The notes beneath the pieces are model-generated. The model worked only from the letters and a program-made list of their open reading frames with translations, did no database searches and was not told the origin of the DNA. A program made the position numbers and the translations under genes. This document shows, in pieces, positions 1 through 64,000 of a stretch of DNA of 64,000 nucleotides (positions are counted from its first letter, which is position 1; each line of letters opens with the position of its first letter). Source of the DNA: a virus; the IMG/VR virus record IMGVR_UViG_3300007708_000003, positions 34,361 to 98,360 of that record; one strand, 5' to 3'.

Positions 1-3000
1 TCTACATATTCTGGATGTAAAAATACTTGAAGTTTATTAAGTGTAGCAACTTTATGAAATCCATTTTTAAAGTTATTACCTGCAATAATAAATCTTTTGT
101 TTCTTTTAACTAACTGTACAGCACCTTTAACATTCAATGCTTCATCAGCATCAAACATTTGATTAAACATCAAGGAGTTGTGCATGTGATTAAATACTTT
201 GTCAAAAAGAAACCCTTCAAGATTTATAGATGTAAATGCTGAACTTGGTTTATAAGTTTTAGTAGCTTCATCATAAGTCATAATTGCTTCTTTACCAGTA
301 CCTTTACCATATAAAGAAGACAAGTCTTCTAATCTAAAACCTAATTGTATTTGCTGATCATCTGTGATAAAATCACTTGTTATCTTTTTAGTAATGTTTA
401 CTCTACCACGATCTTGTTTAAATATACGCTCATTTGTTTCTTTATTAACACCAACAATTTCTGCAGTATCAACATATTTTATTATACCTTGTTTAGCATA
501 ATTTTCTACAGCATAGTTAAACTGATCATATGCATAATCATCCAATGTATCTAAAAACTTTTTAGTCTTGTCATCATTATATAACTCATCAAAGTTTACC
601 TGATTAAAAGGTACACCTTGTTTAGCACTATTAATAAGTGATTGCTTAATACTTTTATTGTTTTGAAAATACTTAGGTAACTTACTAAAGTTATATGCTC
701 TTAAACTGTTATCTTTTTGATCTTCTACATCCGCAGTTTTATCTTCATTAAAAATAGCATTATACTCACCTCTAAGCATATTATACTTTCTACTATCATA
801 TGCTTCTTTTAATACTTTTCTTCTGGACCACTCTTTTCTTATTCTTTCATACTCTTGTCCAATAACATTTTTAAATGTATCAGTAATCTTTAATCTACCA
901 TTTACTTTGATAATACCTTTTGAGTCTGCAAATTGCTCATATAATCCTGATACTAAGAAGTTAGTTGGAGATGTTTCATTCTGACCATACTGACGCATAT
1001 AAGTATATATAGTGTCACCACTCTCTGTTACTATCTCATCCCTTTTTAAGAAAGAGTATATGTCAAGTAAGTGCATGTCTCTTTCTTGCAATTTATTATA
1101 TGATGTTCCACTGATAGGTTTACCATCTACAAATTGTTGAGTACCACCATATAAGCTTATGTCAAAGTTTTTGATAAATGTATTTAACTTATCATAGTTT
1201 CTTTTAGCTAATTCTCTTGCAGCAGTTTGTTCTGCAGTTTCACCTTTTTTCTTTTTAAAAGCTGTTTCAGGATTAGGTATCATCAACTGAGATAACAATA
1301 CATTGTCACCATAAAAAGATTCTAAAAAGTTGTTAAACTCAAAATCATCTTTTACAAAATCTACAAATCCTTCTTCTCTTAATGTTTTAACCATATAGAT
1401 AAGAGGAGTATATTTTACATATCTGTATATAAGTTTACCCTCAGCATTTCTTACAACGCTTGGTAATTCTGTTGGATCATATTTTACAATATACTCAGAA
1501 GCTTTTCTAAGAATAGAATTGAATGCACCATACTCTTTTGATGCATCATCAAATTTCTTATTTAAAACAGCAGGAGCAGGTTTTGCTTTAAGTATATCAT
1601 AGACATTGTTAAAGAAACTTTTAGTCAAATATTTATCTGACTTTATAAAGTTCTCATTTATTTCTAAATGATTTTTTACAGTTTTATTGTATATTGAAAC
1701 ATTTCCACCATTTTCTTTTGTTTCAATGCCTATAAGAGATAATCTAACTAATGACTTAGGAACATTTAGTCCTACATCTTTCATTGCAGTATGCAATCTT
1801 TCAGTAAGTTCTTTTAATATTTTATCATTATATTTTTTACCTGTATCTAATATTAATTTTTGAGTTTTGATTTCTGCTAATATATACACTAACTTTTGTA
1901 TTTTATCTTGATAATCACTAGATGTATACTCATTATTATATTTATACAAGAAGCTATCTACAATATCTTTTTTCTTTTTGTTAATGTCTTCATATAAGAT
2001 TTTATCTTTTAAAGAAATCTTACCAGCTGCAATATAACTATCACCCTGTTCATCTACTTTGTTTTCAAAAGACAAGTTAAATAACGCGTAGTTCATTGCT
2101 GTAACATGCAATACTTCAACAAACATATTATATAACTGTTTGTTTTTTGTTGCCATGTTATTACTATCCAGACCAGATGCTTTTTTAAGATTGTTGTATA
2201 TGGTCATGATGTCATTACCAGCTTTTACATTACCATCATTAATCATAATCTCAGCTGCATTAAGCAACTGATCAATAATTTTATCAGGTTTAACATCACT
2301 AGTAATTTTTAACAATATTGGAAACAATGTAGCACCATCAATAACACGTGGAAGTTTTACACCAATATACTTTTCATGTGGAGCATAGTACATGTTGATA
2401 GCTAAGAACTTCTTAATCTGATTTGGTAAAGACTCTAATGTATTCTTTTGTACAAAATTATCAAAGTCTTCAGTACCATCTTCACCTAGTTCTTCATCTG
2501 CAGTATCTTCAACATCTTTAACAACCTCTTGTTCTTGATTGGCAATGTTTTGCATTGTTTCAGCATCAACGCTTGTATCATCAGCTTCCTCTAATTCAGA
2601 AAGCAAGTTGTTCAATGTTACGTATTGTTTTTTAACAGTCTTACGTAACAAATCATTGGATACTTGACCATTAGTATTATCTAAAACATCTGTTGTTAAA
2701 CTGTCAACATAGTCATTTGCTTCAGACATGAAGTTATAATTTTCATCTCCTGTAAGGTTTATATCAAATACTTCTTTGTTTTGAAGTTTAGCTCCTAGTA
2801 TAAATCTGTATTGTTTGTATAAATCATTTAACTCCTCAGTAAGTTCATCTTTACCTTCTTGAGTATTTTCTTGTGCAGTAACAATATTTATATCTAGCAC
2901 ATTGTCTAATAAATGTTTTGTAGCAAGATCAAATTTCTCATCAAAAGATAACTTAGTATTGTTATTGTTTAATACTTCATACAACACCATCCCAGTCAAT

Positions 3001-6000
3001 TGATTTGCATGGAATGAGTCAAGTGTGCTATCTTTATACTCTACTTGATTTGTAATACTATTATTGTATATAACAGGTAGTCCTGGTATTGCTAGATATT
3101 TAATATTACCTTCATCTGCAATCTCAGCAACTTGTCTGTTTGCATACTTACCACGTTGTACATTTCTAAATGTAGAATCTATTACATCAGAGTTTCTGCT
3201 AAACATTCTTAATAAGTTGCTTAACATCTTAAAGAATCTTTCCAATAATGTTTTTGGAGCATTCTCTTTAATCATATAGTTTTGGAAAGCATCAGCTAAT
3301 ATTTCTTCAGCTTGAAGTTCTCTTAATCTTTCTAATGACTCTGTGTAGTTTCTATCTTCAGCAAATTTATTTAATGCATCTTCAGTAAACATTTTTGCAT
3401 ACTTAGAATTGTTATACACAGATTCTAATAATGCTTGTCTTTCTCTTGCATTCATCAAGTATTTAAACACTCCGTGGAATGCTTCATGATATGCAGTACC
3501 TTTTGCTTTTAAAGTATCATTTAAGTATATAAACTTATCTTTTATAAAACCAAGTACAGTAGGATTGATTTCTGTTAATGCATTAATATCTTCTATATCT
3601 AAAAGATTTAATCCAAACATTGAGTATGTTCTTTGTAACCATGCAATCTCACTTGCCCATTCTTGTTCTGACGCAGTATCAAAACCTTCACCTATATCTA
3701 TAGAAAAATAGTTATGTAAACCACCTGATTTTTTAATAGGTTTAGGAGTCACTTTAGGTTGTTCTGCCTCAACTTTTTCTTCTTGCTTTTCAGTATCACG
3801 TTGCACTTCTTCTAAAGTAGCATTTACCTTTTCAAAATAAGGTGTACTCTTAGGAGATATGATGCTAGTCATACTTCTATTTCTGTTAGCTATTTGAATA
3901 TCATTGATGCCAAAATCACTATCAAGTTGTAGACCAGTATATTTTTTTACTTTGCCTAACTTTAATTTTGTAATTTCATCATTGTTGTCATAATCAAAGA
4001 ATATAAGATCAGGTCTAAAGTTACCATTAATGGTAAAATCTTCTCTAAACTTTTTACCAAAGTCTTCACCAAATTGCTCTGGATTTTCTAACTTTTTTAC
4101 AACAGTATCTTTAATAATATCAATAAATCTTTCTTGTGCGTCTTTTATATTTTGTCCAGATAAACCTTGACCAAGAAGTTCTTTATAAATACTTTGTATT
4201 TCTTTTTCAGGTAGTGCTATATTATATTTACCTCTATTAGATTTTATAAAATTATATCTATCATTTGTTGAGTATGGTCTTATTTCTAATACAAAATTAC
4301 CTGCTGTATCTGTAGAATATTTAAAATCTAATACAGCATTTCTATCTACTGCAGAATTTCTTAATGGTATTTGATAAAAATTAAAACTAAATTGACGCAT
4401 ATCAGATATTCTATTATTACTTGATAACGTGGCATTTAGCACAGAAATAAAATCAGCAAATGTTTTTTGATTATTGTTTGCTGCTTCAATAAGTATAGGT
4501 TTGTATCTACCATCAAGACTGCCATCTTTAAATGTAACAATAAGTTTTTCTTGTCTTTGATCTGATTCTGTTAAAATACTTTTAGCATATGAATCTATAG
4601 AGTTACCTCTGTTTAATATTTCTTTAAAGTATACATTAAGAGATGTTTGTTTATTTTTAAACAAGACTCTCTCATTATTTGCTAGTACATTCTTTACATC
4701 AAATATATTTGTGTCAGCTCTTCTTAGTAATATAAAAGGAATGTTTCTTTCTTCAGTGCTTAGTATCTCACCTTCTTCATTAATAGTAACTATTGTTAAT
4801 GGTACAGATAAATTGTTATCTTCTTCAAGAACATCTGCAAGTTTTATATTATCATCAACTCTATTACTATAAGAATTGATATCATAGTACCCATGGAACA
4901 AACTACTAACATCTGTTATATTATTACTATCTAAACTTTTAAGTAACTCTTCATTTTCTAAAACAGCTTTCTTAAACATTTGAAATGTTTCATAATTGCT
5001 TTTTATCAGTTGCAGTTCATCTAATGATAAAGACTCTGTAACAGTGGCTCCTTTTGGCATCTTTGCAAAAGTATTAGATACTAATTCTAAATTCTCTGTA
5101 TTAGAAAAATCAATTTTTGTAGTTCTATTATTAGAATCTAAGAATGCATAGTTATCTAATGTGTAGATGTTAAATCTTTTACCATTGTATTCTCCTACTA
5201 AAGTAAAAGTATTCTCAGATTTTTTTGGTGAGTACAATGTAGATACAACAGCACTGCTATTTCTTTGAAGTTCAGCTACTTGCTGTGCAAATTCAAAAGT
5301 TTCATGGTTTCTATTTGCAAGTTGTGCATACTCTGGAGCAGCTACTGCAATATTTTTAAACTCTGTAATTCTTTCATCTGTAGTTTCACTAATTGGCACA
5401 GCATATATTTTAACTTGACCAACAGCATTTCTTACAGTATTTAATCCAACATTAGTATCAATATCTACTATTGTAATGCCTGATAAAATAAGACTTTCAT
5501 ACAGTATAGTTTTTGCATTATCTCCAAGATTTTTTGCAACAAGAGGTAATACTAAAAGAGGTCTTTTACTTCTAATATCTGAATCATCTACAACTTCATT
5601 TGTAGCAGTGTCTATAAAATAACCTGCTTGATTTCTGATACTGTCAACATATCTACCATCTTTTAATTGTAATAGTACTCTATTAGATATCTCATCTCCA
5701 AATTCATATTTGTTTAAGTCTATAGAACTTAAATCAATGAACTTTGTATCTCTTAAGTGTTTCTTTATTTTAGTATCAAATAAAGCTTTTAATGCTATCT
5801 CACTTGGACTACCTTGAATAGCTACTTCATATGCTGCAGTTATTTCATTTATAGTATCAGTTTTTACATCCTGACTTTTAAAACTGGTAGAACTTAAAAA
5901 GTTATCTATGTCAGTAAGAGCACTCATGACAGGATAACTTAATGTAGTAATAGTATCTTTTACCTTGAATAGTTTTTTAATTTCTGATAAGACATTGGCT

Positions 6001-6323
6001 TTTGTTATCTTTTTAACTTCAAGATCTTTGTATATGGTTTTTAATACTGTGCTAATATATTTTTTATCATCTGTATTAATAAAGTCCACTAAACTTACTA
6101 TAGCATTTGCCTGACCTTTCTGTATTTCACCATTACTAGCATCATGTAACTGATCATATATAATAGCAAGATGATGCAAAGTATTTGTTTTTGCATTATC
6201 TTTTAAGGGATTGCTTAGTATAAACTTTGCAACATTGTCAAAGTTTGAATAATATTCTGGATCTTTTTTAAGAAATTGAGAAACTAAATTTTTATACTTG
6301 TCAGTATTGCTAGTACAGTTCAT
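1..6323 (-). CDS. Giant ejection / virion RNA polymerase-region protein, C-terminus outside window
   Basis: An open frame runs from an ATG at 6323-6321 off the left edge, giving at least 2,107 codons without a stop. It begins MNCTSNTDKYKNLVSQFLKK and is rich in Asn, Lys, Asp and Ile. It is the last gene in the series of large proteins downstream of the tail genes. In crAss-like phages that position is occupied by giant polypeptides that include the virion-packaged RNA polymerase. Near the left edge is a stretch with the pattern FNQMFDADEALNVKGA followed by KRNKR and a Gly-rich turn, which resembles a pattern I associate with giant phage proteins. I did not find an unambiguous DxDxD polymerase loop by eye; the catalytic part may lie beyond the edge or in another gene. 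Only 25 bases separate it from the previous gene. The class is inferred from size and position, not from a catalytic motif. Confidence 0.55.
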   Translation of the reverse strand, partial: MNCTSNTDKYKNLVSQFLKKDPEYYSNFDNVAKFILSNPLKDNAKTNTLHHLAIIYDQLHDASNGEIQKGQANAIVSLVDFINTDDKKYISTVLKTIYKDLEVKKITKANVLSEIKKLFKVKDTITTLSYPVMSALTDIDNFLSSTSFKSQDVKTDTINEITAAYEVAIQGSPSEIALKALFDTKIKKHLRDTKFIDLSSIDLNKYEFGDEISNRVLLQLKDGRYVDSIRNQAGYFIDTATNEVVDDSDIRSKRPLLVLPLVAKNLGDNAKTILYESLILSGITIVDIDTNVGLNTVRNAVGQVKIYAVPISETTDERITEFKNIAVAAPEYAQLANRNHETFEFAQQVAELQRNSSAVVSTLYSPKKSENTFTLVGEYNGKRFNIYTLDNYAFLDSNNRTTKIDFSNTENLELVSNTFAKMPKGATVTESLSLDELQLIKSNYETFQMFKKAVLENEELLKSLDSNNITDVSSLFHGYYDINSYSNRVDDNIKLADVLEEDNNLSVPLTIVTINEEGEILSTEERNIPFILLRRADTNIFDVKNVLANNERVLFKNKQTSLNVYFKEILNRGNSIDSYAKSILTESDQRQEKLIVTFKDGSLDGRYKPILIEAANNNQKTFADFISVLNATLSSNNRISDMRQFSFNFYQIPLRNSAVDRNAVLDFKYSTDTAGNFVLEIRPYSTNDRYNFIKSNRGKYNIALPEKEIQSIYKELLGQGLSGQNIKDAQERFIDIIKDTVVKKLENPEQFGEDFGKKFREDFTINGNFRPDLIFFDYDNNDEITKLKLGKVKKYTGLQLDSDFGINDIQIANRNRSMTSIISPKSTPYFEKVNATLEEVQRDTEKQEEKVEAEQPKVTPKPIKKSGGLHNYFSIDIGEGFDTASEQEWASEIAWLQRTYSMFGLNLLDIEDINALTEINPTVLGFIKDKFIYLNDTLKAKGTAYHEAFHGVFKYLMNARERQALLESVYNNSKYAKMFTEDALNKFAEDRNYTESLERLRELQAEEILADAFQNYMIKENAPKTLLERFFKMLSNLLRMFSRNSDVIDSTFRNVQRGKYANRQVAEIADEGNIKYLAIPGLPVIYNNSITNQVEYKDSTLDSFHANQLTGMVLYEVLNNNNTKLSFDEKFDLATKHLLDNVLDINIVTAQENTQEGKDELTEELNDLYKQYRFILGAKLQNKEVFDINLTGDENYNFMSEANDYVDSLTTDVLDNTNGQVSNDLLRKTVKKQYVTLNNLLSELEEADDTSVDAETMQNIANQEQEVVKDVEDTADEELGEDGTEDFDNFVQKNTLESLPNQIKKFLAINMYYAPHEKYIGVKLPRVIDGATLFPILLKITSDVKPDKIIDQLLNAAEIMINDGNVKAGNDIMTIYNNLKKASGLDSNNMATKNKQLYNMFVEVLHVTAMNYALFNLSFENKVDEQGDSYIAAGKISLKDKILYEDINKKKKDIVDSFLYKYNNEYTSSDYQDKIQKLVYILAEIKTQKLILDTGKKYNDKILKELTERLHTAMKDVGLNVPKSLVRLSLIGIETKENGGNVSIYNKTVKNHLEINENFIKSDKYLTKSFFNNVYDILKAKPAPAVLNKKFDDASKEYGAFNSILRKASEYIVKYDPTELPSVVRNAEGKLIYRYVKYTPLIYMVKTLREEGFVDFVKDDFEFNNFLESFYGDNVLLSQLMIPNPETAFKKKKGETAEQTAARELAKRNYDKLNTFIKNFDISLYGGTQQFVDGKPISGTSYNKLQERDMHLLDIYSFLKRDEIVTESGDTIYTYMRQYGQNETSPTNFLVSGLYEQFADSKGIIKVNGRLKITDTFKNVIGQEYERIRKEWSRRKVLKEAYDSRKYNMLRGEYNAIFNEDKTADVEDQKDNSLRAYNFSKLPKYFQNNKSIKQSLINSAKQGVPFNQVNFDELYNDDKTKKFLDTLDDYAYDQFNYAVENYAKQGIIKYVDTAEIVGVNKETNERIFKQDRGRVNITKKITSDFITDDQQIQLGFRLEDLSSLYGKGTGKEAIMTYDEATKTYKPSSAFTSINLEGFLFDKVFNHMHNSLMFNQMFDADEALNVKGAVQLVKRNKRFIIAGNNFKNGFHKVATLNKLQVFLHPEYV

Positions 6324-6348
6324 AGTGATTGAAGTGTTTATTTATAGA

Positions 6349-9300
6349 TTAGCATCCAGGCTCGTCATGAATGTCATTGATTTCATCAAGTAATGACTGA
6401 TCACCCTTCTCTACAAATTTACTACTTTTTTTGGAAATATCACTCTTTGCTTGATTGTAATCTTCTAAAATAGATTGAATATCATTGTTTTGTATTTCTG
6501 TTGGTGCTGTTTCATCTACTGTAATCTTAGCATCTTCTTCTACTTCAGTTACATCACTCATGTTAAAAAAGTCTTCAAAATCAACAGCGTCTTCTTCATC
6601 AAACTCATCTGTTACAACAGCTAATACATTCTTACGCATTTCTTCTACTGAATCTTTTACAGATGGTATTCTTGAAAACATGCTTAGTAATTCAATAGTA
6701 CCATTTACTTCTTTATTATATTTATCCATAGCTTCAATAGCTCTAGACATAAAAGCATTTATTAAATCTTCATCTTCAGTATTCAGATAATCTTTTACAA
6801 ACTCTCTGTTTTCTTTTTGTATTTCAATTTTGCGTTCTAATTGATCTCCAAATATACTATCAAAGTCTACAGCTCCAGACATATCATCTGCCATCTCTGT
6901 GTAGTCTTCATCTTTTTTAAGTTTGTTATCTTGTTCTTTCTGAAACTTAACTTCCTCTTCTTTTTGAATATCCATTTTTCTTTGAACAGGAACTTTATTC
7001 ATTAAATCTTGTTCTTCAGAAGTAAATTTATTAATAGTTTTACCATTAGGTTTAACCATCTCTCTTACAAGTTCTTCAGCTTTCTGCATATCTACTGCAG
7101 GTTCTACAGGTTTACTTTCTAAAGCTTTATATTTAGTATTAATTTTATTTATTGCTTCTTCTCTTGTATATCCAAGTATTTTATCTTTTCTATTTTTTAA
7201 ATCATCTTTAGTAATTTCTTCTGAAACAAATGCTCCTGCCCAAATTCCTCCATATCTATTAGGAGATAATTGATGTAAATTAGAAATTTCTTTTTCCTTT
7301 TCAGTTTCTATATTAGAAACAATAGGAGCTACTTGTGATGGAGCTGTACTAGCAGGTTGATTAGGTTGACTGTTTACATCAGTAGATGTATTACTGTCTT
7401 GTGCTTTAGCTTTATCTAATAATACTTTAAGAGTTAATTCTTCTGCACCTTTTTTAAATATGGTAGCATTGATTTTATCTACTTCAGCTTGATACTGATC
7501 TTTACTAATCTCTTGTTTACCAAATCTTGTTTTAAGAGCTTTGTATGCAGGATTAAATTCTCTAACCATCTCTAAGGTTTTTATCTTAGATGCGTCAGAC
7601 ATAGATAAAAATTCCTGCACCATTGACTCAGGAGAAATAACTTCAACAGATTTTGCTTCTGTATCTTCTTCATCATCTTCAATAACAGGAGTTTTTATAG
7701 TTGATGGATCTGGAATATTTTGTACAGTAGTTTCACTAGGTAGATTGTCAATTTCTGCTTTTAATGTTTCTGCTGCCTCAACACTAAGAGGTTCTTCATT
7801 TACTACATCACCTGTAGCAATATCAACAACATCTGCTGTACCATCTTCATTTTGTACAACATTAACTTTAGGAGCATATCCTATTATACCTAACTCTTGA
7901 ATTTTATAATCTATTTGTTCTTTGTATATAGGATCTTCATACAACTTTGCCTCATTAGGTAATAACTCAGTATTATTCATTATCTTTTCAGCAATAATTA
8001 ATAGTCTGTAGTCATCTAATGATTTCTTTTCTTGTATGTCATTCATCTCACCTTCAGTAATGTCTTCATTGTATTGCTGAGGTGTATATTGTTTTATTGC
8101 TTTATGTACTTCTAATGATATAATTTTCTCAATCTCATTAACATATTTCTTAGCATCTTTATATGCTTCTATTCCTATCTTAGGATCTGTGATAATAATG
8201 TTTAATGCAATGTATGCGTCAGATTCTTTTACTCTATCAAATATCTGTTGGTATATTTCATTTGCAATTTTAAAATGTTCAACAGGATCTGCAGATACAT
8301 TTGATGCAATGCCACTACTAACTTTAACAACAGCTTCTTCTAGATTAGATATTAATGACTCTAAGTTATATTTAAATAAACCTGCCTCTGATCTTTTAAC
8401 CATAGACATAAATTTATCAGGATCAGATAATACTTCTACAGCTCTTAAATAGTCTTTAGAATCTTTATCTAATCTAATGTAATCTACAATTTTTTCAAAG
8501 CTATCATTAAGAGCACTTTGACCTAACTCTGAATCTAAACCTGCTTGTGAATTTTTAAGATTAATAATCTCTCTAAATAATTTAGATATCTTTTTGTTTT
8601 TAATATCCCATGTTTTAACTGGTGTCCAAAGTTTTTTACCATCTGCATTTTCAACTCTTTGTTTTTTGTTTTGCTCAATACCTGCAAAAACAAAATCTGT
8701 ATGTTCTACAACACCTGTTACTTCACTACGTTGTTTCCAAAGTTTTGCCCATTCATTTAATAAGTCAAGTTCTTTCTTAGTACTTTTTAATTGCTTTTCA
8801 GTTTGCTTTTTAACATCACCTGTAAGATTACCTTCTTCAAGTGTAGTGTTAAGTTGTTTTATTTGAGACATCACTGTATCAATTTCATTTGATAAAAATG
8901 ATGGGTTACTCAATACACGCATTGCATAATCAGAAGACATAGAAAGACCAGGAATAGCTGATAAATCTGCAGTAACACCTTTCAACCTTTCAGCTGTCAT
9001 GTCTGCTTTAATAGCATTCATTGCAATAATAGATATAGCTTCTTCTTGTGCAGCTCTTGTATGATTTGCAATAGTTCTGTCTATAGTTCCTTCTTGGTAT
9101 GCTTGAGGATCAACTAATTTATTTTTTACACCTCTTTTCATATCTTCAATGATATTAGTGTATTTTTGTAAATCACTTGCTACTTTTTCTGCATACTCTT
9201 GTGGAGTATTATAATTTGTATCTGCAATATCTATATTAAATTCTTTTTGGAATGCTTCAGCAGTATAATCCTGCCCCATATCTCTAATAGCACTTACAAA

Positions 9301-11442
9301 ACCCTTAATAGTATTTGTTCTATATGCAGCCATAGTTGCTGCAAGAAGTGCATTATTCTTAGAATTTTGAAATTCATATTGTAATCCTTTTGCTGCTGCT
9401 TCAGCCATTTCAGCAGAACTAATAGTTTGTGCATTAAAATTAACAACTTTATTTGAAAAAGCATTTGGACCACCTGATTCAAAAACAGAATTAACCATTC
9501 TTATATCAGCTTGCAATCTTTCTTTTGCTTGAACAATAGGGTTTTGATTTGGATTATCTTTATACTTGTTATTATAATATTGCTCTTGTGTTTTTTGTAC
9601 AACATTATTTAATACCTTACTTGGTCCTTTAACCATCATACCTGTCAATGCACCAGTAAGAAAAGTTTTTAAACCTTGCTTAGACCACTGATCTTTAAAT
9701 CCTTGACCAAAGTAATCTGACAAAGTATATTTTAAATTGTTACCATATTTATCTACATAGTAATTTTTCCATGCATTACCTGATGCTTCTTGGTATATCT
9801 CTTGCGCACCTTCTGCAATTTCAAAAGATAATGTGTTTCTTAAAAAAGATTTACCTAGCATCTTGCCAGCTTCTTTAGTACCAAACTCTGATCTTACTTG
9901 ACCTAATATACCAAAGGTTCCAAAGAAACCACTCTTGTCAAATATTTTAAATGCACCTTTTTTACGAACAGCAGCAATTGTATTGTTTGCCATTGTTTCT
10001 TCTATTGCTTGTAATGCTTTATTTGCTGGTACAAATTTATTAAACAAGTTTCCAAACTGTAACTTGTTGGTTGCTAATAAGATAGCAGTGTTTGTATCAT
10101 AGTTAGATGAACTTGCTTGTACAGCATAGTCACGCATTTTATTAAATTCTGTAGCATCTGGTAATTCACCTTCATGTGTACTTTGATAATTTTTTACCAT
10201 CATGTCAAGTGAATCTCCATAAGAAGATACTGATTCAAACATTGCTTCTGACATAGACATGTTTAACTCTTGTGCTACACGTCTAAAGCCTTGCACTGCC
10301 ATTCCTGTAAGTTCTGCTCCGCCTGCACCTGCTCTAAAAGCAACTACACCTTTTTCACCAAAGTTTACAGCTGTACCAAGAAGTGGTGTACCTCTTAATA
10401 TATTTTCTGCAAACTCACCTACACTTTTTGATTTGGCTACATTTAATATATTATTACTAAATATTCTTGTATAAGAATTAAAAGTCTCTCTTGCTGTAGC
10501 AGAAGGTATTCTTCTAAATGAACCTGCAATTTCAGCTTCTGTAGCTTCTCTTACTATAGGTTTTATTACATCAACAGATTTATCAGCTAATGATAAACCA
10601 CTTCCAAATCTTGTAAAAAGATTTCTTTTTGCTGCAAGTTCTACACCTTCTTTAGCTGCAGTCTTTAATCCTAATTTACTTAATGCTCTTGCACCTGTAG
10701 CACCAAAACTTCCAACACCTCCACCACCTGTAAGACCTGTTATTAAAACATCAGCTACTAACTCAGTACCTATAGCTGCAATAGTACCATATGTAAAACC
10801 AACATTACCTAAAAATTCAGAGAAAAACTTTTTATTAAATATTCCATCTTCATCTTCTTCTGGTACAAATACATAGTTTTGACTTGCATTCTTTTGATCT
10901 AAATAGTATTGACTTATTAACTCACTTTCAGATGGTTTTACTAAATCCCAATCACCTTCAGATATTGCATCAAACATTTTACCATAGTCAGAAAACCAGG
11001 ATGTATATGTATTACCTGCATTATATAACATGCTATCAAATCCTTTAGCTAATGCAGAACCCCATGTTTCATTTTCAATGGCTTGCTTAGTATTACTTTC
11101 ATAAAAGTTAGGATTAAACTCTAAAGGATTATAACCTTTTTGTTCTTTAAATTTATCTACATATTCTGGATTAACAGACTTAACAGCACTACCTAAATAG
11201 TTTTCTGCTGTCATAGGTGTAGGAGCAGACATCTTATCTAAGAAATCTGTATTACTTTTTTGTAATTGTAAATTTAAAGCAGCTGCTCCTTTTTTAGTTG
11301 GATCAATAGCACCATCTGCCTGCATATCATCTGCAGGTATATCACCTGTAACAACAGCTTGAGTTTCAACTATAGAAGGGTCATCAGATACTAAATTATT
11401 AAAAACATTATCTGTATCAGTAAAATTAAAAATATCACTCAT
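6349..11442 (-). CDS. Giant virion cargo/ejection protein (1697 aa)
   Basis: This is a 1,697-residue protein starting MSDIFNFTDTD, second to last in the series of large proteins. The first 120 residues are acidic and low in complexity. Gly/Ala-rich, moderately hydrophobic segments follow at roughly 215-260, with other hydrophobic patches near 560-620, including the pattern EIAEGAQEIYQEASGNAW. Comparable segments occur in crAss-like ejection proteins. The remaining two thirds is strongly helical and charged, with coiled-coil-like stretches, and the C-terminal 400 residues are very acidic. There are no catalytic motifs I recognise. It starts three bases after the stop of the preceding large gene, so the two are probably made from one transcript. 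By analogy with crAss-like virions it is probably stored in the capsid or tail and delivered with the DNA. That role is inference. Confidence 0.6.
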   Translation of the reverse strand: MSDIFNFTDTDNVFNNLVSDDPSIVETQAVVTGDIPADDMQADGAIDPTKKGAAALNLQLQKSNTDFLDKMSAPTPMTAENYLGSAVKSVNPEYVDKFKEQKGYNPLEFNPNFYESNTKQAIENETWGSALAKGFDSMLYNAGNTYTSWFSDYGKMFDAISEGDWDLVKPSESELISQYYLDQKNASQNYVFVPEEDEDGIFNKKFFSEFLGNVGFTYGTIAAIGTELVADVLITGLTGGGGVGSFGATGARALSKLGLKTAAKEGVELAAKRNLFTRFGSGLSLADKSVDVIKPIVREATEAEIAGSFRRIPSATARETFNSYTRIFSNNILNVAKSKSVGEFAENILRGTPLLGTAVNFGEKGVVAFRAGAGGAELTGMAVQGFRRVAQELNMSMSEAMFESVSSYGDSLDMMVKNYQSTHEGELPDATEFNKMRDYAVQASSSNYDTNTAILLATNKLQFGNLFNKFVPANKALQAIEETMANNTIAAVRKKGAFKIFDKSGFFGTFGILGQVRSEFGTKEAGKMLGKSFLRNTLSFEIAEGAQEIYQEASGNAWKNYYVDKYGNNLKYTLSDYFGQGFKDQWSKQGLKTFLTGALTGMMVKGPSKVLNNVVQKTQEQYYNNKYKDNPNQNPIVQAKERLQADIRMVNSVFESGGPNAFSNKVVNFNAQTISSAEMAEAAAKGLQYEFQNSKNNALLAATMAAYRTNTIKGFVSAIRDMGQDYTAEAFQKEFNIDIADTNYNTPQEYAEKVASDLQKYTNIIEDMKRGVKNKLVDPQAYQEGTIDRTIANHTRAAQEEAISIIAMNAIKADMTAERLKGVTADLSAIPGLSMSSDYAMRVLSNPSFLSNEIDTVMSQIKQLNTTLEEGNLTGDVKKQTEKQLKSTKKELDLLNEWAKLWKQRSEVTGVVEHTDFVFAGIEQNKKQRVENADGKKLWTPVKTWDIKNKKISKLFREIINLKNSQAGLDSELGQSALNDSFEKIVDYIRLDKDSKDYLRAVEVLSDPDKFMSMVKRSEAGLFKYNLESLISNLEEAVVKVSSGIASNVSADPVEHFKIANEIYQQIFDRVKESDAYIALNIIITDPKIGIEAYKDAKKYVNEIEKIISLEVHKAIKQYTPQQYNEDITEGEMNDIQEKKSLDDYRLLIIAEKIMNNTELLPNEAKLYEDPIYKEQIDYKIQELGIIGYAPKVNVVQNEDGTADVVDIATGDVVNEEPLSVEAAETLKAEIDNLPSETTVQNIPDPSTIKTPVIEDDEEDTEAKSVEVISPESMVQEFLSMSDASKIKTLEMVREFNPAYKALKTRFGKQEISKDQYQAEVDKINATIFKKGAEELTLKVLLDKAKAQDSNTSTDVNSQPNQPASTAPSQVAPIVSNIETEKEKEISNLHQLSPNRYGGIWAGAFVSEEITKDDLKNRKDKILGYTREEAINKINTKYKALESKPVEPAVDMQKAEELVREMVKPNGKTINKFTSEEQDLMNKVPVQRKMDIQKEEEVKFQKEQDNKLKKDEDYTEMADDMSGAVDFDSIFGDQLERKIEIQKENREFVKDYLNTEDEDLINAFMSRAIEAMDKYNKEVNGTIELLSMFSRIPSVKDSVEEMRKNVLAVVTDEFDEEDAVDFEDFFNMSDVTEVEEDAKITVDETAPTEIQNNDIQSILEDYNQAKSDISKKSSKFVEKGDQSLLDEINDIHDEPGC

Positions 11443-11445
11443 GTT

Positions 11446-14055
11446 TTAATATTTTATTTGTTGTGCAGATGAGCTTTTTAAATAGGTAGCATTTGCATTT
11501 TGTATCATTGCAAGATATTGAGAAAAATCCATACTTATGCCATTTTCAATTTCTAATAGTTTTGATTTATCATCAATGCTCATTGGTATAAATCTTCCAG
11601 GACTGTTATTCCATGTATTATTAAAATGATTCTTTTTACCTATTGTAACATATACACCAGGCTTACCATCAACATCGTTTGTTCTTTGGATGTCATATTT
11701 GTATCCAAACTTCTCCATGTATGCAGGAGAACTAATGCTGCCATTAGGATTTTTATACAAGTCAACAGCTATACCTAATGATCTATTACTTATTGTATTT
11801 GCCATTATACCTGATTTTAATCTTTCAGATGGTATTGCAGATGCTTCATCATATGTCATTGTGAAAGTAACAGGACCTGACACACCAGATTTTTTGGTTT
11901 CACCTGCAGCAAGATTAGGTTTTAATGTAAAATTAACAGTTTTATCTACAGGGTTAAATGTTACTGTAGCATAGTCAGAAAATATTTTTCCTAGTTGTTC
12001 TTTTGACATTGTTGCAAGTCTTTCTGTAACACCTTGATTATCAGACTTTGATCTTATAACATTCATGATTTCAGAATCAGATAGCTTATTAAAAGTATAT
12101 TGTGTACTTGTAACAGCACCATTTTGAAATTGATTTGCTACTGTTGTAGATATAAATTTCTTAGCATCCTCACTAGCATTTGTAAAATCATATATAGGTT
12201 TACCTGCTGATGTTCTACCTGTTACTTTTACACCTTTAAATGTTGGATTAATATATCCATTGTTACCAGGTGATACAATGTCAGCTATGTTATTATATGA
12301 CTCTTCAAGAGTTTTATCAGTTGCTAATAATGTTCTTAAGTTAGATTGTATTTCTTGAAAAGGTTTTGAGTTAAGTATGTTACCTGCTTTAATGTGATCA
12401 TCTATAATATGAGAAGATGCTTTACCTATTGCACCTATTGAGATTTTCTTTAACAAACTTTGTGCAGATGTTGGATCATTAGGATTAAACTTAGCATCTT
12501 CAATTTCAAAGGTTTTAAACATACTATTTAAGTTCTTGCGATCTTCTTCATTAAATGTTGCTTTTTCATTTTTAGTAACATTTCTTAGTTTGTTAATTGT
12601 GTTAGTCATTTTATTGAACGTAGCAGCATCATACACCATACTTAGTATACCTCCTGCACCATAAGTATTATCCATAATACCTTCAGTAACTCTTTCTTTG
12701 CTTGCTTGTAAACTAGATATTGCTGGTAAATCAGTGCCTCCTACTTGACCTATATAGTTAGTAGTAGGTAGTTTTCCATCAGCAGTAAGTTTTAACATTG
12801 CAAGTTTACGATTCTCATCATCATTGTACATTTGATATTTAAACTTTCTTTCATTTAAATCTAATGTTCTACTAAACTGTGATTCAGATTGTGCCATTCT
12901 CCACTTGGTAAGTTGAACTTCATCAGCTTTCATTTCAACTTTTGCAGTTACTCCAGCTTGATTAACTGCCCATTCAGATGCAGCATTATGTTTATATTTA
13001 TCAGCAATAATGTTACCCATGTTTGATAAAACATATTCTACACCTTTAGTACTTAAATTAGATAAGTCTGTTTTAGATTTTGCAAGTTCATTTACATAGT
13101 TATTTCTTTCTGCAACAAGTTTATCATATGCAGGTTTGTTAACTATCTTACCACCATTTTTACCAGCAACTTGATGAAAGACATTCAATCGTAAATCATA
13201 ATCTTTTATTTTTTCATCAGACTGTTGACCTCTTATAGTAGCTTCATTAATAAGTGACTTTGTCATATCAGTAGCCATAAGTTGTGTAGCTTCAGTTCTT
13301 GATATGTTTCTTTGTGTCATTAAATTATTTACAGTTGACTCAGATTGAACTTTACCAACTTGATTAAAGTATCTATCATACTTTTTACCCATAGTAGTTA
13401 CTGCCCAGTTAGTAAAAGGATCTACAGCTATCTTACCATTTTTAAATGTTTTTAAATAACCATCACCCATTGCTTGTGTAATTTCTATATCAAGTCCTAT
13501 TTCTTTTGCAGCTTTATTTAATAGGTCAGCAGGATTTTCATAAGGTACAAACTCTCCAGGTTGTACTTGCATAATACTACCATCACCACGTTTAGCAGTT
13601 TTTAATTTTTGTGCTTGTTGTTGTATATCTAATTCTGAATACTCATTGTACATATTACGCACATCAGCATCAAAACTATTTTTCACAGAATCTAATCTGG
13701 ATGCAGCTTCTTGATTTTGTCTTGTTACAGACATGTCATATAATATCTCCTTATCATTTACAATAGGATCAAGTATACTCATTGCTTGAGCAACATTAGA
13801 TTGATTAGATAAATCTAAACCTGCAGTAGCTTTTAGATTGTCTTGTATTTTTTTAAAGATGTCTTGTCTAGTTTTTTGATTCTCACTATTTGTTAATGCA
13901 GAATTTAAAGCAGAACTTGCAAGAGTTTTAAATGCATTAAAACCCTTATCATATCTTGCTTGTCTTTGACCCATGGCTGTACTTAAAAAAGCAAAGTCTG
14001 GAGTATAAAGTTCTTGATCAAAAGTATCTGTTACGCCTTGTACAAAAGTAGCCAT
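11446..14055 (-). CDS. Virion cargo/ejection protein (869 aa)
   Basis: The protein starts MATFVQGVTDTFDQELYTPDF and continues with a segment around AMGQRQARYDKGFNAF. That N-terminus resembles a conserved large protein in crAss-like and related Bacteroidota phages, always next to the giant ejection proteins. Most of the chain is predicted helical with long heptad-like stretches (roughly 60-330). The second half is more beta-like and rich in Thr, Ser and Gly. No enzymatic signature is visible. It lies in a tight run: 15 bases after the preceding gene and three bases before the next. I assign it to the ejected/cargo group by position and N-terminal pattern; molecular function is unknown. Confidence 0.6.
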   Translation of the reverse strand: MATFVQGVTDTFDQELYTPDFAFLSTAMGQRQARYDKGFNAFKTLASSALNSALTNSENQKTRQDIFKKIQDNLKATAGLDLSNQSNVAQAMSILDPIVNDKEILYDMSVTRQNQEAASRLDSVKNSFDADVRNMYNEYSELDIQQQAQKLKTAKRGDGSIMQVQPGEFVPYENPADLLNKAAKEIGLDIEITQAMGDGYLKTFKNGKIAVDPFTNWAVTTMGKKYDRYFNQVGKVQSESTVNNLMTQRNISRTEATQLMATDMTKSLINEATIRGQQSDEKIKDYDLRLNVFHQVAGKNGGKIVNKPAYDKLVAERNNYVNELAKSKTDLSNLSTKGVEYVLSNMGNIIADKYKHNAASEWAVNQAGVTAKVEMKADEVQLTKWRMAQSESQFSRTLDLNERKFKYQMYNDDENRKLAMLKLTADGKLPTTNYIGQVGGTDLPAISSLQASKERVTEGIMDNTYGAGGILSMVYDAATFNKMTNTINKLRNVTKNEKATFNEEDRKNLNSMFKTFEIEDAKFNPNDPTSAQSLLKKISIGAIGKASSHIIDDHIKAGNILNSKPFQEIQSNLRTLLATDKTLEESYNNIADIVSPGNNGYINPTFKGVKVTGRTSAGKPIYDFTNASEDAKKFISTTVANQFQNGAVTSTQYTFNKLSDSEIMNVIRSKSDNQGVTERLATMSKEQLGKIFSDYATVTFNPVDKTVNFTLKPNLAAGETKKSGVSGPVTFTMTYDEASAIPSERLKSGIMANTISNRSLGIAVDLYKNPNGSISSPAYMEKFGYKYDIQRTNDVDGKPGVYVTIGKKNHFNNTWNNSPGRFIPMSIDDKSKLLEIENGISMDFSQYLAMIQNANATYLKSSSAQQIKY

Positions 14056-14070
14056 GTATTTATTTTTTTA

Positions 14071-17000
14071 TTAAAACATATTACCTAATCCTTCAGCCAT
14101 AGCTTGTCCAGGATTGTATGGATCATATGTATTATTTCTAGATTTTTTAGCCATAATTATTTTACTTGCAAGAGAATATGCTTGGTCTTTACTCAAACCA
14201 TTTTCTATACCTTTATTTGTAAAAGCAGATATTTGTTTCCAGTCATCATCATCCCAATCATCAGCATATCCTTTATTACCTTTAGCACTTGCTGCAGCTG
14301 TTAATGGATTTATGTAAGTATCAACTCCAAAAGGATTTCTACCTTCACCTGAATATCCAATATCACCATATACTCTATCAATACCAACTTGAGGGAACAT
14401 ATCTTCTAGAATATTACCTTTAAATGCATTACCCCATCCTTGATTAAATGCTTTTGTCATTCCTAACATTTTAGCATTTTCAGCATTAACACGTTGTTGA
14501 CCATAAATAGCATTCTCTTGATTAAATTTTGATCTAAGTTCTGCGTTTGCTAGTGCTTCTTGATTAGCTACACCAGAACCATAACGTGATGCCTCATTAG
14601 ATATACCAACATTAGCATTAGAGTATTTACCTTGTGTGTCAGTTACTTTATCTATTGCTTGCCCTTGTACACCAAGTCCTGCTCCAAATGCAACATTACC
14701 TGCCATTGTATTTGCAGCTTGGTTACTTAACATATTACCTGTAGATTGTATTTTAGCAATCTCACCTTCAGGACTTAATAAGTTATAAGGACCTGTTTGA
14801 AAATCAACTTGTTGTAGTGTAGGTGGAAAATTACCTATTTTTCTACCAAAAGCATTTGCAAGATTTAATACATCAGGTGTAAACCATCCTCTTGTTTTAT
14901 TTACAATAGAAGGAGTTATAGTTTTTTCCTGTACATCCACAGTTGTATTTATTGAAGCAGGAGTTGTTGTTTGTGCAACTTGTGCAGGAGCTTTTTTAAA
15001 TTTTTTAAGAGTAAAAACATCTTGTCCTGGTACATATGCATCTTCTTGAGTAACATCAACTTGAGGTCCAAAACCTGCAGCAACAGAATATTCATTTGCT
15101 TTATCAACTAAATATTTAGAAGCAGGTCCTTCTTGACCTTTTTGACTAATAAAATCTTTTCTCCATGCCTCAACACCTTTACCTGATGGTCCATTGTATT
15201 GTTCTAACTCATCTTTCCAATTATTAATAGTCTCATCTAAACCTTGTTTTCCTACAGGAAATTGTTTGCTTTCATAATACCCTGATTCAGGATTCCAAGT
15301 AAAACCAGTTTTAGATGTTTGCTCAGGTATATAACTTACATTAGGTGCATATTTATTGCCTATAATTTCATAGCCTGCAGCTGCTGCTTTATCTAAAAGT
15401 TCTTTATCTCTTACATTGTATGTAGTACCTGCTTTATATGGTGTACCAACAGGCTTACCTTGTGCATCATAATTTTGATACATACCTGTAGCAGAATTAA
15501 ATCTTGGTGTACCACCTACTTGCATTTTATATATTGAACCACCATATGCTTTTTGTTCTTCACCAGAAGTATCAATTATAAAAGGTGATAAAGATGTATC
15601 TGTTTTTAAAGAAGAAGTTTGTTTTTTTACTACAGAAGCAGGTTTTGATTCAGCAGGTTTTGGTTTACCAACCTCTTTACTTTTTACTTGTTCATCAACT
15701 CCCATACTATTTGTTGTAGTTGAATCATTTCCTGTAACAGTCCACTCACCTGTTGTAGGTGTACCACCAGGATTGATATCTGCTGCTTCAGGATATTTAG
15801 TTAAGTTTTTAGCAAATCCTGCATCAAACTTTTCTTTTAACTCATCTAATCTTAATTCTTCTACTTGTCCTGTAGTTAAGTTTTTAGCACGTATCTTTTC
15901 ATTATACAAATCAGAAGGAACACCTAAAAATCTTTCAGGTGCTAATAATGGATTATTTTCACCAACACCATATTGTGTATCAATTACTTTAAACCTACCA
16001 TTTGGTAATTCTAATATATCATTTTGATCTATTGCAATATTGTTATCTCTAGAACCATAGTATCTTGTAGGTTGAGAAGTTGGTACAGTTGAAAAGTTAT
16101 AAGCTCTATTATTATCAGCTGTCCACCATGAACTTGCTGTTCTACCATGTTTTCTAAGTACAGGTGCATTACCTGTTTCAGGATCTAATTTTCTTAATGC
16201 TTTAAACTCATCAAAAGTTAAATAATACTTTTTATTTTTATTATCATAATCAGTAGTTCCTTGTGGACTAAAATAAATACCTTGAGGATCATTTAACCAG
16301 TTAGGCAACCAGTCACCTGTAGATGACATTTCTATATCACTTACTTTAATAGGTTGACCATTTACATAATATACATCTCCTATTTTAGGAATAGCACTTA
16401 ATTTTTGTTGTCTTATAACAACTTCATCTAATGGTATAGTACCTGGTGCTGTGTACATAGTGTCTTCTGAAAAGTTCCAATTTGGTTCAGCTTTAGTTGT
16501 TGCTGTTTTATCTTTAGCAGTTTCTGCACTTTCTTTATCAGTAGGTATAATAGTAGGTATTGGTGGGATAGGTAAAGGAACACCAAATTGTGCTTTAGGT
16601 AATTGTGTACCACCATAACGTCTAGTTAGTGTATGATCATATTGGTTTAGCAATTCTTTAGAAGCAGGTAAATTTATATAGTTACCTTGTGCATCTTTAG
16701 TACCTTGTCTATCTATATTATTTGCAGAATAAACTTCTGGTACATTAAAACCTTTATTTTGATTTTGTTTATAATATTTCATAGCAGTTGCTAATCTTTC
16801 ATCTGCAGTATATTTTGTTTTATTAGATGTTACACTATTATAATTATCATCATTTATTTCTGTTAATATGTCATAATCATTTTTGTTCATCAAAGTGTGT
16901 TGTCCTTTACTATCACCATCACCTCTCCAGTTATTATTTTCTATTGAATATCTATATTCAGCAGGTGTTTGAAAGTTTGGAACTTGTCTATTTAAGTTTG

Positions 17001-17787
17001 TATCAAAATGAGTTTCTCCAGGTTTAATTACATTTTTAAAAAATGGATCAGATAAATCAGCATCTGAATTATTTTGTAAATATGTTGCTGCATATGTATC
17101 TTTTACCTCACCTTTAGTTTGATACTTAGTAAGACCACCATATCTTGCTTGAGGTTGTCCTTGTTGTTCTTCTTCTTGTTGTTCAGCAGAACCACCACCC
17201 ATCATGCCTTCCATAACAGATTCTGCAATAGCAGGTACACCATCAGGAAATCCTTTCATTGATTCTTGTACAAGTGCAAGCATTCCTAATTTTTTAAGAT
17301 TGCTGTCTAACATTACTTGTGCTGTTTCTTTAGAGTACTTATCTTTAGTATCATCTTTAAGAATAGCCATGTAATCATTTACTTGATATTTCTTTGCTAT
17401 TTCTGCAGGAGTATAACCTTTTTTATTAGCAGACATACCAAACATTTTAAGAATCTCAGGATCTTTAATTTTAAGTTTATCTGTATCAGAAAATATAAAG
17501 GAACCTTCAGGTACATTAAGAGGAACTCCACCTTTAGAGTGACGTTTACCTACAATAGTTTGATGCTCTAAAAATCCATCATTGTTTGTATCACCTATAA
17601 TAGTTTCTCCACCTTCAGCTTCAATGTTAGCTTTATCACGTGGTACTGCACTTATAGTATTCTTTACATCACTTTGTACTTGAGTATCTGGTTTTAAAAA
17701 TAAAGTGTTTCTATCAACTAAACTATAATCTAATTGTTGACCAGTTTTTGCTCTATTGGGTACTGACTTAATCTTGATATTGTACAT
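14071..17787 (-). CDS. crAss-type cargo protein with GDTNNDG...KRHSKGGVPL N-terminus (1238 aa)
   Basis: The N-terminal 120 residues contain a pattern very common in Bacteroidota phages: GETIIGDTNNDG, then GKRHSKGGVPLNVPEGSFIF and a short SDTDKLKI segment. The rest is long, low in complexity, and rich in Pro, Thr, Gln, Asn and Tyr. Short Gly-rich motifs are scattered in it (ARYGGLTKYQ, RRYGGTQLPKAQFG, KAYGGSIYKMQVGG) and recur in the two proteins encoded upstream. There are no obvious membrane segments or catalytic residues. An 82-base gap precedes it and holds a TATATTTG element (17840-17847) and an AAACCTTTAA leader motif 16 bases before the ATG. This gene can therefore start its own transcript, which may cover the giant ejection genes. 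The virion cargo role follows from family resemblance and position. Confidence 0.65.
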   Translation of the reverse strand: MYNIKIKSVPNRAKTGQQLDYSLVDRNTLFLKPDTQVQSDVKNTISAVPRDKANIEAEGGETIIGDTNNDGFLEHQTIVGKRHSKGGVPLNVPEGSFIFSDTDKLKIKDPEILKMFGMSANKKGYTPAEIAKKYQVNDYMAILKDDTKDKYSKETAQVMLDSNLKKLGMLALVQESMKGFPDGVPAIAESVMEGMMGGGSAEQQEEEQQGQPQARYGGLTKYQTKGEVKDTYAATYLQNNSDADLSDPFFKNVIKPGETHFDTNLNRQVPNFQTPAEYRYSIENNNWRGDGDSKGQHTLMNKNDYDILTEINDDNYNSVTSNKTKYTADERLATAMKYYKQNQNKGFNVPEVYSANNIDRQGTKDAQGNYINLPASKELLNQYDHTLTRRYGGTQLPKAQFGVPLPIPPIPTIIPTDKESAETAKDKTATTKAEPNWNFSEDTMYTAPGTIPLDEVVIRQQKLSAIPKIGDVYYVNGQPIKVSDIEMSSTGDWLPNWLNDPQGIYFSPQGTTDYDNKNKKYYLTFDEFKALRKLDPETGNAPVLRKHGRTASSWWTADNNRAYNFSTVPTSQPTRYYGSRDNNIAIDQNDILELPNGRFKVIDTQYGVGENNPLLAPERFLGVPSDLYNEKIRAKNLTTGQVEELRLDELKEKFDAGFAKNLTKYPEAADINPGGTPTTGEWTVTGNDSTTTNSMGVDEQVKSKEVGKPKPAESKPASVVKKQTSSLKTDTSLSPFIIDTSGEEQKAYGGSIYKMQVGGTPRFNSATGMYQNYDAQGKPVGTPYKAGTTYNVRDKELLDKAAAAGYEIIGNKYAPNVSYIPEQTSKTGFTWNPESGYYESKQFPVGKQGLDETINNWKDELEQYNGPSGKGVEAWRKDFISQKGQEGPASKYLVDKANEYSVAAGFGPQVDVTQEDAYVPGQDVFTLKKFKKAPAQVAQTTTPASINTTVDVQEKTITPSIVNKTRGWFTPDVLNLANAFGRKIGNFPPTLQQVDFQTGPYNLLSPEGEIAKIQSTGNMLSNQAANTMAGNVAFGAGLGVQGQAIDKVTDTQGKYSNANVGISNEASRYGSGVANQEALANAELRSKFNQENAIYGQQRVNAENAKMLGMTKAFNQGWGNAFKGNILEDMFPQVGIDRVYGDIGYSGEGRNPFGVDTYINPLTAAASAKGNKGYADDWDDDDWKQISAFTNKGIENGLSKDQAYSLASKIIMAKKSRNNTYDPYNPGQAMAEGLGNMF

Positions 17788-17802
17788 AAACTTCTAAAGT
17801 TT

Positions 17803-17810
17803 AAAGGTTT
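17803..17810 (-). promoter_or_regulatory. Leader motif AACCTTTAA before the 1238-aa cargo gene
   Basis: On the minus strand the sequence reads AAACCTTT followed by AAAC, 16 bases before the ATG at 17787. It matches the ATTAACCTT leader motif found 12-16 bases before four other starts in this window. The function is unknown; a role in translation initiation is possible. Confidence 0.4.
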
Positions 17811-17839
17811 GATATTAAACATCTTACATTTAGAAGATA

Positions 17840-17847
17840 CAAATATA
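17840..17847 (-). promoter_or_regulatory. Bacteroidota-type -7 promoter element (TATATTTG)
   Basis: Minus-strand TATATTTG matches the Bacteroidota -7 consensus TAnnTTTG. A TTGG lies about 15 bases upstream and could serve as the -33 element. It sits in the gap between two cargo genes and would drive the 1238-aa gene and those after it. Confidence 0.5.
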
Positions 17848-17869
17848 AGTTGTTTTTTCCAATTATATA

Positions 17870-19936
17870 TTATAAAAATTCAATTTCTGCTCCATCACGT
17901 AAGAGCTGTAGTAACTGTTCATGTGATACTTTGTATTGTCCACCTGCAGCAAAATTCATTTGACCTCCTGCTTTAGCAATAACATTTCCTCTAGTACCAT
18001 AATCTTGTATTGCAGTATATCTATTAGGAATATAATCATTACCACCACCTTGAACATTTGGTGTATATATACCTGTAGTATTTACAGGATTATATACCAT
18101 ACTTGCTTCACGTTGTTGATTAACTTGTGCTTTACTCATTGCTTTTGGACCACGTTCTCCTAATGAATTATTGAAAATTGATAAACCTAATAATGCATTA
18201 TTAGCCATTTGTCTACCTGATACATTGTTAACAGTTTTTTTATTTACTTTTTTATTATATGTTTCAGGAGAATTTTGAGGAAATGCATATCCATCATACA
18301 TACCTTTTTTATTTGCTACTTGCTCATCTGTAAGAGATATAGTATTTTGTCCTGCTGCACCTAAAGCTTGTTGATCATTATATGATTTTATACTAGCTGC
18401 AGTTGGTGCATTTGGATCATTACGATCATATCTAGTATTATCAGCTCCACCATATCCTTCTTGTCCTACACCCATTCCTTCTACAAAACCAGGAGTTGAA
18501 TAAACACTTGTATATCTATCACGTATAGGTTGTCCATTAGTATATCCTCTTGTATCTGCAAAGTTAGCAGTCTGTCCAAATCTAGGTTGTTGTAAACCAT
18601 AAGGATCATTAAAATCAAATCCTGGAGGTATACCTACTTGTGCTAATGGTAATCCACCATATTCCATATTAGCAATAATTTTTTCTTGTACATAATCTGG
18701 TAATGCTTTAAATCCTGGATTATTAATTCCTCCACCTTCAGCTTTCATATCATATGGAACACCTTTCCAACTTTGCATTTGTTGTTCTTGTTGTGATAAA
18801 TCTTCAAATCTTTGAGGACCAACTCTTGGAGATGAAGTCATTGGATTTATATTTGACGTTACATTACCTGTAACACTATATGATGTAGCAGGTTTATTTT
18901 TTTTACCAAACACAGCATTTGCTGCACCTTTGTATCCTTGAAAAGCACCAGCTAACCCACTTGCTAAACTTGCTATACCAGCTATTTGTTTTAATGGTTT
19001 AATATTAGTAGCTGCCATAGCTGCTGCAGGCATACTTAACATATTAATATCTGTCATTGCATTATTAAATGCATCTTGTGGTAAGAAATCAGCATAATAT
19101 TTTTTATCAGCATATATACCACCATAAGGATATTTAGCAATACCTCCATATTTCATTCCTTGTTGAGCAGGTTCTTCCATACCTTGCTCTTGCATTTGCT
19201 CTTGTGGAACTTCTTGTTCTTGTCCACCACCCATTTGTTGCATTACTTCTTGAACTACTGGAACTACTTGTTCTTGAGGCATACCAAGTTGTACAAATAT
19301 TTCTACAATCATTTGTGGATCTATTTGTAATTGTAATAACTGAGCTATAACTTCTTGAGGTTGAGCACCTTGCTGTAGCATTTGTTGTATTTGCTGAATC
19401 AGCTGTTCTATATCACCACCTTGTTGTTGTGGAGCTTGTTGCATTTGAGATGGATCACCACCCATTTGCATAGCAGGTTGTTGAGATACAGTCTGAACTT
19501 GTTTTACAATTTCTTGCATAGCTGCTTGTTGTTGCTCAGGTTTCATTTGTTGTAATTGCCCCATAAGTTCTTGATAAACTTTATTTGGATCTTCACCTGA
19601 TTGTTGTGCAACCATTTGTGCATATGTTTGAATCATCTGCATCATTTGTTGATTACCTTGATCACCTTGTGCAACACCACCTTCTTGTTTAGCAAAGTTT
19701 TTAGCAAAGTTTGCTTTCTTTACCATAGTAGAAGAATAGTCATCTTTGTTTGCTAATATATGTGAAGCAGCTTCTTGTACTCCCATGTTCATGCGAGTTG
19801 CTTGAGCTTTAAAAGTTCCTTTTTTAGATGGATCAATATGTATACCGCCACCTGCTGCATATTCATATACATCATGAATAGTTGCTGGTACATAACCATT
19901 CATAAATTCCATTTGTGCTTTTGTGAGTCTATCCAT
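17870..19936 (-). CDS. Gln/Met-rich cargo protein, conserved N-terminus (688 aa)
   Basis: Residues 1-90 (MDRLTKAQMEFMNGYVPATI, then GGGIHIDPSKKGTFKAQATR and MNMGVQEAAS) form a block I recognise from many Bacteroidota phages. It is followed by a roughly 170-residue Gln/Met/Pro-rich region (about 95-265) with long runs of QQ and MQQ. The C-terminal part has several Gly-rich YGG/AGG motifs (MKYGGIAKYPYGGIYADKKY, MEYGGLPLAQVG, AKAGGQMNFAAGG), shared with the flanking cargo proteins. The Q-rich tract looks like a disordered linker rather than an enzyme. It is transcribed with the large cargo genes. The role is inferred as structural or ejected; no catalytic site is visible. Confidence 0.6.
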   Translation of the reverse strand: MDRLTKAQMEFMNGYVPATIHDVYEYAAGGGIHIDPSKKGTFKAQATRMNMGVQEAASHILANKDDYSSTMVKKANFAKNFAKQEGGVAQGDQGNQQMMQMIQTYAQMVAQQSGEDPNKVYQELMGQLQQMKPEQQQAAMQEIVKQVQTVSQQPAMQMGGDPSQMQQAPQQQGGDIEQLIQQIQQMLQQGAQPQEVIAQLLQLQIDPQMIVEIFVQLGMPQEQVVPVVQEVMQQMGGGQEQEVPQEQMQEQGMEEPAQQGMKYGGIAKYPYGGIYADKKYYADFLPQDAFNNAMTDINMLSMPAAAMAATNIKPLKQIAGIASLASGLAGAFQGYKGAANAVFGKKNKPATSYSVTGNVTSNINPMTSSPRVGPQRFEDLSQQEQQMQSWKGVPYDMKAEGGGINNPGFKALPDYVQEKIIANMEYGGLPLAQVGIPPGFDFNDPYGLQQPRFGQTANFADTRGYTNGQPIRDRYTSVYSTPGFVEGMGVGQEGYGGADNTRYDRNDPNAPTAASIKSYNDQQALGAAGQNTISLTDEQVANKKGMYDGYAFPQNSPETYNKKVNKKTVNNVSGRQMANNALLGLSIFNNSLGERGPKAMSKAQVNQQREASMVYNPVNTTGIYTPNVQGGGNDYIPNRYTAIQDYGTRGNVIAKAGGQMNFAAGGQYKVSHEQLLQLLRDGAEIEFL

Positions 19937-19950
19937 AATTGTAAGTTTTT

Positions 19951-19962
19951 GATACTAGTATC
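19951..19962. repeat. 12-bp perfect palindrome in a 59-bp gap
   Basis: GATACTAGTATC is a perfect 12-base palindrome. It lies midway between the stop at 19996 and the ATG at 19936, in a gap with no recognisable -7 element. It could be an operator, but nothing here proves that. Confidence 0.3.
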
Positions 19963-19995
19963 ATTATAATTTAGTGATTTTTATTGAGATATGCA

Positions 19996-22900
19996 TTATG
20001 AACTAAGCCAACTTAGTGCTTTCTTTTGTTTTCCTACAGTGCCACCTTGTTTTTCTTTTGATAATCCAACTGCTGTTGCACCTGTTGCTAATCCAACTGG
20101 TAATATTGCAGGAAGTTTATTAAAAGCATCTGATAAGAATTTTAAAGTTTGTGGTGAATCATTAGCAAAATCAAATATTCTATGATATGATTGTTCAGTA
20201 TAAGGATTTTTATAAGGTTGAGTTTTAAAATGTTTCATTGCATCAAAAACTTTTTTAGGAGTAATTGGCTCATAAATATCTTTTATCAATCCTCTTTCTA
20301 ACATCGCTCTTCTTGCTTCTGCTAAAAATGATGATGGCTCTTTTGATGGTATACCATGTTTACTTTTTCTAAAATAGTTATATGCTTTATTTGTTTTTTC
20401 TGAAAAGTCTTTTAATAAATTTTGTGAGTTATTAAAGTATTTTCTAAGCATATCATCTAATGCAGTATTTCTACTGTTTTGCAAAGCATGATTTATTTCA
20501 TGGTCATAAACAGGCATACCTTCTGCATACTCTCTACCAATAGCAATTTCACCTGGCATTTCAACACCATAGAATTCTTTTGCAAAAATATTATTTCTTA
20601 ATTCTGCAGGTGAGTTAGCTTTAGATAAATCAATAACACTATCTGAAAAATTGCTTGATCCTAGACCTGGTCTAAAGAATGCATTGTTTCTAGGTATTCC
20701 AAATTTTTGAGGTGTTAATGCAGAATTTAATTTTTTTGCTTCAAGATAATTTGCATTAAAGTTTCCTTGTAAAGCTGTTTGATATAATTCTGATATTCTT
20801 GTTTGTGCATTACTGATAGCTTTGTTTTCTAAATCTACCATTCCTGGAAAATCTCTTTTTAACATTTCAGCTTCTTGTGCAACTAATCTATTAAATCCTT
20901 CAGGAGATTCAAGTTGAGTTATCTTTTTTAATAATTCTTTATCTAGATTTTCAGCACCAATAGTTATTAATTTTTTATTTCTATTTTTAAAAGTTGCTGC
21001 AAGATCTTTTATAGGATTAGCATAATCAATTGCAGCATTTTCAACTTTACTTGTAGCAGATAATCCTTTACCTATAGTTTTAGCAGCAGGTCCAGCAATA
21101 GGTGCTATTTCTAAAATATCCATACCTAAAGAACCTGCATTACTCCAACTAGGATTTTTATACATCTCTGCAGCATCAGGTCCAACATTAGCCAAACCAT
21201 GTCCTGCAAATCCTGCTGTAATAGCATTACCAACAGTTGCTCCAGGAACAGCTGCCATACCAGGTAGTTGAGTTGCTAATGCACCTGTAATATATGGTGC
21301 AGCTGCAGCACCTGCTGCTTCTAAACCAAGAAGACCTAATCCTCCAGTAGCTATAACACCTGGTGCATACCATAAAGGATTTTTATATACTTCATCCCAT
21401 TGATCTCTAACTACTGCTTTTCTACGTTTTGTATTTACTTCATTGATAATATCTTGTTGCCATTCAGGTAATTTTTCAATTTGTGCATCTTGAGATTTAG
21501 TTGTAAATCCTTGAGGTGCATGTAAATCATCAAATATTCTGCTTCCTATAAACTGATCTTTTTTACTTAATCCCTTTACAGGTTTCTTTAAAGGAAAAGT
21601 TCCTCCTGTTGTAGGATCAAAACCAAACTTACCTGAATCAATTTGTTTATTAATCCAATCATCTGCTCTAACATCGCCTGTAAAAGAAATTCTGTTACCA
21701 CCTTTAGTAGTAGATGTTATGTATCCTTCAGGAGTTAAAGTATTACCTAACCATTTTTTTACAGGACCTGCATTTTGATATTTGGTAAGACCTCCATCTT
21801 CATATTGTATAGAGTTTAATTGAGGTTTTATATAATCAATAATAGGATCTATAGTGTTTTTATTTAACCATTTTACATTGCGTTTAGCACCTTCACTTCC
21901 ATTAGCAATATAACCTGCAGCAGCTAAAGGACCTGCATAACTTGCATATTTTTCAACTAATGATTGAACATGAGGTAATTGTGTTGCAAGTTGAAATTTA
22001 CCATCTATTAATTTTTGTTTATCTACTTTTACATATCTTGTTGAAAAAGGTAGTCTTCTATTAAAAGAAAGTCCTGGGTCTGTTAATGGTATATCTACAT
22101 TATTATCTATCATTCTATATACTGTTCCATTCCTTGTACTACCCATGTCTACTTCTTTTATTTTAGAACCTATAACATTAGGATTCATAGTTGCTTCAAA
22201 AACACCACTGTATGCTTCATCAGGAGCACCTGTTGCTGCCCAGTTACCTTCACTGATGATTTGATCTCTACCCATAGAAAATTTTCCACTTCCTTTTGGA
22301 CTTAATGCTTGTCTATCAATAACATCTTGTAGTGAGTTTCCAAATTTTCTAAAACCTATTGCTGGAGAATTAGAATTCATAGGGTTAATTCCTTTTTTAA
22401 CAAGTGGTCCACTTGAATTAAAAAGTTGTGATTCACCAGGATAACCATATAGTTCTCCTTTTGATGATATTTTTTTTCCATATCCAGGAAGCCAGTTCAA
22501 AGGACTTAATGAATTCCAACCACCAGCATTATTTCCCATAACTATAGCTTGTGGTTGTAAGTTCATTGGAACAACATCATCAATAATTTTTACAGGATTG
22601 GGAAATCTTTGTGTAGCTAATGCTTCTCTTAACTCAGGAGCTATACTTGTTGGTATATTTTTTAATTTAGAAAGAGCTTGTGCTTTTGTTAATCTACCTA
22701 ATGATGTTAAATTACCTGCTCCAATTAAATTTGTAGGATCAGTTATAGCATTAACAGCAAACGCTCCATAAGGATTTTGTATATCCATTGCTTCAGAAGG
22801 TCTTTGCATTTCTCCTGTTAAACCTTTCATCATTGCTAATTGTGGAAAACTTGTTATAGCAGAAATAGGTGTACCAATAATAGCACCTAATACTCCAGCA

Positions 22901-23565
22901 TCTTTATTTTCTTCAACAATCTTATCTCTATACTTTTCTAAGAATCCTCTTTTATAATTATTTTGAATTGAAACCTCGTCTAACATACCTCCTTGTAATG
23001 TTACAGGAGATGTTACACCTTGTTCTGTTACTACTTGTCCAGCATTATATGCTCTTTCATATTCAGGTGTTCCCCAGTCTACTATATTACCAGTAGTAGT
23101 ATAATATTTACCTCCACCTACTTGATATTTTTTATCAGCATACATCATACCTGCTCCACCCATTTGCATAATTTTATTTTCAGCACCACATTTGTGACAT
23201 GTTGAAACATCATTACCACCATCAGCAGCTTTCCAACTCCAACCACAATTAGAACATGTAATAGTTTTATTAAGTAAACCACCATACTTTGCAACACGTG
23301 TTTCAGTAACTTGACTACCAGGAAATTGATACTCTTGTCCAGGTTGCATGTACTGTTTATTTCCGTACTCATCCATACCTATAAGAGGTGTACTTACACC
23401 TTTCATAGTAATAGAAGTAGGTTGTCCTGGCTGTCCTTGTATAAGATTAAAAGGATTATTTTTATAGGGAGAGTTATCTTTATATCCTTGTTTAGATATA
23501 TCATCCTGCAACTTTTGATTTTGTGCAGAAATAAATTTCATCAAAGTTTCTCTATGTCTATTCAT
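19996..23565 (-). CDS. Large cargo protein with Zn-ribbon and HEXXH (zincin-like) motifs (1189 aa)
   Basis: After a 95-residue N-terminal segment comes a zinc ribbon, CSNCGWSWKAADGG...CHKCG, a motif widespread in Bacteroidota phage proteins. The middle is Gly/Pro/Asn-rich with YGGL/YADKKYQVGG motifs shared with the next two genes. Around residues 780-850 is an Ala/Gly-rich hydrophobic region with membrane-active character. Near the C-terminus, H1022-E-I-N-H1026 (DHEINHALQ) matches the HEXXH zinc-metallopeptidase signature. A Glu at about 1083 (FLAEARR) is a plausible third ligand. The start overlaps the preceding stop by one base (TAATG), so translation is likely coupled. I infer a virion-carried protein with a metallopeptidase domain; activity is unproven. 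Confidence 0.6.
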   Translation of the reverse strand: MNRHRETLMKFISAQNQKLQDDISKQGYKDNSPYKNNPFNLIQGQPGQPTSITMKGVSTPLIGMDEYGNKQYMQPGQEYQFPGSQVTETRVAKYGGLLNKTITCSNCGWSWKAADGGNDVSTCHKCGAENKIMQMGGAGMMYADKKYQVGGGKYYTTTGNIVDWGTPEYERAYNAGQVVTEQGVTSPVTLQGGMLDEVSIQNNYKRGFLEKYRDKIVEENKDAGVLGAIIGTPISAITSFPQLAMMKGLTGEMQRPSEAMDIQNPYGAFAVNAITDPTNLIGAGNLTSLGRLTKAQALSKLKNIPTSIAPELREALATQRFPNPVKIIDDVVPMNLQPQAIVMGNNAGGWNSLSPLNWLPGYGKKISSKGELYGYPGESQLFNSSGPLVKKGINPMNSNSPAIGFRKFGNSLQDVIDRQALSPKGSGKFSMGRDQIISEGNWAATGAPDEAYSGVFEATMNPNVIGSKIKEVDMGSTRNGTVYRMIDNNVDIPLTDPGLSFNRRLPFSTRYVKVDKQKLIDGKFQLATQLPHVQSLVEKYASYAGPLAAAGYIANGSEGAKRNVKWLNKNTIDPIIDYIKPQLNSIQYEDGGLTKYQNAGPVKKWLGNTLTPEGYITSTTKGGNRISFTGDVRADDWINKQIDSGKFGFDPTTGGTFPLKKPVKGLSKKDQFIGSRIFDDLHAPQGFTTKSQDAQIEKLPEWQQDIINEVNTKRRKAVVRDQWDEVYKNPLWYAPGVIATGGLGLLGLEAAGAAAAPYITGALATQLPGMAAVPGATVGNAITAGFAGHGLANVGPDAAEMYKNPSWSNAGSLGMDILEIAPIAGPAAKTIGKGLSATSKVENAAIDYANPIKDLAATFKNRNKKLITIGAENLDKELLKKITQLESPEGFNRLVAQEAEMLKRDFPGMVDLENKAISNAQTRISELYQTALQGNFNANYLEAKKLNSALTPQKFGIPRNNAFFRPGLGSSNFSDSVIDLSKANSPAELRNNIFAKEFYGVEMPGEIAIGREYAEGMPVYDHEINHALQNSRNTALDDMLRKYFNNSQNLLKDFSEKTNKAYNYFRKSKHGIPSKEPSSFLAEARRAMLERGLIKDIYEPITPKKVFDAMKHFKTQPYKNPYTEQSYHRIFDFANDSPQTLKFLSDAFNKLPAILPVGLATGATAVGLSKEKQGGTVGKQKKALSWLSS

Positions 23566-25781
23566 TACTTAGGACTATTAAGCATTTTACTATTAACAAG
23601 TTTTAACAACATCTTCTTATCACCACTCTGTGTTTTTCTAAGAATTATTTTATTACCAAAATGTCTAAACTTTTTATGTTCAGTAGCTGGTTTAAATACA
23701 TCTACATATGCAGGATTAATAGTTTTATGATAACCATCAGGTGCTGTAATAAACATTGGTACTATTGGATTAGTACTTGGAAACTCATGTCTATCTTTAG
23801 TTATATCATAAAAGTTATTAAATCTATATTTGTTTTCTTCTTTTGATGCAAGTATCTGTGTATTTACTGGACCAACAATTGGATATTGTAATGGTTGTAA
23901 TGGATTGTTTTTATCTTTTACAGTTAATGATAAAAGAGGTGATACTTGTTCAGAGTTATATATGATAGCTCTATTAAAATTTTCATCTAATATATGAAAC
24001 ATATCTTTACCATCATTATAATATTTATATGCTTCCATATAATATTCAATACTTCTTAAAGTAGTAATTTGATTAGGTGTTACAATATTATACTCAACTT
24101 CCCAACCATAATCTTTACTACGATCAGCATCATTAATATTATAATAATTTGTAAAGCTATCAAATCTTTCATTATGTTTCCAAAAAGTATTACCTTTTAT
24201 TGTTAAAAAATGACTGTATGAAGGTATCATAAATGAAGGATGCCAATCATGAAAGCTTATCCACATTTTATTTTTAGGATCATAACTAACAGTCCATTCT
24301 ATTTTTTCAAAATAGTTAGGATCATCTAAACTAATAGGTGTGTAAGTTGGAATTATAACAGGATTAACTGATATTATATTTACACATTCACCATCTACTA
24401 TATTTTCAATAGAACATAAAGCAGGGGCAGGTATTGAACATACACAATTTGAACTTGTTCCTGAAGGTGGTGATACTGTACAAGGTGAAGCACAATCAAC
24501 TGTTGTAGGTACTGTTACTAAACAACTACATTGATTAGTATTAACAAGAGTACATCCTGGAGGACAACTATATGAATTAGTAGTAGAACATACTGCTGGA
24601 GTTCCTGGTAATGCTAATATATCAGCATATACTTGATTAGCAATAGTTACTCCATTAGCATTATTTACAATAGAAACTGGAGAAGTTCCCGCATTTCTTA
24701 TATCAGTATAATATTGACTCTGTCCTGTTGCACCTCCCCATCCTGAACCACCAATGGTTCCATCAGTTACTGTAAATATATTTAATGCAGAATAATTATT
24801 TTTTAAACATTGTGCAGCATTTACTGCATTACGCATTGCAGTATAATTAGTATATGAACTAGGATAACCTGGAGTTCCAAAGTTAGCATTATTATTTGAT
24901 GTACATGAACCAAAAAATGAAGGTGAAGGAGCTGAAGCATAATAATCTGGCGAATCAGTTAATACAATGATGATTTTTCTCACATTTGTTCTTACTGGAA
25001 CAAGATTACCACTATTAACAACGTTGTCATTTATATAGAGTGGATTCATTGCTTCTAACATTTTTTTAGCAATAGAATTTCCCACATTAATTTGACAGGT
25101 AGGTGTATTAAAATTAATACTTTGAAAATATCCTGAAGCTCCACCAGGTTGACCACTAAAAGTACCTGTTCCTGAAAGTAATCGAACAGTTGTAGTACTT
25201 GTAGAAAATGATGAACTCATAACTGCTAATCTAATATTTCCTGAATCTAAACCTGGAGTTAAGTTAGCTATAAGTTGATCATAAAAAGCTTGTCTACGAC
25301 TTACATCATAACAAGGACTTACTAGTAATACTATATCAGCTCTACATGCTTCAGTTGAGGTAACTGCTGCAGGACTTGTTGTTGTAGCACTACATATTCC
25401 AGGAGTATTTCCTGAACCTGGAGTATATGTATATCCAACAGGACACATTGGTATACTAGTAGGTGCAGGAACACATGGAGGATTTGATAAAGGATTATAT
25501 GTAAATCCTTCTGTGCATGCAGGTGTTACTATTGTTTTTTCACATTTGTTTGTTGTAGGGTTGTATACAAAACCATTTGCTTCATCACATGTTACTTCAT
25601 TGCATTCAAAAGTTGTAGCAGTTTGAATTGTTCTACAAATCCAAGTACCATTTTCAAGTTCAACAAGTTCTCCTGAACATGGTACTGATGATACTGACTC
25701 TACACAATTACAAATTACTTGTTCTCCAGCTGTAGATTCTGTGCATATTTTTGTTGGTGTGCTGGTGCATATACAAGCCAT
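23565..25781 (-). CDS. Muzzle-type tail protein C-terminal half, fused to Cys-rich repeats and a VWA-like domain (738 aa)
   Basis: Residues 1-135 are Cys-rich with repeats of the form YNPxTxxCEK...PAC. Residues about 140-390 look like a von Willebrand factor A domain: a strand starting ADIVLLVS, a central IIIVLTDSPDYY strand, and alternating helices. The metal-binding DxSxS motif, however, reads VSPCY, so metal binding is probably lost. From about residue 470 to the end (EKIEWTVSYDPKNKMWISFH, FWKHNERFDSF, DYGWEVEYN, IIYNSEQVS, EENKYRFNNFYDITKDRHEF, KKFRHFGNK, KMLLKLVNSKML) it matches, from memory, the conserved C-terminal region of the crAss-like large tail (muzzle/stabilisation) protein. The N-terminal part of that protein lies in the preceding gene, 18 bases away. 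The two products probably assemble together at the tail tip. Confidence 0.65.
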   Translation of the reverse strand: MACICTSTPTKICTESTAGEQVICNCVESVSSVPCSGELVELENGTWICRTIQTATTFECNEVTCDEANGFVYNPTTNKCEKTIVTPACTEGFTYNPLSNPPCVPAPTSIPMCPVGYTYTPGSGNTPGICSATTTSPAAVTSTEACRADIVLLVSPCYDVSRRQAFYDQLIANLTPGLDSGNIRLAVMSSSFSTSTTTVRLLSGTGTFSGQPGGASGYFQSINFNTPTCQINVGNSIAKKMLEAMNPLYINDNVVNSGNLVPVRTNVRKIIIVLTDSPDYYASAPSPSFFGSCTSNNNANFGTPGYPSSYTNYTAMRNAVNAAQCLKNNYSALNIFTVTDGTIGGSGWGGATGQSQYYTDIRNAGTSPVSIVNNANGVTIANQVYADILALPGTPAVCSTTNSYSCPPGCTLVNTNQCSCLVTVPTTVDCASPCTVSPPSGTSSNCVCSIPAPALCSIENIVDGECVNIISVNPVIIPTYTPISLDDPNYFEKIEWTVSYDPKNKMWISFHDWHPSFMIPSYSHFLTIKGNTFWKHNERFDSFTNYYNINDADRSKDYGWEVEYNIVTPNQITTLRSIEYYMEAYKYYNDGKDMFHILDENFNRAIIYNSEQVSPLLSLTVKDKNNPLQPLQYPIVGPVNTQILASKEENKYRFNNFYDITKDRHEFPSTNPIVPMFITAPDGYHKTINPAYVDVFKPATEHKKFRHFGNKIILRKTQSGDKKMLLKLVNSKMLNSPK

Positions 25782-25799
25782 AGATTTATTTTTTTATTA

Positions 25800-28700
25800 T
25801 TAACAAGATGCTATATCATTAAAGTTTGTTATTGCAGTTACAACTCCTGCTACAACAGTTATTACAACTCTATTTGGTGGTATAATACCTGGAGAAGTAC
25901 CTGGAATACCTTCAACACTATCACCTACAAAATTACCATTCATTCCAGTATCTATAAGACTATTGGCAGGATGATACACTATAGAACCAACAGCTATATC
26001 TCCTATTAATCCACGCCCAAGACCTTCTCTATTTGCATTATAAGTATTACATGTAATATTTGGTGCATTTAGATATGAACATTTTGCAAATTGTAAACTA
26101 CCTTGTGTAAAGTTGGTCAATGTTGAACCACATTCTACTTTAGCTTTATTCCAAAAAGTAAATAAAATAATTGTTATAGCTGGATCACATGCAGGATTTT
26201 CAGTAGTCATTTTTTCACAATTACCTGTTTCTGGATTATAAGTATAAGTTGGATCAGCACATAACGCAGTATCAAAATTTCTTGTACAAACTCCATCAAC
26301 TAAAATATAATTATCAGGACAATCTCCACAATTACACGCATCATAAAAACCAAAGTTAGGATCATATCCTACACAATCAAGTGGTTTGTAATCTTTTTTA
26401 GTTATATATAATAATTCATATTGTGCATCATATATTGCTTGAACAGCAACACCTGCAACAGGATTGTCATATTCTGTAAAATTAGGAAATGCTTGTAATA
26501 AAGGAGAAGGTAAGTTTTGAAGAAACCAGTTTTTCATTCCTGATTTAGATATTTCATTCATACCTTCTGCACCATACTGTATTACTTTACCAGCTTTTTG
26601 TGATACAAAGAATAAACCATAAGGTGTATTTAGTGTAGCTCTATTTGATATACTAGCTCCATACTCAATAACATCTTCTGCATTTACAAGAGATTGTATA
26701 TTATTAGCAAATAATCCACCATCACCAATTGTAATCTTAGTACCACCAGTATCTGTTTTAAGTGTATCAACACCCACAAATTGTGAAGGACTAAAATCTT
26801 CATATAAGATTAAAGCACCACTAGAGTTTACTGATTTTATATTTGTTACTATTCCTTCAAAGGTATAATAGTTAAGAGGTAAGAAGTTTCTCCAGTTGTC
26901 TCTTTTAAGTCCATCTTGTTGTTGTAATGAATAGATACCTCTGTATGGAAAGTATTCATAACATGTTTCGTACAACACTGGGTCATAGTCTGCTGGTAAG
27001 AGTAATCCCCAAGATATGAAATTGTTGTAGAGTTTTGCTGTGCTAAGTGATAAATCATATTTATAAAATACTGGTTTAGTTATTAAATCTGATCTAAACA
27101 TTGTTTGAAGATCATTAAAAGTGTTTCCATATACATCATAGAATTTCTCATAATCATTTTCACCATAGTCTCTATATGCCATATTTAATTCTGATTCAGC
27201 AAAGAAGTCTTTTACTCCATTGTTAAATAAATATATCCATGAATTGTTAACTGAAAAACTTACACCTTGTGTACTACCATACCAATTAAATTTACTACTA
27301 GGTGTACTTATATTAAAATATATCCAACCTACGTTAAATCCAAAATCTTCATACACATCATAGTCTTCAAAATTTGCCCAATACGTTGCTTCAGGTCCAT
27401 TAAAATAATTTTGATAATTAAACTGTGTACCATCAGGTTCATTTATTAACCATGTGTTAAAAAAGAAATATGGATTTTTATCAGTATATCTATTGATATA
27501 AACATCACCTCCAAATATTGGTAATGTAACATGTGTAGTATTTAATTCTGGTGGAGTAAAATATATACATGAATCAGTTGGTATTTGCACAATAGAACTT
27601 AATTGTCCATATTGATTTTCATAATCAAGTTTTAAAGCTCCATAGTATGAAGCTATATTAGTATTTTTAATATCAAAAGGACTATTTGTGGTAACATGAA
27701 CTTTTGAAAAATCTGTATTAGTACCTGTTATATCTGGTAATGTAGTATTATTAGTTAAATTAAGACAAACATATTTACCTCTAAATAAATTGTTTATTCT
27801 ATAAGTTGCATTAAAATCTTGAACACCTGTTCCTATATATTTAACCCCACTTGGTGCAAGTGTTCTATTAAATGAGGGTTGTACTCCAACTGGTACATTT
27901 GTATTTTTAACATTTCCATGACTGTTATAAAATCCATGACTATTATATTGCAACACATAATTTTTATAAGGAATCATTTTCCTAAATATTTCAATCATTT
28001 GTGCTGTTGCTTCATAGAAATAAAATGCACCTGAAATTACTGTAGCAACTGTAGATGCTATAGCAGCTATTGTTGAAAATGAACTAAGTCCAGTAGTAAG
28101 CGCGTTTGTAGTACCTTGTGCCAGATAAGTAACAAGATTGGCAGCAGCAGATCCTGCACTACCTTCAGTACTCATTCCAACACTGTCGTCAAAATTTGCT
28201 TGAGGTAAATGTAAAGTTCTTGCTTCAACACCAACACCATAAAGAGCACCCCAAGTTGTTTGCCAAGCTCTTGTTTGTCCACTATTACTTGTACTAGTAC
28301 TTGTTTTACCCATTATAGATAATAAAGCTATTCCTAATCCTACTATAGAGGAAAAAGTAAAAGCAAGATCAGTTATAACTTTAAATTTAGGATGTTTATA
28401 TGGAAACTCATATGCTCCAGTAGCAACACCGTATTGTTCTTTATATATTCTAGTATATACACCTCTACCTAAATAAGGTTTAACAAATGCTGTTTCAGGT
28501 GAATTAAAAGAAAAATAATTTCTTACTGGTGTTATACCAGAACTTAAAAAAGGATCAGGGCGTAAATCATTATAAGGATAGTTTTGAATAAGTCCTTTTC
28601 TATTACCAGCAGTAGAACCAGGTATATTATACTCAAGCATGTTATTAAACAAACCTTTAGCAACAATTGTTCTATTACCTTCTCTTGAACCTCTTAATAT

Positions 28701-30263
28701 TTCATATCCTGCAATATCTATAAGAGGATTACCTTGGTTATCTATTGGATGTAATATGTTACTAAACTGAACACCAAGTATATTTATAAAATTACCTGTT
28801 GTGTCATGTATGTGTATAGTTTCATTTGAAGGCATCTTATGATGTCTTATAGGCGTATTGCATAAATTTCCCCAAATCTCTGGATGATTGTTAGGGTATA
28901 ATTGACTAGATTCCCAATAAGCCATATTACCTTTTGCAATTATAACACCACCATCAGGTAATGTACCAGAAAATGCTCCTGTTGTAGAAGTATCATACGT
29001 CTGCCATACTTTAGTTTTGCCAGGTAATAGATCTGGATTACTTGCTGATAATATTGTAAGGTCAGAAGATATTGATGTTCTACCAGGAATATGATAAGAT
29101 GCAGATTTTGCACCTGTTTTATATACCCATCTAATAAAAAATGAATATACTTCATCACGCATGTATCCTGTTTTATTACCACCTTTCCAGTAATAATCTG
29201 CAGGATATTTTACAGCAACCCATTCTGTTTTTATTCTATTTGCAAAAGGTTGATAATTAAAATAAGGTTGTGTTGTTACACTTGTTCTTATAAGATAGTT
29301 ATTAAGAGAAAACATCTTTTTACTTTTCTCATATATTTGTGATCTTAAAGGAATTAATGATAATGGTATTGTTTCTAAACTTGCTAAATACTGATCTAAA
29401 TGTACTTTAGTTTGTGAAATGTCATAGTTACCAACTTTTTTTGCAACAGTTTGATTTGCAATAACTGATACAATAACTAATTCATACTCTTCAAAATTAG
29501 TATCTAATCCTGTTATATTTATATCAAGTGAACCACCAAAAGAAGAATGATCCCATAGTGCTTGTGGAGTTGAAGGAGTAGTGTAATCTGTTAACCTTAT
29601 ACCATTATTTGAATATGCTATAACTGCTTGATAACTACCATTTTGTAATTGACCTGAACCTATTGATATACTTACAGTTACACATGGTTGATCCACAAAT
29701 GGATGCAATCTAAGCTGTTCACAATCTAATTGATTAGTGCAGTTTTCATCACCACAACTATCTGGAATAGGTGTGCATATATAAGGTATACGTGAAGGAT
29801 CCAGAATCATTGTTCTATCTGGATTATTATTATCTTGCCAGTATGCAGAGTAAGTACAATCTGTATTATACTTAACAGCACCTGTAATTAAATACTTAGT
29901 GTTAAAATTTAAACATTGATCATTTACCAAAACAGTATATGAACAATCTGCTTCATCAAATATGCCTATTTCAGAAAATACATTATCAGTTGAATATACT
30001 ACCCATTCAGTTCTATACTTGTGTAATATACCAATAACAGTATAAGTTGAAGAAGTACAATATTTATTAGACTGTTCATTACCAAGATTACCTTCATCAC
30101 CTTTATGTGATGTGTTAATAGCATTAATAGCATTAGTCCATACTCCTTCAGGTACAAAGATTTCAGAATAATCTTTAACCATACCTTTTACAAAGCTGTT
30201 TGTTTTTCCTGTACTTGTACCTTGACTTGGTGTTTTATCTTGGTTTGTTGTATCTTCAGCCAT
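25800..30263 (-). CDS. crAss-like large tail (muzzle/stabilisation-type) protein, N-terminal portion (1487 aa)
   Basis: The N-terminus (KDYSEIFVPEGVWTNAINA, then SNKYCTSSTYTVIGILH and TEWVVYSTDN) is characteristic of the very large tail protein in crAss-like phages. It forms a beta-rich, ring-assembled tail-tip structure in that group. The chain is mostly beta, rich in Tyr, Asn and Phe, with Cys pairs near 180-205. An Ala/Gly-rich hydrophobic segment lies about 640-770 (GLGIALLSIMG, TTGLSSFSTIAAIASTVATV). Near residue 1350 a Cys-rich stretch appears (CNCGDCPDNY...YNPETGNCEK...PACD), and this repeat type continues at the start of the next gene. The start overlaps the preceding ring-protein stop by one base. 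I call it a tail protein with good confidence; the name 'muzzle' is by analogy. Confidence 0.7.
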   Translation of the reverse strand: MAEDTTNQDKTPSQGTSTGKTNSFVKGMVKDYSEIFVPEGVWTNAINAINTSHKGDEGNLGNEQSNKYCTSSTYTVIGILHKYRTEWVVYSTDNVFSEIGIFDEADCSYTVLVNDQCLNFNTKYLITGAVKYNTDCTYSAYWQDNNNPDRTMILDPSRIPYICTPIPDSCGDENCTNQLDCEQLRLHPFVDQPCVTVSISIGSGQLQNGSYQAVIAYSNNGIRLTDYTTPSTPQALWDHSSFGGSLDINITGLDTNFEEYELVIVSVIANQTVAKKVGNYDISQTKVHLDQYLASLETIPLSLIPLRSQIYEKSKKMFSLNNYLIRTSVTTQPYFNYQPFANRIKTEWVAVKYPADYYWKGGNKTGYMRDEVYSFFIRWVYKTGAKSASYHIPGRTSISSDLTILSASNPDLLPGKTKVWQTYDTSTTGAFSGTLPDGGVIIAKGNMAYWESSQLYPNNHPEIWGNLCNTPIRHHKMPSNETIHIHDTTGNFINILGVQFSNILHPIDNQGNPLIDIAGYEILRGSREGNRTIVAKGLFNNMLEYNIPGSTAGNRKGLIQNYPYNDLRPDPFLSSGITPVRNYFSFNSPETAFVKPYLGRGVYTRIYKEQYGVATGAYEFPYKHPKFKVITDLAFTFSSIVGLGIALLSIMGKTSTSTSNSGQTRAWQTTWGALYGVGVEARTLHLPQANFDDSVGMSTEGSAGSAAANLVTYLAQGTTNALTTGLSSFSTIAAIASTVATVISGAFYFYEATAQMIEIFRKMIPYKNYVLQYNSHGFYNSHGNVKNTNVPVGVQPSFNRTLAPSGVKYIGTGVQDFNATYRINNLFRGKYVCLNLTNNTTLPDITGTNTDFSKVHVTTNSPFDIKNTNIASYYGALKLDYENQYGQLSSIVQIPTDSCIYFTPPELNTTHVTLPIFGGDVYINRYTDKNPYFFFNTWLINEPDGTQFNYQNYFNGPEATYWANFEDYDVYEDFGFNVGWIYFNISTPSSKFNWYGSTQGVSFSVNNSWIYLFNNGVKDFFAESELNMAYRDYGENDYEKFYDVYGNTFNDLQTMFRSDLITKPVFYKYDLSLSTAKLYNNFISWGLLLPADYDPVLYETCYEYFPYRGIYSLQQQDGLKRDNWRNFLPLNYYTFEGIVTNIKSVNSSGALILYEDFSPSQFVGVDTLKTDTGGTKITIGDGGLFANNIQSLVNAEDVIEYGASISNRATLNTPYGLFFVSQKAGKVIQYGAEGMNEISKSGMKNWFLQNLPSPLLQAFPNFTEYDNPVAGVAVQAIYDAQYELLYITKKDYKPLDCVGYDPNFGFYDACNCGDCPDNYILVDGVCTRNFDTALCADPTYTYNPETGNCEKMTTENPACDPAITIILFTFWNKAKVECGSTLTNFTQGSLQFAKCSYLNAPNITCNTYNANREGLGRGLIGDIAVGSIVYHPANSLIDTGMNGNFVGDSVEGIPGTSPGIIPPNRVVITVVAGVVTAITNFNDIASC

Positions 30264-31408
30264 TATAAATAATTTTTGAACATGTTGTAATAATTATGAT
30301 ATTGAGCTTTTCTGTTCATATCATGTAATTTTTTCATCTCTGCAAAATCAGGAGTATTAACATAAGACAATGCATTGTTTCTAGCAGCTCTTAATTGTCC
30401 ACTCATTAATTGTAAATGATTTTGCACAGGTTCACCAGCCATAAACAAGTTTTCAAATATACGTTGCTTTAACGCATACTCATAATATTCATTTGTGTAT
30501 GGATTATCAAGTATTAATAAGTTACCATCATCATCTTCCATAATAGATTGGTAATTTAAAAATACAACACCCTCATCAAAGTTTACATGTAAAAATCCAT
30601 TTTTTAGATATGCATCATAATAATTACCTTTTTTCATACCTAACCCTGTAATAAAACTATCATCCATTCTTGCATCATAATCTTCTCTAGGTTCAGGTGA
30701 TAATGATTCAGTTTTGTATATGTGCAATCTAACTGGTTGTCTACTTTCAGTTCTTCTACCATTCGTAGTATAATGAACTCTAGGAGTACCATCAGCTGCA
30801 CAATCAAGTAATGCAGGACAAGTTCCTGAACCATTACCAACAGTACTTATTTTAGCACCCATTACAATAATCTTAACATCTGCTATTGTTTCAACTGATT
30901 CAGAATATAATCTTACATTATCCATATCTAAAACAGTAACATCAAAATCTAGTAAACTACCATCTGTTGCAAATGCTTGTATTACTACATTCATTGTATG
31001 CAATTGATGATTAATTACATTGATACCTTGTGTTACATTTGTATATATTGTAGATTGATTAACAAATCTAGGTTCTAAAAAGTTTTGAGCCAGCACAACT
31101 CCTTCTAAAATACCTTCAGTATATGTTTTATTATAACTAGGTATTTCAGATACAAGTTTATCTTCACAAACAAGTGCAAAATTTAACACATCCATATTAT
31201 CTGGTAGTCTACCTTTTCCCTTATGTATATCTATTACTCTTGACTTTTGCATATTAATACGCAATCCTAAATCATAGTTACAACGCATTGCAACTTTAAT
31301 CATTTGTTGAGGATTTAAAAGACCTTCAAGATCATAAGTATACAAGTCAAGTTTGACACTATCCATCAAATCATCAAAAGTTCTATATTTAGGTTCAGCT
31401 AATGGCAT
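30263..31408 (-). CDS. Tail ring/adaptor protein (381 aa)
   Basis: A 381-residue protein starting MPLAEPKYRTFDDLMDSVKL with a helical N-terminal region (QMIKVAMRCNYDLGLRINMQ) and a long mixed beta region. Its position just before the large tail protein and its make-up fit the ring proteins that stack between portal and tail tip in crAss-like phages. The gene of similar type that follows the portal block is at 44938-45651. No enzyme motif is seen. It lies six bases from the preceding ring-like gene and overlaps the next by one base, which indicates a tightly coupled tail-assembly operon. Confidence 0.55.
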   Translation of the reverse strand: MPLAEPKYRTFDDLMDSVKLDLYTYDLEGLLNPQQMIKVAMRCNYDLGLRINMQKSRVIDIHKGKGRLPDNMDVLNFALVCEDKLVSEIPSYNKTYTEGILEGVVLAQNFLEPRFVNQSTIYTNVTQGINVINHQLHTMNVVIQAFATDGSLLDFDVTVLDMDNVRLYSESVETIADVKIIVMGAKISTVGNGSGTCPALLDCAADGTPRVHYTTNGRRTESRQPVRLHIYKTESLSPEPREDYDARMDDSFITGLGMKKGNYYDAYLKNGFLHVNFDEGVVFLNYQSIMEDDDGNLLILDNPYTNEYYEYALKQRIFENLFMAGEPVQNHLQLMSGQLRAARNNALSYVNTPDFAEMKKLHDMNRKAQYHNYYNMFKNYL

Positions 31409-31414
31409 GGTATA

Positions 31415-32086
31415 TTATTTTACAATGTTTTTATTATCTTGTTGATTATCTTGTGGCACACCCATCATTCCAATTAAATCTCTTATAACAGCTTGTTCAA
31501 TTTCTGCATATAAATATTCAGGAATTGTAAACATGGTGTCTTGTATATAAGCACAGTCATCAGTAAGATCGCAATTATAAGAACTTATATCCCCTTCAAA
31601 TAAACCTTCTATTCTTACAGCATCCCATTCTAAGTTAGGAAAATATATATATCCATCAAGATACCAGTAGTATTTCTTTTTGTTATACTTAAATGTTTTC
31701 TGATTTACCATTTTTTGGAACACAGAAGGAAATGTAGGAACTATTTCTTCAGAAAGGTCTATTGATGTCACTGATCTAAATAGTGGTCCAAATACGCCTT
31801 CAAATGCGCGTGGCAATCTTTCTTTTGTACGCTTGAATGTACAACCTGTTGTAATACAATGACAATGTGATTCAGCTCTATCTACATCTATAAGCTCAAC
31901 AAAGTTTAATACTTGAAATACAGCATTAAACTTCATGATTTTATTTTGAATATCTTGTCGTCTTATAAGCATTTTAGCATGCTTCATTACCATAGAATAC
32001 AAAAATCTATCTGTTAAAAAAGCATCTTGTTTAGATCCCTTAACTTGATTACGTACTCTTGATAAAACTTCACCTATTGTTATCAT
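31415..32086 (-). CDS. Tail ring/adaptor protein (223 aa)
   Basis: The N-terminus (MITIGEVLSRVRNQVKGSKQ) is helical, followed by a beta-rich segment with a Cys/His cluster (SHCHCITTGCTFKR). A C-terminal helical part holds EYLYAEIEQAVIRDLIGMM. Its organisation resembles that of the 237-aa protein at 44938-45651: short helical start, beta core, C-terminal helix containing an acidic Ala/Ile-rich motif. Both probably belong to the head-to-tail ring group. Five bases separate it from the IHF-like gene and six from the 381-aa ring protein. Function is inferred from position and organisation. Confidence 0.5.
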   Translation of the reverse strand: MITIGEVLSRVRNQVKGSKQDAFLTDRFLYSMVMKHAKMLIRRQDIQNKIMKFNAVFQVLNFVELIDVDRAESHCHCITTGCTFKRTKERLPRAFEGVFGPLFRSVTSIDLSEEIVPTFPSVFQKMVNQKTFKYNKKKYYWYLDGYIYFPNLEWDAVRIEGLFEGDISSYNCDLTDDCAYIQDTMFTIPEYLYAEIEQAVIRDLIGMMGVPQDNQQDNKNIVK

Positions 32087-32091
32087 AATTT

Positions 32092-32676
32092 TTATATATC
32101 AAATTCATTATATTCTTGTAGAAGATCTTTTTCTTCTTCCTTTCTTTCAAGCTTATAATTTTCTTTATTAAAAACTTTTGAAATCTTTACACGTGGATCT
32201 ACTTCTACATACTTTTTCCAATTTTCAGGATATGTTGCACTTACTTTTCTACTAAAATCTCTTGTAGCATCAAATGCCCATAACTCATGATTTTTGAATC
32301 TATACTTATTAGCAAATGTTGTAAAAAATATTTTTGCTATATGTTGATCACTTTCCCAATTTCTATGTTTTATTTTTTGCATATACTCCAGACTTGTTTT
32401 CATATCCATGTTATATCTCTTCTTAGGAGGAGGACATGTGCCAACAAAGATATGTCCAATTTGTAATGGTAATTCTACACCATCTCTAATATCAATTGCA
32501 GTTTTCCAAACATTTTGATTAAAAGTATATATAATATTTTTTATTTCATCTGATGTAAGATGTTCATACTGAGGAAATTTCAATTTTAAATTTTCTATAA
32601 ACTGAGTATTTAATATATTACAACTTGTTTTTCTAAACCTTGGTGCATTTAAATCTGGTTTTCTTATTTCATTCAT
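32092..32676 (-). CDS. IHF/HU-like DNA-binding-fold protein (194 aa)
   Basis: The central part (YTFNQNVWKTAIDIRDGVEL, then PLQIGHIFVGTC) has the order typical of HU/IHF-fold proteins: a helix ending before a short basic turn, a strand, and an IG-x-(I/F) strand. Basic, Lys/Arg-rich arms follow (PPPKKRYNMD, FRNKYRFKNHE-like segment). The C-terminus is highly charged (LERKEEEKDL). crAss-like phages carry two IHF-like subunits; the second here is at 57693-58085. It is embedded among ring genes, so a virion or packaging role is possible. The fold call rests on pattern only. Confidence 0.45.
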   Translation of the reverse strand: MNEIRKPDLNAPRFRKTSCNILNTQFIENLKLKFPQYEHLTSDEIKNIIYTFNQNVWKTAIDIRDGVELPLQIGHIFVGTCPPPKKRYNMDMKTSLEYMQKIKHRNWESDQHIAKIFFTTFANKYRFKNHELWAFDATRDFSRKVSATYPENWKKYVEVDPRVKISKVFNKENYKLERKEEEKDLLQEYNEFDI

Positions 32677-32737
32677 ACAGTATACATTAAGAATTTACTA
32701 AAAATTATGTAGATATTAAAGGATTTTTATAACTATA

Positions 32738-34012
32738 TTATATTGTGAATACAAATTCTGATATAAGACCTTTGTTAGCTTCATGTATATGTATAATAGC
32801 TGCACGCTGATTACCTGTCCATTTGTTATGATAATGATAATAATCTGATGAAGTTAATGCAGGAATTATTCTAGTAACAAACCCTTGTTCTTCATTCTCA
32901 GTAATTACTTCTTTTGTTTTTCTACCATGATAATGTCCTGTATATAGAAATCTATGTTTAGAAGATCCCCACTCTTTTGGAAAATCAGTAGCAAATACTA
33001 ATGGATTATTTTTAGAAGATACATCACCATGCTCAAGAGCAATCATGTTGTCATAATACATTACAACCTTTCTTTCTTTGTATGTTGTATTAAATATTAT
33101 TTCTGGTGATAATTTAAATACTTGTGATACTGCATGTATCAAATGAAAAGAAGATAGTCTATCATGATTACCTGGAATAAAGACTACTTCAAGATTATTA
33201 CAAAAGTGTTTCATCTTGCCTATTGCTAAACATATTGCATCAAATGCTTTCATATATGCTTTAGTAGCTGTTTCAGAATTTTCTACAGGAGTTCCTTTTG
33301 TAGTAGTACCATCAAATGTGTCCATATTAAGTGTATCAGGACCAATAACAAATATTATTTTTTCAAGATTATAGTTAGCATATGCTTTACCTATTAAGTA
33401 ACATATTGCTTTATCCATAACTATGCCCATGTTTTCATTACCAGGTTTACCAAAATGTAAATCTTGTAAAGAAATAACCCCACATACTTTTTCTGAAGAT
33501 GACTCATTTAAATATGCAGGGTTTATTTTATCATAGGTTGGTAGTTCATATTTAGACAACTCTTCTATAAAAGATTTCTGAACTATTTGTTCTTGTGGAA
33601 GTCTTGTTATTAATGCTGATACTAACCATTTATTATTTTGTTCTTTATTCCAAAACTGTGATAACTTCCATATTCTGGTATCAATGCCTAGTATTTTAAT
33701 TATCTCATCAGGTGTTCTAGGTTCTGTACTTGATATACCTGTTATCTTACTTGTACCAGTATCTAAATTTTGATGAGTTTCAATTACTTTTGATTCTTCA
33801 TTTTTTTGTATAAATATTTTATCATCAATATTTTTAAAAAAATCATCATCCATTATCTCATCATTTGTAATATTTTTTATAATATCTAATGTTCTTTTTT
33901 TAATAAACATATAATCATGAAGAGATAAACACATTCTATCTGCTTCTTCTTGATTAGACTTTTTTCTTGTTAATCCTTGATAAATTAGTTTACTAATAAT
34001 TTTCATAATCAA
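32738..34012 (-). CDS. Calcineurin-like metallophosphoesterase (424 aa)
   Basis: The metallophosphoesterase motifs appear in order: D184-L-H186 (SLQDLHFG), a GD-equivalent in GPDTLN (D226), GNHD at 281-284, HGD at 328-330 and GHYH at 359-362. These supply the usual dinuclear metal ligands. The first 150 residues are a separate charged helical region rich in Asp and Lys, perhaps DNA- or protein-binding. A metallophosphoesterase is a recurrent member of the crAss-like gene set. It is the first gene after the terminator at 34050-34080 and has its own TACATTTG promoter element 16 bases before the ATG. It may therefore be expressed independently of the adhesin genes. The substrate is unknown; nucleic acid or nucleotide is plausible. 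Confidence 0.8.
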   Translation of the reverse strand: MIMKIISKLIYQGLTRKKSNQEEADRMCLSLHDYMFIKKRTLDIIKNITNDEIMDDDFFKNIDDKIFIQKNEESKVIETHQNLDTGTSKITGISSTEPRTPDEIIKILGIDTRIWKLSQFWNKEQNNKWLVSALITRLPQEQIVQKSFIEELSKYELPTYDKINPAYLNESSSEKVCGVISLQDLHFGKPGNENMGIVMDKAICYLIGKAYANYNLEKIIFVIGPDTLNMDTFDGTTTKGTPVENSETATKAYMKAFDAICLAIGKMKHFCNNLEVVFIPGNHDRLSSFHLIHAVSQVFKLSPEIIFNTTYKERKVVMYYDNMIALEHGDVSSKNNPLVFATDFPKEWGSSKHRFLYTGHYHGRKTKEVITENEEQGFVTRIIPALTSSDYYHYHNKWTGNQRAAIIHIHEANKGLISEFVFTI

Positions 34013-34027
34013 TTATTTAGGGTTATA

Positions 34028-34035
34028 CAAATGTA
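34028..34035 (-). promoter_or_regulatory. Bacteroidota-type -7 promoter element (TACATTTG)
   Basis: Minus-strand TACATTTG fits TAnnTTTG and lies directly after the terminator at 34050-34080, 15 bases before the metallophosphoesterase ATG. Terminator plus promoter marks a transcription-unit boundary between the adhesin and tail-ring genes. Confidence 0.5.
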
Positions 34036-34049
34036 ATGAAAAGTTTTTA

Positions 34050-34080
34050 TAAAAAAACAACCCCCGCGTAACAGCGAGGG
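34050..34080 (-). terminator. Rho-independent terminator after the adhesin gene
   Basis: On the minus strand, CCCTCGC and GCGGGGG form a 7-bp GC-rich stem (one G-U) with a TGTTAC loop, followed by TTGTTTTTTT. It lies 46 bases after the stop of the 986-aa adhesin. Confidence 0.85.
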
Positions 34081-34125
34081 AAGTTTCTCAGAATATGGAA
34101 AACCAACAAACCATTTCTGATACTA

Positions 34126-37086
34126 TTATAAGAAAAATTCACCAATTCTATTAAAAAATAAAAAAGAACCAGTACCACTAGCTGTAAAAGTACCTGTGTA
34201 AGTACTATTTACAGTACCATCTGAATTAAGTACATAATAACCTTTTGACACATTTCCTGTACCTAAGTAACTTGTTAAATATCCTGCAAATAAAACACTA
34301 CCATCATTAAGAACACTTACATCATATCCACATCTACCTATTGTAGAAGAAGAAAAATCTCCTAAAACTGTTGTTGTGTCAATAGTAAATGATGTATCTT
34401 TTGTTCCATCAGTATTAAGTTTAATTAAACCATTTGCTCTATTTGTAGTATCATCTGAACTATTATAATATGCAAAATTACCTGTTACTAAAATACCATT
34501 TACATGTGGTATAATTCTTTCTACACATACTCCATATTGTAGTAAAGTTCCAGACCCATAGTCTTTTGTACCATCTCTAAATGGTCTAAACCAACCTGAG
34601 TTAATACCTAAACTAGCATTTGGTTTTAAGAATCCTGTACCTGTATCAAATTCTAAAACTGGAGCAATGTCACCATTTTTTTTAATTTTAACAATGTTAT
34701 ATGCATTTACTCCTCTATAAGTATAAAAAGCACCACCTGCATATATATCTCCTAATACATCAACATATATTGTTTTTACTATTGAAGATGCATTTATAAA
34801 TCCAGTAGTAGTATCACGTACAGATTGTTGTACAGAAAAACTTGTTGATAAAGCACTAAATGTAGGATCTAGTGTTCCATCAAAGTTAAGCCTTACTAAG
34901 TTAAGTACATTAACAAATGTACCAGTAATATTTGTATAAGCATTAAATGCTCCTGCTACTACAATTTTTGTTTCAGTAGGATCTGATTCGTCAAATTGAA
35001 TATCATATACACATGGAGGCATACTAGCAGCTGAAGTATAACGTAATCCAGAAATTCCTATTTTAAATATAGTTTGAGGTATAATTGCTCCTGTAGTTGC
35101 GTCTAAACAAACAAGATTTGCTGAACATGGAATACCTTTATATGATTGAAAGCTACCTCCTACAAATATTCTATTTGAAGCTTGATGGTATTTTATTGCA
35201 CGTACAACAGCAGGAGTAATTGTACCAGTACTTACTCCAAATCCTTGATTAATACCTGATCCTGGATTAAATGTTCTATTTATTTGACCAAAAAATCTTG
35301 TAGATGAACTAGTACAATTTAATTTAATAACACCTCCTGACAAATATGAACCAGCTTGATCTGTTGCACCAGCTCCTGCTAAAGTACCTATAAAAATACC
35401 ATCATTAGCAAGTTCAGTAGTATAAATATTTGTATTATTTGATGATGGTACACTAAATCCTAAAACAGGTTTTGTTGTATTAAGATTTCCTGCAGAACTA
35501 TCTATTTTTAGCATACCTGTTTGAGGTGTAGCTATGTTACCCATAATAAATGATAAAGCTTCACCATTACAAAATTGAGGATCAGGACATGGAGGTATTT
35601 CAATAGTAAAATTTGTAGGATTACTATTTAAAATTCCACAATTTGTAGTAATAGAACCATTGTAAGTTACACCACATACCCATGGAAAACTAAATGATGG
35701 TAATGAACTTGTTAATGATGTAGAACTACCACCTGTAAAACCATATGTTAAAGTATAACCTACTGCACCAGGTAAAGCTGCAAATGTTACAAGTACATTA
35801 ATACCAGATATAACTACAGTAGGAGAAAAAGGTTGTGGACAATTTGGTTCACAACATGATTGTTGTGTAGAAGGTGATGGTTCACATATCCCATTACCTG
35901 AAGCTGGTGTAGTTATAGTACATGTACGTGTTTGAGTACAACCAGAACCTGGTACACATGGATCAGGTGTCCAAGCTGTACAAGTCCATACACAATCAAC
36001 ATCTGGTGGTTGTACACACCCTCCTCCTAATGTAGATGTTATCATTGCAGAAACTCCAGGTTCAGCAGCTGTCCACTCAGCACTTGATGTGCTAATAGGA
36101 TTAAATGTATCTGTATCTAAAGTATATCCTAAAATATAAGATATTCCAGTTTGATAAAAATGTTGCCATCCTTCAACAACATCATATATAACCTTCATAT
36201 TATATACACCATCTGGTGTAGTAATAGTCCACCAATATTCAGGAAACCCTGAGTTTCCTAAGTATACTGGTGCAACAGATGTATAATAAGTAAAAAGTTC
36301 AGGATCATCACCGCCACTATTTGTTATTAAAATTGTATATTGAAAACACATTTTTACAGCAGGACATGTTGATATTTGTGAGGAAATTAAAAAATCGTTA
36401 CATAACTCACAATTGCTCCATATTTGAGTAGTATTATTACTTATTGGTAAATAGTTGCTATTATTATTTAATGTTTGATATCCTGCTGCCATAGTACCTA
36501 AAATAGGTGTTATATGCCATAAAAGAGTAACATTATTATACCATACATAAAGATCAGGAGCACCACAAATAAATTCTAATAAATAATATGGTTTCTCATT
36601 AAGTATACCTACAGGTGATGTTAATATTTGTGTAGGATCAGGTTCTGATTCACACATATAACTACTAAAACTAAAACATACATCTTTAACATCACACACT
36701 TTATAATCAACTAAAGATCCACATTCAGCACCACCATTTGCAGCAGGTGTAATTACAGTTCTTGTACGTGTACTTCTACCACATACTAATAACTCATCTT
36801 CATAATAACATTCACATGAACTCCATGGTCCCCATGCACTAACTACACAGTCTTGTGGCACTTGTTCACAACAATCACATATAGGTAAAACATTATTAAA
36901 AATACTTAATACTTCTAAAAAAGTCATTCCTGATTCTATACCTAAACATTTAATATTGCTACCTGTATATATTACACAAGCAGCATTATATTCATTACCA
37001 CATAATCCTGACAAATCTGGAAGTGGTAATGGTGTTATTGTACTAGGACACGGTGAACAATCGTTGCAATTATTATTTGGATACAT
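34126..37086 (-). CDS. Tail adhesin: docking motif, thrombospondin-1, Fn3 and delta-60/beta-propeller domains (986 aa)
   Basis: Residues 30-72 carry a docking-type motif (ACVIYTGSNIKCLGIESG) shared with two upstream proteins. Residues about 80-131 form a thrombospondin type-1 repeat: W85-x2-W88, CGRSTRTRT, then GGAECGS and the final Cys. A second TSP1-like block lies near 355-405 (CTAWTPDPC...TQTRTCTI). A fibronectin-III-like domain follows at about 415-500. From about 560 to the end are repeats of the type AIKYHQASNRIFVGGSFQSY and LVRLNFDGTLDPTFS, the DUF5122/delta-60 pattern that builds beta-propellers. This domain chain suggests a receptor-binding tail fibre. It is the last gene of the adhesin set and is closed by a strong terminator. 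The receptor is unknown. Confidence 0.75.
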   Translation of the reverse strand: MYPNNNCNDCSPCPSTITPLPLPDLSGLCGNEYNAACVIYTGSNIKCLGIESGMTFLEVLSIFNNVLPICDCCEQVPQDCVVSAWGPWSSCECYYEDELLVCGRSTRTRTVITPAANGGAECGSLVDYKVCDVKDVCFSFSSYMCESEPDPTQILTSPVGILNEKPYYLLEFICGAPDLYVWYNNVTLLWHITPILGTMAAGYQTLNNNSNYLPISNNTTQIWSNCELCNDFLISSQISTCPAVKMCFQYTILITNSGGDDPELFTYYTSVAPVYLGNSGFPEYWWTITTPDGVYNMKVIYDVVEGWQHFYQTGISYILGYTLDTDTFNPISTSSAEWTAAEPGVSAMITSTLGGGCVQPPDVDCVWTCTAWTPDPCVPGSGCTQTRTCTITTPASGNGICEPSPSTQQSCCEPNCPQPFSPTVVISGINVLVTFAALPGAVGYTLTYGFTGGSSTSLTSSLPSFSFPWVCGVTYNGSITTNCGILNSNPTNFTIEIPPCPDPQFCNGEALSFIMGNIATPQTGMLKIDSSAGNLNTTKPVLGFSVPSSNNTNIYTTELANDGIFIGTLAGAGATDQAGSYLSGGVIKLNCTSSSTRFFGQINRTFNPGSGINQGFGVSTGTITPAVVRAIKYHQASNRIFVGGSFQSYKGIPCSANLVCLDATTGAIIPQTIFKIGISGLRYTSAASMPPCVYDIQFDESDPTETKIVVAGAFNAYTNITGTFVNVLNLVRLNFDGTLDPTFSALSTSFSVQQSVRDTTTGFINASSIVKTIYVDVLGDIYAGGAFYTYRGVNAYNIVKIKKNGDIAPVLEFDTGTGFLKPNASLGINSGWFRPFRDGTKDYGSGTLLQYGVCVERIIPHVNGILVTGNFAYYNSSDDTTNRANGLIKLNTDGTKDTSFTIDTTTVLGDFSSSTIGRCGYDVSVLNDGSVLFAGYLTSYLGTGNVSKGYYVLNSDGTVNSTYTGTFTASGTGSFLFFNRIGEFFL

Positions 37087-37095
37087 ATTTTATTT

Positions 37096-37737
37096 TTATA
37101 ATTTTGTACTACACCATAATGAGTCATAATTTGCAACAGTAAATACGTATACATAGTTATTTATACTATCATAAGTAAATACTAAACCAACTGATAAAAT
37201 TTGTGAAATATAAGTACTTACTTTTACTGGATCATTGTATCTGTCTTCTAAATAAGTTTTTAGAAAACAAATATTATCATCATCATCAATAGTACCATAT
37301 TCAACAACACCATTACTCATCAATTCTAGATAAGATCCTTCAGGTACAGCTGTTTCAAATGTTTTAAAACAAGTATCTAAATCTTTACAACATCTAGGAA
37401 TAGATGACCAGCACATTTCTGATTTTATTAATAGTGAAGTTGAAAATGTTCCCATAAAGTTATAGCAACAAGGAGCACTTGCAGGATTAGTTGTCCATCC
37501 TTTAAAAGTTGCTAAAGATATAAACATAGAAGCATTTCCTAAAAAATAAATATTTCCACAAATATCATCTATTGCTTCACAACTTGGTTCACAGTATGGA
37601 GGAACAGGATAAATACCAAAAACACTACCTGTTGCATTATTAGATATAAAAGTTGAAAGATCTAAAACAGGACCAGATGCATCATATGCTTCAAACAAAT
37701 CTTCAACAAATTTTTTAAAAGGACTTAGACAAGCCAT
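37096..37737 (-). CDS. Small Cys-rich tail-associated protein (213 aa)
   Basis: A 213-residue acidic, Cys-rich protein starting MACLSPFKKFVEDLFEAYDA. It shows pairs or triplets of Cys (PPYCEPSCEAIDDICG, PCCYNF, PRCCKDLDTC) and a beta-rich C-terminal third (VSTYISQILSVGLVFTYDS). No family was recognised. It sits nine bases before the TSP1 adhesin in the same operon. I infer a fibre-assembly or adaptor component. Confidence 0.45.
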   Translation of the reverse strand: MACLSPFKKFVEDLFEAYDASGPVLDLSTFISNNATGSVFGIYPVPPYCEPSCEAIDDICGNIYFLGNASMFISLATFKGWTTNPASAPCCYNFMGTFSTSLLIKSEMCWSSIPRCCKDLDTCFKTFETAVPEGSYLELMSNGVVEYGTIDDDDNICFLKTYLEDRYNDPVKVSTYISQILSVGLVFTYDSINNYVYVFTVANYDSLWCSTKL

Positions 37738-37793
37738 AGTGTATATTTTTTATTATTAAACAATGTTTATTTTTTTATTATATTATAATTTTA

Positions 37794-38804
37794 TTATCTA
37801 AAATTACATGCAATAGCACATTCAGTTTTTAAACTTGAATCAATTACATTACTAAATGTATTAGATACTTGGTCAGTCCAGTTAAGTGTAGTTAAGTATA
37901 TATCTAATGAAGAATTAGATAAAGATGAATGAAATATTCCTACACCAGTGTTTGTAATAGAATTAAATCCACTCCAAACTTCCCATCTATTATTTAAAGA
38001 ACTCCAAAATACATAATATGTTCCTGTATTTGCACCTTCAGTATAAGGAATTATATAAAAATATTTACCATTTACTAAATTTGTTTCTGGTAGGTTATCT
38101 GCATATTCATATGTTGTAACTACTCCTAATGTGTTTCTTTCAGTTTTTAAACATAAATATAAATTAGATCCAGTGTAACTACTTAAAAATTCAAAATATT
38201 CTGCAGTATGTGACATTAAAATATTATCATTAACACATCTTATTACAAGTCCTTTATCATAACTTCCTATACTAGGAATACCAACTATAGTTAAAAATAA
38301 TTCTTGATTTTGAGCTTGTGTAAGACCTGTTGAAGATAAAAAGTCATATATAAATTTCAATCCACTATGACCATTAATAGTATTAATTTCAACAATACCA
38401 AATTGTTCAACAAAGTTTTCAATAAAATTTATTCCACTAAATGCTTCTATTCCTAACAACACTGATAATTGATTTATGTAAAACATAAAATCAGAATTTG
38501 ATCCACATTGTGTATAAGCTTCACCATAAGATGTTGTAATAGAATCTAAATTTGGAAAATCAGCAATGTAGTCTTCTGAAAATTGAAGCCAAGTTCTTGA
38601 ATTTACAAATAAAGACAAACAACATAATTCGCCTACATCTTTACCTGCAATTTGAGAAACATTATAATTTTCAAAAAAACTTTCAAAATCAATAAAATTA
38701 TTTAAAGTATAAGGACCATTACAATCTGGACAACATAAATTAAATTTTGTTAATATAAGTCCTTCGTTTAATGCATCACTAAAAATTTCCATACCTTCTG
38801 CCAT
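37794..38804 (-). CDS. Cys-containing tail-associated protein (336 aa)
   Basis: The protein starts MAEGMEIFSDALNEGLILTK and has CCPDC near residue 24, a helical-looking N-terminal two thirds, and a C-terminal beta segment with the pattern TYYVFWSSLNNRWEVW. No family was recognised. It lies between the DUF11 protein and the 213-aa Cys-rich protein, so it probably belongs to the same distal tail assembly. A 56-base AT-rich gap follows it. Confidence 0.45.
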   Translation of the reverse strand: MAEGMEIFSDALNEGLILTKFNLCCPDCNGPYTLNNFIDFESFFENYNVSQIAGKDVGELCCLSLFVNSRTWLQFSEDYIADFPNLDSITTSYGEAYTQCGSNSDFMFYINQLSVLLGIEAFSGINFIENFVEQFGIVEINTINGHSGLKFIYDFLSSTGLTQAQNQELFLTIVGIPSIGSYDKGLVIRCVNDNILMSHTAEYFEFLSSYTGSNLYLCLKTERNTLGVVTTYEYADNLPETNLVNGKYFYIIPYTEGANTGTYYVFWSSLNNRWEVWSGFNSITNTGVGIFHSSLSNSSLDIYLTTLNWTDQVSNTFSNVIDSSLKTECAIACNFR

Positions 38805-38826
38805 TTTTTTTATTTTTTATTTATTA

Positions 38827-39480
38827 TTATAAACCTGATGTAGTAAAAGCATAATTTAAGAAATATACAATTGGATTTTCACAACAACTTGTACATAATA
38901 CTAGTGGTGTAATTGTAACATTTGCTTCTAAATCTTCTGATTGATCTGCAGACAATATTGCAAGATTTTCATATGCACCTAAACAATTAACTTTAACAGT
39001 CATTGTCAGTGTTGATACTTGATAAGGATCCATTGTACCAATTGTCCAAGCAGGTGCTAACCATGTACCATCTGTTACAGTATTACTTATATATTCAAAA
39101 CCAGTTTGTAATATATCTGTAACAATAACATTTGTTGCTGTAGAATTACTTGTGTTACTTACAACAATTGTAAATGTCATTTCAGATTCTACAATTGGAG
39201 TTAAAGTACTTGCTGTTTTTTGAATTGTTAAAATATTATTTAAACAACATTCACAAACTCTTGCAGCCAATGCTTGTATAATAGTATTTATACTATCATT
39301 AGTTTCAATACCTATACATGGAATATCTAGACCTGTATATATTACACAATTACCATCATAATGTTCAACACAATCCTCACCAATACATGTAGGAGGTGTA
39401 GGTGGAACTGGAGGTGGAACAGGTGGACAACAGCTATTACAGCCACATCCAGGATTACAATTAGAATTAGTACAAGACAT
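38827..39480 (-). CDS. Tail protein with docking motif and DUF11 domain (217 aa)
   Basis: A Cys/Pro-rich start (CNPGCGCNSCCPPVPPPVPP) leads to the docking motif DGNCVIYTGLDIPCIGIETN at about 43-62. Residues about 85-170 are a DUF11-type Ig-like module (LTIQKTASTLTPIVESEMTF, TIVVSNTSNSTATNVIVTD, GTMDPYQVSTLTM). DUF11 domains are common in bacterial surface and adhesin proteins. The protein is short and may be a fibre adaptor or a decoration displaying one Ig-like domain. It lies 19 bases after the 540-aa Fn3 protein in the adhesin operon. Confidence 0.65.
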   Translation of the reverse strand: MSCTNSNCNPGCGCNSCCPPVPPPVPPTPPTCIGEDCVEHYDGNCVIYTGLDIPCIGIETNDSINTIIQALAARVCECCLNNILTIQKTASTLTPIVESEMTFTIVVSNTSNSTATNVIVTDILQTGFEYISNTVTDGTWLAPAWTIGTMDPYQVSTLTMTVKVNCLGAYENLAILSADQSEDLEANVTITPLVLCTSCCENPIVYFLNYAFTTSGL

Positions 39481-39499
39481 ATTTATTTATTTATTTTTA

Positions 39500-41122
39500 T
39501 TATACACAAACTGAAAAAGTATTTGCAGGATTAAATTCTGTATTTATATCATTTACAGATACTTGACAACTTAACACTGTATTAACTGGAGTACATAAAG
39601 CAGTGCCACAATTATTATAGGTTCCTGCAGCATATACATAATTAGCAGAAGAATTACCAGGAATTATAGGTATTATTACATCTACATATGATGTTCCATA
39701 AAATGAACAACTTGTAACTGCATATCTTATTTTAACTTCAATATTATAAGCATTCCCATTTATTACTGGAACTCCTGAAACAGCATTTACTAATTGAACA
39801 GTTGTTTTATTATTTTTTTCTGTATATGCTACAGGTAAAGCACTTTCAGTACAGAATATACTCGTATCTGGAGCAGCTACATCATCAACATTAATATGAA
39901 ATAATATAGTAGGTACTAATAATTCAGTAACTATAGGTGCACCATTTGATTCACCACAAGAATATCCTGCATGTATATATACTACATATTCTGTACCTAC
40001 AACAATAGAAGAACCTACAATATTTACGCTAAATGTACTATTTGAAACAACAGAGTCAAAAAGAGAAGGTCCTGTTGGAGCACTTCCTGTCCATTCAAAA
40101 ACTTCAATTCTATAAGTAAGTGGTAATTCAATTCCTGCATAACTAGGTGCAGTCCAAGTAATTGTAGAATATGCTGTACCTATTGTCATTGCAGTAACAT
40201 TTTCTGGTACTGCTAATACACATGGTAATGCAACTGGTAATGAAAAATAATTTACAAGTTGGTTTCTCATATCACATACAGTTAACCATAAATTATTTAT
40301 AGCATCTGCAGCTGTTGTAGGTGTGCCAACCCATTCTGGTATATCACCCATTAAACCTGAACCAAATAATACTGGAGAACTTGCTAATGAAGGACATTGT
40401 CTATTTACTGCAGCAAATAATATTGTTGAAATACCAACACTACTTAACATGTTACAATAAGATGCTTCTAAATTTGCAAATGCATCTTGTATTAATAGTG
40501 TTTGTCCTGGTGTAGGTGCACTTGCACATTGAGAAGTTACAAATATTTCATATGTATATGCTTGCAAATTAGCAACTTGAAATTGTAAAGTTGATACATT
40601 ATTTGTAAGCATTAATATGTTACTATTAATATTATTAATATCTAATATAACTGTACAAATAGTATTTGCTAAATACAAAAGATAATCTGTAAAAAGCATT
40701 GTAGTTACAAGATCTCCATTACTATCTGTAAAATATAAACATGGAGGTAATGCTACATATGTGTCTGATGTTGATGTACCAGTATCACCACTATTTCTAT
40801 TTTCATTTCCAAAACTTGTACCTCCTCCATTAGCTTCTAAACTACAAATTTTATTTATAATAAGTTGTAATAATTGCTTTAAATTTTGAGGATCTTCAAC
40901 ACCTGATTGTATAAAACAAGCAAATTCTAATGTTGTAATATCAAGTATATTTTCAGTAACATCACATAATAATGTTGCAAGTTTAAATACAACTTCATCT
41001 ATAGAATCTCCAGCACACAAATCTATACAAGGAATATCTGGTCCTTGCCATATCACACATGCTGTAGATATTTTAGGGCAGTTATCTCTATTAGATCCTG
41101 GAGTGGTTATTGGTGTTCCCAT
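39500..41122 (-). CDS. Tail protein with docking motif and Fn3-like domain (540 aa)
   Basis: Residues about 15-45 (STACVIWQGPDIPCIDLCAG, DSIDEVVFKL) carry the same docking motif as the DUF11 and TSP1 proteins. The middle is helical and Asn-rich with heptad-like stretches (DINNINSNILMLTNNVSTLQ), perhaps a trimeric stalk. Residues about 300-400 resemble fibronectin type III (PENVTAMTIGTAYSTITWTA ... TYRIEVFEW). A Thr/Val-rich beta C-terminus follows. The start overlaps the previous stop by one base (TAATG). A fibre or fibre-base role is likely; receptor binding is inferred. Confidence 0.6.
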   Translation of the reverse strand: MGTPITTPGSNRDNCPKISTACVIWQGPDIPCIDLCAGDSIDEVVFKLATLLCDVTENILDITTLEFACFIQSGVEDPQNLKQLLQLIINKICSLEANGGGTSFGNENRNSGDTGTSTSDTYVALPPCLYFTDSNGDLVTTMLFTDYLLYLANTICTVILDINNINSNILMLTNNVSTLQFQVANLQAYTYEIFVTSQCASAPTPGQTLLIQDAFANLEASYCNMLSSVGISTILFAAVNRQCPSLASSPVLFGSGLMGDIPEWVGTPTTAADAINNLWLTVCDMRNQLVNYFSLPVALPCVLAVPENVTAMTIGTAYSTITWTAPSYAGIELPLTYRIEVFEWTGSAPTGPSLFDSVVSNSTFSVNIVGSSIVVGTEYVVYIHAGYSCGESNGAPIVTELLVPTILFHINVDDVAAPDTSIFCTESALPVAYTEKNNKTTVQLVNAVSGVPVINGNAYNIEVKIRYAVTSCSFYGTSYVDVIIPIIPGNSSANYVYAAGTYNNCGTALCTPVNTVLSCQVSVNDINTEFNPANTFSVCV

Positions 41123-41346
41123 TATATTGTATTTATTTTTTCTTCAATTTTTGATAAACTACATATAGCAGGCATTACACATGCACATAGTTCCATTTCT
41201 TTTCCTCTTATAAGTAAATTACGCAAGTCATCTGCAAGTTCTACATTAATAAGTGCAGAGCATGTTTTTAAACCATAACGCTTTCTTTTATAACCTGCAT
41301 ATACAGATTCAGCAAATACTTCATTTATACGTATAAGAGTATCCAT
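41122..41346 (-). CDS. Small conserved-type phage protein (74 aa)
   Basis: A 74-residue protein with a basic N-terminal half (YAGYKRKRYGLKTC) and a C-terminal half rich in Leu and Cys (MELCACVMPAICSLSKIEEK). No family was recognised. It is translationally coupled to the 540-aa tail protein by a one-base overlap and lies four bases after the small zinc-motif protein. Confidence 0.4.
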   Translation of the reverse strand: MDTLIRINEVFAESVYAGYKRKRYGLKTCSALINVELADDLRNLLIRGKEMELCACVMPAICSLSKIEEKINTI

Positions 41347-41350
41347 TTAC

Positions 41351-41515
41351 TTATTTGTTTATATTAGTTGCTACTCTTTTTTGTTCATTGCTTTGATATA
41401 CAAGCGATTGCTCATAAGTACTTAAACAATTTACACATACTGATGCACCATTAGATGCTTTTCTTGTTTGACAACCACAACCTAGTTGTGCTTGACAGTT
41501 GCTACATTGTGCCAT
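41351..41515 (-). CDS. Small Cys-motif (zinc finger-like) protein (54 aa)
   Basis: This reads MAQCSNCQAQLGCGCQTRKA with CVNCLSTYE further on, giving CxxC, CGC and CxxC groups suited to binding zinc. The ATG at 41515-41513 is preceded at 16 bases by the AACCTT leader motif, which supports this start. It lies four bases before the 74-aa gene and 23 bases after the 188-aa gene. The function is unknown; it may help fold the Cys-rich tail proteins or be a structural piece. Confidence 0.55.
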   Translation of the reverse strand: MAQCSNCQAQLGCGCQTRKASNGASVCVNCLSTYEQSLVYQSNEQKRVATNINK

Positions 41516-41531
41516 TTGGTTTTAATATTTA

Positions 41532-41540
41532 AAGGTTATT
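41532..41540 (-). promoter_or_regulatory. Leader motif AATAACCTT before the 54-aa Cys protein
   Basis: Minus-strand AATAACCTT followed by TAAATATT, 16 bases before the ATG at 41515. It is one of five copies of this motif at similar distance from a start codon. Confidence 0.4.
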
Positions 41541-42105
41541 AGTTATTACATGTTACGCAACATCCTGTTAAATACTTGGCGAGAAGCTTTTCTGCATATG
41601 TGTACATTTCTACTGCCTGCAAAGGTGCGTGACAATATTCTGCTTTTGCCTTTGCTGCTTCAATATACATTCTAATGTATCTTAAATCATGCATCTTTTG
41701 ATGCTGCTCTGCATTTGGCTCACATGCTTGTAATTGAATTTTACATACCTCTCTGTAGTAAGTATTCATTATATGCGTTATTCTTAAATAATAATATTGT
41801 ACAAAAACAATATCATTTGGTGATACACTATATCTTATTGTATATAATCCATCAGGAAATGTTCCAGGTTCAGTATCCACTGTTGTTATACCTAAATCTG
41901 ATGTAGACAAATTTAATACAAAATTTGGTGCTAAACCTTCAGCTTCAGTATAATAAATTGGTAAAGAAAATCCTGGTAAATATATGTCAAGTCTAGGACA
42001 ATCAATATCAAGTCCTTCTCCATATACAGATGCATCCAATATTCTTATGATGTTTTCACAAGCTGTATCTGGAATGTCTAATGCAAGGGTGTGTTTAATT
42101 GCCAT
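41539..42105 (-). CDS. Conserved Bacteroidota-phage virion-region protein (188 aa)
   Basis: The order LDIPDTACENIIRILDASVY, LDIDCPRLDIYLPGF, then LPDGLYTIRYSVSPND and CKIQLQACEP, ending in a long helix (IEAAKAKAEYCHAPLQAVEM) and CCVTC, is a pattern I know from many Bacteroidota phages, where it stays unannotated. The first 110 residues look like a beta sandwich; the rest is helical. It is the first gene after the terminator at 42167-42196 and opens the Cys-rich tail-fibre locus. I infer a structural role at the base of the fibre set. Confidence 0.55.
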   Translation of the reverse strand: MAIKHTLALDIPDTACENIIRILDASVYGEGLDIDCPRLDIYLPGFSLPIYYTEAEGLAPNFVLNLSTSDLGITTVDTEPGTFPDGLYTIRYSVSPNDIVFVQYYYLRITHIMNTYYREVCKIQLQACEPNAEQHQKMHDLRYIRMYIEAAKAKAEYCHAPLQAVEMYTYAEKLLAKYLTGCCVTCNN

Positions 42106-42154
42106 AACTGGTTTATTATAAGTATCATTACAATAAGAATTTACAAAAAATATT

Positions 42155-42196
42155 TTAATAAAACAAAAAGAGGAAGCAATTTAATACTTCCTCTTT
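42155..42196 (-). terminator. Rho-independent terminator after the virion protein gene
   Basis: Minus-strand AAAGAGGAAG pairs over 10 bp with CTTCCTCTTT around a 10-base AT loop and is followed by TTGTTTTATT. It lies 22 bases after the TAG of the 541-aa gene. Confidence 0.85.
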
Positions 42197-42218
42197 CATA
42201 TTTATATACTTTGCAGTA

Positions 42219-43844
42219 CTATGGTTGCAATGTAAGTCTTACATCATAGTTATTTGCAGAATTTAACAAGTTTGTAAAGATACCTTCAAAAGTAGAATTT
42301 CTTGTAGAAGCAACTACTCTTACCAAGTATTGATCATTATCCATTGTTCCACTTGGATTACCTTTACGAGGAACACTGTGTAAAATGTTGTAAACAACAT
42401 ATTTGTTACCACGTGTAAGTTCAGTAAAAGGATTATAATCAAGAACCTCTCTTAAACGTGGATCTTGGATCCATGGTTCTTGTTGGTATCTCTTAGCTAA
42501 GATTAACTCTCTAATAAGAGTTTCACCAAAACCTCTACCTTGTATAGCTTGTTGTACTTCAGTAGGTACAAAACATTGAGCTAAACATTGATTTCCTAAT
42601 GGGTCTAATGCAGTAATAGAACCATAAATTTCAACTGGTTGTAATTCTACGTGATCTCTTGGAGCAAATGAACAGTCACCAAATACAGTATCTACATAAG
42701 CACCTACAATTTCTAAGAAAGAATTTACAGTATCAGGAGCAGTAGCACCTGTTAATGGAGTATATCCAGCAGTTGTAATTACACCATATATTTTAGGAGT
42801 AATAATAGTAGTTGTAATATTAGCAATAGCTGTAGTACTTGGAGTTTGAATAGTATCAGCAGCAACTAAAGCAACAGCTCCAGAACCAGTAGCAGCAACA
42901 TAACTTGAAATTACATAAGCAGTTACAGGAGTAACAGAACTAATTGTAGTAGAAGCAACAGTTTGAGAAATATTAACTGTAAAAGTTGAACCTGTACCAC
43001 CACCACCAGTTAATAGTTTAGTAATAGTTGTACCAGCAGCAACACCAGTTCCAGTAAGTACTTGACCTACAGAGAAAATTGTGTTAGTTGCAGTACCTAC
43101 AGTAAATACATTACCTGCAATAGTACAACCAGTTGCAGAAGTAGCAGTAGTTGGTGTAAATACAACTCTTTGTCCAGCTAAAATACCTGTTCTATCAGAT
43201 ACTGTTAATGCATTTGCAGCAGTTGCAGTAGCTGTAGCACCAAGACCACTAGATAATAATACTTGGTTCCATACAGTTCCTTGTACATAATCTTTTATAG
43301 TTGGATATAAAGCCAATCTATCTGCCCATCCTAACAATACAATATTTGGATCTACATTATTAGGAGAAGTTGCAGAATCACAACATCCTGTTTGTGCATC
43401 TAATGTAAAGTAAGCATTGTGAGTTAAGAAACGCAATACTGGAGAACCTTTAAGATCAATTCTTAATCTGTAAGTAGTGTTACAAGTAACAGAACATCCA
43501 GGAGTAGAAGCTATTTGAACAATATCTTGTACAGGATTAGATGGTTCAGTTACATAGTATGCACTAATGTACTTAGGGTTGATCCCTTTTGATTTCACTG
43601 ATTCTTTGTAACCTCCATGATAAGGTCCCAATTTATCAACAGTGTGATAACTTCCTTGTGCAATATACACTAAGGGATTTACTTGGTAAGCAGTAGTAGT
43701 TAATGTTGCATCAACAGTTAAGTTGGTAGCAGCACTAAATACACCTACTTGTCCAGCAGTTAAAGCAGAACTAGCAATACCAGTTGTTGTCTGGAAGCTT
43801 CCTGCAACGAGCATTTTTTGAAATGCATGTGGAAAATAAGCCAT
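42219..43844 (-). CDS. Conserved crAss-type virion protein with inserted Gly/Thr-rich domain (541 aa)
   Basis: The N-terminal part ([60 protein letters not shown]) and C-terminal part ([60 protein letters not shown]) form one protein conserved in crAss-like virions. Between about residues 195 and 340 there is an insert of very different composition, rich in Thr, Ala, Gly and Val ([34 protein letters not shown]), with the look of a surface-exposed beta domain common in phage decoration and tail proteins. The ATTAACCTT leader motif lies 14 bases before the start, as for the capsid gene, which suggests high expression. The exact virion location is unknown. Confidence 0.65.
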
Positions 43845-43858
43845 TTTATAAAATATTT

Positions 43859-43867
43859 AAGGTTAAT
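43859..43867 (-). promoter_or_regulatory. Leader motif ATTAACCTT before the 541-aa virion protein
   Basis: Minus-strand ATTAACCTT followed by AAAT, 14 bases before the ATG at 43844. Identical to the copy before the major capsid gene. Confidence 0.45.
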
Positions 43868-43877
43868 AATACATTTA

Positions 43878-44306
43878 TTATTTGAGGAATAGTAGTTTAT
43901 ATTTAATACTATTCAGTGTACTTTTGACAGTATCAAGATCATTTACAATTTCACTATAAGGCATTAACCCTTGTAATGTGCTAATCATCTGATATATATC
44001 TCTTATATAAGATAAAGATTCTTCTACAGAATTCAAAACAATTGGAGAAAAATCTTCATATTCTAATAGTTTTTCTGTAGCACCTTGAAATCCTTCTGCT
44101 AAATCATCAGCATGTCCAGGTAGTGCATCATATAATTCATTTAAAGCTTTGTGTCCAGCAAATGATCCTACACCAGTAATCTTTAAATGCATTTTGTGAA
44201 AACTTACTGCAGCATTCATTAACTCAGTAATACACGCAGCAGTTTGTTTTTCTAAAGAATTTATTGAAAACAATTCTTCTTTTTTTAATTTATAATTTTC
44301 TTCCAT
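43878..44306 (-). CDS. Dps-like / DUF5856-type ferritin-superfamily protein (142 aa)
   Basis: The segment from residue 36 to 75 (FHKMHLKITGVGSFAGHKAL, NELYDALPGHADDLAEGFQG) has H40, H52, D67 and E71. The spacing of 12, 15 and 4 residues is the same as the ferroxidase ligands of Dps proteins (His-His-Asp-Glu). The chain is predicted all-helical and is close to the usual Dps length. It also resembles a phage family I recall as DUF5856. The start codon side follows a ferritin gene whose ATG end is shared: this gene's ATG overlaps the ferritin stop by one base (TAATG), so the two are co-translated. Dps proteins store iron and protect DNA from peroxide; whether this one does so, or is only a structural helical bundle, is untested. 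Confidence 0.65.
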   Translation of the reverse strand: MEENYKLKKEELFSINSLEKQTAACITELMNAAVSFHKMHLKITGVGSFAGHKALNELYDALPGHADDLAEGFQGATEKLLEYEDFSPIVLNSVEESLSYIRDIYQMISTLQGLMPYSEIVNDLDTVKSTLNSIKYKLLFLK

Positions 44307-44932
44307 TATCCACCCATTTCATTATCAAGTAATCTTAGTGCAAGTTTATCAGTGCCAAATGCTTCAAGTTTATCAACCCAAGTTTGCATTTTGTCATGTT
44401 CTTCTACTTGTTCTTTTAAGAATTTTAATGATAATTCATATAACATATGATCACCTTTTTTAAATGATTCTGATGCCATTTGTTTACACTGTGTGCTAAC
44501 TAATATTTCATGATCAAATGAATCTTGAATAATCTGTGGTAAACCTGAAAAATTCTGTGCAGGTTGATCTAGACGTGGTGTAAGTGGTTGAATACCAAAT
44601 GACAATAAATATGTTCTAGACCAATCAGCATGTTTTAATTCTTCATCAGAATATGTTTTCCATAATCCAGCAGCACCTGAATATCCTTTATTATTTAACC
44701 ACATAGACATTGCTAAATATACTCTTGATGAATATTCTTCTTGTTGTATTCTATAATTTAAATAATCAACACAGTGCTCAGATATAAGTGGGTTCTGTGT
44801 TATTTTTGAAGGAACTTGTGTTGTTGCTCCTGCACTAGGTCTAGCTGTTGAAACATTGTCTAAAACAGATATTTCTTTTACAGTTTCTTCTATATTTCTT
44901 TTTAACATTCTTGTTGTTGCACTGTTATCCAT
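44306..44932 (-). CDS. Ferritin (non-haem, FtnA-like) in the phage head operon (208 aa)
   Basis: Residues 50-190 contain every ligand of a non-haem bacterial ferritin in the right order: E65 (QQEEYSSRVY), Y72, E98 and H101 (DEELKHADW), E142 (FDHEI), Q175 and E178 (KEQVEEH). The helix-A sequence EEYSSRVYLAMSMW closely mirrors the E. coli FtnA pattern. Typical ferritins have about 165 residues; this one has an N-terminal extension of about 45 residues (MDNSATTRMLKRNIEETVKE...) that could dock it elsewhere. Ferritins oxidise Fe(II) and store iron in a 24-subunit shell. The gene lies five bases after the adaptor-ring gene and is coupled to the Dps-like gene. Base composition looks like that of its neighbours, so it is not an obvious recent arrival. 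Confidence 0.9.
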   Translation of the reverse strand: MDNSATTRMLKRNIEETVKEISVLDNVSTARPSAGATTQVPSKITQNPLISEHCVDYLNYRIQQEEYSSRVYLAMSMWLNNKGYSGAAGLWKTYSDEELKHADWSRTYLLSFGIQPLTPRLDQPAQNFSGLPQIIQDSFDHEILVSTQCKQMASESFKKGDHMLYELSLKFLKEQVEEHDKMQTWVDKLEAFGTDKLALRLLDNEMGG

Positions 44933-44937
44933 AGTGT

Positions 44938-45651
44938 TTAATTATTTAATGTTGAGTTTTGTTTATTTCTTTGGTATTGAGTCATAGATTCTATATCTCC
45001 TGCAAGAATAGAACATGCTTCATCTACCAGCATTTCTGCAATATCATCTTTAAATTCACAAGTAACATCCGTAATTATTAAATTTCCTGTTGAAGGATCT
45101 ACACAATTTGCAAATTTTACTTCTCTTGGTTTTCTATAATAATATAAAACAGGAGTTGCTAATTCAAATTCATCATTTATATACACTTTTATTCTATTAC
45201 CAGATAGTGTACAAAAAGTTTCACCCCATTTAGCACTTGGTTGTCTAAATTCATCACTAAGAAGAAGATCAATATCAGCAACTTGTGCAAGGTAAACAGT
45301 CATTCTTCTTGGTTCAGTACAACAATCTGCTATAGAGTTTACTGCAAATCTTTTAAAATATAAATAATCAGCAGGTAAAACACCAGTTTCATAATAAACA
45401 TCACGTTTTGTTAATACTATAGGACTTGTTAAAGTATCAGTAAGTAATAACTGTATATCATCTATACTCATCTTAGAAGATTCATCACCTTCTTTAAATT
45501 GATTTGCACCATGAACTTGTCTACGCACCCATTCTAACTGTGCTTTATTAAATGCTTCACTAACTTGCCAGCATTCTATGTTATCATAGTCTAAACTGGC
45601 AAGCTTGTTTAAGCGTTCTTTTATTTTTATTTGTAATAAACTATTTGTCAT
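44938..45651 (-). CDS. Head-tail adaptor / ring protein (237 aa)
   Basis: The N-terminal helix (MTNSLLQIKIKERLNKLASL), the QLEWVRRQVHG helix, a central beta region (VYYETGVLPADYLYFKRFAV, RIKVYINDEFELATPVLYYY) and a C-terminal helix (DDIAEMLVDEACSILAGDIE) match the organisation of phage head-completion or adaptor proteins. It belongs with the two other ring-type proteins at 30263-32086. It is three bases after the DUF6321-type gene and five before ferritin. Function is inferred from organisation and location. Confidence 0.55.
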   Translation of the reverse strand: MTNSLLQIKIKERLNKLASLDYDNIECWQVSEAFNKAQLEWVRRQVHGANQFKEGDESSKMSIDDIQLLLTDTLTSPIVLTKRDVYYETGVLPADYLYFKRFAVNSIADCCTEPRRMTVYLAQVADIDLLLSDEFRQPSAKWGETFCTLSGNRIKVYINDEFELATPVLYYYRKPREVKFANCVDPSTGNLIITDVTCEFKDDIAEMLVDEACSILAGDIESMTQYQRNKQNSTLNN

Positions 45652-45654
45652 GTC

Positions 45655-45897
45655 TTAACATTTCCATTTTTTTAAGGCTAATGCTTTTCTTGTTGGATCA
45701 CCATTAGGTTTTTTCATAGGACCTTTTACACCAGACATTCTTGCACAAAATGATTCTTTTCTAGGACCACCTTCAGGTTGAGGTGCTTTAAGATGAGAAC
45801 CAGGATTTGCTTTATTATAAGAATCTCTTCCTTTCTGGTTTAAACCACCAGAAGGAGATTTACCTTCTTTTCTTTGCCAAGCTGCTGTCTTTGCCAT
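45655..45897 (-). CDS. DUF6321-type small basic phage protein (80 aa)
   Basis: The order AAWQRKEGKSPSGGLNQKGR, DSYNKANPGSHLKAPQPEGG and RKESFCARMSGVKG is the signature of a small basic protein widespread in tailed phages (I recall the Pfam name DUF6321). The C-terminus is Lys-rich (RKALALKKWKC). Its function is unknown. It heads a cluster of four tiny basic proteins on the minus strand between the capsid and the adaptor-ring gene. Confidence 0.7.
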   Translation of the reverse strand: MAKTAAWQRKEGKSPSGGLNQKGRDSYNKANPGSHLKAPQPEGGPRKESFCARMSGVKGPMKKPNGDPTRKALALKKWKC

Positions 45898-45902
45898 GAT
45901 GC

Positions 45903-46025
45903 TTATTTTTTAGATGTTTTTTTAGAACCTGCAATTTTATCAGCAAAAGTTATTTTATTCTTTGGAGGTGCCAAAGAAGCAAACTTTTTTTGAGATGGAG
46001 TTGTAGGAGTTTTACCTTTTGCCAT
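45903..46025 (-). CDS. Tiny Lys-rich protein (40 aa)
   Basis: A 40-residue frame starts MAKGKTPTTPSQKKFASLAP and ends KIAGSKKTSKK, with TAA at 45905-45903. It is five bases before the DUF6321-type gene and five bases after the next tiny gene, so spacing fits a real operon member. The PPKNKITFADKIAG segment resembles short phage proteins. Function unknown. Confidence 0.55.
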   Translation of the reverse strand: MAKGKTPTTPSQKKFASLAPPKNKITFADKIAGSKKTSKK

Positions 46026-46030
46026 AATTT

Positions 46031-46174
46031 CTATTTTTTAGATTTTATTTTTTTCTCTTGTTTAAGCATCTCAGCTGTAGGTTTCTTTCCAGAACCTTTG
46101 TTAGCTCTGATATTATCCCAAAGTCCTCTTTGAGAAGTAGAACCATCTGCTCTTTTAATCATTTGTTTTGCCAT
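46031..46174 (-). CDS. Tiny Lys-rich protein (47 aa)
   Basis: A 47-residue frame starts MAKQMIKRADGSTSQRGLWD and ends with a Lys-rich tail, stopping at TAG. It is evenly spaced between two other tiny basic genes. Function unknown; the similar N-termini (MAK-) and Lys-rich tails in the cluster suggest related roles, perhaps DNA or capsid binding. Confidence 0.55.
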   Translation of the reverse strand: MAKQMIKRADGSTSQRGLWDNIRANKGSGKKPTAEMLKQEKKIKSKK

Positions 46175-46188
46175 GACTTATATAGTTA

Positions 46189-46344
46189 TTAACAACCTCT
46201 ACCACTTTTTTTAATACTACCACCCATTTTTTTCACATTTGGTGTTGCAATACTTTTAAAAGGAGGAATAATAGGACTAGTTTTATGTATAACCTTTTTT
46301 GATTCTAAAGAATCTTTATCTAATTGTTTTTTATTGAATGACAT
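46189..46344 (-). CDS. Tiny basic protein (51 aa)
   Basis: A 51-residue frame starts MSFNKKQLDKDSLESKKVIH and ends in a basic Gly-rich tail (MGGSIKKSGRGC). It is 16 bases after the 338-aa head gene and 14 before the 47-aa gene. Function unknown. Confidence 0.5.
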   Translation of the reverse strand: MSFNKKQLDKDSLESKKVIHKTSPIIPPFKSIATPNVKKMGGSIKKSGRGC

Positions 46345-46360
46345 AGTATATAAATTTAAG

Positions 46361-47377
46361 TTATGAGTTCCAATATTTTTCTGTATTTGTAATTACATCC
46401 AAAAGAATTTCTTCATTTAAAGGATTCTTCAAGTATAATAAAATATCAGAAGGGTTTTTACCTAACATAGAACCTGACTTCATATGATAGATGTTACCAT
46501 CACCTCTTGTTGCAATTAATTTATAAAAATTAGCATCTTTAATTACAGCTCTTAATTTAAGAGTTTCCATATCTAATAGGCATATATCTAAAAACTTTTG
46601 AGCAGTTTGACGTTTATTAGTTTCTACTGATTCTCCACTAATGTATTTATCCATATTATCATATAATACATCAAGTGGTGTAGATTTTTTATATTGTGTT
46701 GAATTTGGATCAACTACTTTACATACATAAAATAACTTATTTGTATTCTTATCAAACATTTTTTGTAATTCAGCAAATGCTTTGTTTTTAAGTTTTTTAA
46801 GTTCTGTTTTAATGGATGCAGTTTCTTCAAACTTGTCTAAATAAAACTTATACCTAGGAGCTTCAGTTCTAGCATGTTGTAATGATTTTGCAATAATACT
46901 AAATCCTCCATGTTCAATAGCTCTTAACTTAATAAGATCATAAGGATCATTTGCAGCATCTAAATACACTGGTTCATTACTGCATCTTAATGCAATCTTA
47001 CTCCAAAATTCATCATTATCAGGTCTTAGTAATTTTACCTTATTCCAAAAATCAGGATCTTTAGGATCAATAACATTTGCAATAAGTTCTTTTTCTAATT
47101 GAGCAACAGTATTTCTAATATCTTTTACCAAAGCATCTTTTTCTTCTTCAGGTAAATTTTTTATTTCTGGAGCAAATTCATTAAGTCCTGTAACATATCT
47201 TTTAATTCCATTATTTTCAAGACATATAATTTGTTCTTCATGAAAAATTCCTTCAAACAATACCATATTGTATTTTTCTAAACCCATGTTTTCATTAATA
47301 TTGTCAACAAAAGGTCTAATTGTAACACTGCTATTTCTTTTTAAAGACTGATGCTTGTCTATCATTGTAATTTCCAT
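46361..47377 (-). CDS. Conserved head-region protein (338 aa)
   Basis: The protein starts MEITMIDKHQSLKRNSSVTI, is mixed alpha/beta, and contains the segments DPKDPDFWNKVKLLRPDNDE and KLFYVCKVVDPNSTQYKKST. Its place two genes after the major capsid protein corresponds to a conserved but uncharacterised structural gene in crAss-like phages. No enzyme motif is visible. It is separated from the preceding gene by a 194-base structured leader, unlike most of its neighbours, so its expression may be controlled at RNA level. Confidence 0.5.
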   Translation of the reverse strand: MEITMIDKHQSLKRNSSVTIRPFVDNINENMGLEKYNMVLFEGIFHEEQIICLENNGIKRYVTGLNEFAPEIKNLPEEEKDALVKDIRNTVAQLEKELIANVIDPKDPDFWNKVKLLRPDNDEFWSKIALRCSNEPVYLDAANDPYDLIKLRAIEHGGFSIIAKSLQHARTEAPRYKFYLDKFEETASIKTELKKLKNKAFAELQKMFDKNTNKLFYVCKVVDPNSTQYKKSTPLDVLYDNMDKYISGESVETNKRQTAQKFLDICLLDMETLKLRAVIKDANFYKLIATRGDGNIYHMKSGSMLGKNPSDILLYLKNPLNEEILLDVITNTEKYWNS

Positions 47378-47440
47378 CTGTAATAATTTAAGTTGTTGTT
47401 TTTTTTCTTTTCTCTGTTTTTTATAACTATTAGTTTAAAG

Positions 47441-47566
47441 CTCCTAAACCACGTCAAGGTTGTTATATCTTAGGAGAAATGCCTACATTTCTGTAGACAA
47501 AGTGAGTGAGTTAACACTCAGGGGAGAGAGGATATCTCTTTAACTTGCCATACTATGTACAAGTTA
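47441..47566 (-). ncRNA. Candidate structured RNA / leader with five stem-loops
   Basis: Read on the minus strand, five stems follow one another: TAACTTG/CAAGTTA (7 bp, 47566-47541), AGAGA/TCTCT near 47538-47525, GAGTG/CACTC (47519-47504), CTACA/TGTAG with a GAAA tetraloop (47496-47483), and CTCCTAA/TTAGGAG with an inner AACC/GGTT (47476-47441). No open frame spans it. It separates the tandem-repeat gene from the 338-aa head gene. No known family was recognised. Confidence 0.45.
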
Positions 47567-47574
47567 CAAATTTA
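47567..47574 (-). promoter_or_regulatory. Possible -7 promoter element (TAAATTTG) overlapping a stop codon
   Basis: Minus-strand TAAATTTG fits TAnnTTTG; its first three bases are the TAA of the 62-aa gene. It directly precedes the structured region and could start a transcript covering it. The expected start would fall inside the first stem, which weakens the idea. Confidence 0.35.
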
Positions 47575-47760
47575 TGCTTTTTTATACTTTGTTGGTGACA
47601 CAGTAGCTTTAGCATTTTTTTGTACTGACTGAGGATTAGTAGCTGATTTAACAACAATATTATTCCCCATTGCACTTTTGTTTTTTACTACAGACTGAGG
47701 ATTTGTAGCTTTTTTAACTACAATATTATTTCCCATTACTGCTTTATTTTTTCCTGCCAT
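47572..47760 (-). CDS. Small basic tandem-repeat protein next to the capsid gene (62 aa)
   Basis: Residues 4-25 and 26-47 are two copies of a 22-residue unit (KNKxxMGNNIVVKxATNPQS, then Val and Val/Gln), followed by a basic tail (SPTKYKKA). The DNA repeats as well, with a unit of 66 bases. It lies after the capsid terminator, which suggests expression as a separate or attenuated unit. No family was recognised; a capsid- or DNA-associated role is a guess. Confidence 0.6.
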   Translation of the reverse strand: MAGKNKAVMGNNIVVKKATNPQSVVKNKSAMGNNIVVKSATNPQSVQKNAKATVSPTKYKKA

Positions 47761-47785
47761 GATTTCTTATTGTTTTAAAGTTATT

Positions 47786-47829
47786 AAAAAAAAGACCTGG
47801 GAGCTATTCTTATGGGAAGCAACCCAGGT
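47786..47829 (-). terminator. Rho-independent terminator after the major capsid gene
   Basis: Minus-strand ACCTGGG pairs with CCCAGGT (7 bp, 21-base loop) and is followed by eight T. It begins 16 bases after the capsid TAG. Confidence 0.85.
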
Positions 47830-47844
47830 ACTAATTTTTATTTA

Positions 47845-49494
47845 CTAGAATGATCCACCAGTTACTGGGTTTCTCATTACAATTTTCAATACTTTAGTAG
47901 GATCTTTAACCCAGATGCTTGGCATAGTTTGAGTCATAAATACTCTATAACCATTGAAGTTTCCAGAAGATGCAAATCCTTGAGATCTACCCATATAGTC
48001 CATAGTACCATTTTGGTAGAACCATTTCAATTGATTATCCCAGCTTAATTTCAACAAAAAGATGTTGTCATTAGTGTTGTCAGTAATATCAAATACAATG
48101 AAGTTGTAAGATGATAATGGGTATCCATCAATGATTGGATTCTCAATATCATTTGTGTGAACATTGTCAAATGCTGGATTCAATACAAACTTAACATTTG
48201 CCAAGAATGGAATTGTATAACTTGTAAAAGCAAATCCAAAGTTCAAGTCCATTGCATTTTTACCAGAGATAGCACCAACACCAGACTGATCCATGTTAGC
48301 AATTAATCCAGTAGTACCACCAATAGTTCCTGAGAACGCTTCTTTTTTGATAGACTCATTAACCATTCTCATACCAGCCATACCAGTTTGAACAATGATT
48401 TGTCTGTTTGGATCTGGTCCTTTGAATTCAACTTTACCATTGTAGAAGTTGAAAATTTCAGATCTGAACAACTCTAAGTTGAAAGATCCTTTGTTGTATA
48501 TTCTCTTATAAGAGTTATCTAATTGAGACCAAAGACCTACTGATAATCTAATATCATCTGGACCATCTTGTTTAATTCTACCACCTTGCCCCCACATTAA
48601 GTAAGTCTCAATGTCATTAGCTACTTTAGATAAGTGAGCTGCTTCAAGATTAGTAACAAAAGATCTAGTCAAATTACCATTATCATATGATTTTTTGATC
48701 CAGTCTTTACCCATAGATTTAACCATATCATCAATCTTAGTGATAGATGGATCAAGGTTTTTATCAAATGATCTCCAGATTTCAGTTACAGGAACTGTAC
48801 CATCTGCATTAAGACCACCTTTCATCATCATGTCAGCACGAGAAGAAATTGAATAGTGTACGTGAGCTTCAGCACCTCCTACAAAGTTGTAGTATTCTCT
48901 GAAACCATTTTGTAATTCTCCTATGTCAGAGAATTTTTCTCCATATTCCCCACGAGCAGAACCTTTTCTGAAGAATTTAGTACCTGGTTTAAGATACTTT
49001 TTGTCTAAGGTAGCTGTGTTGTTGTTGTTTACTAATTGTACAGTATAGATAAATCCATCTCCAGAAGGAAGAATGTCTTCACTAGGTACAATGTAAAGTT
49101 CTAGACCTTTATATTTGTCATAAGTGATGATATCACCTGATCCAAATATACGTCTGTTAATTTTAATTTTGAAGAGTGTACCATCAGCTCCTAAAGCTGT
49201 TTGTGTAGGTTCTACGTCTTCTACAATGTACGGAAGATCTTGTACAATTGGTGTTTGCCATTTGTACTCTCCACGAGCATTGTCTACCATTATGGTGTTT
49301 TTACCACCAAAAGATGCCATCTGATAAAGAGGCATTTCTACCTTTTGCGTCATTGCCCATAAGTCAACAGGTCCTAAATCCATAGGTTCTGAAGTCTTTA
49401 GCATATTTTGCAAATGGTATGAATCTACATGCGAACTAACTTTGTAAGTAGTATCACGCAAGAAGAGACCATTGTTTAAAACAGGTGTAGCCAT
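47845..49494 (-). CDS. Major capsid protein, crAss-like HK97 fold (549 aa)
   Basis: The N-terminus (LFLRDTTYKVSSHVDSYHLQ, EPMDLGPVDLWAMTQKVEMP, LYQMASFGGKNTIMVDNARG) and the segment VEDVEPTQTALGADGTLFKI are characteristic of crAss-like major capsid proteins, and the length is as expected. It follows portal and scaffold-like genes and ends at a strong terminator. The start is supported by an ATTAACCTT leader 15 bases upstream. It forms the icosahedral shell. The C-terminal part has the mixed strand-helix pattern of the HK97 A-domain, as far as can be judged by eye. Confidence 0.88.
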   Translation of the reverse strand: MATPVLNNGLFLRDTTYKVSSHVDSYHLQNMLKTSEPMDLGPVDLWAMTQKVEMPLYQMASFGGKNTIMVDNARGEYKWQTPIVQDLPYIVEDVEPTQTALGADGTLFKIKINRRIFGSGDIITYDKYKGLELYIVPSEDILPSGDGFIYTVQLVNNNNTATLDKKYLKPGTKFFRKGSARGEYGEKFSDIGELQNGFREYYNFVGGAEAHVHYSISSRADMMMKGGLNADGTVPVTEIWRSFDKNLDPSITKIDDMVKSMGKDWIKKSYDNGNLTRSFVTNLEAAHLSKVANDIETYLMWGQGGRIKQDGPDDIRLSVGLWSQLDNSYKRIYNKGSFNLELFRSEIFNFYNGKVEFKGPDPNRQIIVQTGMAGMRMVNESIKKEAFSGTIGGTTGLIANMDQSGVGAISGKNAMDLNFGFAFTSYTIPFLANVKFVLNPAFDNVHTNDIENPIIDGYPLSSYNFIVFDITDNTNDNIFLLKLSWDNQLKWFYQNGTMDYMGRSQGFASSGNFNGYRVFMTQTMPSIWVKDPTKVLKIVMRNPVTGGSF

Positions 49495-49509
49495 TGTAAT
49501 TAATTAATT

Positions 49510-49518
49510 AAGGTTAAT
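49510..49518 (-). promoter_or_regulatory. Leader motif ATTAACCTT before the major capsid gene
   Basis: Minus-strand ATTAACCTT followed by AATTAATTAA, 15 bases before the ATG at 49494. Same motif and spacing as before the 541-aa virion gene. Confidence 0.45.
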
Positions 49519-49520
49519 GT

Positions 49521-50780
49521 TTATCTTTTAAATATATTTGTTTGTCTTGTAATCTTTCTTGTAGCTGGTCTTTGATCATCATCATCATCTCTTGTATAAG
49601 AAGAAATTTTTCTTGCTTCTTCTGTTTTAAGTTTTCTAACTGTATCTGCAACTACCTCATTTTTTGCTTGTTTTCGTACATTCTCTTTATAATCTTCTGG
49701 ATCAGAAAGTAACCATAAAGTTTCTGCAATTAAATCATATCTTGGTTGTTTTCCAAATTGATAATCTTCTAAAAGTTTACCTAACATATTTGTAGGTCTT
49801 CCTGAGATACTTTCATACTTAACAGTAGTAAGTTCATCCCATAACATCTTTTGTCTTTTACCATCAATCTTTACACCATTTAGTTCACCTGGTTTTAAAG
49901 TCTCATATATATTATGCATATATGCTTCTTTTTTAGCTTGTTGTTGTTGTTTAAAATGTTCTTGTTGTGCAAGTTTACCTTGTAACATTTCTTCTTGCAA
50001 ATCATCTAATTTTGGTTTAAACTGATTTGCTTTTTTAGATAAATTATTACCATCTGTCCATTCTTGAATTTGATCTTCAATTAATTCTTGATCACCATTA
50101 CCAAATCCTGTAGCTTGTAAATATTGTCTAACAATCATTTCTTGATGTTCAGGTTGTCTTACATCAAGTTCACGAATTTCTTCAACATGTGCCAAAGCTC
50201 TAAATAAACCTTTTAAATCATTTCCACCTTTTGCAACATACTCAGCAGCATATTGTAATTCTTCAGGTAAACTTTCAAAGAACTCTTTTGGAGTTTTTGC
50301 AGCAACATCATTTTTGATACTATCAACATTTGCTGTCCATAACTCATCAATATCTTTTTCTGATAGATTTCCTAAATAATCATCTAATGATTGTTTAGTT
50401 TCATCATAATCATCAAAAGCAAACATTTCATTATTTTCAATTCTTTTCTTTAAGAATGAAACTAATCCACTTTTATCTGTTTTAGTTCTACCACCTTTTT
50501 TCTTAGGTTCATCTTCATCATCAAAATCATCACCTGTTTTAAGTGTTGAGTCTAATTCATCAAGAGTAGAATCTACAATTTCTTTATCATCTGTCTTATC
50601 ATCATCATTCTTATCTAAGAAATCAAGATTAACAGGTTTGTTTTTTGCACTAAATAAGTTTGGCTTATCATCTTCTTCATCAGAAGTTACCACACTATCT
50701 GCACCAGGCATTGGTAAAAAGTCATCAATGTTTTCAATAACTACGTCTTCTACCTGAGATTTGTTGTTTTCTGTATTCAT
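49521..50780 (-). CDS. Acidic scaffold-like head protein (419 aa)
   Basis: The first 110 residues are strongly acidic (DDFLPMPGADSVVTSDEEDD, DEPKKKGGRT). The remainder is helical with a Gln/Lys-rich coiled-coil-like stretch (LAQQEHFKQQQQAKKEAYMH) and a basic C-terminus (KITRQTNIFKR). Its position between portal and major capsid protein, length, charge and helical character are those of a phage scaffolding protein. No protease motif is seen. The gene is preceded by a 109-base gap with an 8-bp hairpin at 50830-50848. Confidence 0.6.
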   Translation of the reverse strand: MNTENNKSQVEDVVIENIDDFLPMPGADSVVTSDEEDDKPNLFSAKNKPVNLDFLDKNDDDKTDDKEIVDSTLDELDSTLKTGDDFDDEDEPKKKGGRTKTDKSGLVSFLKKRIENNEMFAFDDYDETKQSLDDYLGNLSEKDIDELWTANVDSIKNDVAAKTPKEFFESLPEELQYAAEYVAKGGNDLKGLFRALAHVEEIRELDVRQPEHQEMIVRQYLQATGFGNGDQELIEDQIQEWTDGNNLSKKANQFKPKLDDLQEEMLQGKLAQQEHFKQQQQAKKEAYMHNIYETLKPGELNGVKIDGKRQKMLWDELTTVKYESISGRPTNMLGKLLEDYQFGKQPRYDLIAETLWLLSDPEDYKENVRKQAKNEVVADTVRKLKTEEARKISSYTRDDDDDQRPATRKITRQTNIFKR

Positions 50781-50829
50781 CTGTTTAATAATTATTAGTT
50801 CTTATTCTTCTTCATATATAATCTACCAA

Positions 50830-50848
50830 TTAAATCTGAAAGATTTAA
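50830..50848 (-). promoter_or_regulatory. 8-bp hairpin in the leader of the scaffold-like gene
   Basis: TTAAATCT and AGATTTAA form a perfect 8-bp stem with a three-base loop, 42 bases after the portal TAG and 50 before the next ATG. It has no T tract, so it is more likely a processing or stabilising element than a terminator. Confidence 0.4.
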
Positions 50849-50889
50849 CAGTAAGCTATTTTTATTTTTACATTTTTAACACTATAACG

Positions 50890-53625
50890 CTATGACTGTT
50901 TTTTGTCATATTTGTTTTTATTCATTGCTGCAACTTGCACTTGTTTATTAGCAATTGTTTCACGTACTTGTAATTCTTTATTTTTTAAAGAATTCTTTTC
51001 TTGATCATTTATTTGCTGATTAACTTCACGTGTTCTAGCTAATGATTGGTCAACTTGTTTTGCATTTTTCTTATCAAGATATTCTAATGTATCAATATAA
51101 TCTGATTGTTCATTAGCATTAATATCTTGTGTTGCAGTATTAACAGATGCTCTAACTTCAGCAACACGCTCATTAGATTCTCTATTAAGTTGATTTTGTT
51201 CAGCTGTAAATTTCTGTTGAGATTCTAATCTTTCAGCAGCAGCTTGATCTTGCATTTGAATTTCTTGTTGTCTAGCTTGTTGTTCTTGTTGACGTTGAGC
51301 ATTAACTTTTTCTTCAATGTTTTTAAGAGTATGATCAATTTCAGCAAGTGAGTCAGCTTTGATAAGATTACCTAAATCATATATTGATGCTCCAGCAGTA
51401 TTGTTAGATAATGCTAAAGATCTAATTTGTTCTGTAATTTGTTTTTGATTTACTTTTGTAGATGTAAATATATTTAGTTCTCTTGCTAATAAATCTGTAC
51501 CATTGATTTCAAAATTTATCTTTTCATCTAAAGATGTTATATACTGTAACCTTATACTAGGTTTTGTACTATGATAATATTGTGCAAGATCTGTACGCAT
51601 TTGATGTACTCTAGGCATTAGATATTCTGAATGATTTACAAAATACATTTCTGTTTGTGAATAACTCATGTTTATAGCTTGCTCTATACCTGTAGCAGTT
51701 TCTTGTGCATTTACTGCACCCATACGTTGAGGTGTAAGACCAATAACTTCAAATGCTTGTTGTTTAAAATAATTAGATAATTGTATTCTAGACATTAATC
51801 TTTGAGTTTGTTCAAGATTAAGTACTTGATAATGTTGAAAGTTTAATCCATTTTCAGTATTTGTAATAGATGTATCTAAAGGTAACATTTGAAAATCTTT
51901 CATTGCTACATATGCTTTAGCTAAATTGTTTTTACCCCAGTCTTCACCCATTGAGTGACGTGGTAATGCATTCTGATCAAGCATAATAACTGTACCTAAT
52001 TCATCTACTAAGATGTCTGCAATCTGATTGTTAGTAAGATTATATCCAATTTGGAATGGTTTCATCTTATCTACTAGCGCGCGCGAGCGTGAATTTCTAT
52101 CATGAAATACAGAACCTTCAACAGGTAACTTACAACCATATAAACTATTATCACCTTTAAACTGAAACTTTAATGGATGACAATTTAGATACAAAGGTTT
52201 GAATCCCATGTTATCATTGTTACCATAGAATGATGGTCTATTAGGACCTATCTTTACACCACCCCATACTTGGTTAATCCATATCCAATCAATATGATCT
52301 CCAAATATAAGTGTATCTTTTGTTTTACCTTTTATAACAGAGTTGTCGTATATAGGCTTTTCTGTTACTTTAAAATTTTCATCTACAATCATTTGATGCA
52401 TAATTCCTTCATCATCTATTCTTGTAAGATGTCCTAACATTCTTTGAGATTTCCAGTATGCTGTAGTAACACGTAATAAAGAGTAATTACTAAAGTCCAT
52501 TAAATCTTCAGACTCATTTAATATTCTATATATAATGTCATCTCCAGTATTAAGTACTGCATCTTTGTGTGCTAAAAATTGACGCATACCTAATGATGGA
52601 CCTTCAACATTCCAATCATGTGATCTTGTAGAGTCATAAAATGAACCATCATTTTGTACACCTGGCAATGCATATCCTGCAGATTTAACAGGGTATATAG
52701 CTTCTAACTGTTGCATTTGATCTTTGGTCATCATGTATCCATATCTATCTATGATGTCTGATATGGTCATTAAGTCTACTCTTCCTACCCAGTTAGATTG
52801 TGATATATATCTTGCTTCAGGTGATTTATGATAGAATGTAAGAACAGGGTTCCATATCTCAATATCATAATCATCTTCATTTAATTTAAAATGCCAGAAC
52901 TCTCTATCAGTAATAAGCATATCTCTGAAAGCCATATTCTCTAATTCTTTCATATAGAATCTTTCAGTATCTACTGAATGCTGATGTGTTGCCCATTGTT
53001 CTACCATAGATCTATAATCTTTTTTAAAGAATTGTTCTATTTCTGGTAGTGTTTTAATACTGTCTGGTGACATCATTTGTTGAGCTTGTTGAGCTTGCTC
53101 TTGATTGTTTGGATCTAATCCCATTTTAGAGATGTTCTCTTGCATTTTTTGTTCACCATATGCCATAAGAGTTTCTTCAATCATTCCTCTTTTAGCATCA
53201 AGCATTTCATTAAAAGAAGTATCATCTACAGCTCTGTATGTAATCTTATCATTTCTTTTAGCAAACTCTCCTGTAAGAACATTAATAACATTAGGTATAA
53301 TAGGAAAGAATTTTAACTCAAATGCAGATAAATCTTCTTGAGTAAGTGTATCTATTAAATCAGCATACTCATTATTTTCTTCAACAATATAATCTGTTTT
53401 GTCTATAATACCATTGGCTAACTTATAATTTTTTAATAAACGTCTTGCATTACGTCTTATTTGTTTTAGACCTTGCATTTCTAACCAATCTAGATTCCAT
53501 GCTGCCCATTGCTCATTTTTTTGTGAAGCAAGCAAAAACTGAATAGGCTGAGTAAGTGTACCCATTCTATTATATTCTGTAGTAGCACCTCCTTTAAGTT
53601 GAAGAGCATTATATAATTTTGGCAT
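50890..53625 (-). CDS. Portal protein (911 aa)
   Basis: The protein starts MPKLYNALQLKGGATTEYNR and continues with QWAAWNLDWLEMQGLKQIRR and YKLANGIIDKTDYIVE, a pattern typical of the large portals in crAss-like phages. Its length and place between terminase and scaffold fit. The C-terminal 180 residues are Gln/Glu/Lys-rich coiled coil (RQQEQQARQQEIQMQDQAAA), corresponding to the helical barrel region. A dodecamer at the capsid vertex would pass DNA in and out. The stop is TAG; eight bases separate it from terL. Confidence 0.85.
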   Translation of the reverse strand: MPKLYNALQLKGGATTEYNRMGTLTQPIQFLLASQKNEQWAAWNLDWLEMQGLKQIRRNARRLLKNYKLANGIIDKTDYIVEENNEYADLIDTLTQEDLSAFELKFFPIIPNVINVLTGEFAKRNDKITYRAVDDTSFNEMLDAKRGMIEETLMAYGEQKMQENISKMGLDPNNQEQAQQAQQMMSPDSIKTLPEIEQFFKKDYRSMVEQWATHQHSVDTERFYMKELENMAFRDMLITDREFWHFKLNEDDYDIEIWNPVLTFYHKSPEARYISQSNWVGRVDLMTISDIIDRYGYMMTKDQMQQLEAIYPVKSAGYALPGVQNDGSFYDSTRSHDWNVEGPSLGMRQFLAHKDAVLNTGDDIIYRILNESEDLMDFSNYSLLRVTTAYWKSQRMLGHLTRIDDEGIMHQMIVDENFKVTEKPIYDNSVIKGKTKDTLIFGDHIDWIWINQVWGGVKIGPNRPSFYGNNDNMGFKPLYLNCHPLKFQFKGDNSLYGCKLPVEGSVFHDRNSRSRALVDKMKPFQIGYNLTNNQIADILVDELGTVIMLDQNALPRHSMGEDWGKNNLAKAYVAMKDFQMLPLDTSITNTENGLNFQHYQVLNLEQTQRLMSRIQLSNYFKQQAFEVIGLTPQRMGAVNAQETATGIEQAINMSYSQTEMYFVNHSEYLMPRVHQMRTDLAQYYHSTKPSIRLQYITSLDEKINFEINGTDLLARELNIFTSTKVNQKQITEQIRSLALSNNTAGASIYDLGNLIKADSLAEIDHTLKNIEEKVNAQRQQEQQARQQEIQMQDQAAAERLESQQKFTAEQNQLNRESNERVAEVRASVNTATQDINANEQSDYIDTLEYLDKKNAKQVDQSLARTREVNQQINDQEKNSLKNKELQVRETIANKQVQVAAMNKNKYDKKQS

Positions 53626-53633
53626 GTTGTATG

Positions 53634-55835
53634 TTATTTAAAATTTCTAAATGGATTGCGTGGTTTTGTCATGCCACTATTTACACTTTTATTTTTTCCC
53701 ATATGACGAAAAGGACTCACTTGTAATTTAGCATAATTATTTGACTTTTGCAAATTATCATCTTCTCTTTCAGTACGTTTAGTATATCCTCTATTAGATT
53801 GTTGTACTTGTGCAAATGCTACCATGGCACAAAATGCAACTAATCTATCTACGTTAAGTCCATCTCTATATGCTTGCATTTCTTTTAACAACATTATATC
53901 AGGTATTCTTTCAATACCATATGTTGTTTTTACAATTGTACCATCTGGTTTTGTTTCATGATCTAACTCTTCTTCTATAAATTGCTGTGCATATGATATA
54001 AGATTTGTCTTAAATAATGTACTAACATTTCTCCAACCATATTCTTGAAATACATTTGTATTACTTTGCAATTCTTTTAAGAATAATATTTGACTTTTAG
54101 GTACTAAATACTTTTGCTTTCTTTTTGCAATCATATACTGAATAAATAAAGATATATTATTTTCTACCACTGTCCAGGCATTATACCATTCTATAATAAG
54201 TTCTAGTCTTTCATGTGTTTTGTTAAGGTCATCAAACCTACCACACCATGCTGCAACAATTTTATCTCTTTCTACATATGAATCTATTGTACCATCAGCT
54301 TTATGTTTGGTAATTTCTTGTGATGTCTTGTATACAAATATGGAACACAATGAGTCTGAGGTAGTTGTCTTTCCTTCTGCAACAGGGTCAATAGATGCAT
54401 AGTACATCCCAAAGGTTATATCTTTTGCAGGTCTTTCCCATACAACAAGAACTCCTTCTTTATTTTCTGTTTTTGCAGATATAGGAAATTCAGATATAGG
54501 AATTTTTTTAGATTCTTTTGCTGTGATTGTATTATTTTCATCTCTTGATAATTCTAAAAATTCTTTATAGTATGTACCATCTTCTATTCTTCTAATTTGT
54601 GATACAACTAATGCAGGATTAAACTTGGGAGCTTTTCTACTTGTAAATGCTTCTTCTATAGTTATAGGATGCTGAGATATACGCAATTGATAATCATCAG
54701 GTTTAAGATCTCTCTTCCATTGTATTCTTTCTTCTTTGATCATTTCTAATGCTTTCTCTACTAGAGAGTTACCATAGTTATCTATACATGGTATCATTGA
54801 CCATTGCTGAGGTATAAACAATCCACACTGACCTTTAGTACCTTTATCATCTAACAAGTCAGTTTCAACAGCAAGAATGTCTTTACTGTTTGGCATCATT
54901 AACATTTCTCTTAAAGGTTCACATTGATCTAAATCTCCAACAGAACCAGCAACAACAAATTGTCCAGTATATACCATACCAGACTTCATTGCAGGAAGTA
55001 AGTATTCTAATGTTTGATTCATTTTAGGGGCAATACCTGCCTCCTCATGAAAGAAAAAAGTACAAGGACCTCCTACACCATTTGTAGGATCTTTGTCTAA
55101 TATAAGTCCTAATAATACAGATTTTAAACCTATATCTCTTTTTCTACCAGATTGATTTATTTCAATCTTTTGTTCCCAGTTAAATATCTTATCTGGAGTA
55201 CATGGTCTATACCATGCAGTATAAGTATTAAGAAAGTTTCTGTATTCTTCAAGAAAACGCCATGTACCTTTTTCTCCAATATAGTCTTTTAAAGATCCTG
55301 CCATTTTATTTATAGAACCTTCTTCAAACCAAAAGTAATTTATCATTTTTCCTGCATGATAATAACTAGATGCTATCTGACGTTTCTTTAATATAAGTGC
55401 ATGTTTAGAACTATGTCTACCAATTTCTTCATATAGTGCCATATGATACTGTGCATCTCTGACACTAGCAAATCCAAACTTAGATATTTCTTTGTTATAT
55501 ATAGGAAGAAAGTTTAACCACATGTAATAGTCTCTTGAAAGATACCATCTGTTTTTTTTGTTCTTATATATTACACCATTTCTACATTTATCTTTTTCAG
55601 TATCCCAATAAGTAATATAATCTTTTGAACGCATTGGAGCATAGCAATACACTTTGTTATTTTTTTCAAAGTTTGTTGCTTGTTCATTAAACTTTTGTGA
55701 TGTTTCATCAAACTCATATTTACCTGGTTCCTTAAATAAAGACCACATAAACTTTACAAATTCTTCTCTTGTTTCAAAATCTGTGTGTGACCATACATCA
55801 GTTGTATCATCATATGTTGGTACAGATATATACAT
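53634..55835 (-). CDS. terL: Terminase large subunit (733 aa)
   Basis: The ATPase half shows a deviant Walker A region (LILKKRQIASSYYHAG, about 147-162) and a Walker B-like strand ending in the acidic pair (CTFFFHEEAG, about 258-267). The nuclease half has the segment YYASIDPVAEGKTTTSDSLC with a first metal-binding Asp, and further acidic residues at DIMLLKEMQAYRDGLNVDRL. Length and order upstream of the portal agree with TerL. It packages DNA through the portal and cuts concatemers. No small terminase was recognised; the IHF-like and winged-helix-like genes upstream might assist DNA recognition, but that is speculation. Confidence 0.88.
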   Translation of the reverse strand: MYISVPTYDDTTDVWSHTDFETREEFVKFMWSLFKEPGKYEFDETSQKFNEQATNFEKNNKVYCYAPMRSKDYITYWDTEKDKCRNGVIYKNKKNRWYLSRDYYMWLNFLPIYNKEISKFGFASVRDAQYHMALYEEIGRHSSKHALILKKRQIASSYYHAGKMINYFWFEEGSINKMAGSLKDYIGEKGTWRFLEEYRNFLNTYTAWYRPCTPDKIFNWEQKIEINQSGRKRDIGLKSVLLGLILDKDPTNGVGGPCTFFFHEEAGIAPKMNQTLEYLLPAMKSGMVYTGQFVVAGSVGDLDQCEPLREMLMMPNSKDILAVETDLLDDKGTKGQCGLFIPQQWSMIPCIDNYGNSLVEKALEMIKEERIQWKRDLKPDDYQLRISQHPITIEEAFTSRKAPKFNPALVVSQIRRIEDGTYYKEFLELSRDENNTITAKESKKIPISEFPISAKTENKEGVLVVWERPAKDITFGMYYASIDPVAEGKTTTSDSLCSIFVYKTSQEITKHKADGTIDSYVERDKIVAAWCGRFDDLNKTHERLELIIEWYNAWTVVENNISLFIQYMIAKRKQKYLVPKSQILFLKELQSNTNVFQEYGWRNVSTLFKTNLISYAQQFIEEELDHETKPDGTIVKTTYGIERIPDIMLLKEMQAYRDGLNVDRLVAFCAMVAFAQVQQSNRGYTKRTEREDDNLQKSNNYAKLQVSPFRHMGKNKSVNSGMTKPRNPFRNFK

Positions 55836-55837
55836 TC

Positions 55838-56029
55838 TTATGATTTATTTGGAAATTCAAAATCAAAAAGTTGTATCAATAGACTTTCAAAAGATGGGTC
55901 TCTATATATTCTATGTGTAGATTTAGCACCATTCCAATAAGCTGAATGATCTTCTCTATGAAAAGCTGTCCAAACTTCTTCATTGTGGTTATAATGAAAT
56001 AACCAGTTATATAATTGTTCTTTTTCCAT
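55838..56029 (-). CDS. Small conserved phage protein (63 aa)
   Basis: The sequence reads MEKEQLYNWLFHYNHNEEVW, then TAFHREDHSAYWNG. I have seen this WLFHYN...W.AF.RED pattern as a short uncharacterised protein in Bacteroidota phages. It is two bases from terL and five from the preceding gene. Function unknown. Confidence 0.55.
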   Translation of the reverse strand: MEKEQLYNWLFHYNHNEEVWTAFHREDHSAYWNGAKSTHRIYRDPSFESLLIQLFDFEFPNKS

Positions 56030-56034
56030 AATGT

Positions 56035-56550
56035 TTACATTTGATCGTATCCTAAGTTTTGTCCTCCTCTTACAGAGCTTTTTTGTTCTTCCATTAAATC
56101 TTTATATGCTCCTCTAAATGAGAGTCTTATAGGTTCAAATTTTGCTGCAGCGTTTACAATTGCAGTTATGTTTCCATCTCTACCATCTGTTATTTCACTA
56201 TTTTCCATATATGAAGCTAACTTATCTAACATAGTTTTGATACCCATGTATGCACGAAACGTAGGAGTTTGGTAAAGCTTTTCACAAAATTTTCTAGCAG
56301 TAATGATAGTGTCATCCTCCAAACTAAAATTAACAGTAAGCTGCGAAAGTATAAGTTCTTCTTTTTCATGTTCTAGTGTATCAAAGTATGGGTTTAAATC
56401 TGGGTTAGGGCAGGTCATATAAAATAAATACGCGTATACATTATGATAATCTTCAGGATATTCATCCATGATAGTCCTTAAATCTCTTAATGTATAACAA
56501 TGTTCTGATGGTACAACTTGTCCATTATTTATATCAAATAATTTAATCAT
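56035..56550 (-). CDS. Uncharacterised protein upstream of terL (171 aa)
   Basis: A 171-residue mainly helical protein starting MIKLFDINNGQVVPSEHCYT. It contains the segments DEYPEDYHNVYAYLFYMTCP and TFRAYMGIKTMLDKLASYME. Its start overlaps the nuclease stop by one base. Conserved small proteins of this sort precede terL in crAss-like phages, but I cannot name this family. A packaging accessory role is possible from location only. Confidence 0.45.
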   Translation of the reverse strand: MIKLFDINNGQVVPSEHCYTLRDLRTIMDEYPEDYHNVYAYLFYMTCPNPDLNPYFDTLEHEKEELILSQLTVNFSLEDDTIITARKFCEKLYQTPTFRAYMGIKTMLDKLASYMENSEITDGRDGNITAIVNAAAKFEPIRLSFRGAYKDLMEEQKSSVRGGQNLGYDQM

Positions 56551-57395
56551 TATTTCTTTTTTACTTTATCTTTATTGCTTTCATACCATTTAAGTACAGA
56601 CATGACTTCACTTTTAAGATAAGGCATTTCATATACTTCTATATCTCTAATTATAGGTTCTCCTTCATCGGATAGTTTTGTTATAGGATATTCAAACTCA
56701 TCTGTTTGTTCTTCTTCTTCAAAACTAATATGATGAATAATAAGCTTACCTGCTTTTAAATTAGGATTATGCTTCAATATAATATACATATAAATACTTA
56801 ATTGTAAATTATAATGATTTAAATTACAGTCATCTAGGTGCGCTAGAGGACCTAACATTTTTTTAGAAATACCCTCCCAATTTACAAAAGAAGTTTTATC
56901 AATCTTTTTATTAGTCTTGTAATCAGTTATATGTACTGTATCATTAACAATCTCAACTAAATCAGATTGTCCACATATACCAGCAGATTTTAAATATACC
57001 ATGTGTTCAGGATATATACCATTAATTAACTTCTGTAAGGGAGCTAACTTTTTACCAGTACCATCTAACAAAGGTTTAATAACTGGAAGTTGTACTTCAT
57101 GTCTTACTATAGTTTCACAACCAATAATATCTTGTTCTCTTTGATCATGATACCAGTTACCTAATGTACATGCTCTATCTGATTCTCTTTTCCAAGCAGC
57201 TTGAATCATTGCTGGTGACATACCTCGCCACTTGTTTGTTTTCTTTTGATTTTGAGAACATTTAAGTGCAATTGCTTCAGAATCAAATGGTTGCTTTAAA
57301 GCACCAAGTAATGTTGTTACTGATACCCATTTAGTTTTATCTTCTGGATCTATTGATGCATAAGAATGTGTTTGTGCTTCAAATACTATTGCCAT
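56550..57395 (-). CDS. PD-(D/E)XK family nuclease (281 aa)
   Basis: The motif set H83 (WYHDQREQ), D145 (GQSDLVEIV) and D158-Y-K160 (VHITDYKTNK) is that of Cas4/RecB-type PD-(D/E)XK nucleases. The N-terminal part (VFEAQTHSYASIDPEDKTKW) and the C-terminal half (YNLQLSIYMYIILKHNPNLK) agree with the family. crAss-like phages carry a nuclease of this class near the terminase. It may act in DNA repair, recombination or packaging. It lies two bases after the Zn-ribbon gene and is coupled to the next gene by a one-base overlap. Confidence 0.8.
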   Translation of the reverse strand: MAIVFEAQTHSYASIDPEDKTKWVSVTTLLGALKQPFDSEAIALKCSQNQKKTNKWRGMSPAMIQAAWKRESDRACTLGNWYHDQREQDIIGCETIVRHEVQLPVIKPLLDGTGKKLAPLQKLINGIYPEHMVYLKSAGICGQSDLVEIVNDTVHITDYKTNKKIDKTSFVNWEGISKKMLGPLAHLDDCNLNHYNLQLSIYMYIILKHNPNLKAGKLIIHHISFEEEEQTDEFEYPITKLSDEGEPIIRDIEVYEMPYLKSEVMSVLKWYESNKDKVKKK

Positions 57396-57397
57396 AA

Positions 57398-57709
57398 TTA
57401 AACAGTATTTAATTGTTGGTTTACAATTGCTTCTTCTTGTTCAGTAAGTTCAGCTTTCCAAAATCCTTTTGGACAATCAGAAGATAAAGATCTTGTCTTT
57501 AACTTTAAAGAACATCCACATTCTCCACAACAAGGTTGTGTTCCAGGTACTGCACATTTTGCACCAGTAGTATCTATAAATTCACAAGACCTGCATATCT
57601 CATTTCTAAAAAATGCAATGTCTTCTACATGTTTGGTTTTGAAGATGTTGTTCTTTACACCTTCTGCAATCTTGTTGCGTTCTTTCCAAATTCTAATCAA
57701 GTTTCCCAT
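57398..57709 (-). CDS. Zinc-ribbon protein (103 aa)
   Basis: Residues 35-80 contain at least seven Cys in CxxC-like pairs (ICRSCEFIDTTGAKC, PCCGECGCSLKLKTR, SDCPKGFW), consistent with two zinc sites. Proteins of this type are common in large phages; function unknown. Its start lies inside the end of the IHF-like gene (17-base overlap). Confidence 0.6.
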   Translation of the reverse strand: MGNLIRIWKERNKIAEGVKNNIFKTKHVEDIAFFRNEICRSCEFIDTTGAKCAVPGTQPCCGECGCSLKLKTRSLSSDCPKGFWKAELTEQEEAIVNQQLNTV

Positions 57710-58085
57710 CTTTGTATATTTGTTTTTTAAGTTTGACTTCTTGTTTTCTTTCTTCTTCTTGCTGCATTCTTTCTTGCAGTTTTGTAAGTTGTTCTATATC
57801 AGCACGTTTCTTTATAATTAACTCATAAGTGTGTACTGTTATATGTTCATCTTTTTCAATTTTATTTACAAAGTTCTGATGTTTTGTTATCATCTCTACT
57901 AGAGATTTCTTTTTAACCACAAAAGTTCCCAATCTAGGAACTGATATATAAGGATGATCTGCAAGAGATAGTTTTTTTTGTAATGTCAAATAATAATATG
58001 AAACAATATCATCTATTACATCAACTGAAAGATTCAAATCTTTTGCAGTCAACTCTACTATACTTTTACGCTTTATTGGATTCAA
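57693..58085 (-). CDS. IHF/HU-like DNA-binding protein (130 aa)
   Basis: Residues 1-75 follow the HU/IHF layout: KRKSIVELTAKDLNLSVDVI (helix pair), YYLTLQKKLSLADHPYISVP (helix then strand), RLGTFVVKKK (the GxF strand). The C-terminal part is a charged coiled coil (LTKLQERMQQEEERKQEVKL) in place of the usual beta arm end. It bends or organises DNA, perhaps during packaging or replication. It overlaps both neighbours (20 and 17 bases). The second, more distant IHF-like protein is at 32092-32676. Confidence 0.75.
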   Translation of the reverse strand: MNPIKRKSIVELTAKDLNLSVDVIDDIVSYYYLTLQKKLSLADHPYISVPRLGTFVVKKKSLVEMITKHQNFVNKIEKDEHITVHTYELIIKKRADIEQLTKLQERMQQEEERKQEVKLKKQIYKDGKLD

Positions 58086-58461
58086 CTGCTAAATAATTAT
58101 AGTCTAACAATATGTTACCTTTAGATTGTATATCAATATTAGGATTAAGTACAATTACTTTTCTACCTGATTTAGATTTTACAATAATGTTTCTTTTTTC
58201 TAATTTAACAATTCTATTTCTAATGTTCTGCGCGCGCGTAGATAACTCTTCAGGTGCAACATCAGGATAGATTATCTTTGCAGAAGCAAGACAAAATTTA
58301 CCTAACTCAATAGGTCCCCATATAACAAGAAGTGTAAGTATCTCTAAATCAGAAGGTATAAGATATTCCTTTCTGAAAAAAGATATTTCTGTTATAAGTT
58401 GATACTTAACTATATCTTGTGTAGATAATCTTAGTTTTTTATTTATTTTTTTTACTTCCAT
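58066..58461 (-). CDS. Winged-helix-like DNA-binding protein (131 aa)
   Basis: The order of a basic start, then YLIPSDLEILTLLVIWGPIE, a region with STRAQNIRNRIVKLEKRNII and a terminal beta pair (VKSKSGRKVIVLNPNID) fits a winged helix with a basic recognition helix (QNIRNRIVKLEKR). It starts the packaging/head operon immediately downstream of the tmRNA, so it may be a late regulator or a terminase partner. The DNA-binding call is inferred from pattern. Confidence 0.5.
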   Translation of the reverse strand: MEVKKINKKLRLSTQDIVKYQLITEISFFRKEYLIPSDLEILTLLVIWGPIELGKFCLASAKIIYPDVAPEELSTRAQNIRNRIVKLEKRNIIVKSKSGRKVIVLNPNIDIQSKGNILLDYNYLAVESNKA

Positions 58462-58505
58462 TTATGTATAAAATGTTGGTTATTTAATGCAAAATGCATG
58501 TTTTT

Positions 58506-58521
58506 GTATAGAATACTATAC
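58506..58521. repeat. 6-bp hairpin after the tmRNA 3' end
   Basis: GTATAG and CTATAC flank AATA/TATT, eight bases after the tmRNA 3' end on the minus strand. There is no T tract on that strand, so it may serve in processing rather than termination. Confidence 0.35.
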
Positions 58522-58528
58522 ATTCTTG

Positions 58529-58886
58529 TGGAGGTGAGGAGAATCGAACTCCTGTCCAAACCATGATCAATAATACAATTTATACAGCTTATAGGTAATC
58601 AACTCAGTTGATGACTCCACCACTCTATTTAATCTAACAGAGAAATCTTTATGGCAATTTTTAAAGTCTTGAGCCAGTGTTTGACTGAATTAATCTAGGC
58701 TGCTACAGCAACTTCTTCTCTAATCAAAGAGAATACTTTGTTCATGTTAGCTTCTACTTGTGCGTTGTCTCCTAGAGATACTACACCAATTGTGTTTTTG
58801 CCATTTATTATATTCACCTTAGTTTACAGTTATCTCTCTGGCTGATTGTATTACTTACTAATGACCTGTCAAAACCAGTCACCCCC
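58529..58886 (-). ncRNA. ssrA: tmRNA (transfer-messenger RNA), 358 nt
   Basis: The minus-strand 5' end GGGGGTGACTGGTTTTGACA is the canonical tmRNA start. The 3' end has the T arm AGGAG-TTCGATT-CTCCT and CACCTCC, which pairs with GGGGGTG to make the 7-bp acceptor (one G-U), then A. CCA is not encoded (ACAAG). The tag frame ends at TAG (58697-58695). With a Gly resume codon at 58772 the tag is 25 residues, starting GDNAQVE and ending EEVAVAA. A start two codons earlier (Ser-Leu-) after TAGTA is also possible. tmRNA rescues stalled ribosomes and marks nascent chains for proteolysis. It lies between a 64-aa gene and the packaging operon. Confidence 0.9.
58695..58772 (-). other. tmRNA tag-peptide reading frame
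   Basis: The frame begins at GGA (58772-58770) with GDNAQVE, passes through NMNKVFSLIR and ends EEVAVAA before TAG. The -VAVAA end matches the small hydrophobic C-terminus recognised by ClpXP/ClpAP-type proteases. At 25 residues it is much longer than the usual 8-15. The exact resume codon is inferred. Confidence 0.65.
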
Positions 58887-58890
58887 AGTA

Positions 58891-59085
58891 TTATTTTCTA
58901 TCTAATGATACGTTTTTACAAAATCTTATTTCTTTATTGTTCAATGTCCAAATCTCACCATCATCCATTGCACATGTAAATAATAAGTCATGTTCTTGAC
59001 TATAATCAATAACTAAAAAAGCATAACCTTCCATATTATCAGATACTCTTTTAATAGGTATCATTGGTTCTAATTGTAACATCAT
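58891..59085 (-). CDS. Small uncharacterised protein (64 aa)
   Basis: I place the start at ATG 59085 (MMLQLEPMIPIKRVSD). The longer frame to 59148 would translate the tRNA-like element. The body (YAFLVIDYSQEHDLLFTCAM, DDGEIWTLNNKEIRF) looks like short beta-barrel phage proteins that carry a 'W.v....n..iR' ending. Function unknown. The stop is five bases before the tmRNA 5' end. Confidence 0.6.
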   Translation of the reverse strand: MMLQLEPMIPIKRVSDNMEGYAFLVIDYSQEHDLLFTCAMDDGEIWTLNNKEIRFCKNVSLDRK

Positions 59086-59100
59086 ACTTTTATCTTTAGT

Positions 59101-59336
59101 TGCGTGGGAGGGAGTCGAACCCTCAGCTCTGGAATATGAGTCCAGCAAGTTACTATTACTCTACCACACTATAAAACAGTTGTTTATGGCACAACTGACT
59201 AAGCCTTCAGTAACTTTTGAATACCCCCAGAGTTACAAACTGTGCTAACCTACGATTTAGAGAGCCTCCACGCCAACACTATAAGTGTCTGTAATCTCTG
59301 TCTTCGTTACGTACCAGTGCACTGGCAGAGGTCTTT
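59101..59336 (-). ncRNA. Structured RNA ending in a tRNA-like 3' half (anticodon loop CTCATAT)
   Basis: The 3' part on the minus strand is convincingly tRNA-like: anticodon stem CTGGA/TCCAG with loop CTCATAT (anticodon CAT, 59138-59136), AGCT variable loop, T arm GAGGG-TTCGACT-CCCTC and CCACGCA acceptor strand. The bases just upstream do not pair with that acceptor, and the D arm is irregular. A matching GCGTGG lies about 100 bases further 5' (59273-59268), followed by GCTC that could pair with GAGT of the D arm. In between are hairpins CAGTTGT/ACAACTG and GTAACT/AGTTAC. It may be an interrupted tRNA-Met/Ile2, a decayed tRNA, or a new tRNA-like RNA. Confidence 0.5.
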
Positions 59337-59633
59337 CTACCAATAGATTGCTATATCACCTTCGTATATCATCATTCTTAAAGCACCATCTACTTCAATA
59401 ATTTCTGATGATTGTAATGCATATGTAGCAACATATACTTTAGCACCTACTACAGTATTAGGATTTGATACATCTGCACCAAGAGCATATATCTCTAAAG
59501 AAGTCCATCTCTTCATATCTTCTGCATCTAACATTGCTTTTGTTTCATCAGATAATTCAATTGCACTTTCTTTTCTTACAGGTTTAGTAATCAATACTCT
59601 CTTTCCTGTCAATTCTTTAAAAGGTGTTGTCAT
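59337..59633 (-). CDS. GroES-like small beta-barrel protein (98 aa)
   Basis: The order GKRVLITKPVRKESAIELSD, TSLEIYALGADVSNP, VGAKVYVATYALQSSEIIEV and RMMIYEGDIAIYW resembles phage co-chaperonin (GroES-type) proteins: an initial strand, a central VGxxVYV, and a final eGDI-A strand. At 98 residues it equals bacterial GroES. If correct, it could adapt the host GroEL for folding of phage proteins. An ATTAACCTT leader lies 12 bases before the ATG. Similarity is by pattern only. Confidence 0.5.
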   Translation of the reverse strand: MTTPFKELTGKRVLITKPVRKESAIELSDETKAMLDAEDMKRWTSLEIYALGADVSNPNTVVGAKVYVATYALQSSEIIEVDGALRMMIYEGDIAIYW

Positions 59634-59635
59634 TA

Positions 59636-59890
59636 TTATTTATTAAAGGTTAATGCTTTTACTACTGCCATTTGTGCTTCTACAATTTTCATTATTGCAT
59701 GATCAATAATCTTACCATGCATAGGAGCAATCTGTTGATTGTCAAAACTGTTAGCTAATGCATCTATCATACCAGAACACATCATCTTAACAGTATCTAC
59801 CTCTGGCATAGATGAAGGGTTGTGACTTACACCAATTATCTGTTGACCAAATGTCAACTCTTGCTTAACTGTTTTTTCTTCTGTACTCAT
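59636..59890 (-). CDS. Small phage protein, possibly Acb2-like (84 aa)
   Basis: The protein has the layout FGQQIIGVSHNPSSMPEVDT, then a helix (VKMMCSGMIDALANSF), a short loop and a C-terminal helix (AIMKIVEAQMAVVKALTF). The FNPS-...-VK...(I)D...A...EAxMxxVKAlT pattern recalls the Acb2 family, small phage proteins that sequester cyclic nucleotides and block CBASS immunity. I base this on memory of the family pattern, not a search. The start is coupled to the preceding gene by a one-base overlap. It is in the early-type gene cluster next to the divergent promoter, as expected for an anti-defence gene. Confidence 0.45.
   Translation of the reverse strand: MSTEEKTVKQELTFGQQIIGVSHNPSSMPEVDTVKMMCSGMIDALANSFDNQQIAPMHGKIIDHAIMKIVEAQMAVVKALTFNK
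59646..59654 (-). promoter_or_regulatory. Leader motif ATTAACCTT before the GroES-like gene
   Basis: Minus-strand ATTAACCTT followed by TAAT, 12 bases before the ATG at 59633 and inside the end of the preceding gene. Its persistence inside a coding end argues for a translational rather than transcriptional role. Confidence 0.4.
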
Positions 59891-60285
59891 TACTCTTTTT
59901 TAAGTTTTCTTACTGGTGCTTCATCATCTGTAACTGGATCAACTTCAGACATCATTTGATTTTCAGGTTGTGGTTTTTCTGAAATACCAACTACATCACC
60001 TACCTTAATACCTTGTTCTGCTAACTCAGGATTGTTATCCAAATCCTCTTGTGTTACAGTGTGAGGAACTACTCCCTCTGGCATATCTTGTGGTTGTTGT
60101 GGTGGAGGTGCTGTAAAGTGCGCTTGTTTAGCAATTGCCTCAACTCTTCTAGCATCAAACTCAGCAGTTTGACATACAATCTCTGCAAGATCTCTTCTTA
60201 GTTTTGCAACTTCAATTTGTTCTTTATAAAAAGATAATACTTCTGCTTTTGTAGGAACCTTTTTTTCTTCTGTTTGTGTACTCAT
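59890..60285 (-). CDS. Coiled-coil acidic protein (131 aa)
   Basis: Residues 12-55 are helical and charged (AEVLSFYKEQIEVAKLRRDL, AEIVCQTAEFDARRVEAIAK). A Pro/Gln-rich linker follows (APPPQQPQDMPEG), then an acidic part with DLDNNPELAEQGIKVGDVVG and a basic end. A similar layout is common in crAss-like phages; function unknown. It is the first minus-strand gene after the divergent promoter. Confidence 0.5.
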   Translation of the reverse strand: MSTQTEEKKVPTKAEVLSFYKEQIEVAKLRRDLAEIVCQTAEFDARRVEAIAKQAHFTAPPPQQPQDMPEGVVPHTVTQEDLDNNPELAEQGIKVGDVVGISEKPQPENQMMSEVDPVTDDEAPVRKLKKE

Positions 60286-60384
60286 GTTTTTGTTTATTTA
60301 AATTAACACTACAAATATATAAATAAAAGTTTAACTTTTACAAATTTATTATATATTTGTAAAATAATTTAAAAACAAACAAAC
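60286..60384. promoter_or_regulatory. Divergent promoter region between the two genome arms
   Basis: This 99-base AT-rich gap separates minus-strand genes from plus-strand genes. It holds TATATTTG on the minus strand (60319-60312) and TATATTTG on the plus strand (60352-60359), each facing its own gene. Both fit the Bacteroidota -7 consensus. Between them is a near-perfect palindrome, TAAAAGTT-T-AACTTTTA (60324-60340), which could be an operator. No good -33 element stands out. Confidence 0.65.
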
Positions 60385-60585
60385 ATGAAAAAGTTATTTC
60401 AATATGCAGTATTACTGCATTCTTATGACAAAGACAAACTGTACTTAGATTCTAAACTTATTATTGCGCCAACAACTGCTTTGGCTAAATCTGAAAAAGA
60501 TCTTATATTTAAAATCACAAGAGACATTCCTACAGAATTTGCAGAGAATCCTGATAATATACAAATACTAGTTAGAAATTTTTAA
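60385..60585 (+). CDS. Conserved small phage protein (66 aa), 0-frame product
   Basis: MKKLFQYAVLLHSYDKDKLY through NIQILVRNF matches a small protein common in Bacteroidota and other large phages that typically ends -VR(P/N)F. Its beta-alpha-beta composition (KLIIAPTTALAKSEKDLIFK) is typical; function unknown. It is the first gene of the plus-strand arm and starts 26 bases after the TATATTTG element. The stop TAA sits directly after a slippery AAATTTT, so a longer product may also be made. Confidence 0.75.
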   Translation: MKKLFQYAVLLHSYDKDKLYLDSKLIIAPTTALAKSEKDLIFKITRDIPTEFAENPDNIQILVRNF

Positions 60586-60749
60586 ATGTTCCAGACTGGT
60601 CTAATACTAATGGTACTGTATCCTTTAGTAATTCTGGAACTAATAATAGACCTTATGATCCAAGAGAAGCAATGTATAATAATACAATTACTAATAACAC
60701 AAGCAACAGTTATAGTCTAACTGAAGCATTAAATACAGCAACATTATGA
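60576..60749 (+). CDS. Candidate -1 frameshift extension of the 66-aa protein (+55 aa)
   Basis: In the -1 frame, a 55-residue coding stretch (LNVPDWSNTNGTVSFSNSGT, RPYDPREAMYNN, SYSLTEALNTATL) runs from the slippery heptamer AAATTTT (60576-60582) to a TGA at 60747-60749 that overlaps the thioredoxin ATG. It has no ATG near its start. The -1 frame is closed upstream by TAG at 60573-60575 and the 0 frame by TAA at 60583-60585, so entry is possible only within the slippery site. A stem (GTTCCAGA, 60588-60595; TCTGGAAC, 60633-60640) follows five bases later. The fused product would be 121 residues. A true frameshift mutation or sequencing error would look similar. Confidence 0.55.
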   Translation, partial: KFLNVPDWSNTNGTVSFSNSGTNNRPYDPREAMYNNTITNNTSNSYSLTEALNTATL

Positions 60750-61051
60750 AAATAGAAGTTTTAAAATTCTACGCCAATTGGTGTGGACCATGTAGAGCAC
60801 TTTCTCAAAGATTAGAAGGTGAGAAACTAACAGAAATAAATGTAGATACAGAACATGAAACAGCTATTAAGTATAGAGTAAGAACAATCCCTGTTCTTGT
60901 CTTTTTAAAAGATGGAGAAGAAGTACATAGAACTACTGGTCTTATAAGTAAGAATGAGTTTGATCTTATACTAAATGAGATCAATGATGAAAAGGATGTA
61001 GACAATATAGAAGTGACAGCAGAAATTGTAAAACCTAATACAGAAGAATAA
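60746..61051 (+). CDS. Thioredoxin-like protein (101 aa)
   Basis: The W12-C13-G14-P15-C16 redox motif (FYANWCGPCRALSQRL), the cis-Pro segment (RTIPVLVFLKDGEEV) and a FDLILNEI C-terminal helix define a thioredoxin. A 20-residue acidic tail is added (KDVDNIEVTAEIVKPN). Phage thioredoxins can reduce ribonucleotide reductase or act in replication or assembly; nothing nearby decides which. Its ATG overlaps the end of the -1 frame extension, and its TAA overlaps the next ATG (TAATG). Confidence 0.88.
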   Translation: MKIEVLKFYANWCGPCRALSQRLEGEKLTEINVDTEHETAIKYRVRTIPVLVFLKDGEEVHRTTGLISKNEFDLILNEINDEKDVDNIEVTAEIVKPNTEE

Positions 61052-61260
61052 TGGGAGTAACAGTAAGATGTAAATTTAATTATGGACAAGTGGTATATGT
61101 CAAGACAGATATAAACCAAGATCCAAGACAAGTAATAGGAGTACAAGGTACAGCTGATGGTGGTATGCTTATAAAACTTACTATAGATGGAGATGCCAGC
61201 TGGCACTATGAATGTGAAATATCAGAAGAGAAAGATGTAATGTTAGCAATGAGTAACTAA
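61051..61260 (+). CDS. Small beta-rich phage protein (69 aa)
   Basis: A 69-residue protein, MGVTVRCKFNYGQVVYVKTD, continuing with DPRQVIGVQGTADGGMLIKL and SWHYECEISEEKDV. This resembles small SH3-like phage proteins that read 'G..VYvktD..q..RqV.gi'. It is translationally coupled to the thioredoxin; function unknown. Its TAA shares its last base with the tRNA-like element that follows. Confidence 0.55.
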   Translation: MGVTVRCKFNYGQVVYVKTDINQDPRQVIGVQGTADGGMLIKLTIDGDASWHYECEISEEKDVMLAMSN

Positions 61261-61350
61261 GTCACTTGGTGTAAGTGGGAATGAATACCACAGTAGATAA
61301 ACATGTCAACCTAATGTTGATGGATGAGAGTTCAAATCTCTCAGTGACTT
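61260..61350 (+). tRNA. Class II tRNA-like element with degenerate anticodon arm
   Basis: AGTCACT pairs with AGTGACT (7-bp acceptor), GTGT with ATAC (D stem around an AAGTGG loop), CAAC with GTTG (long variable arm) and GAGAG with CTCTC around TTCAAAT (T arm). These spell a Leu/Ser/Tyr-class tRNA. The anticodon arm (61290-61306) pairs only at its outer three base pairs, so I cannot assign an anticodon. CCA is not encoded and the discriminator would be T. It may be a decayed tRNA or a tRNA-like RNA. It is followed at once by a terminator. Confidence 0.6.
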
Positions 61351-61351
61351 G

Positions 61352-61380
61352 AAACCCTGGCAGTGCTGCTGGGGTTTTTT
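61352..61380 (+). terminator. Rho-independent terminator after the tRNA-like element
   Basis: AAACCCTGGCAG pairs with CTGCTGGGGTTT over about 11-12 bp (two G-U), followed by a run of T. Confidence 0.9.
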
Positions 61381-61946
61381 GTTACTGGTGTTTTAGCAAA
61401 AAAATTTTGGTATTTTTTAGATGACTTGAGAAAGAGAATGTGAGTACTGTATACCATAACCACCCCACGCCAAAAGACAAGCACCACCATACCCCCACTT
61501 GAAATAGCATTGTAATATAAAATATAGAATAACTTTGGGAAAAGTTTCTGTATAGAATGTTATTATGTTATGAAGCCAACTTTCTCAGGTGAGAGTTAGT
61601 ACACTAAGTAATATAGCTTAGTAGAAAATAATCTGCTTCATTGTTCCATTGTATTGTGTACAGATGCAATGCAGAATATTATATACTATAGGCATAGTCA
61701 ACTCCCCCTGACTGTGCTTGTAGTGTGTAGTATTATTAACATGTGGCTGAAGAGCATTGTACTTATCACTTTCTAAGGTGTTGTCTTATTGCTTTGACAT
61801 GTAATACCAAAGGAAGCTTTAGCAAAGCATTATTATTTATTATGACATAAGGCACACTGTACCCTCAAGTGTGTCTTATTGTTATAGTTGTTGTTACACA
61901 ACAAACCACAACACATCCATTTAACAGAACGTTAAACAATAATATT
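61381..61946 (+). other. Gene-poor 566-base region with C/A-rich tract and hairpins
   Basis: No convincing coding frame was found on either strand. Content: a G-poor, C/A-rich tract (61461-61503) with ACCACCCC and CACCACC; a 9-bp hairpin GCATAGTCA/TGACTGTGC (61692-61717) whose loop carries CCCCC; a hairpin GCTTT/AAAGC near 61815-61828; an 11-bp hairpin TAAGGCACACT/AGTGTGTCTTA (61848-61878) followed by T-rich sequence, perhaps a terminator; and TTTAAC/GTTAAA (61920-61936) just before the next gene, perhaps an operator. Confidence 0.5.
61848..61885 (+). terminator. Possible terminator hairpin (11 bp)
   Basis: TAAGGCACACT pairs with AGTGTGTCTTA around a nine-base loop and is followed by TTGTTATAGTT. 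The T tract is interrupted, so termination is only likely. Confidence 0.5.
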
Positions 61947-62045
61947 ATGACTGAGAACCAACTGATTGATGAACTTAACATGTCAAGAGAAGAGATTGCT
62001 GAAAGAGAGTATGAAAGAAGACATTGTAATGATGAGCAGGAGTAA
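61947..62045 (+). CDS. Tiny acidic protein (32 aa)
   Basis: The frame reads MTENQLIDELNMSREEIAER and ends RHCNDEQE before TAA. It is highly charged and probably helical. Its stop lies within the loop of a terminator hairpin, and an inverted repeat lies just upstream. No family was recognised. Confidence 0.5.
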   Translation: MTENQLIDELNMSREEIAEREYERRHCNDEQE

Positions 62046-62056
62046 TCCTGCTTTTT
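62036..62056 (+). terminator. Compact terminator overlapping the stop of the 32-aa gene
   Basis: GCAGGA-GTAA-TCCTGC followed by TTTTT. The TAA stop (62043-62045) forms most of the loop, so the last codons build the 5' arm of the stem. Confidence 0.8.
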
Positions 62057-62112
62057 CATTAAAGACATGACCACAACACCACCAAAGTATATAACTCTTA
62101 AATAAATAAATC

Positions 62113-62574
62113 ATGAACAATCTTGAAAGAAAACTTATTGAATTAACATTTCCAACTATCAATGTAGATAGTCTAATGGAAGTTATTGTTGTAACACCTA
62201 ACGCTACAGTTGCAACAGAAATCTTATGTGGTGTATATGTAGAACCTGTGTTTGAGAAACACAAACTTACATCAGAAGGCACTGCGCGTACATTCATGTC
62301 TTATGATAAATGGACTGAACAGATTAAGTACAAGTATCTTAGTGAGATAACTGACTACTGTTACTTTCCTGAAACTGTTGACAAATATACTATCACTCGT
62401 GATAACTATAAATCACTTGAGTGTGAATATGGTAGTACAAGCAAATCATATAGATATGGTGTAAAAACAGGTGTTATGGAAGAGCGTACTGATTGGTGTA
62501 GTGTTAAAGATTGGAACAGACTTAAAGATAATAAGTTTGAACTATCAGCAGAAGAGCTTGAGGCTACATTGTAA
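62113..62574 (+). CDS. Uncharacterised early-type protein (153 aa)
   Basis: The protein starts MNNLERKLIELTFPTINVDS, has alternating beta segments (LMEVIVVTPNATVATEILCG) and a Tyr/Lys-rich centre (YDKWTEQIKYKYLSEITDYC). It ends with an acidic helix. No family was recognised. It lies after a C/A-rich leader (62067-62088) and is closed by the terminator at 62581-62609, which makes it a single-gene unit. Confidence 0.6.
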   Translation: MNNLERKLIELTFPTINVDSLMEVIVVTPNATVATEILCGVYVEPVFEKHKLTSEGTARTFMSYDKWTEQIKYKYLSEITDYCYFPETVDKYTITRDNYKSLECEYGSTSKSYRYGVKTGVMEERTDWCSVKDWNRLKDNKFELSAEELEATL

Positions 62575-62580
62575 TAATAA

Positions 62581-62609
62581 GAGTGTTGTGTAACAACAGC
62601 ACTCTTTTT
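62581..62609 (+). terminator. Rho-independent terminator
   Basis: GAGTGTTGT pairs with ACAGCACTC in a nine-bp stem (one G-U) and is followed by TTTTT, six bases after the TAA of the 153-aa gene. Confidence 0.85.
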
Positions 62610-62611
62610 AA

Positions 62612-62681
62612 AACAACAACCACCACACCGCCACCAAACAGAGCGCAAAAACAACACAACCCACCACCACACACCCAAAAG
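62612..62681 (+). repeat. C/A-rich, nearly G-free leader tract
   Basis: About 70 bases of CCACCACA-type low-complexity sequence with very few G, between the terminator and the 185-aa gene. Similar shorter tracts occur at 61461-61503 and 62067-62088. Confidence 0.5.
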
Positions 62682-62709
62682 GTTCAGTATAACTTTAAAT
62701 AACTTTATT

Positions 62710-63267
62710 ATGTCTATTACAGTAGCAAAATCCAAAAATGGTGTTGATTATGTAACACCAAGCAAAACTCAACGTGACGCTTCAAAGCCACGTGGCTATT
62801 TCAGAATTGAGCAATCTTCTGAAAACATCACACCTAATGGTCTATTAGTTGTGAACACTAAATCTATGTTGATTAGTGGCGAAATCAGCAAGCTTGAAAA
62901 AATGCTTGCAGATAAAAACTATAAGCTTGCAGGTTGTCTTCATATTGAAGAAGTTTCTGAAGCTGATATTGATAACAGACCTGAGCTTAAAAACAGGCTG
63001 AATATCAAAAAGGAATTAAAAACAGTTCCTGTTGCTGATTATACAGCTGATGAAGTAGCTGAATATGAAACAGCTCTTGCTAAGTTTGTTAAGCGTACAG
63101 GTGCTGAGGGTGTTGAGCTTAGAAACAATGGTAATAGAATATTACGCTTCACAAGCTACGACCCAACAGGTGTATCTGTTGACAAATTGTTGCAATACAA
63201 CAATGTTGAGGAAGTTAATGCATTTAGAATTGCTCAGGAGCAAATAGGTGCTTCATTACCTCAATAG
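62710..63267 (+). CDS. Uncharacterised protein (185 aa)
   Basis: Starts MSITVAKSKNGVDYVTPSKT and continues with KPRGYFRIEQSSENITPNGL. The middle has a helix and beta segments (SGEISKLEKMLADKNYKLAG) and the phrase DIDNRPELKNRLN. The C-terminal 60 residues are mixed (EGVELRNNGNRILRFTSYDP). The codon choice is less AT-biased than in neighbouring genes, which may reflect high expression. Single-stranded DNA binding would suit the early arm, but I see no OB-fold signature I can defend. Stop is TAG. Confidence 0.6.
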   Translation: MSITVAKSKNGVDYVTPSKTQRDASKPRGYFRIEQSSENITPNGLLVVNTKSMLISGEISKLEKMLADKNYKLAGCLHIEEVSEADIDNRPELKNRLNIKKELKTVPVADYTADEVAEYETALAKFVKRTGAEGVELRNNGNRILRFTSYDPTGVSVDKLLQYNNVEEVNAFRIAQEQIGASLPQ

Positions 63268-63288
63268 TAAGTTGAGTTGATTAGGTTA

Positions 63289-63318
63289 GAACACACCCTT
63301 AACAGGGTGTAGTTCTTT
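63289..63318. terminator. Terminator between convergent genes
   Basis: GAAC-A-CACCCT-TAAC-AGGGTG-TA-GTTC followed by TTTCC on the plus strand. It lies 22 bases after the TAG of the 185-aa gene and about 50 bases beyond the HNH stop, so it may act on both strands. Confidence 0.75.
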
Positions 63319-63367
63319 CCAACATAAGACAGAAAGCAATTCTTTAGAAAGATAACAACACTGTAAG

Positions 63368-63826
63368 TTATTTATCAGCATGTAACAAACTAATAGTTTT
63401 ACATCTATCAATAAATTCTTGTTGTGTTTGTGTGTGTTTCATTATATTACATTTTATACAACATGAAATAATGTTGTCAGGTGTATATCCTTTTGTGTTA
63501 TCAACTCTATCTAAAGATATATCATTAACAACATCATTACAATAATAACATTCTTTCTTATAGTAAGATTTAAGCACATCAATTGTAAGAGTATATTCAT
63601 ATCCTCTTTCTTTAGCACTGCGTTTATAATTAGAATGTTTTCTTTTCAATATCCATTCTATATCAACACCTTGCTGAAGTTTAAGTTTGGCTCTTTCTTT
63701 ATTAGTTTTGTTTACTTGTTGTCTAACAGCAGTTCTACATTCTATAGAACAATAAGAAGGTGAACAAGTATAAAATGTTTTTAATGTGATATCATATTCT
63801 TTACCACAGTGCTTACATGTTTTCAT
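63368..63826 (-). CDS. HNH endonuclease (152 aa)
   Basis: The C-terminal half carries C93-YYC96, then SLDRVDNTKGYTPDNIISCC (D106, N118) and IKC126, the zinc-stabilised HNH fold of phage homing-type endonucleases. The N-terminal 30 residues form a second Cys cluster (CKHCGKEY...YCSIEC), which may bind zinc and DNA. The central part is basic (KRKHSNYKRSAKERGYEYTL). It points against its plus-strand neighbours, as freestanding homing endonucleases often do. A hairpin TTATCTCT/AGAGATAA lies upstream of its start. Confidence 0.85.
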   Translation of the reverse strand: MKTCKHCGKEYDITLKTFYTCSPSYCSIECRTAVRQQVNKTNKERAKLKLQQGVDIEWILKRKHSNYKRSAKERGYEYTLTIDVLKSYYKKECYYCNDVVNDISLDRVDNTKGYTPDNIISCCIKCNIMKHTQTQQEFIDRCKTISLLHADK

Positions 63827-64000
63827 ATCATTAAGTATTGATTACATTATAATATACTACTTTTATCTCTAATTACCAAAAGAGATAAGAAAGTTGTCTC
63901 CAGCCTGTGGACAAAGTAGACTACTAAAATGTAACTTGTTAGTATACAAGTACTTATAAAGTATTATTTGTTTGAGAAGATAGTGGATGAGAGTGGTTAA
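63827..64000. other. Non-coding right edge with two hairpins
   Basis: No gene is visible. TTATCTCT/AGAGATAA (63863-63888, 10-base loop) and ACTTGT/ACAAGT (63934-63951) can form stems. The first lies upstream of the HNH gene and might be an operator. The rest is AT-rich and without a clear promoter. Confidence 0.4.

Follow-up and report, generated by a model that had tools for sequence, protein, structure and literature searches.

An exchangeable ferritin/Dps slot in the head operon of crAss-like phages, and the N-terminal tag carried by its occupants

The 64,000-nucleotide stretch of viral DNA analysed here (the window) carries a ferritin gene and a Dps-like gene side by side, but comparison with related phages identifies the slot that they occupy, bounded by a tail-ring gene and by the conserved gene that comes next in the head/tail operon, as the conserved unit, rather than the pair. 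In the sequences compared, the slot is fixed in position, the ligands of both enzymes are invariant, their cores are under purifying selection, the enzymes have been exchanged in place, and a short N-terminal tag is bound to the phage lineage. We put the probability at about one half that this is a slot for swappable cage enzymes, in which an active, iron-oxidising and peroxide-consuming cage would be recruited by the tag to the particle or its assembly site. A literature search returned no paper describing Dps or ferritin in crAss-like phages, and no account of a head-operon slot whose occupants are exchanged and share a tag.

The head operon and its ferritin and Dps-like genes

The window is part of an IMG/VR virus contig of 98,360 bases, and its head genes are Crassvirales-like (Table 1). 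Crassvirus capsid (PF23898), portal (phrog_6547) and ring proteins (PF24228 and PF25702) are all present, and it is on these, together with the terminase (phrog_6681), that we class the genome as Crassvirales-like. The ring protein at the upstream border of the slot is matched by hhalign to phi17:2 gp064 (98.7%) and Lbo-JY46 XAI97413 (97.1%), and more weakly to crAss001 gp35 (90.8%) and gp34 (86.1%), which excerpts of the crAss001 paper describe as the tail-barrel ring proteins R3 and R4/R5 (PMC10172136). The 541-aa protein at the downstream border has a homologue by hhalign, XAI97412, in the equivalent position in Lbo-JY46. Spacings along the DUF6321, ring, ferritin and Dps genes and the gene that follows are 3, 5, -1 and 33 bases, and this tight spacing is consistent with the first four forming one transcription unit. 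Among relatives the DUF6321 gene is mostly immediately upstream of the ring gene and varies in length; in PHROGs, many larger phage proteins have DUF6321 as their C-terminal part. The same phage genome has a complete tmRNA gene, with the tag peptide ANMNKVFSLIREEVAVAA, and a tRNA-Met close by.

Table 1. Features of the window discussed in the text, in window coordinates.
Feature	Position	Strand	Evidence
tmRNA gene, complete	58526..58886	(-)	Rfam RF00023, 86 bits, E 2.6e-33
Terminase large subunit	53634..55835	(-)	phrog_6681 1.6e-61
Portal protein	50890..53625	(-)	phrog_6547 9.4e-86
419-aa protein with portal and capsid genes on either side; possible scaffold	49521..50780	(-)	gene order
Major capsid protein	47845..49494	(-)	PF23898 Crass_capsid 1.2e-29
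Conserved 338-aa protein, after the capsid gene	46361..47377	(-)	
DUF6321 protein, 80 aa	45655..45897	(-)	PF19846 5.9e-25
Crassvirus-type tail-barrel ring protein, 237 aa, upstream border of the slot	44938..45651	(-)	hhalign; phrog_29507
FtnA-type ferritin, 208 aa, first gene of the slot	44306..44932	(-)	PF00210, Foldseek, ligands
Ferritin N-terminal extension, residues 1-48	44789..44932	(-)	low-confidence/disordered in AlphaFold2 model
Ferritin N-terminal tag MDNSATTRMLKRN, includes R-x-L-K-R motif	44894..44932	(-)	motif counts, lineage tracking
Dps-like protein (DUF5856/phrog_858), 142 aa	43878..44306	(-)	profiles, ligands, Foldseek
Dps N-terminal tag MEENYKLKK, degenerate KLKR	44280..44306	(-)	alignment; close relatives MDFTSGSYKLKRP etc.
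Conserved head/tail-operon protein, 541 aa, downstream border of the slot	42219..43844	(-)	adjoins slot in most relatives
Second ring protein, CrAss_Ring_2	31415..32086	(-)	PF25702 2.3e-21
Third ring protein, CrAss_Ring_1	30263..31408	(-)	PF24228 2.6e-9

Crassvirales membership and the 48% identity of the ferritin to a chromosomal ferritin of Maribacter, the closest cellular ferritin found (one genome, in a pattern-limited scan), point to a Bacteroidota host, whereas the capsid's top match in the phage database differs in being from a cyanophage (28%). The cyanobacterial Leptolyngbya phage Lbo-JY46 (locus L306) has crass-type capsid, ring and downstream genes in the same order as the window's clade, suggesting that crass-like head modules exist beyond phages of Bacteroidota. 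Relatives of the capsid are encoded in at least 599 IMG/VR stretches; within the capsid family (L229-L305) identity is at least 76% in the best 80 loci, and that of adjacent genes goes down to 50-60%.

The original prediction placed two co-translated genes, for a complete bacterial-type ferritin and a Dps-like protein, in a phage head operon between a ring gene and a conserved protein. Both ORFs are indeed found there, with the ring protein upstream and the conserved operon protein downstream, and they overlap by one base, the last A of the ferritin's TAA stop being the first A of the Dps ATG. The ferritin matches PF00210 above the cut-off (E=6.2e-23), and the ferroxidase residues E65, Y72, E98, H101, E142, Q175 and E178 are all present, without variation in any of 45 distinct viral relatives. 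AlphaFold2 predicts a confident helical bundle, for which Foldseek returns the FtnA-type ferritin 3qz3 of V. cholerae (target TM 0.94, rmsd 1.0), also the best relative of solved structure (E=2.6e-22; 30% identity). The predicted helices (residues 52-81, 85-111, 131-158, 162-192 and 196-207) form a four-helix bundle with a short C-terminal helix. The protein is thus like FtnA (PF00210; 3qz3 and E. coli 1eum) in its fold, its five helices including C-terminal helix E, and its ferroxidase ligands, and unlike FtnA in being encoded in a phage head operon and in having a disordered N-terminal extension with an LKR tag (pLDDT below 50 for residues 1-32), an extension that is not in ferritins from other phages. 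A dN/dS of 0.08 indicates purifying selection on its core.

The 142-aa protein matches DUF5856 above the cut-off (E=3.1e-12) and phrog_858 (1.1e-18), and falls below the cut-off for PF00210 (5.6e-4; 20.3 bits against 24.5). As had been noticed from the sequence, it has H40, H52, D67 and E71 at steps of 12, 15 and 4 residues, and this spacing, H-x11-H-x14-D-x3-E, we take to be that of the Dps inter-subunit ferroxidase ligands; all four are kept in 80 of 80 relatives retrieved without a Dps bait. AlphaFold2 again gives a confident helical bundle, with Dps as its Foldseek match (probability 1.00, query TM 0.73, E=1.5e-3), and core dN/dS is 0.14, also indicating purifying selection. Because the model has no short BC-loop helix at residues 78-93, we file the protein as Dps-like (DUF5856) rather than as a classical Dps. 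It has in common with Dps, DUF5856 and phrog_858 proteins the ligand spacing, a bundle closest to Dps, and the DUF5856 and phrog_858 matches, and differs from other phage Dps-like proteins in its short length, the lack of a clear BC helix, its LKR-type tag and its fixed head-operon slot. Profile matches, predicted folds and dN/dS led us to reject the possibility that either gene is a chance ORF.

Occupancy of the slot and exchange of its enzymes

Related loci were fetched with a ferritin bait, a Dps bait and two neutral baits (ring and capsid); the neutral scans took the best 80 loci per bait, so that the census covers the near clade of the window and not all crAss-like phages. Of 91 distinct ring sequences from the neutral baits (best 80 loci each), 77 come with Dps in the slot, five with ferritin, one with both and eight with neither. 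Since about 9% of relatives in this census are without any slot protein, such a protein is not essential. Empty slots with a detected downstream gene have about 70-150 bases from the ring gene to the next gene, and no other genes were found in the slot, the few unassigned ORFs of 50-70 aa lying mostly inside ferritin or Dps coordinates. The co-translated pair is therefore real in the window, but the survey of relatives makes it an unusual state of a one-occupant slot; we reject the pair as the conserved unit, both proteins occurring together only in loci of the window type and of one other type (L033-L036 and L041). The terminase, portal and ring genes of this second type are divergent from those of the window clade, and its pair sits between the portal gene and the homologue of the 419-aa protein, in the order ferritin-Dps in L034 and Dps-ferritin in L041. 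Lbo-JY46 and phi17:2 have the next large gene of the operon immediately behind the ring gene, with neither Dps nor ferritin between them, and hhalign of the structural genes of phi17:2, Lbo-JY46 and crAss001 found no counterpart of either protein.

The distribution of the two enzymes was followed on two trees, both from quick searches with a simple model and including some long-branched rows. The tree of 338-aa and ring proteins (122 rows) has at least 17 flips between Dps and ferritin, or 22 once empty and double states are counted, and well-supported branches force at least 15 changes of the ferritin label; a capsid-only tree also gives 17 Dps/ferritin flips, and here well-supported branches force at least 10 for ferritin. 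On these phylogenies there have been many in-place exchanges, dependent on no single branch. The window's closest relative on the first tree, L068, has Dps only, and the ferritin has thus either been gained lately upstream in the window lineage or been lost lately in L068.

Ferritin genes are also found in other positions. Near relatives of the window ferritin in L004, L026, L028 and L032 lie upstream of the terminase and have an N-terminal extension with no LKR tag. Untagged ferritins of another phage group (L048-L065, e.g. L049:6013-6513 and L055:5980-6480) are located between two giant proteins, of which, in L049, the upstream one has Dda-like helicase and DprA-like regions and the downstream one has the N-terminus xxCPNKR and belongs to no known family. 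These could represent a second ferritin slot, among giant proteins.

The N-terminal tag

In slot ferritins and slot Dps proteins alike, the sequence opens with a tag of the approximate form [KR]x[LI]xR[P/D/N], and a variable linker comes next. Within residues 2-25 the pattern [LIV][KRQ]R is present in 94 of 124 slot Dps proteins and in 22 of 30 slot ferritins, and in none of 20 non-slot ferritins (Fisher p=1e-7 for the ferritins, with kinship only partly corrected); slot proteins outside this pattern mostly have variants of it, such as KIPRP and KISRP. The window has RMLKRN on the ferritin and a weaker KLKK on Dps. It had been suggested that a 45-residue N-terminal extension targets the ferritin to the particle. 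The extension is real, at about 48 residues, but the conserved feature is the short tag and not the length: the extension is short in some slot ferritins that nevertheless keep [LI]KRP (e.g. MADLLKRPVRKGRNPLL). The sharing of this short tag strengthens the idea that the extension may act as a particle-targeting signal.

Judged from N-terminal comparisons, the tag goes with the phage lineage and not with the type of enzyme. Matching starts are seen on the ferritin of L010 (MMEKPRMLKRPE) and the Dps of L099 (MEKPRMLRRDN), on the ferritin of L220 (MAEQPRNLLKRE) and the Dps of L193 (MAEAPRNLLKRD), and on the ferritin of L293 (MKTIPRPTVFS) and the Dps of L262 (MAMQKISRSGIFS). N-terminal similarity between slot ferritins and the Dps proteins of tree-nearest phages is 26.8, compared to a permuted value of 22.4 (sd 0.9), with 0 of 5000 permutations reaching it (kinship only partly corrected); the C-terminal control is far weaker (173 of 5000). 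In the second type of locus (L033-L036 and L041), the same kind of comparison again shows two different cores with a common front end: both proteins begin M(AL)DIN, the ferritin and Dps of L034 starting with MALDINS and MIDINK respectively, and both proteins of L041 with MALDINK. The codons of these starts differ synonymously, and among the proteins of the fetched loci MALDIN was found on none beyond ferritin and Dps.

A recombination relic would also give shared starts: if each new core were joined behind the resident start, the 5' end would be inherited with the locus and have no docking function. We consider this explanation unlikely. It is favoured by near-identical DNA in this region in sister phages (L010 ferritin atggaaaaacctagaatgttaaaaagacca and L099 Dps atggaaaaacctagaatgttaagaagagat) and by dN/dS values for tag and linker far over those of the cores, but the L[KRQ]R core is kept in most slot proteins while the linker has diverged heavily and codons have changed synonymously, and a simple resident-start model cannot account for MALDINK on both genes of L041, only one of which could have inherited the resident start. 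In Dps, dN/dS is 0.66 for the tag and 0.75 for the linker, so that this measure lends weak support to selection on the tag taken whole, and we do not take it as proof. Within the motif there is synonymous variation at the Leu, Lys and Arg codons, which disfavours a signal at the nucleotide level only.

Outside slot proteins the tag was found in 6 of 1689 otherwise unassigned ORFs, and in no capsid, portal, terminase or ring protein. A tag on other virion proteins was rejected, the sole case being a chance-like LKR in some 338-aa proteins, located within the start of a conserved domain where other members have KYPQNKRS. A tag that stays constant in a lineage as the enzyme behind it is swapped suggests that the phage may steer cages to the assembling particle.

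Possible roles of the slot proteins

We propose that slot proteins would form iron-oxidising cages during head assembly (a 24-mer for ferritin, a 12-mer for Dps), and that the tag, exposed on the surface, would dock the cage to a lineage-specific virion or assembly partner, be it the capsid interior, the portal or ring, or a scaffold. Docked cages would then oxidise Fe(II), Dps doing so at the expense of peroxide, and this would limit Fenton damage to the particle's DNA and proteins; the two enzymes would be interchangeable because both supply iron-oxidation chemistry. We expect virions to contain such cages or to carry them attached. Folded ferritin and Dps cages are larger than a portal channel, and any that are packaged would therefore have to be taken in while the head is being assembled or earlier, and could not be ejected folded. 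More tentatively, heads may carry active ferritin or Dps cages as swappable cargo through a lineage-specific N-terminal address, forming an encapsulin-like iron/peroxide compartment in or on the virion. A Dps homologue, g280 of phiR1-37, is annotated as a phage structural protein, and in Vi01-like phages a predicted ferritin-like protein, gp217, was detected by virion mass spectrometry (PMC10892097). Large protein cargo (gp45 etc.) in Crassvirales heads and tails is described for crAss001, with no ferritin or Dps reported in the excerpts of that paper, unlike the window operon (PMC10172136). Non-structural genes also occur in a head operon, as with the amidase and cupin of phi17:2, and this counts against a role in the particle.

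The parallel with Family 1 encapsulins lies in a ferritin-superfamily cargo with a short terminal peptide and an HK97-fold shell, and the encapsulin targeting consensus SDGSLGIGSLKRS, which ends in SLKRS, has LKR near its end (PMC8346489). In encapsulins the peptide is usually at the C-terminus and binds one shell protein, whereas the slot tag is N-terminal and lineage-specific; the shell of the window phage is a crass capsid protein, and LKR alone matches the consensus. Homology of the tag to encapsulin peptides is unsupported beyond these three residues, and we use the parallel as an analogy only.

It is also possible, if not the reading we favour, that the slot proteins are late intracellular enzymes that are not packaged and are made with the structural proteins merely through their position in a late operon. 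They would remove iron and peroxide released from the dismantled host and protect replicating and packaging DNA, and the tag would bind DNA, as the basic tail of bacterial Dps does, or some other late partner in the cytoplasm. The tag has a basic character (KPRMLKR), and the untagged ferritins noted above adjoin a giant helicase protein. Phage Dps and ferritin-like enzymes are known: in the excerpts of the respective papers, the Dps, Mn-catalase and ferritin-like genes of Gratiaviridae and other gut phages (PMC8008677) and of Lactobacillus phages (PMC6669764) are likewise ferritin-superfamily enzymes of oxidative stress, lying outside the head genes and, in the Lactobacillus phages, near replication genes. 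They appear there as accessory metabolic genes, with no head-operon slot, Dps/ferritin exchange or shared tag reported in those excerpts. Late enzymes of this kind poorly explain the strict confinement to one head/tail-barrel slot or a lineage-specific tag common to two enzyme types, and a general DNA-binding tail need not vary so much by lineage (LKRP, IPRP, MALDIN).

A structural role was among the options originally raised, with the ferritin/Dps fold serving as a decoration or plug of the virion and its iron chemistry being irrelevant. The location of the genes between the ring gene and another conserved operon gene fits such a building block, as does the annotation of the phiR1-37 homologue, but a purely structural role is disfavoured because the catalytic ligands are all invariant in both families; furthermore, exchange of 24-mer-type and 12-mer-type cores is hard to fit to a fixed interface, and about 9% of relatives do without a slot protein. 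We regard this role as very improbable. We give equally little credence to iron delivery or piracy, in which an iron-loaded cage on the particle would either take advantage of the host's iron uptake (Ferrojan-horse-like) or keep iron away from the host. This was proposed for the Vi01-like phages with their ferritin-like virion protein, yet those phages infect tonB and feoB mutants equally well (PMC10892097); the slot genes, moreover, are among head and barrel genes and not receptor-binding genes, and their usual occupant, Dps, stores little iron compared to ferritin.

For the preferred reading, of tagged, active cages recruited to the particle or its assembly site, a dedicated and repeatedly refilled slot among the head genes of a widespread phage clade is strong evidence that iron chemistry matters to the particle or its assembly, and it touches on two open questions: how packaged genomes suffer oxidative damage, and what iron does in phage particles. 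If confirmed, the arrangement would mirror, in living viruses, the encapsulins with their HK97-fold shell and ferritin-like cargo, and it could serve as a tool for cargo loading, with the tag as a testable address signal.
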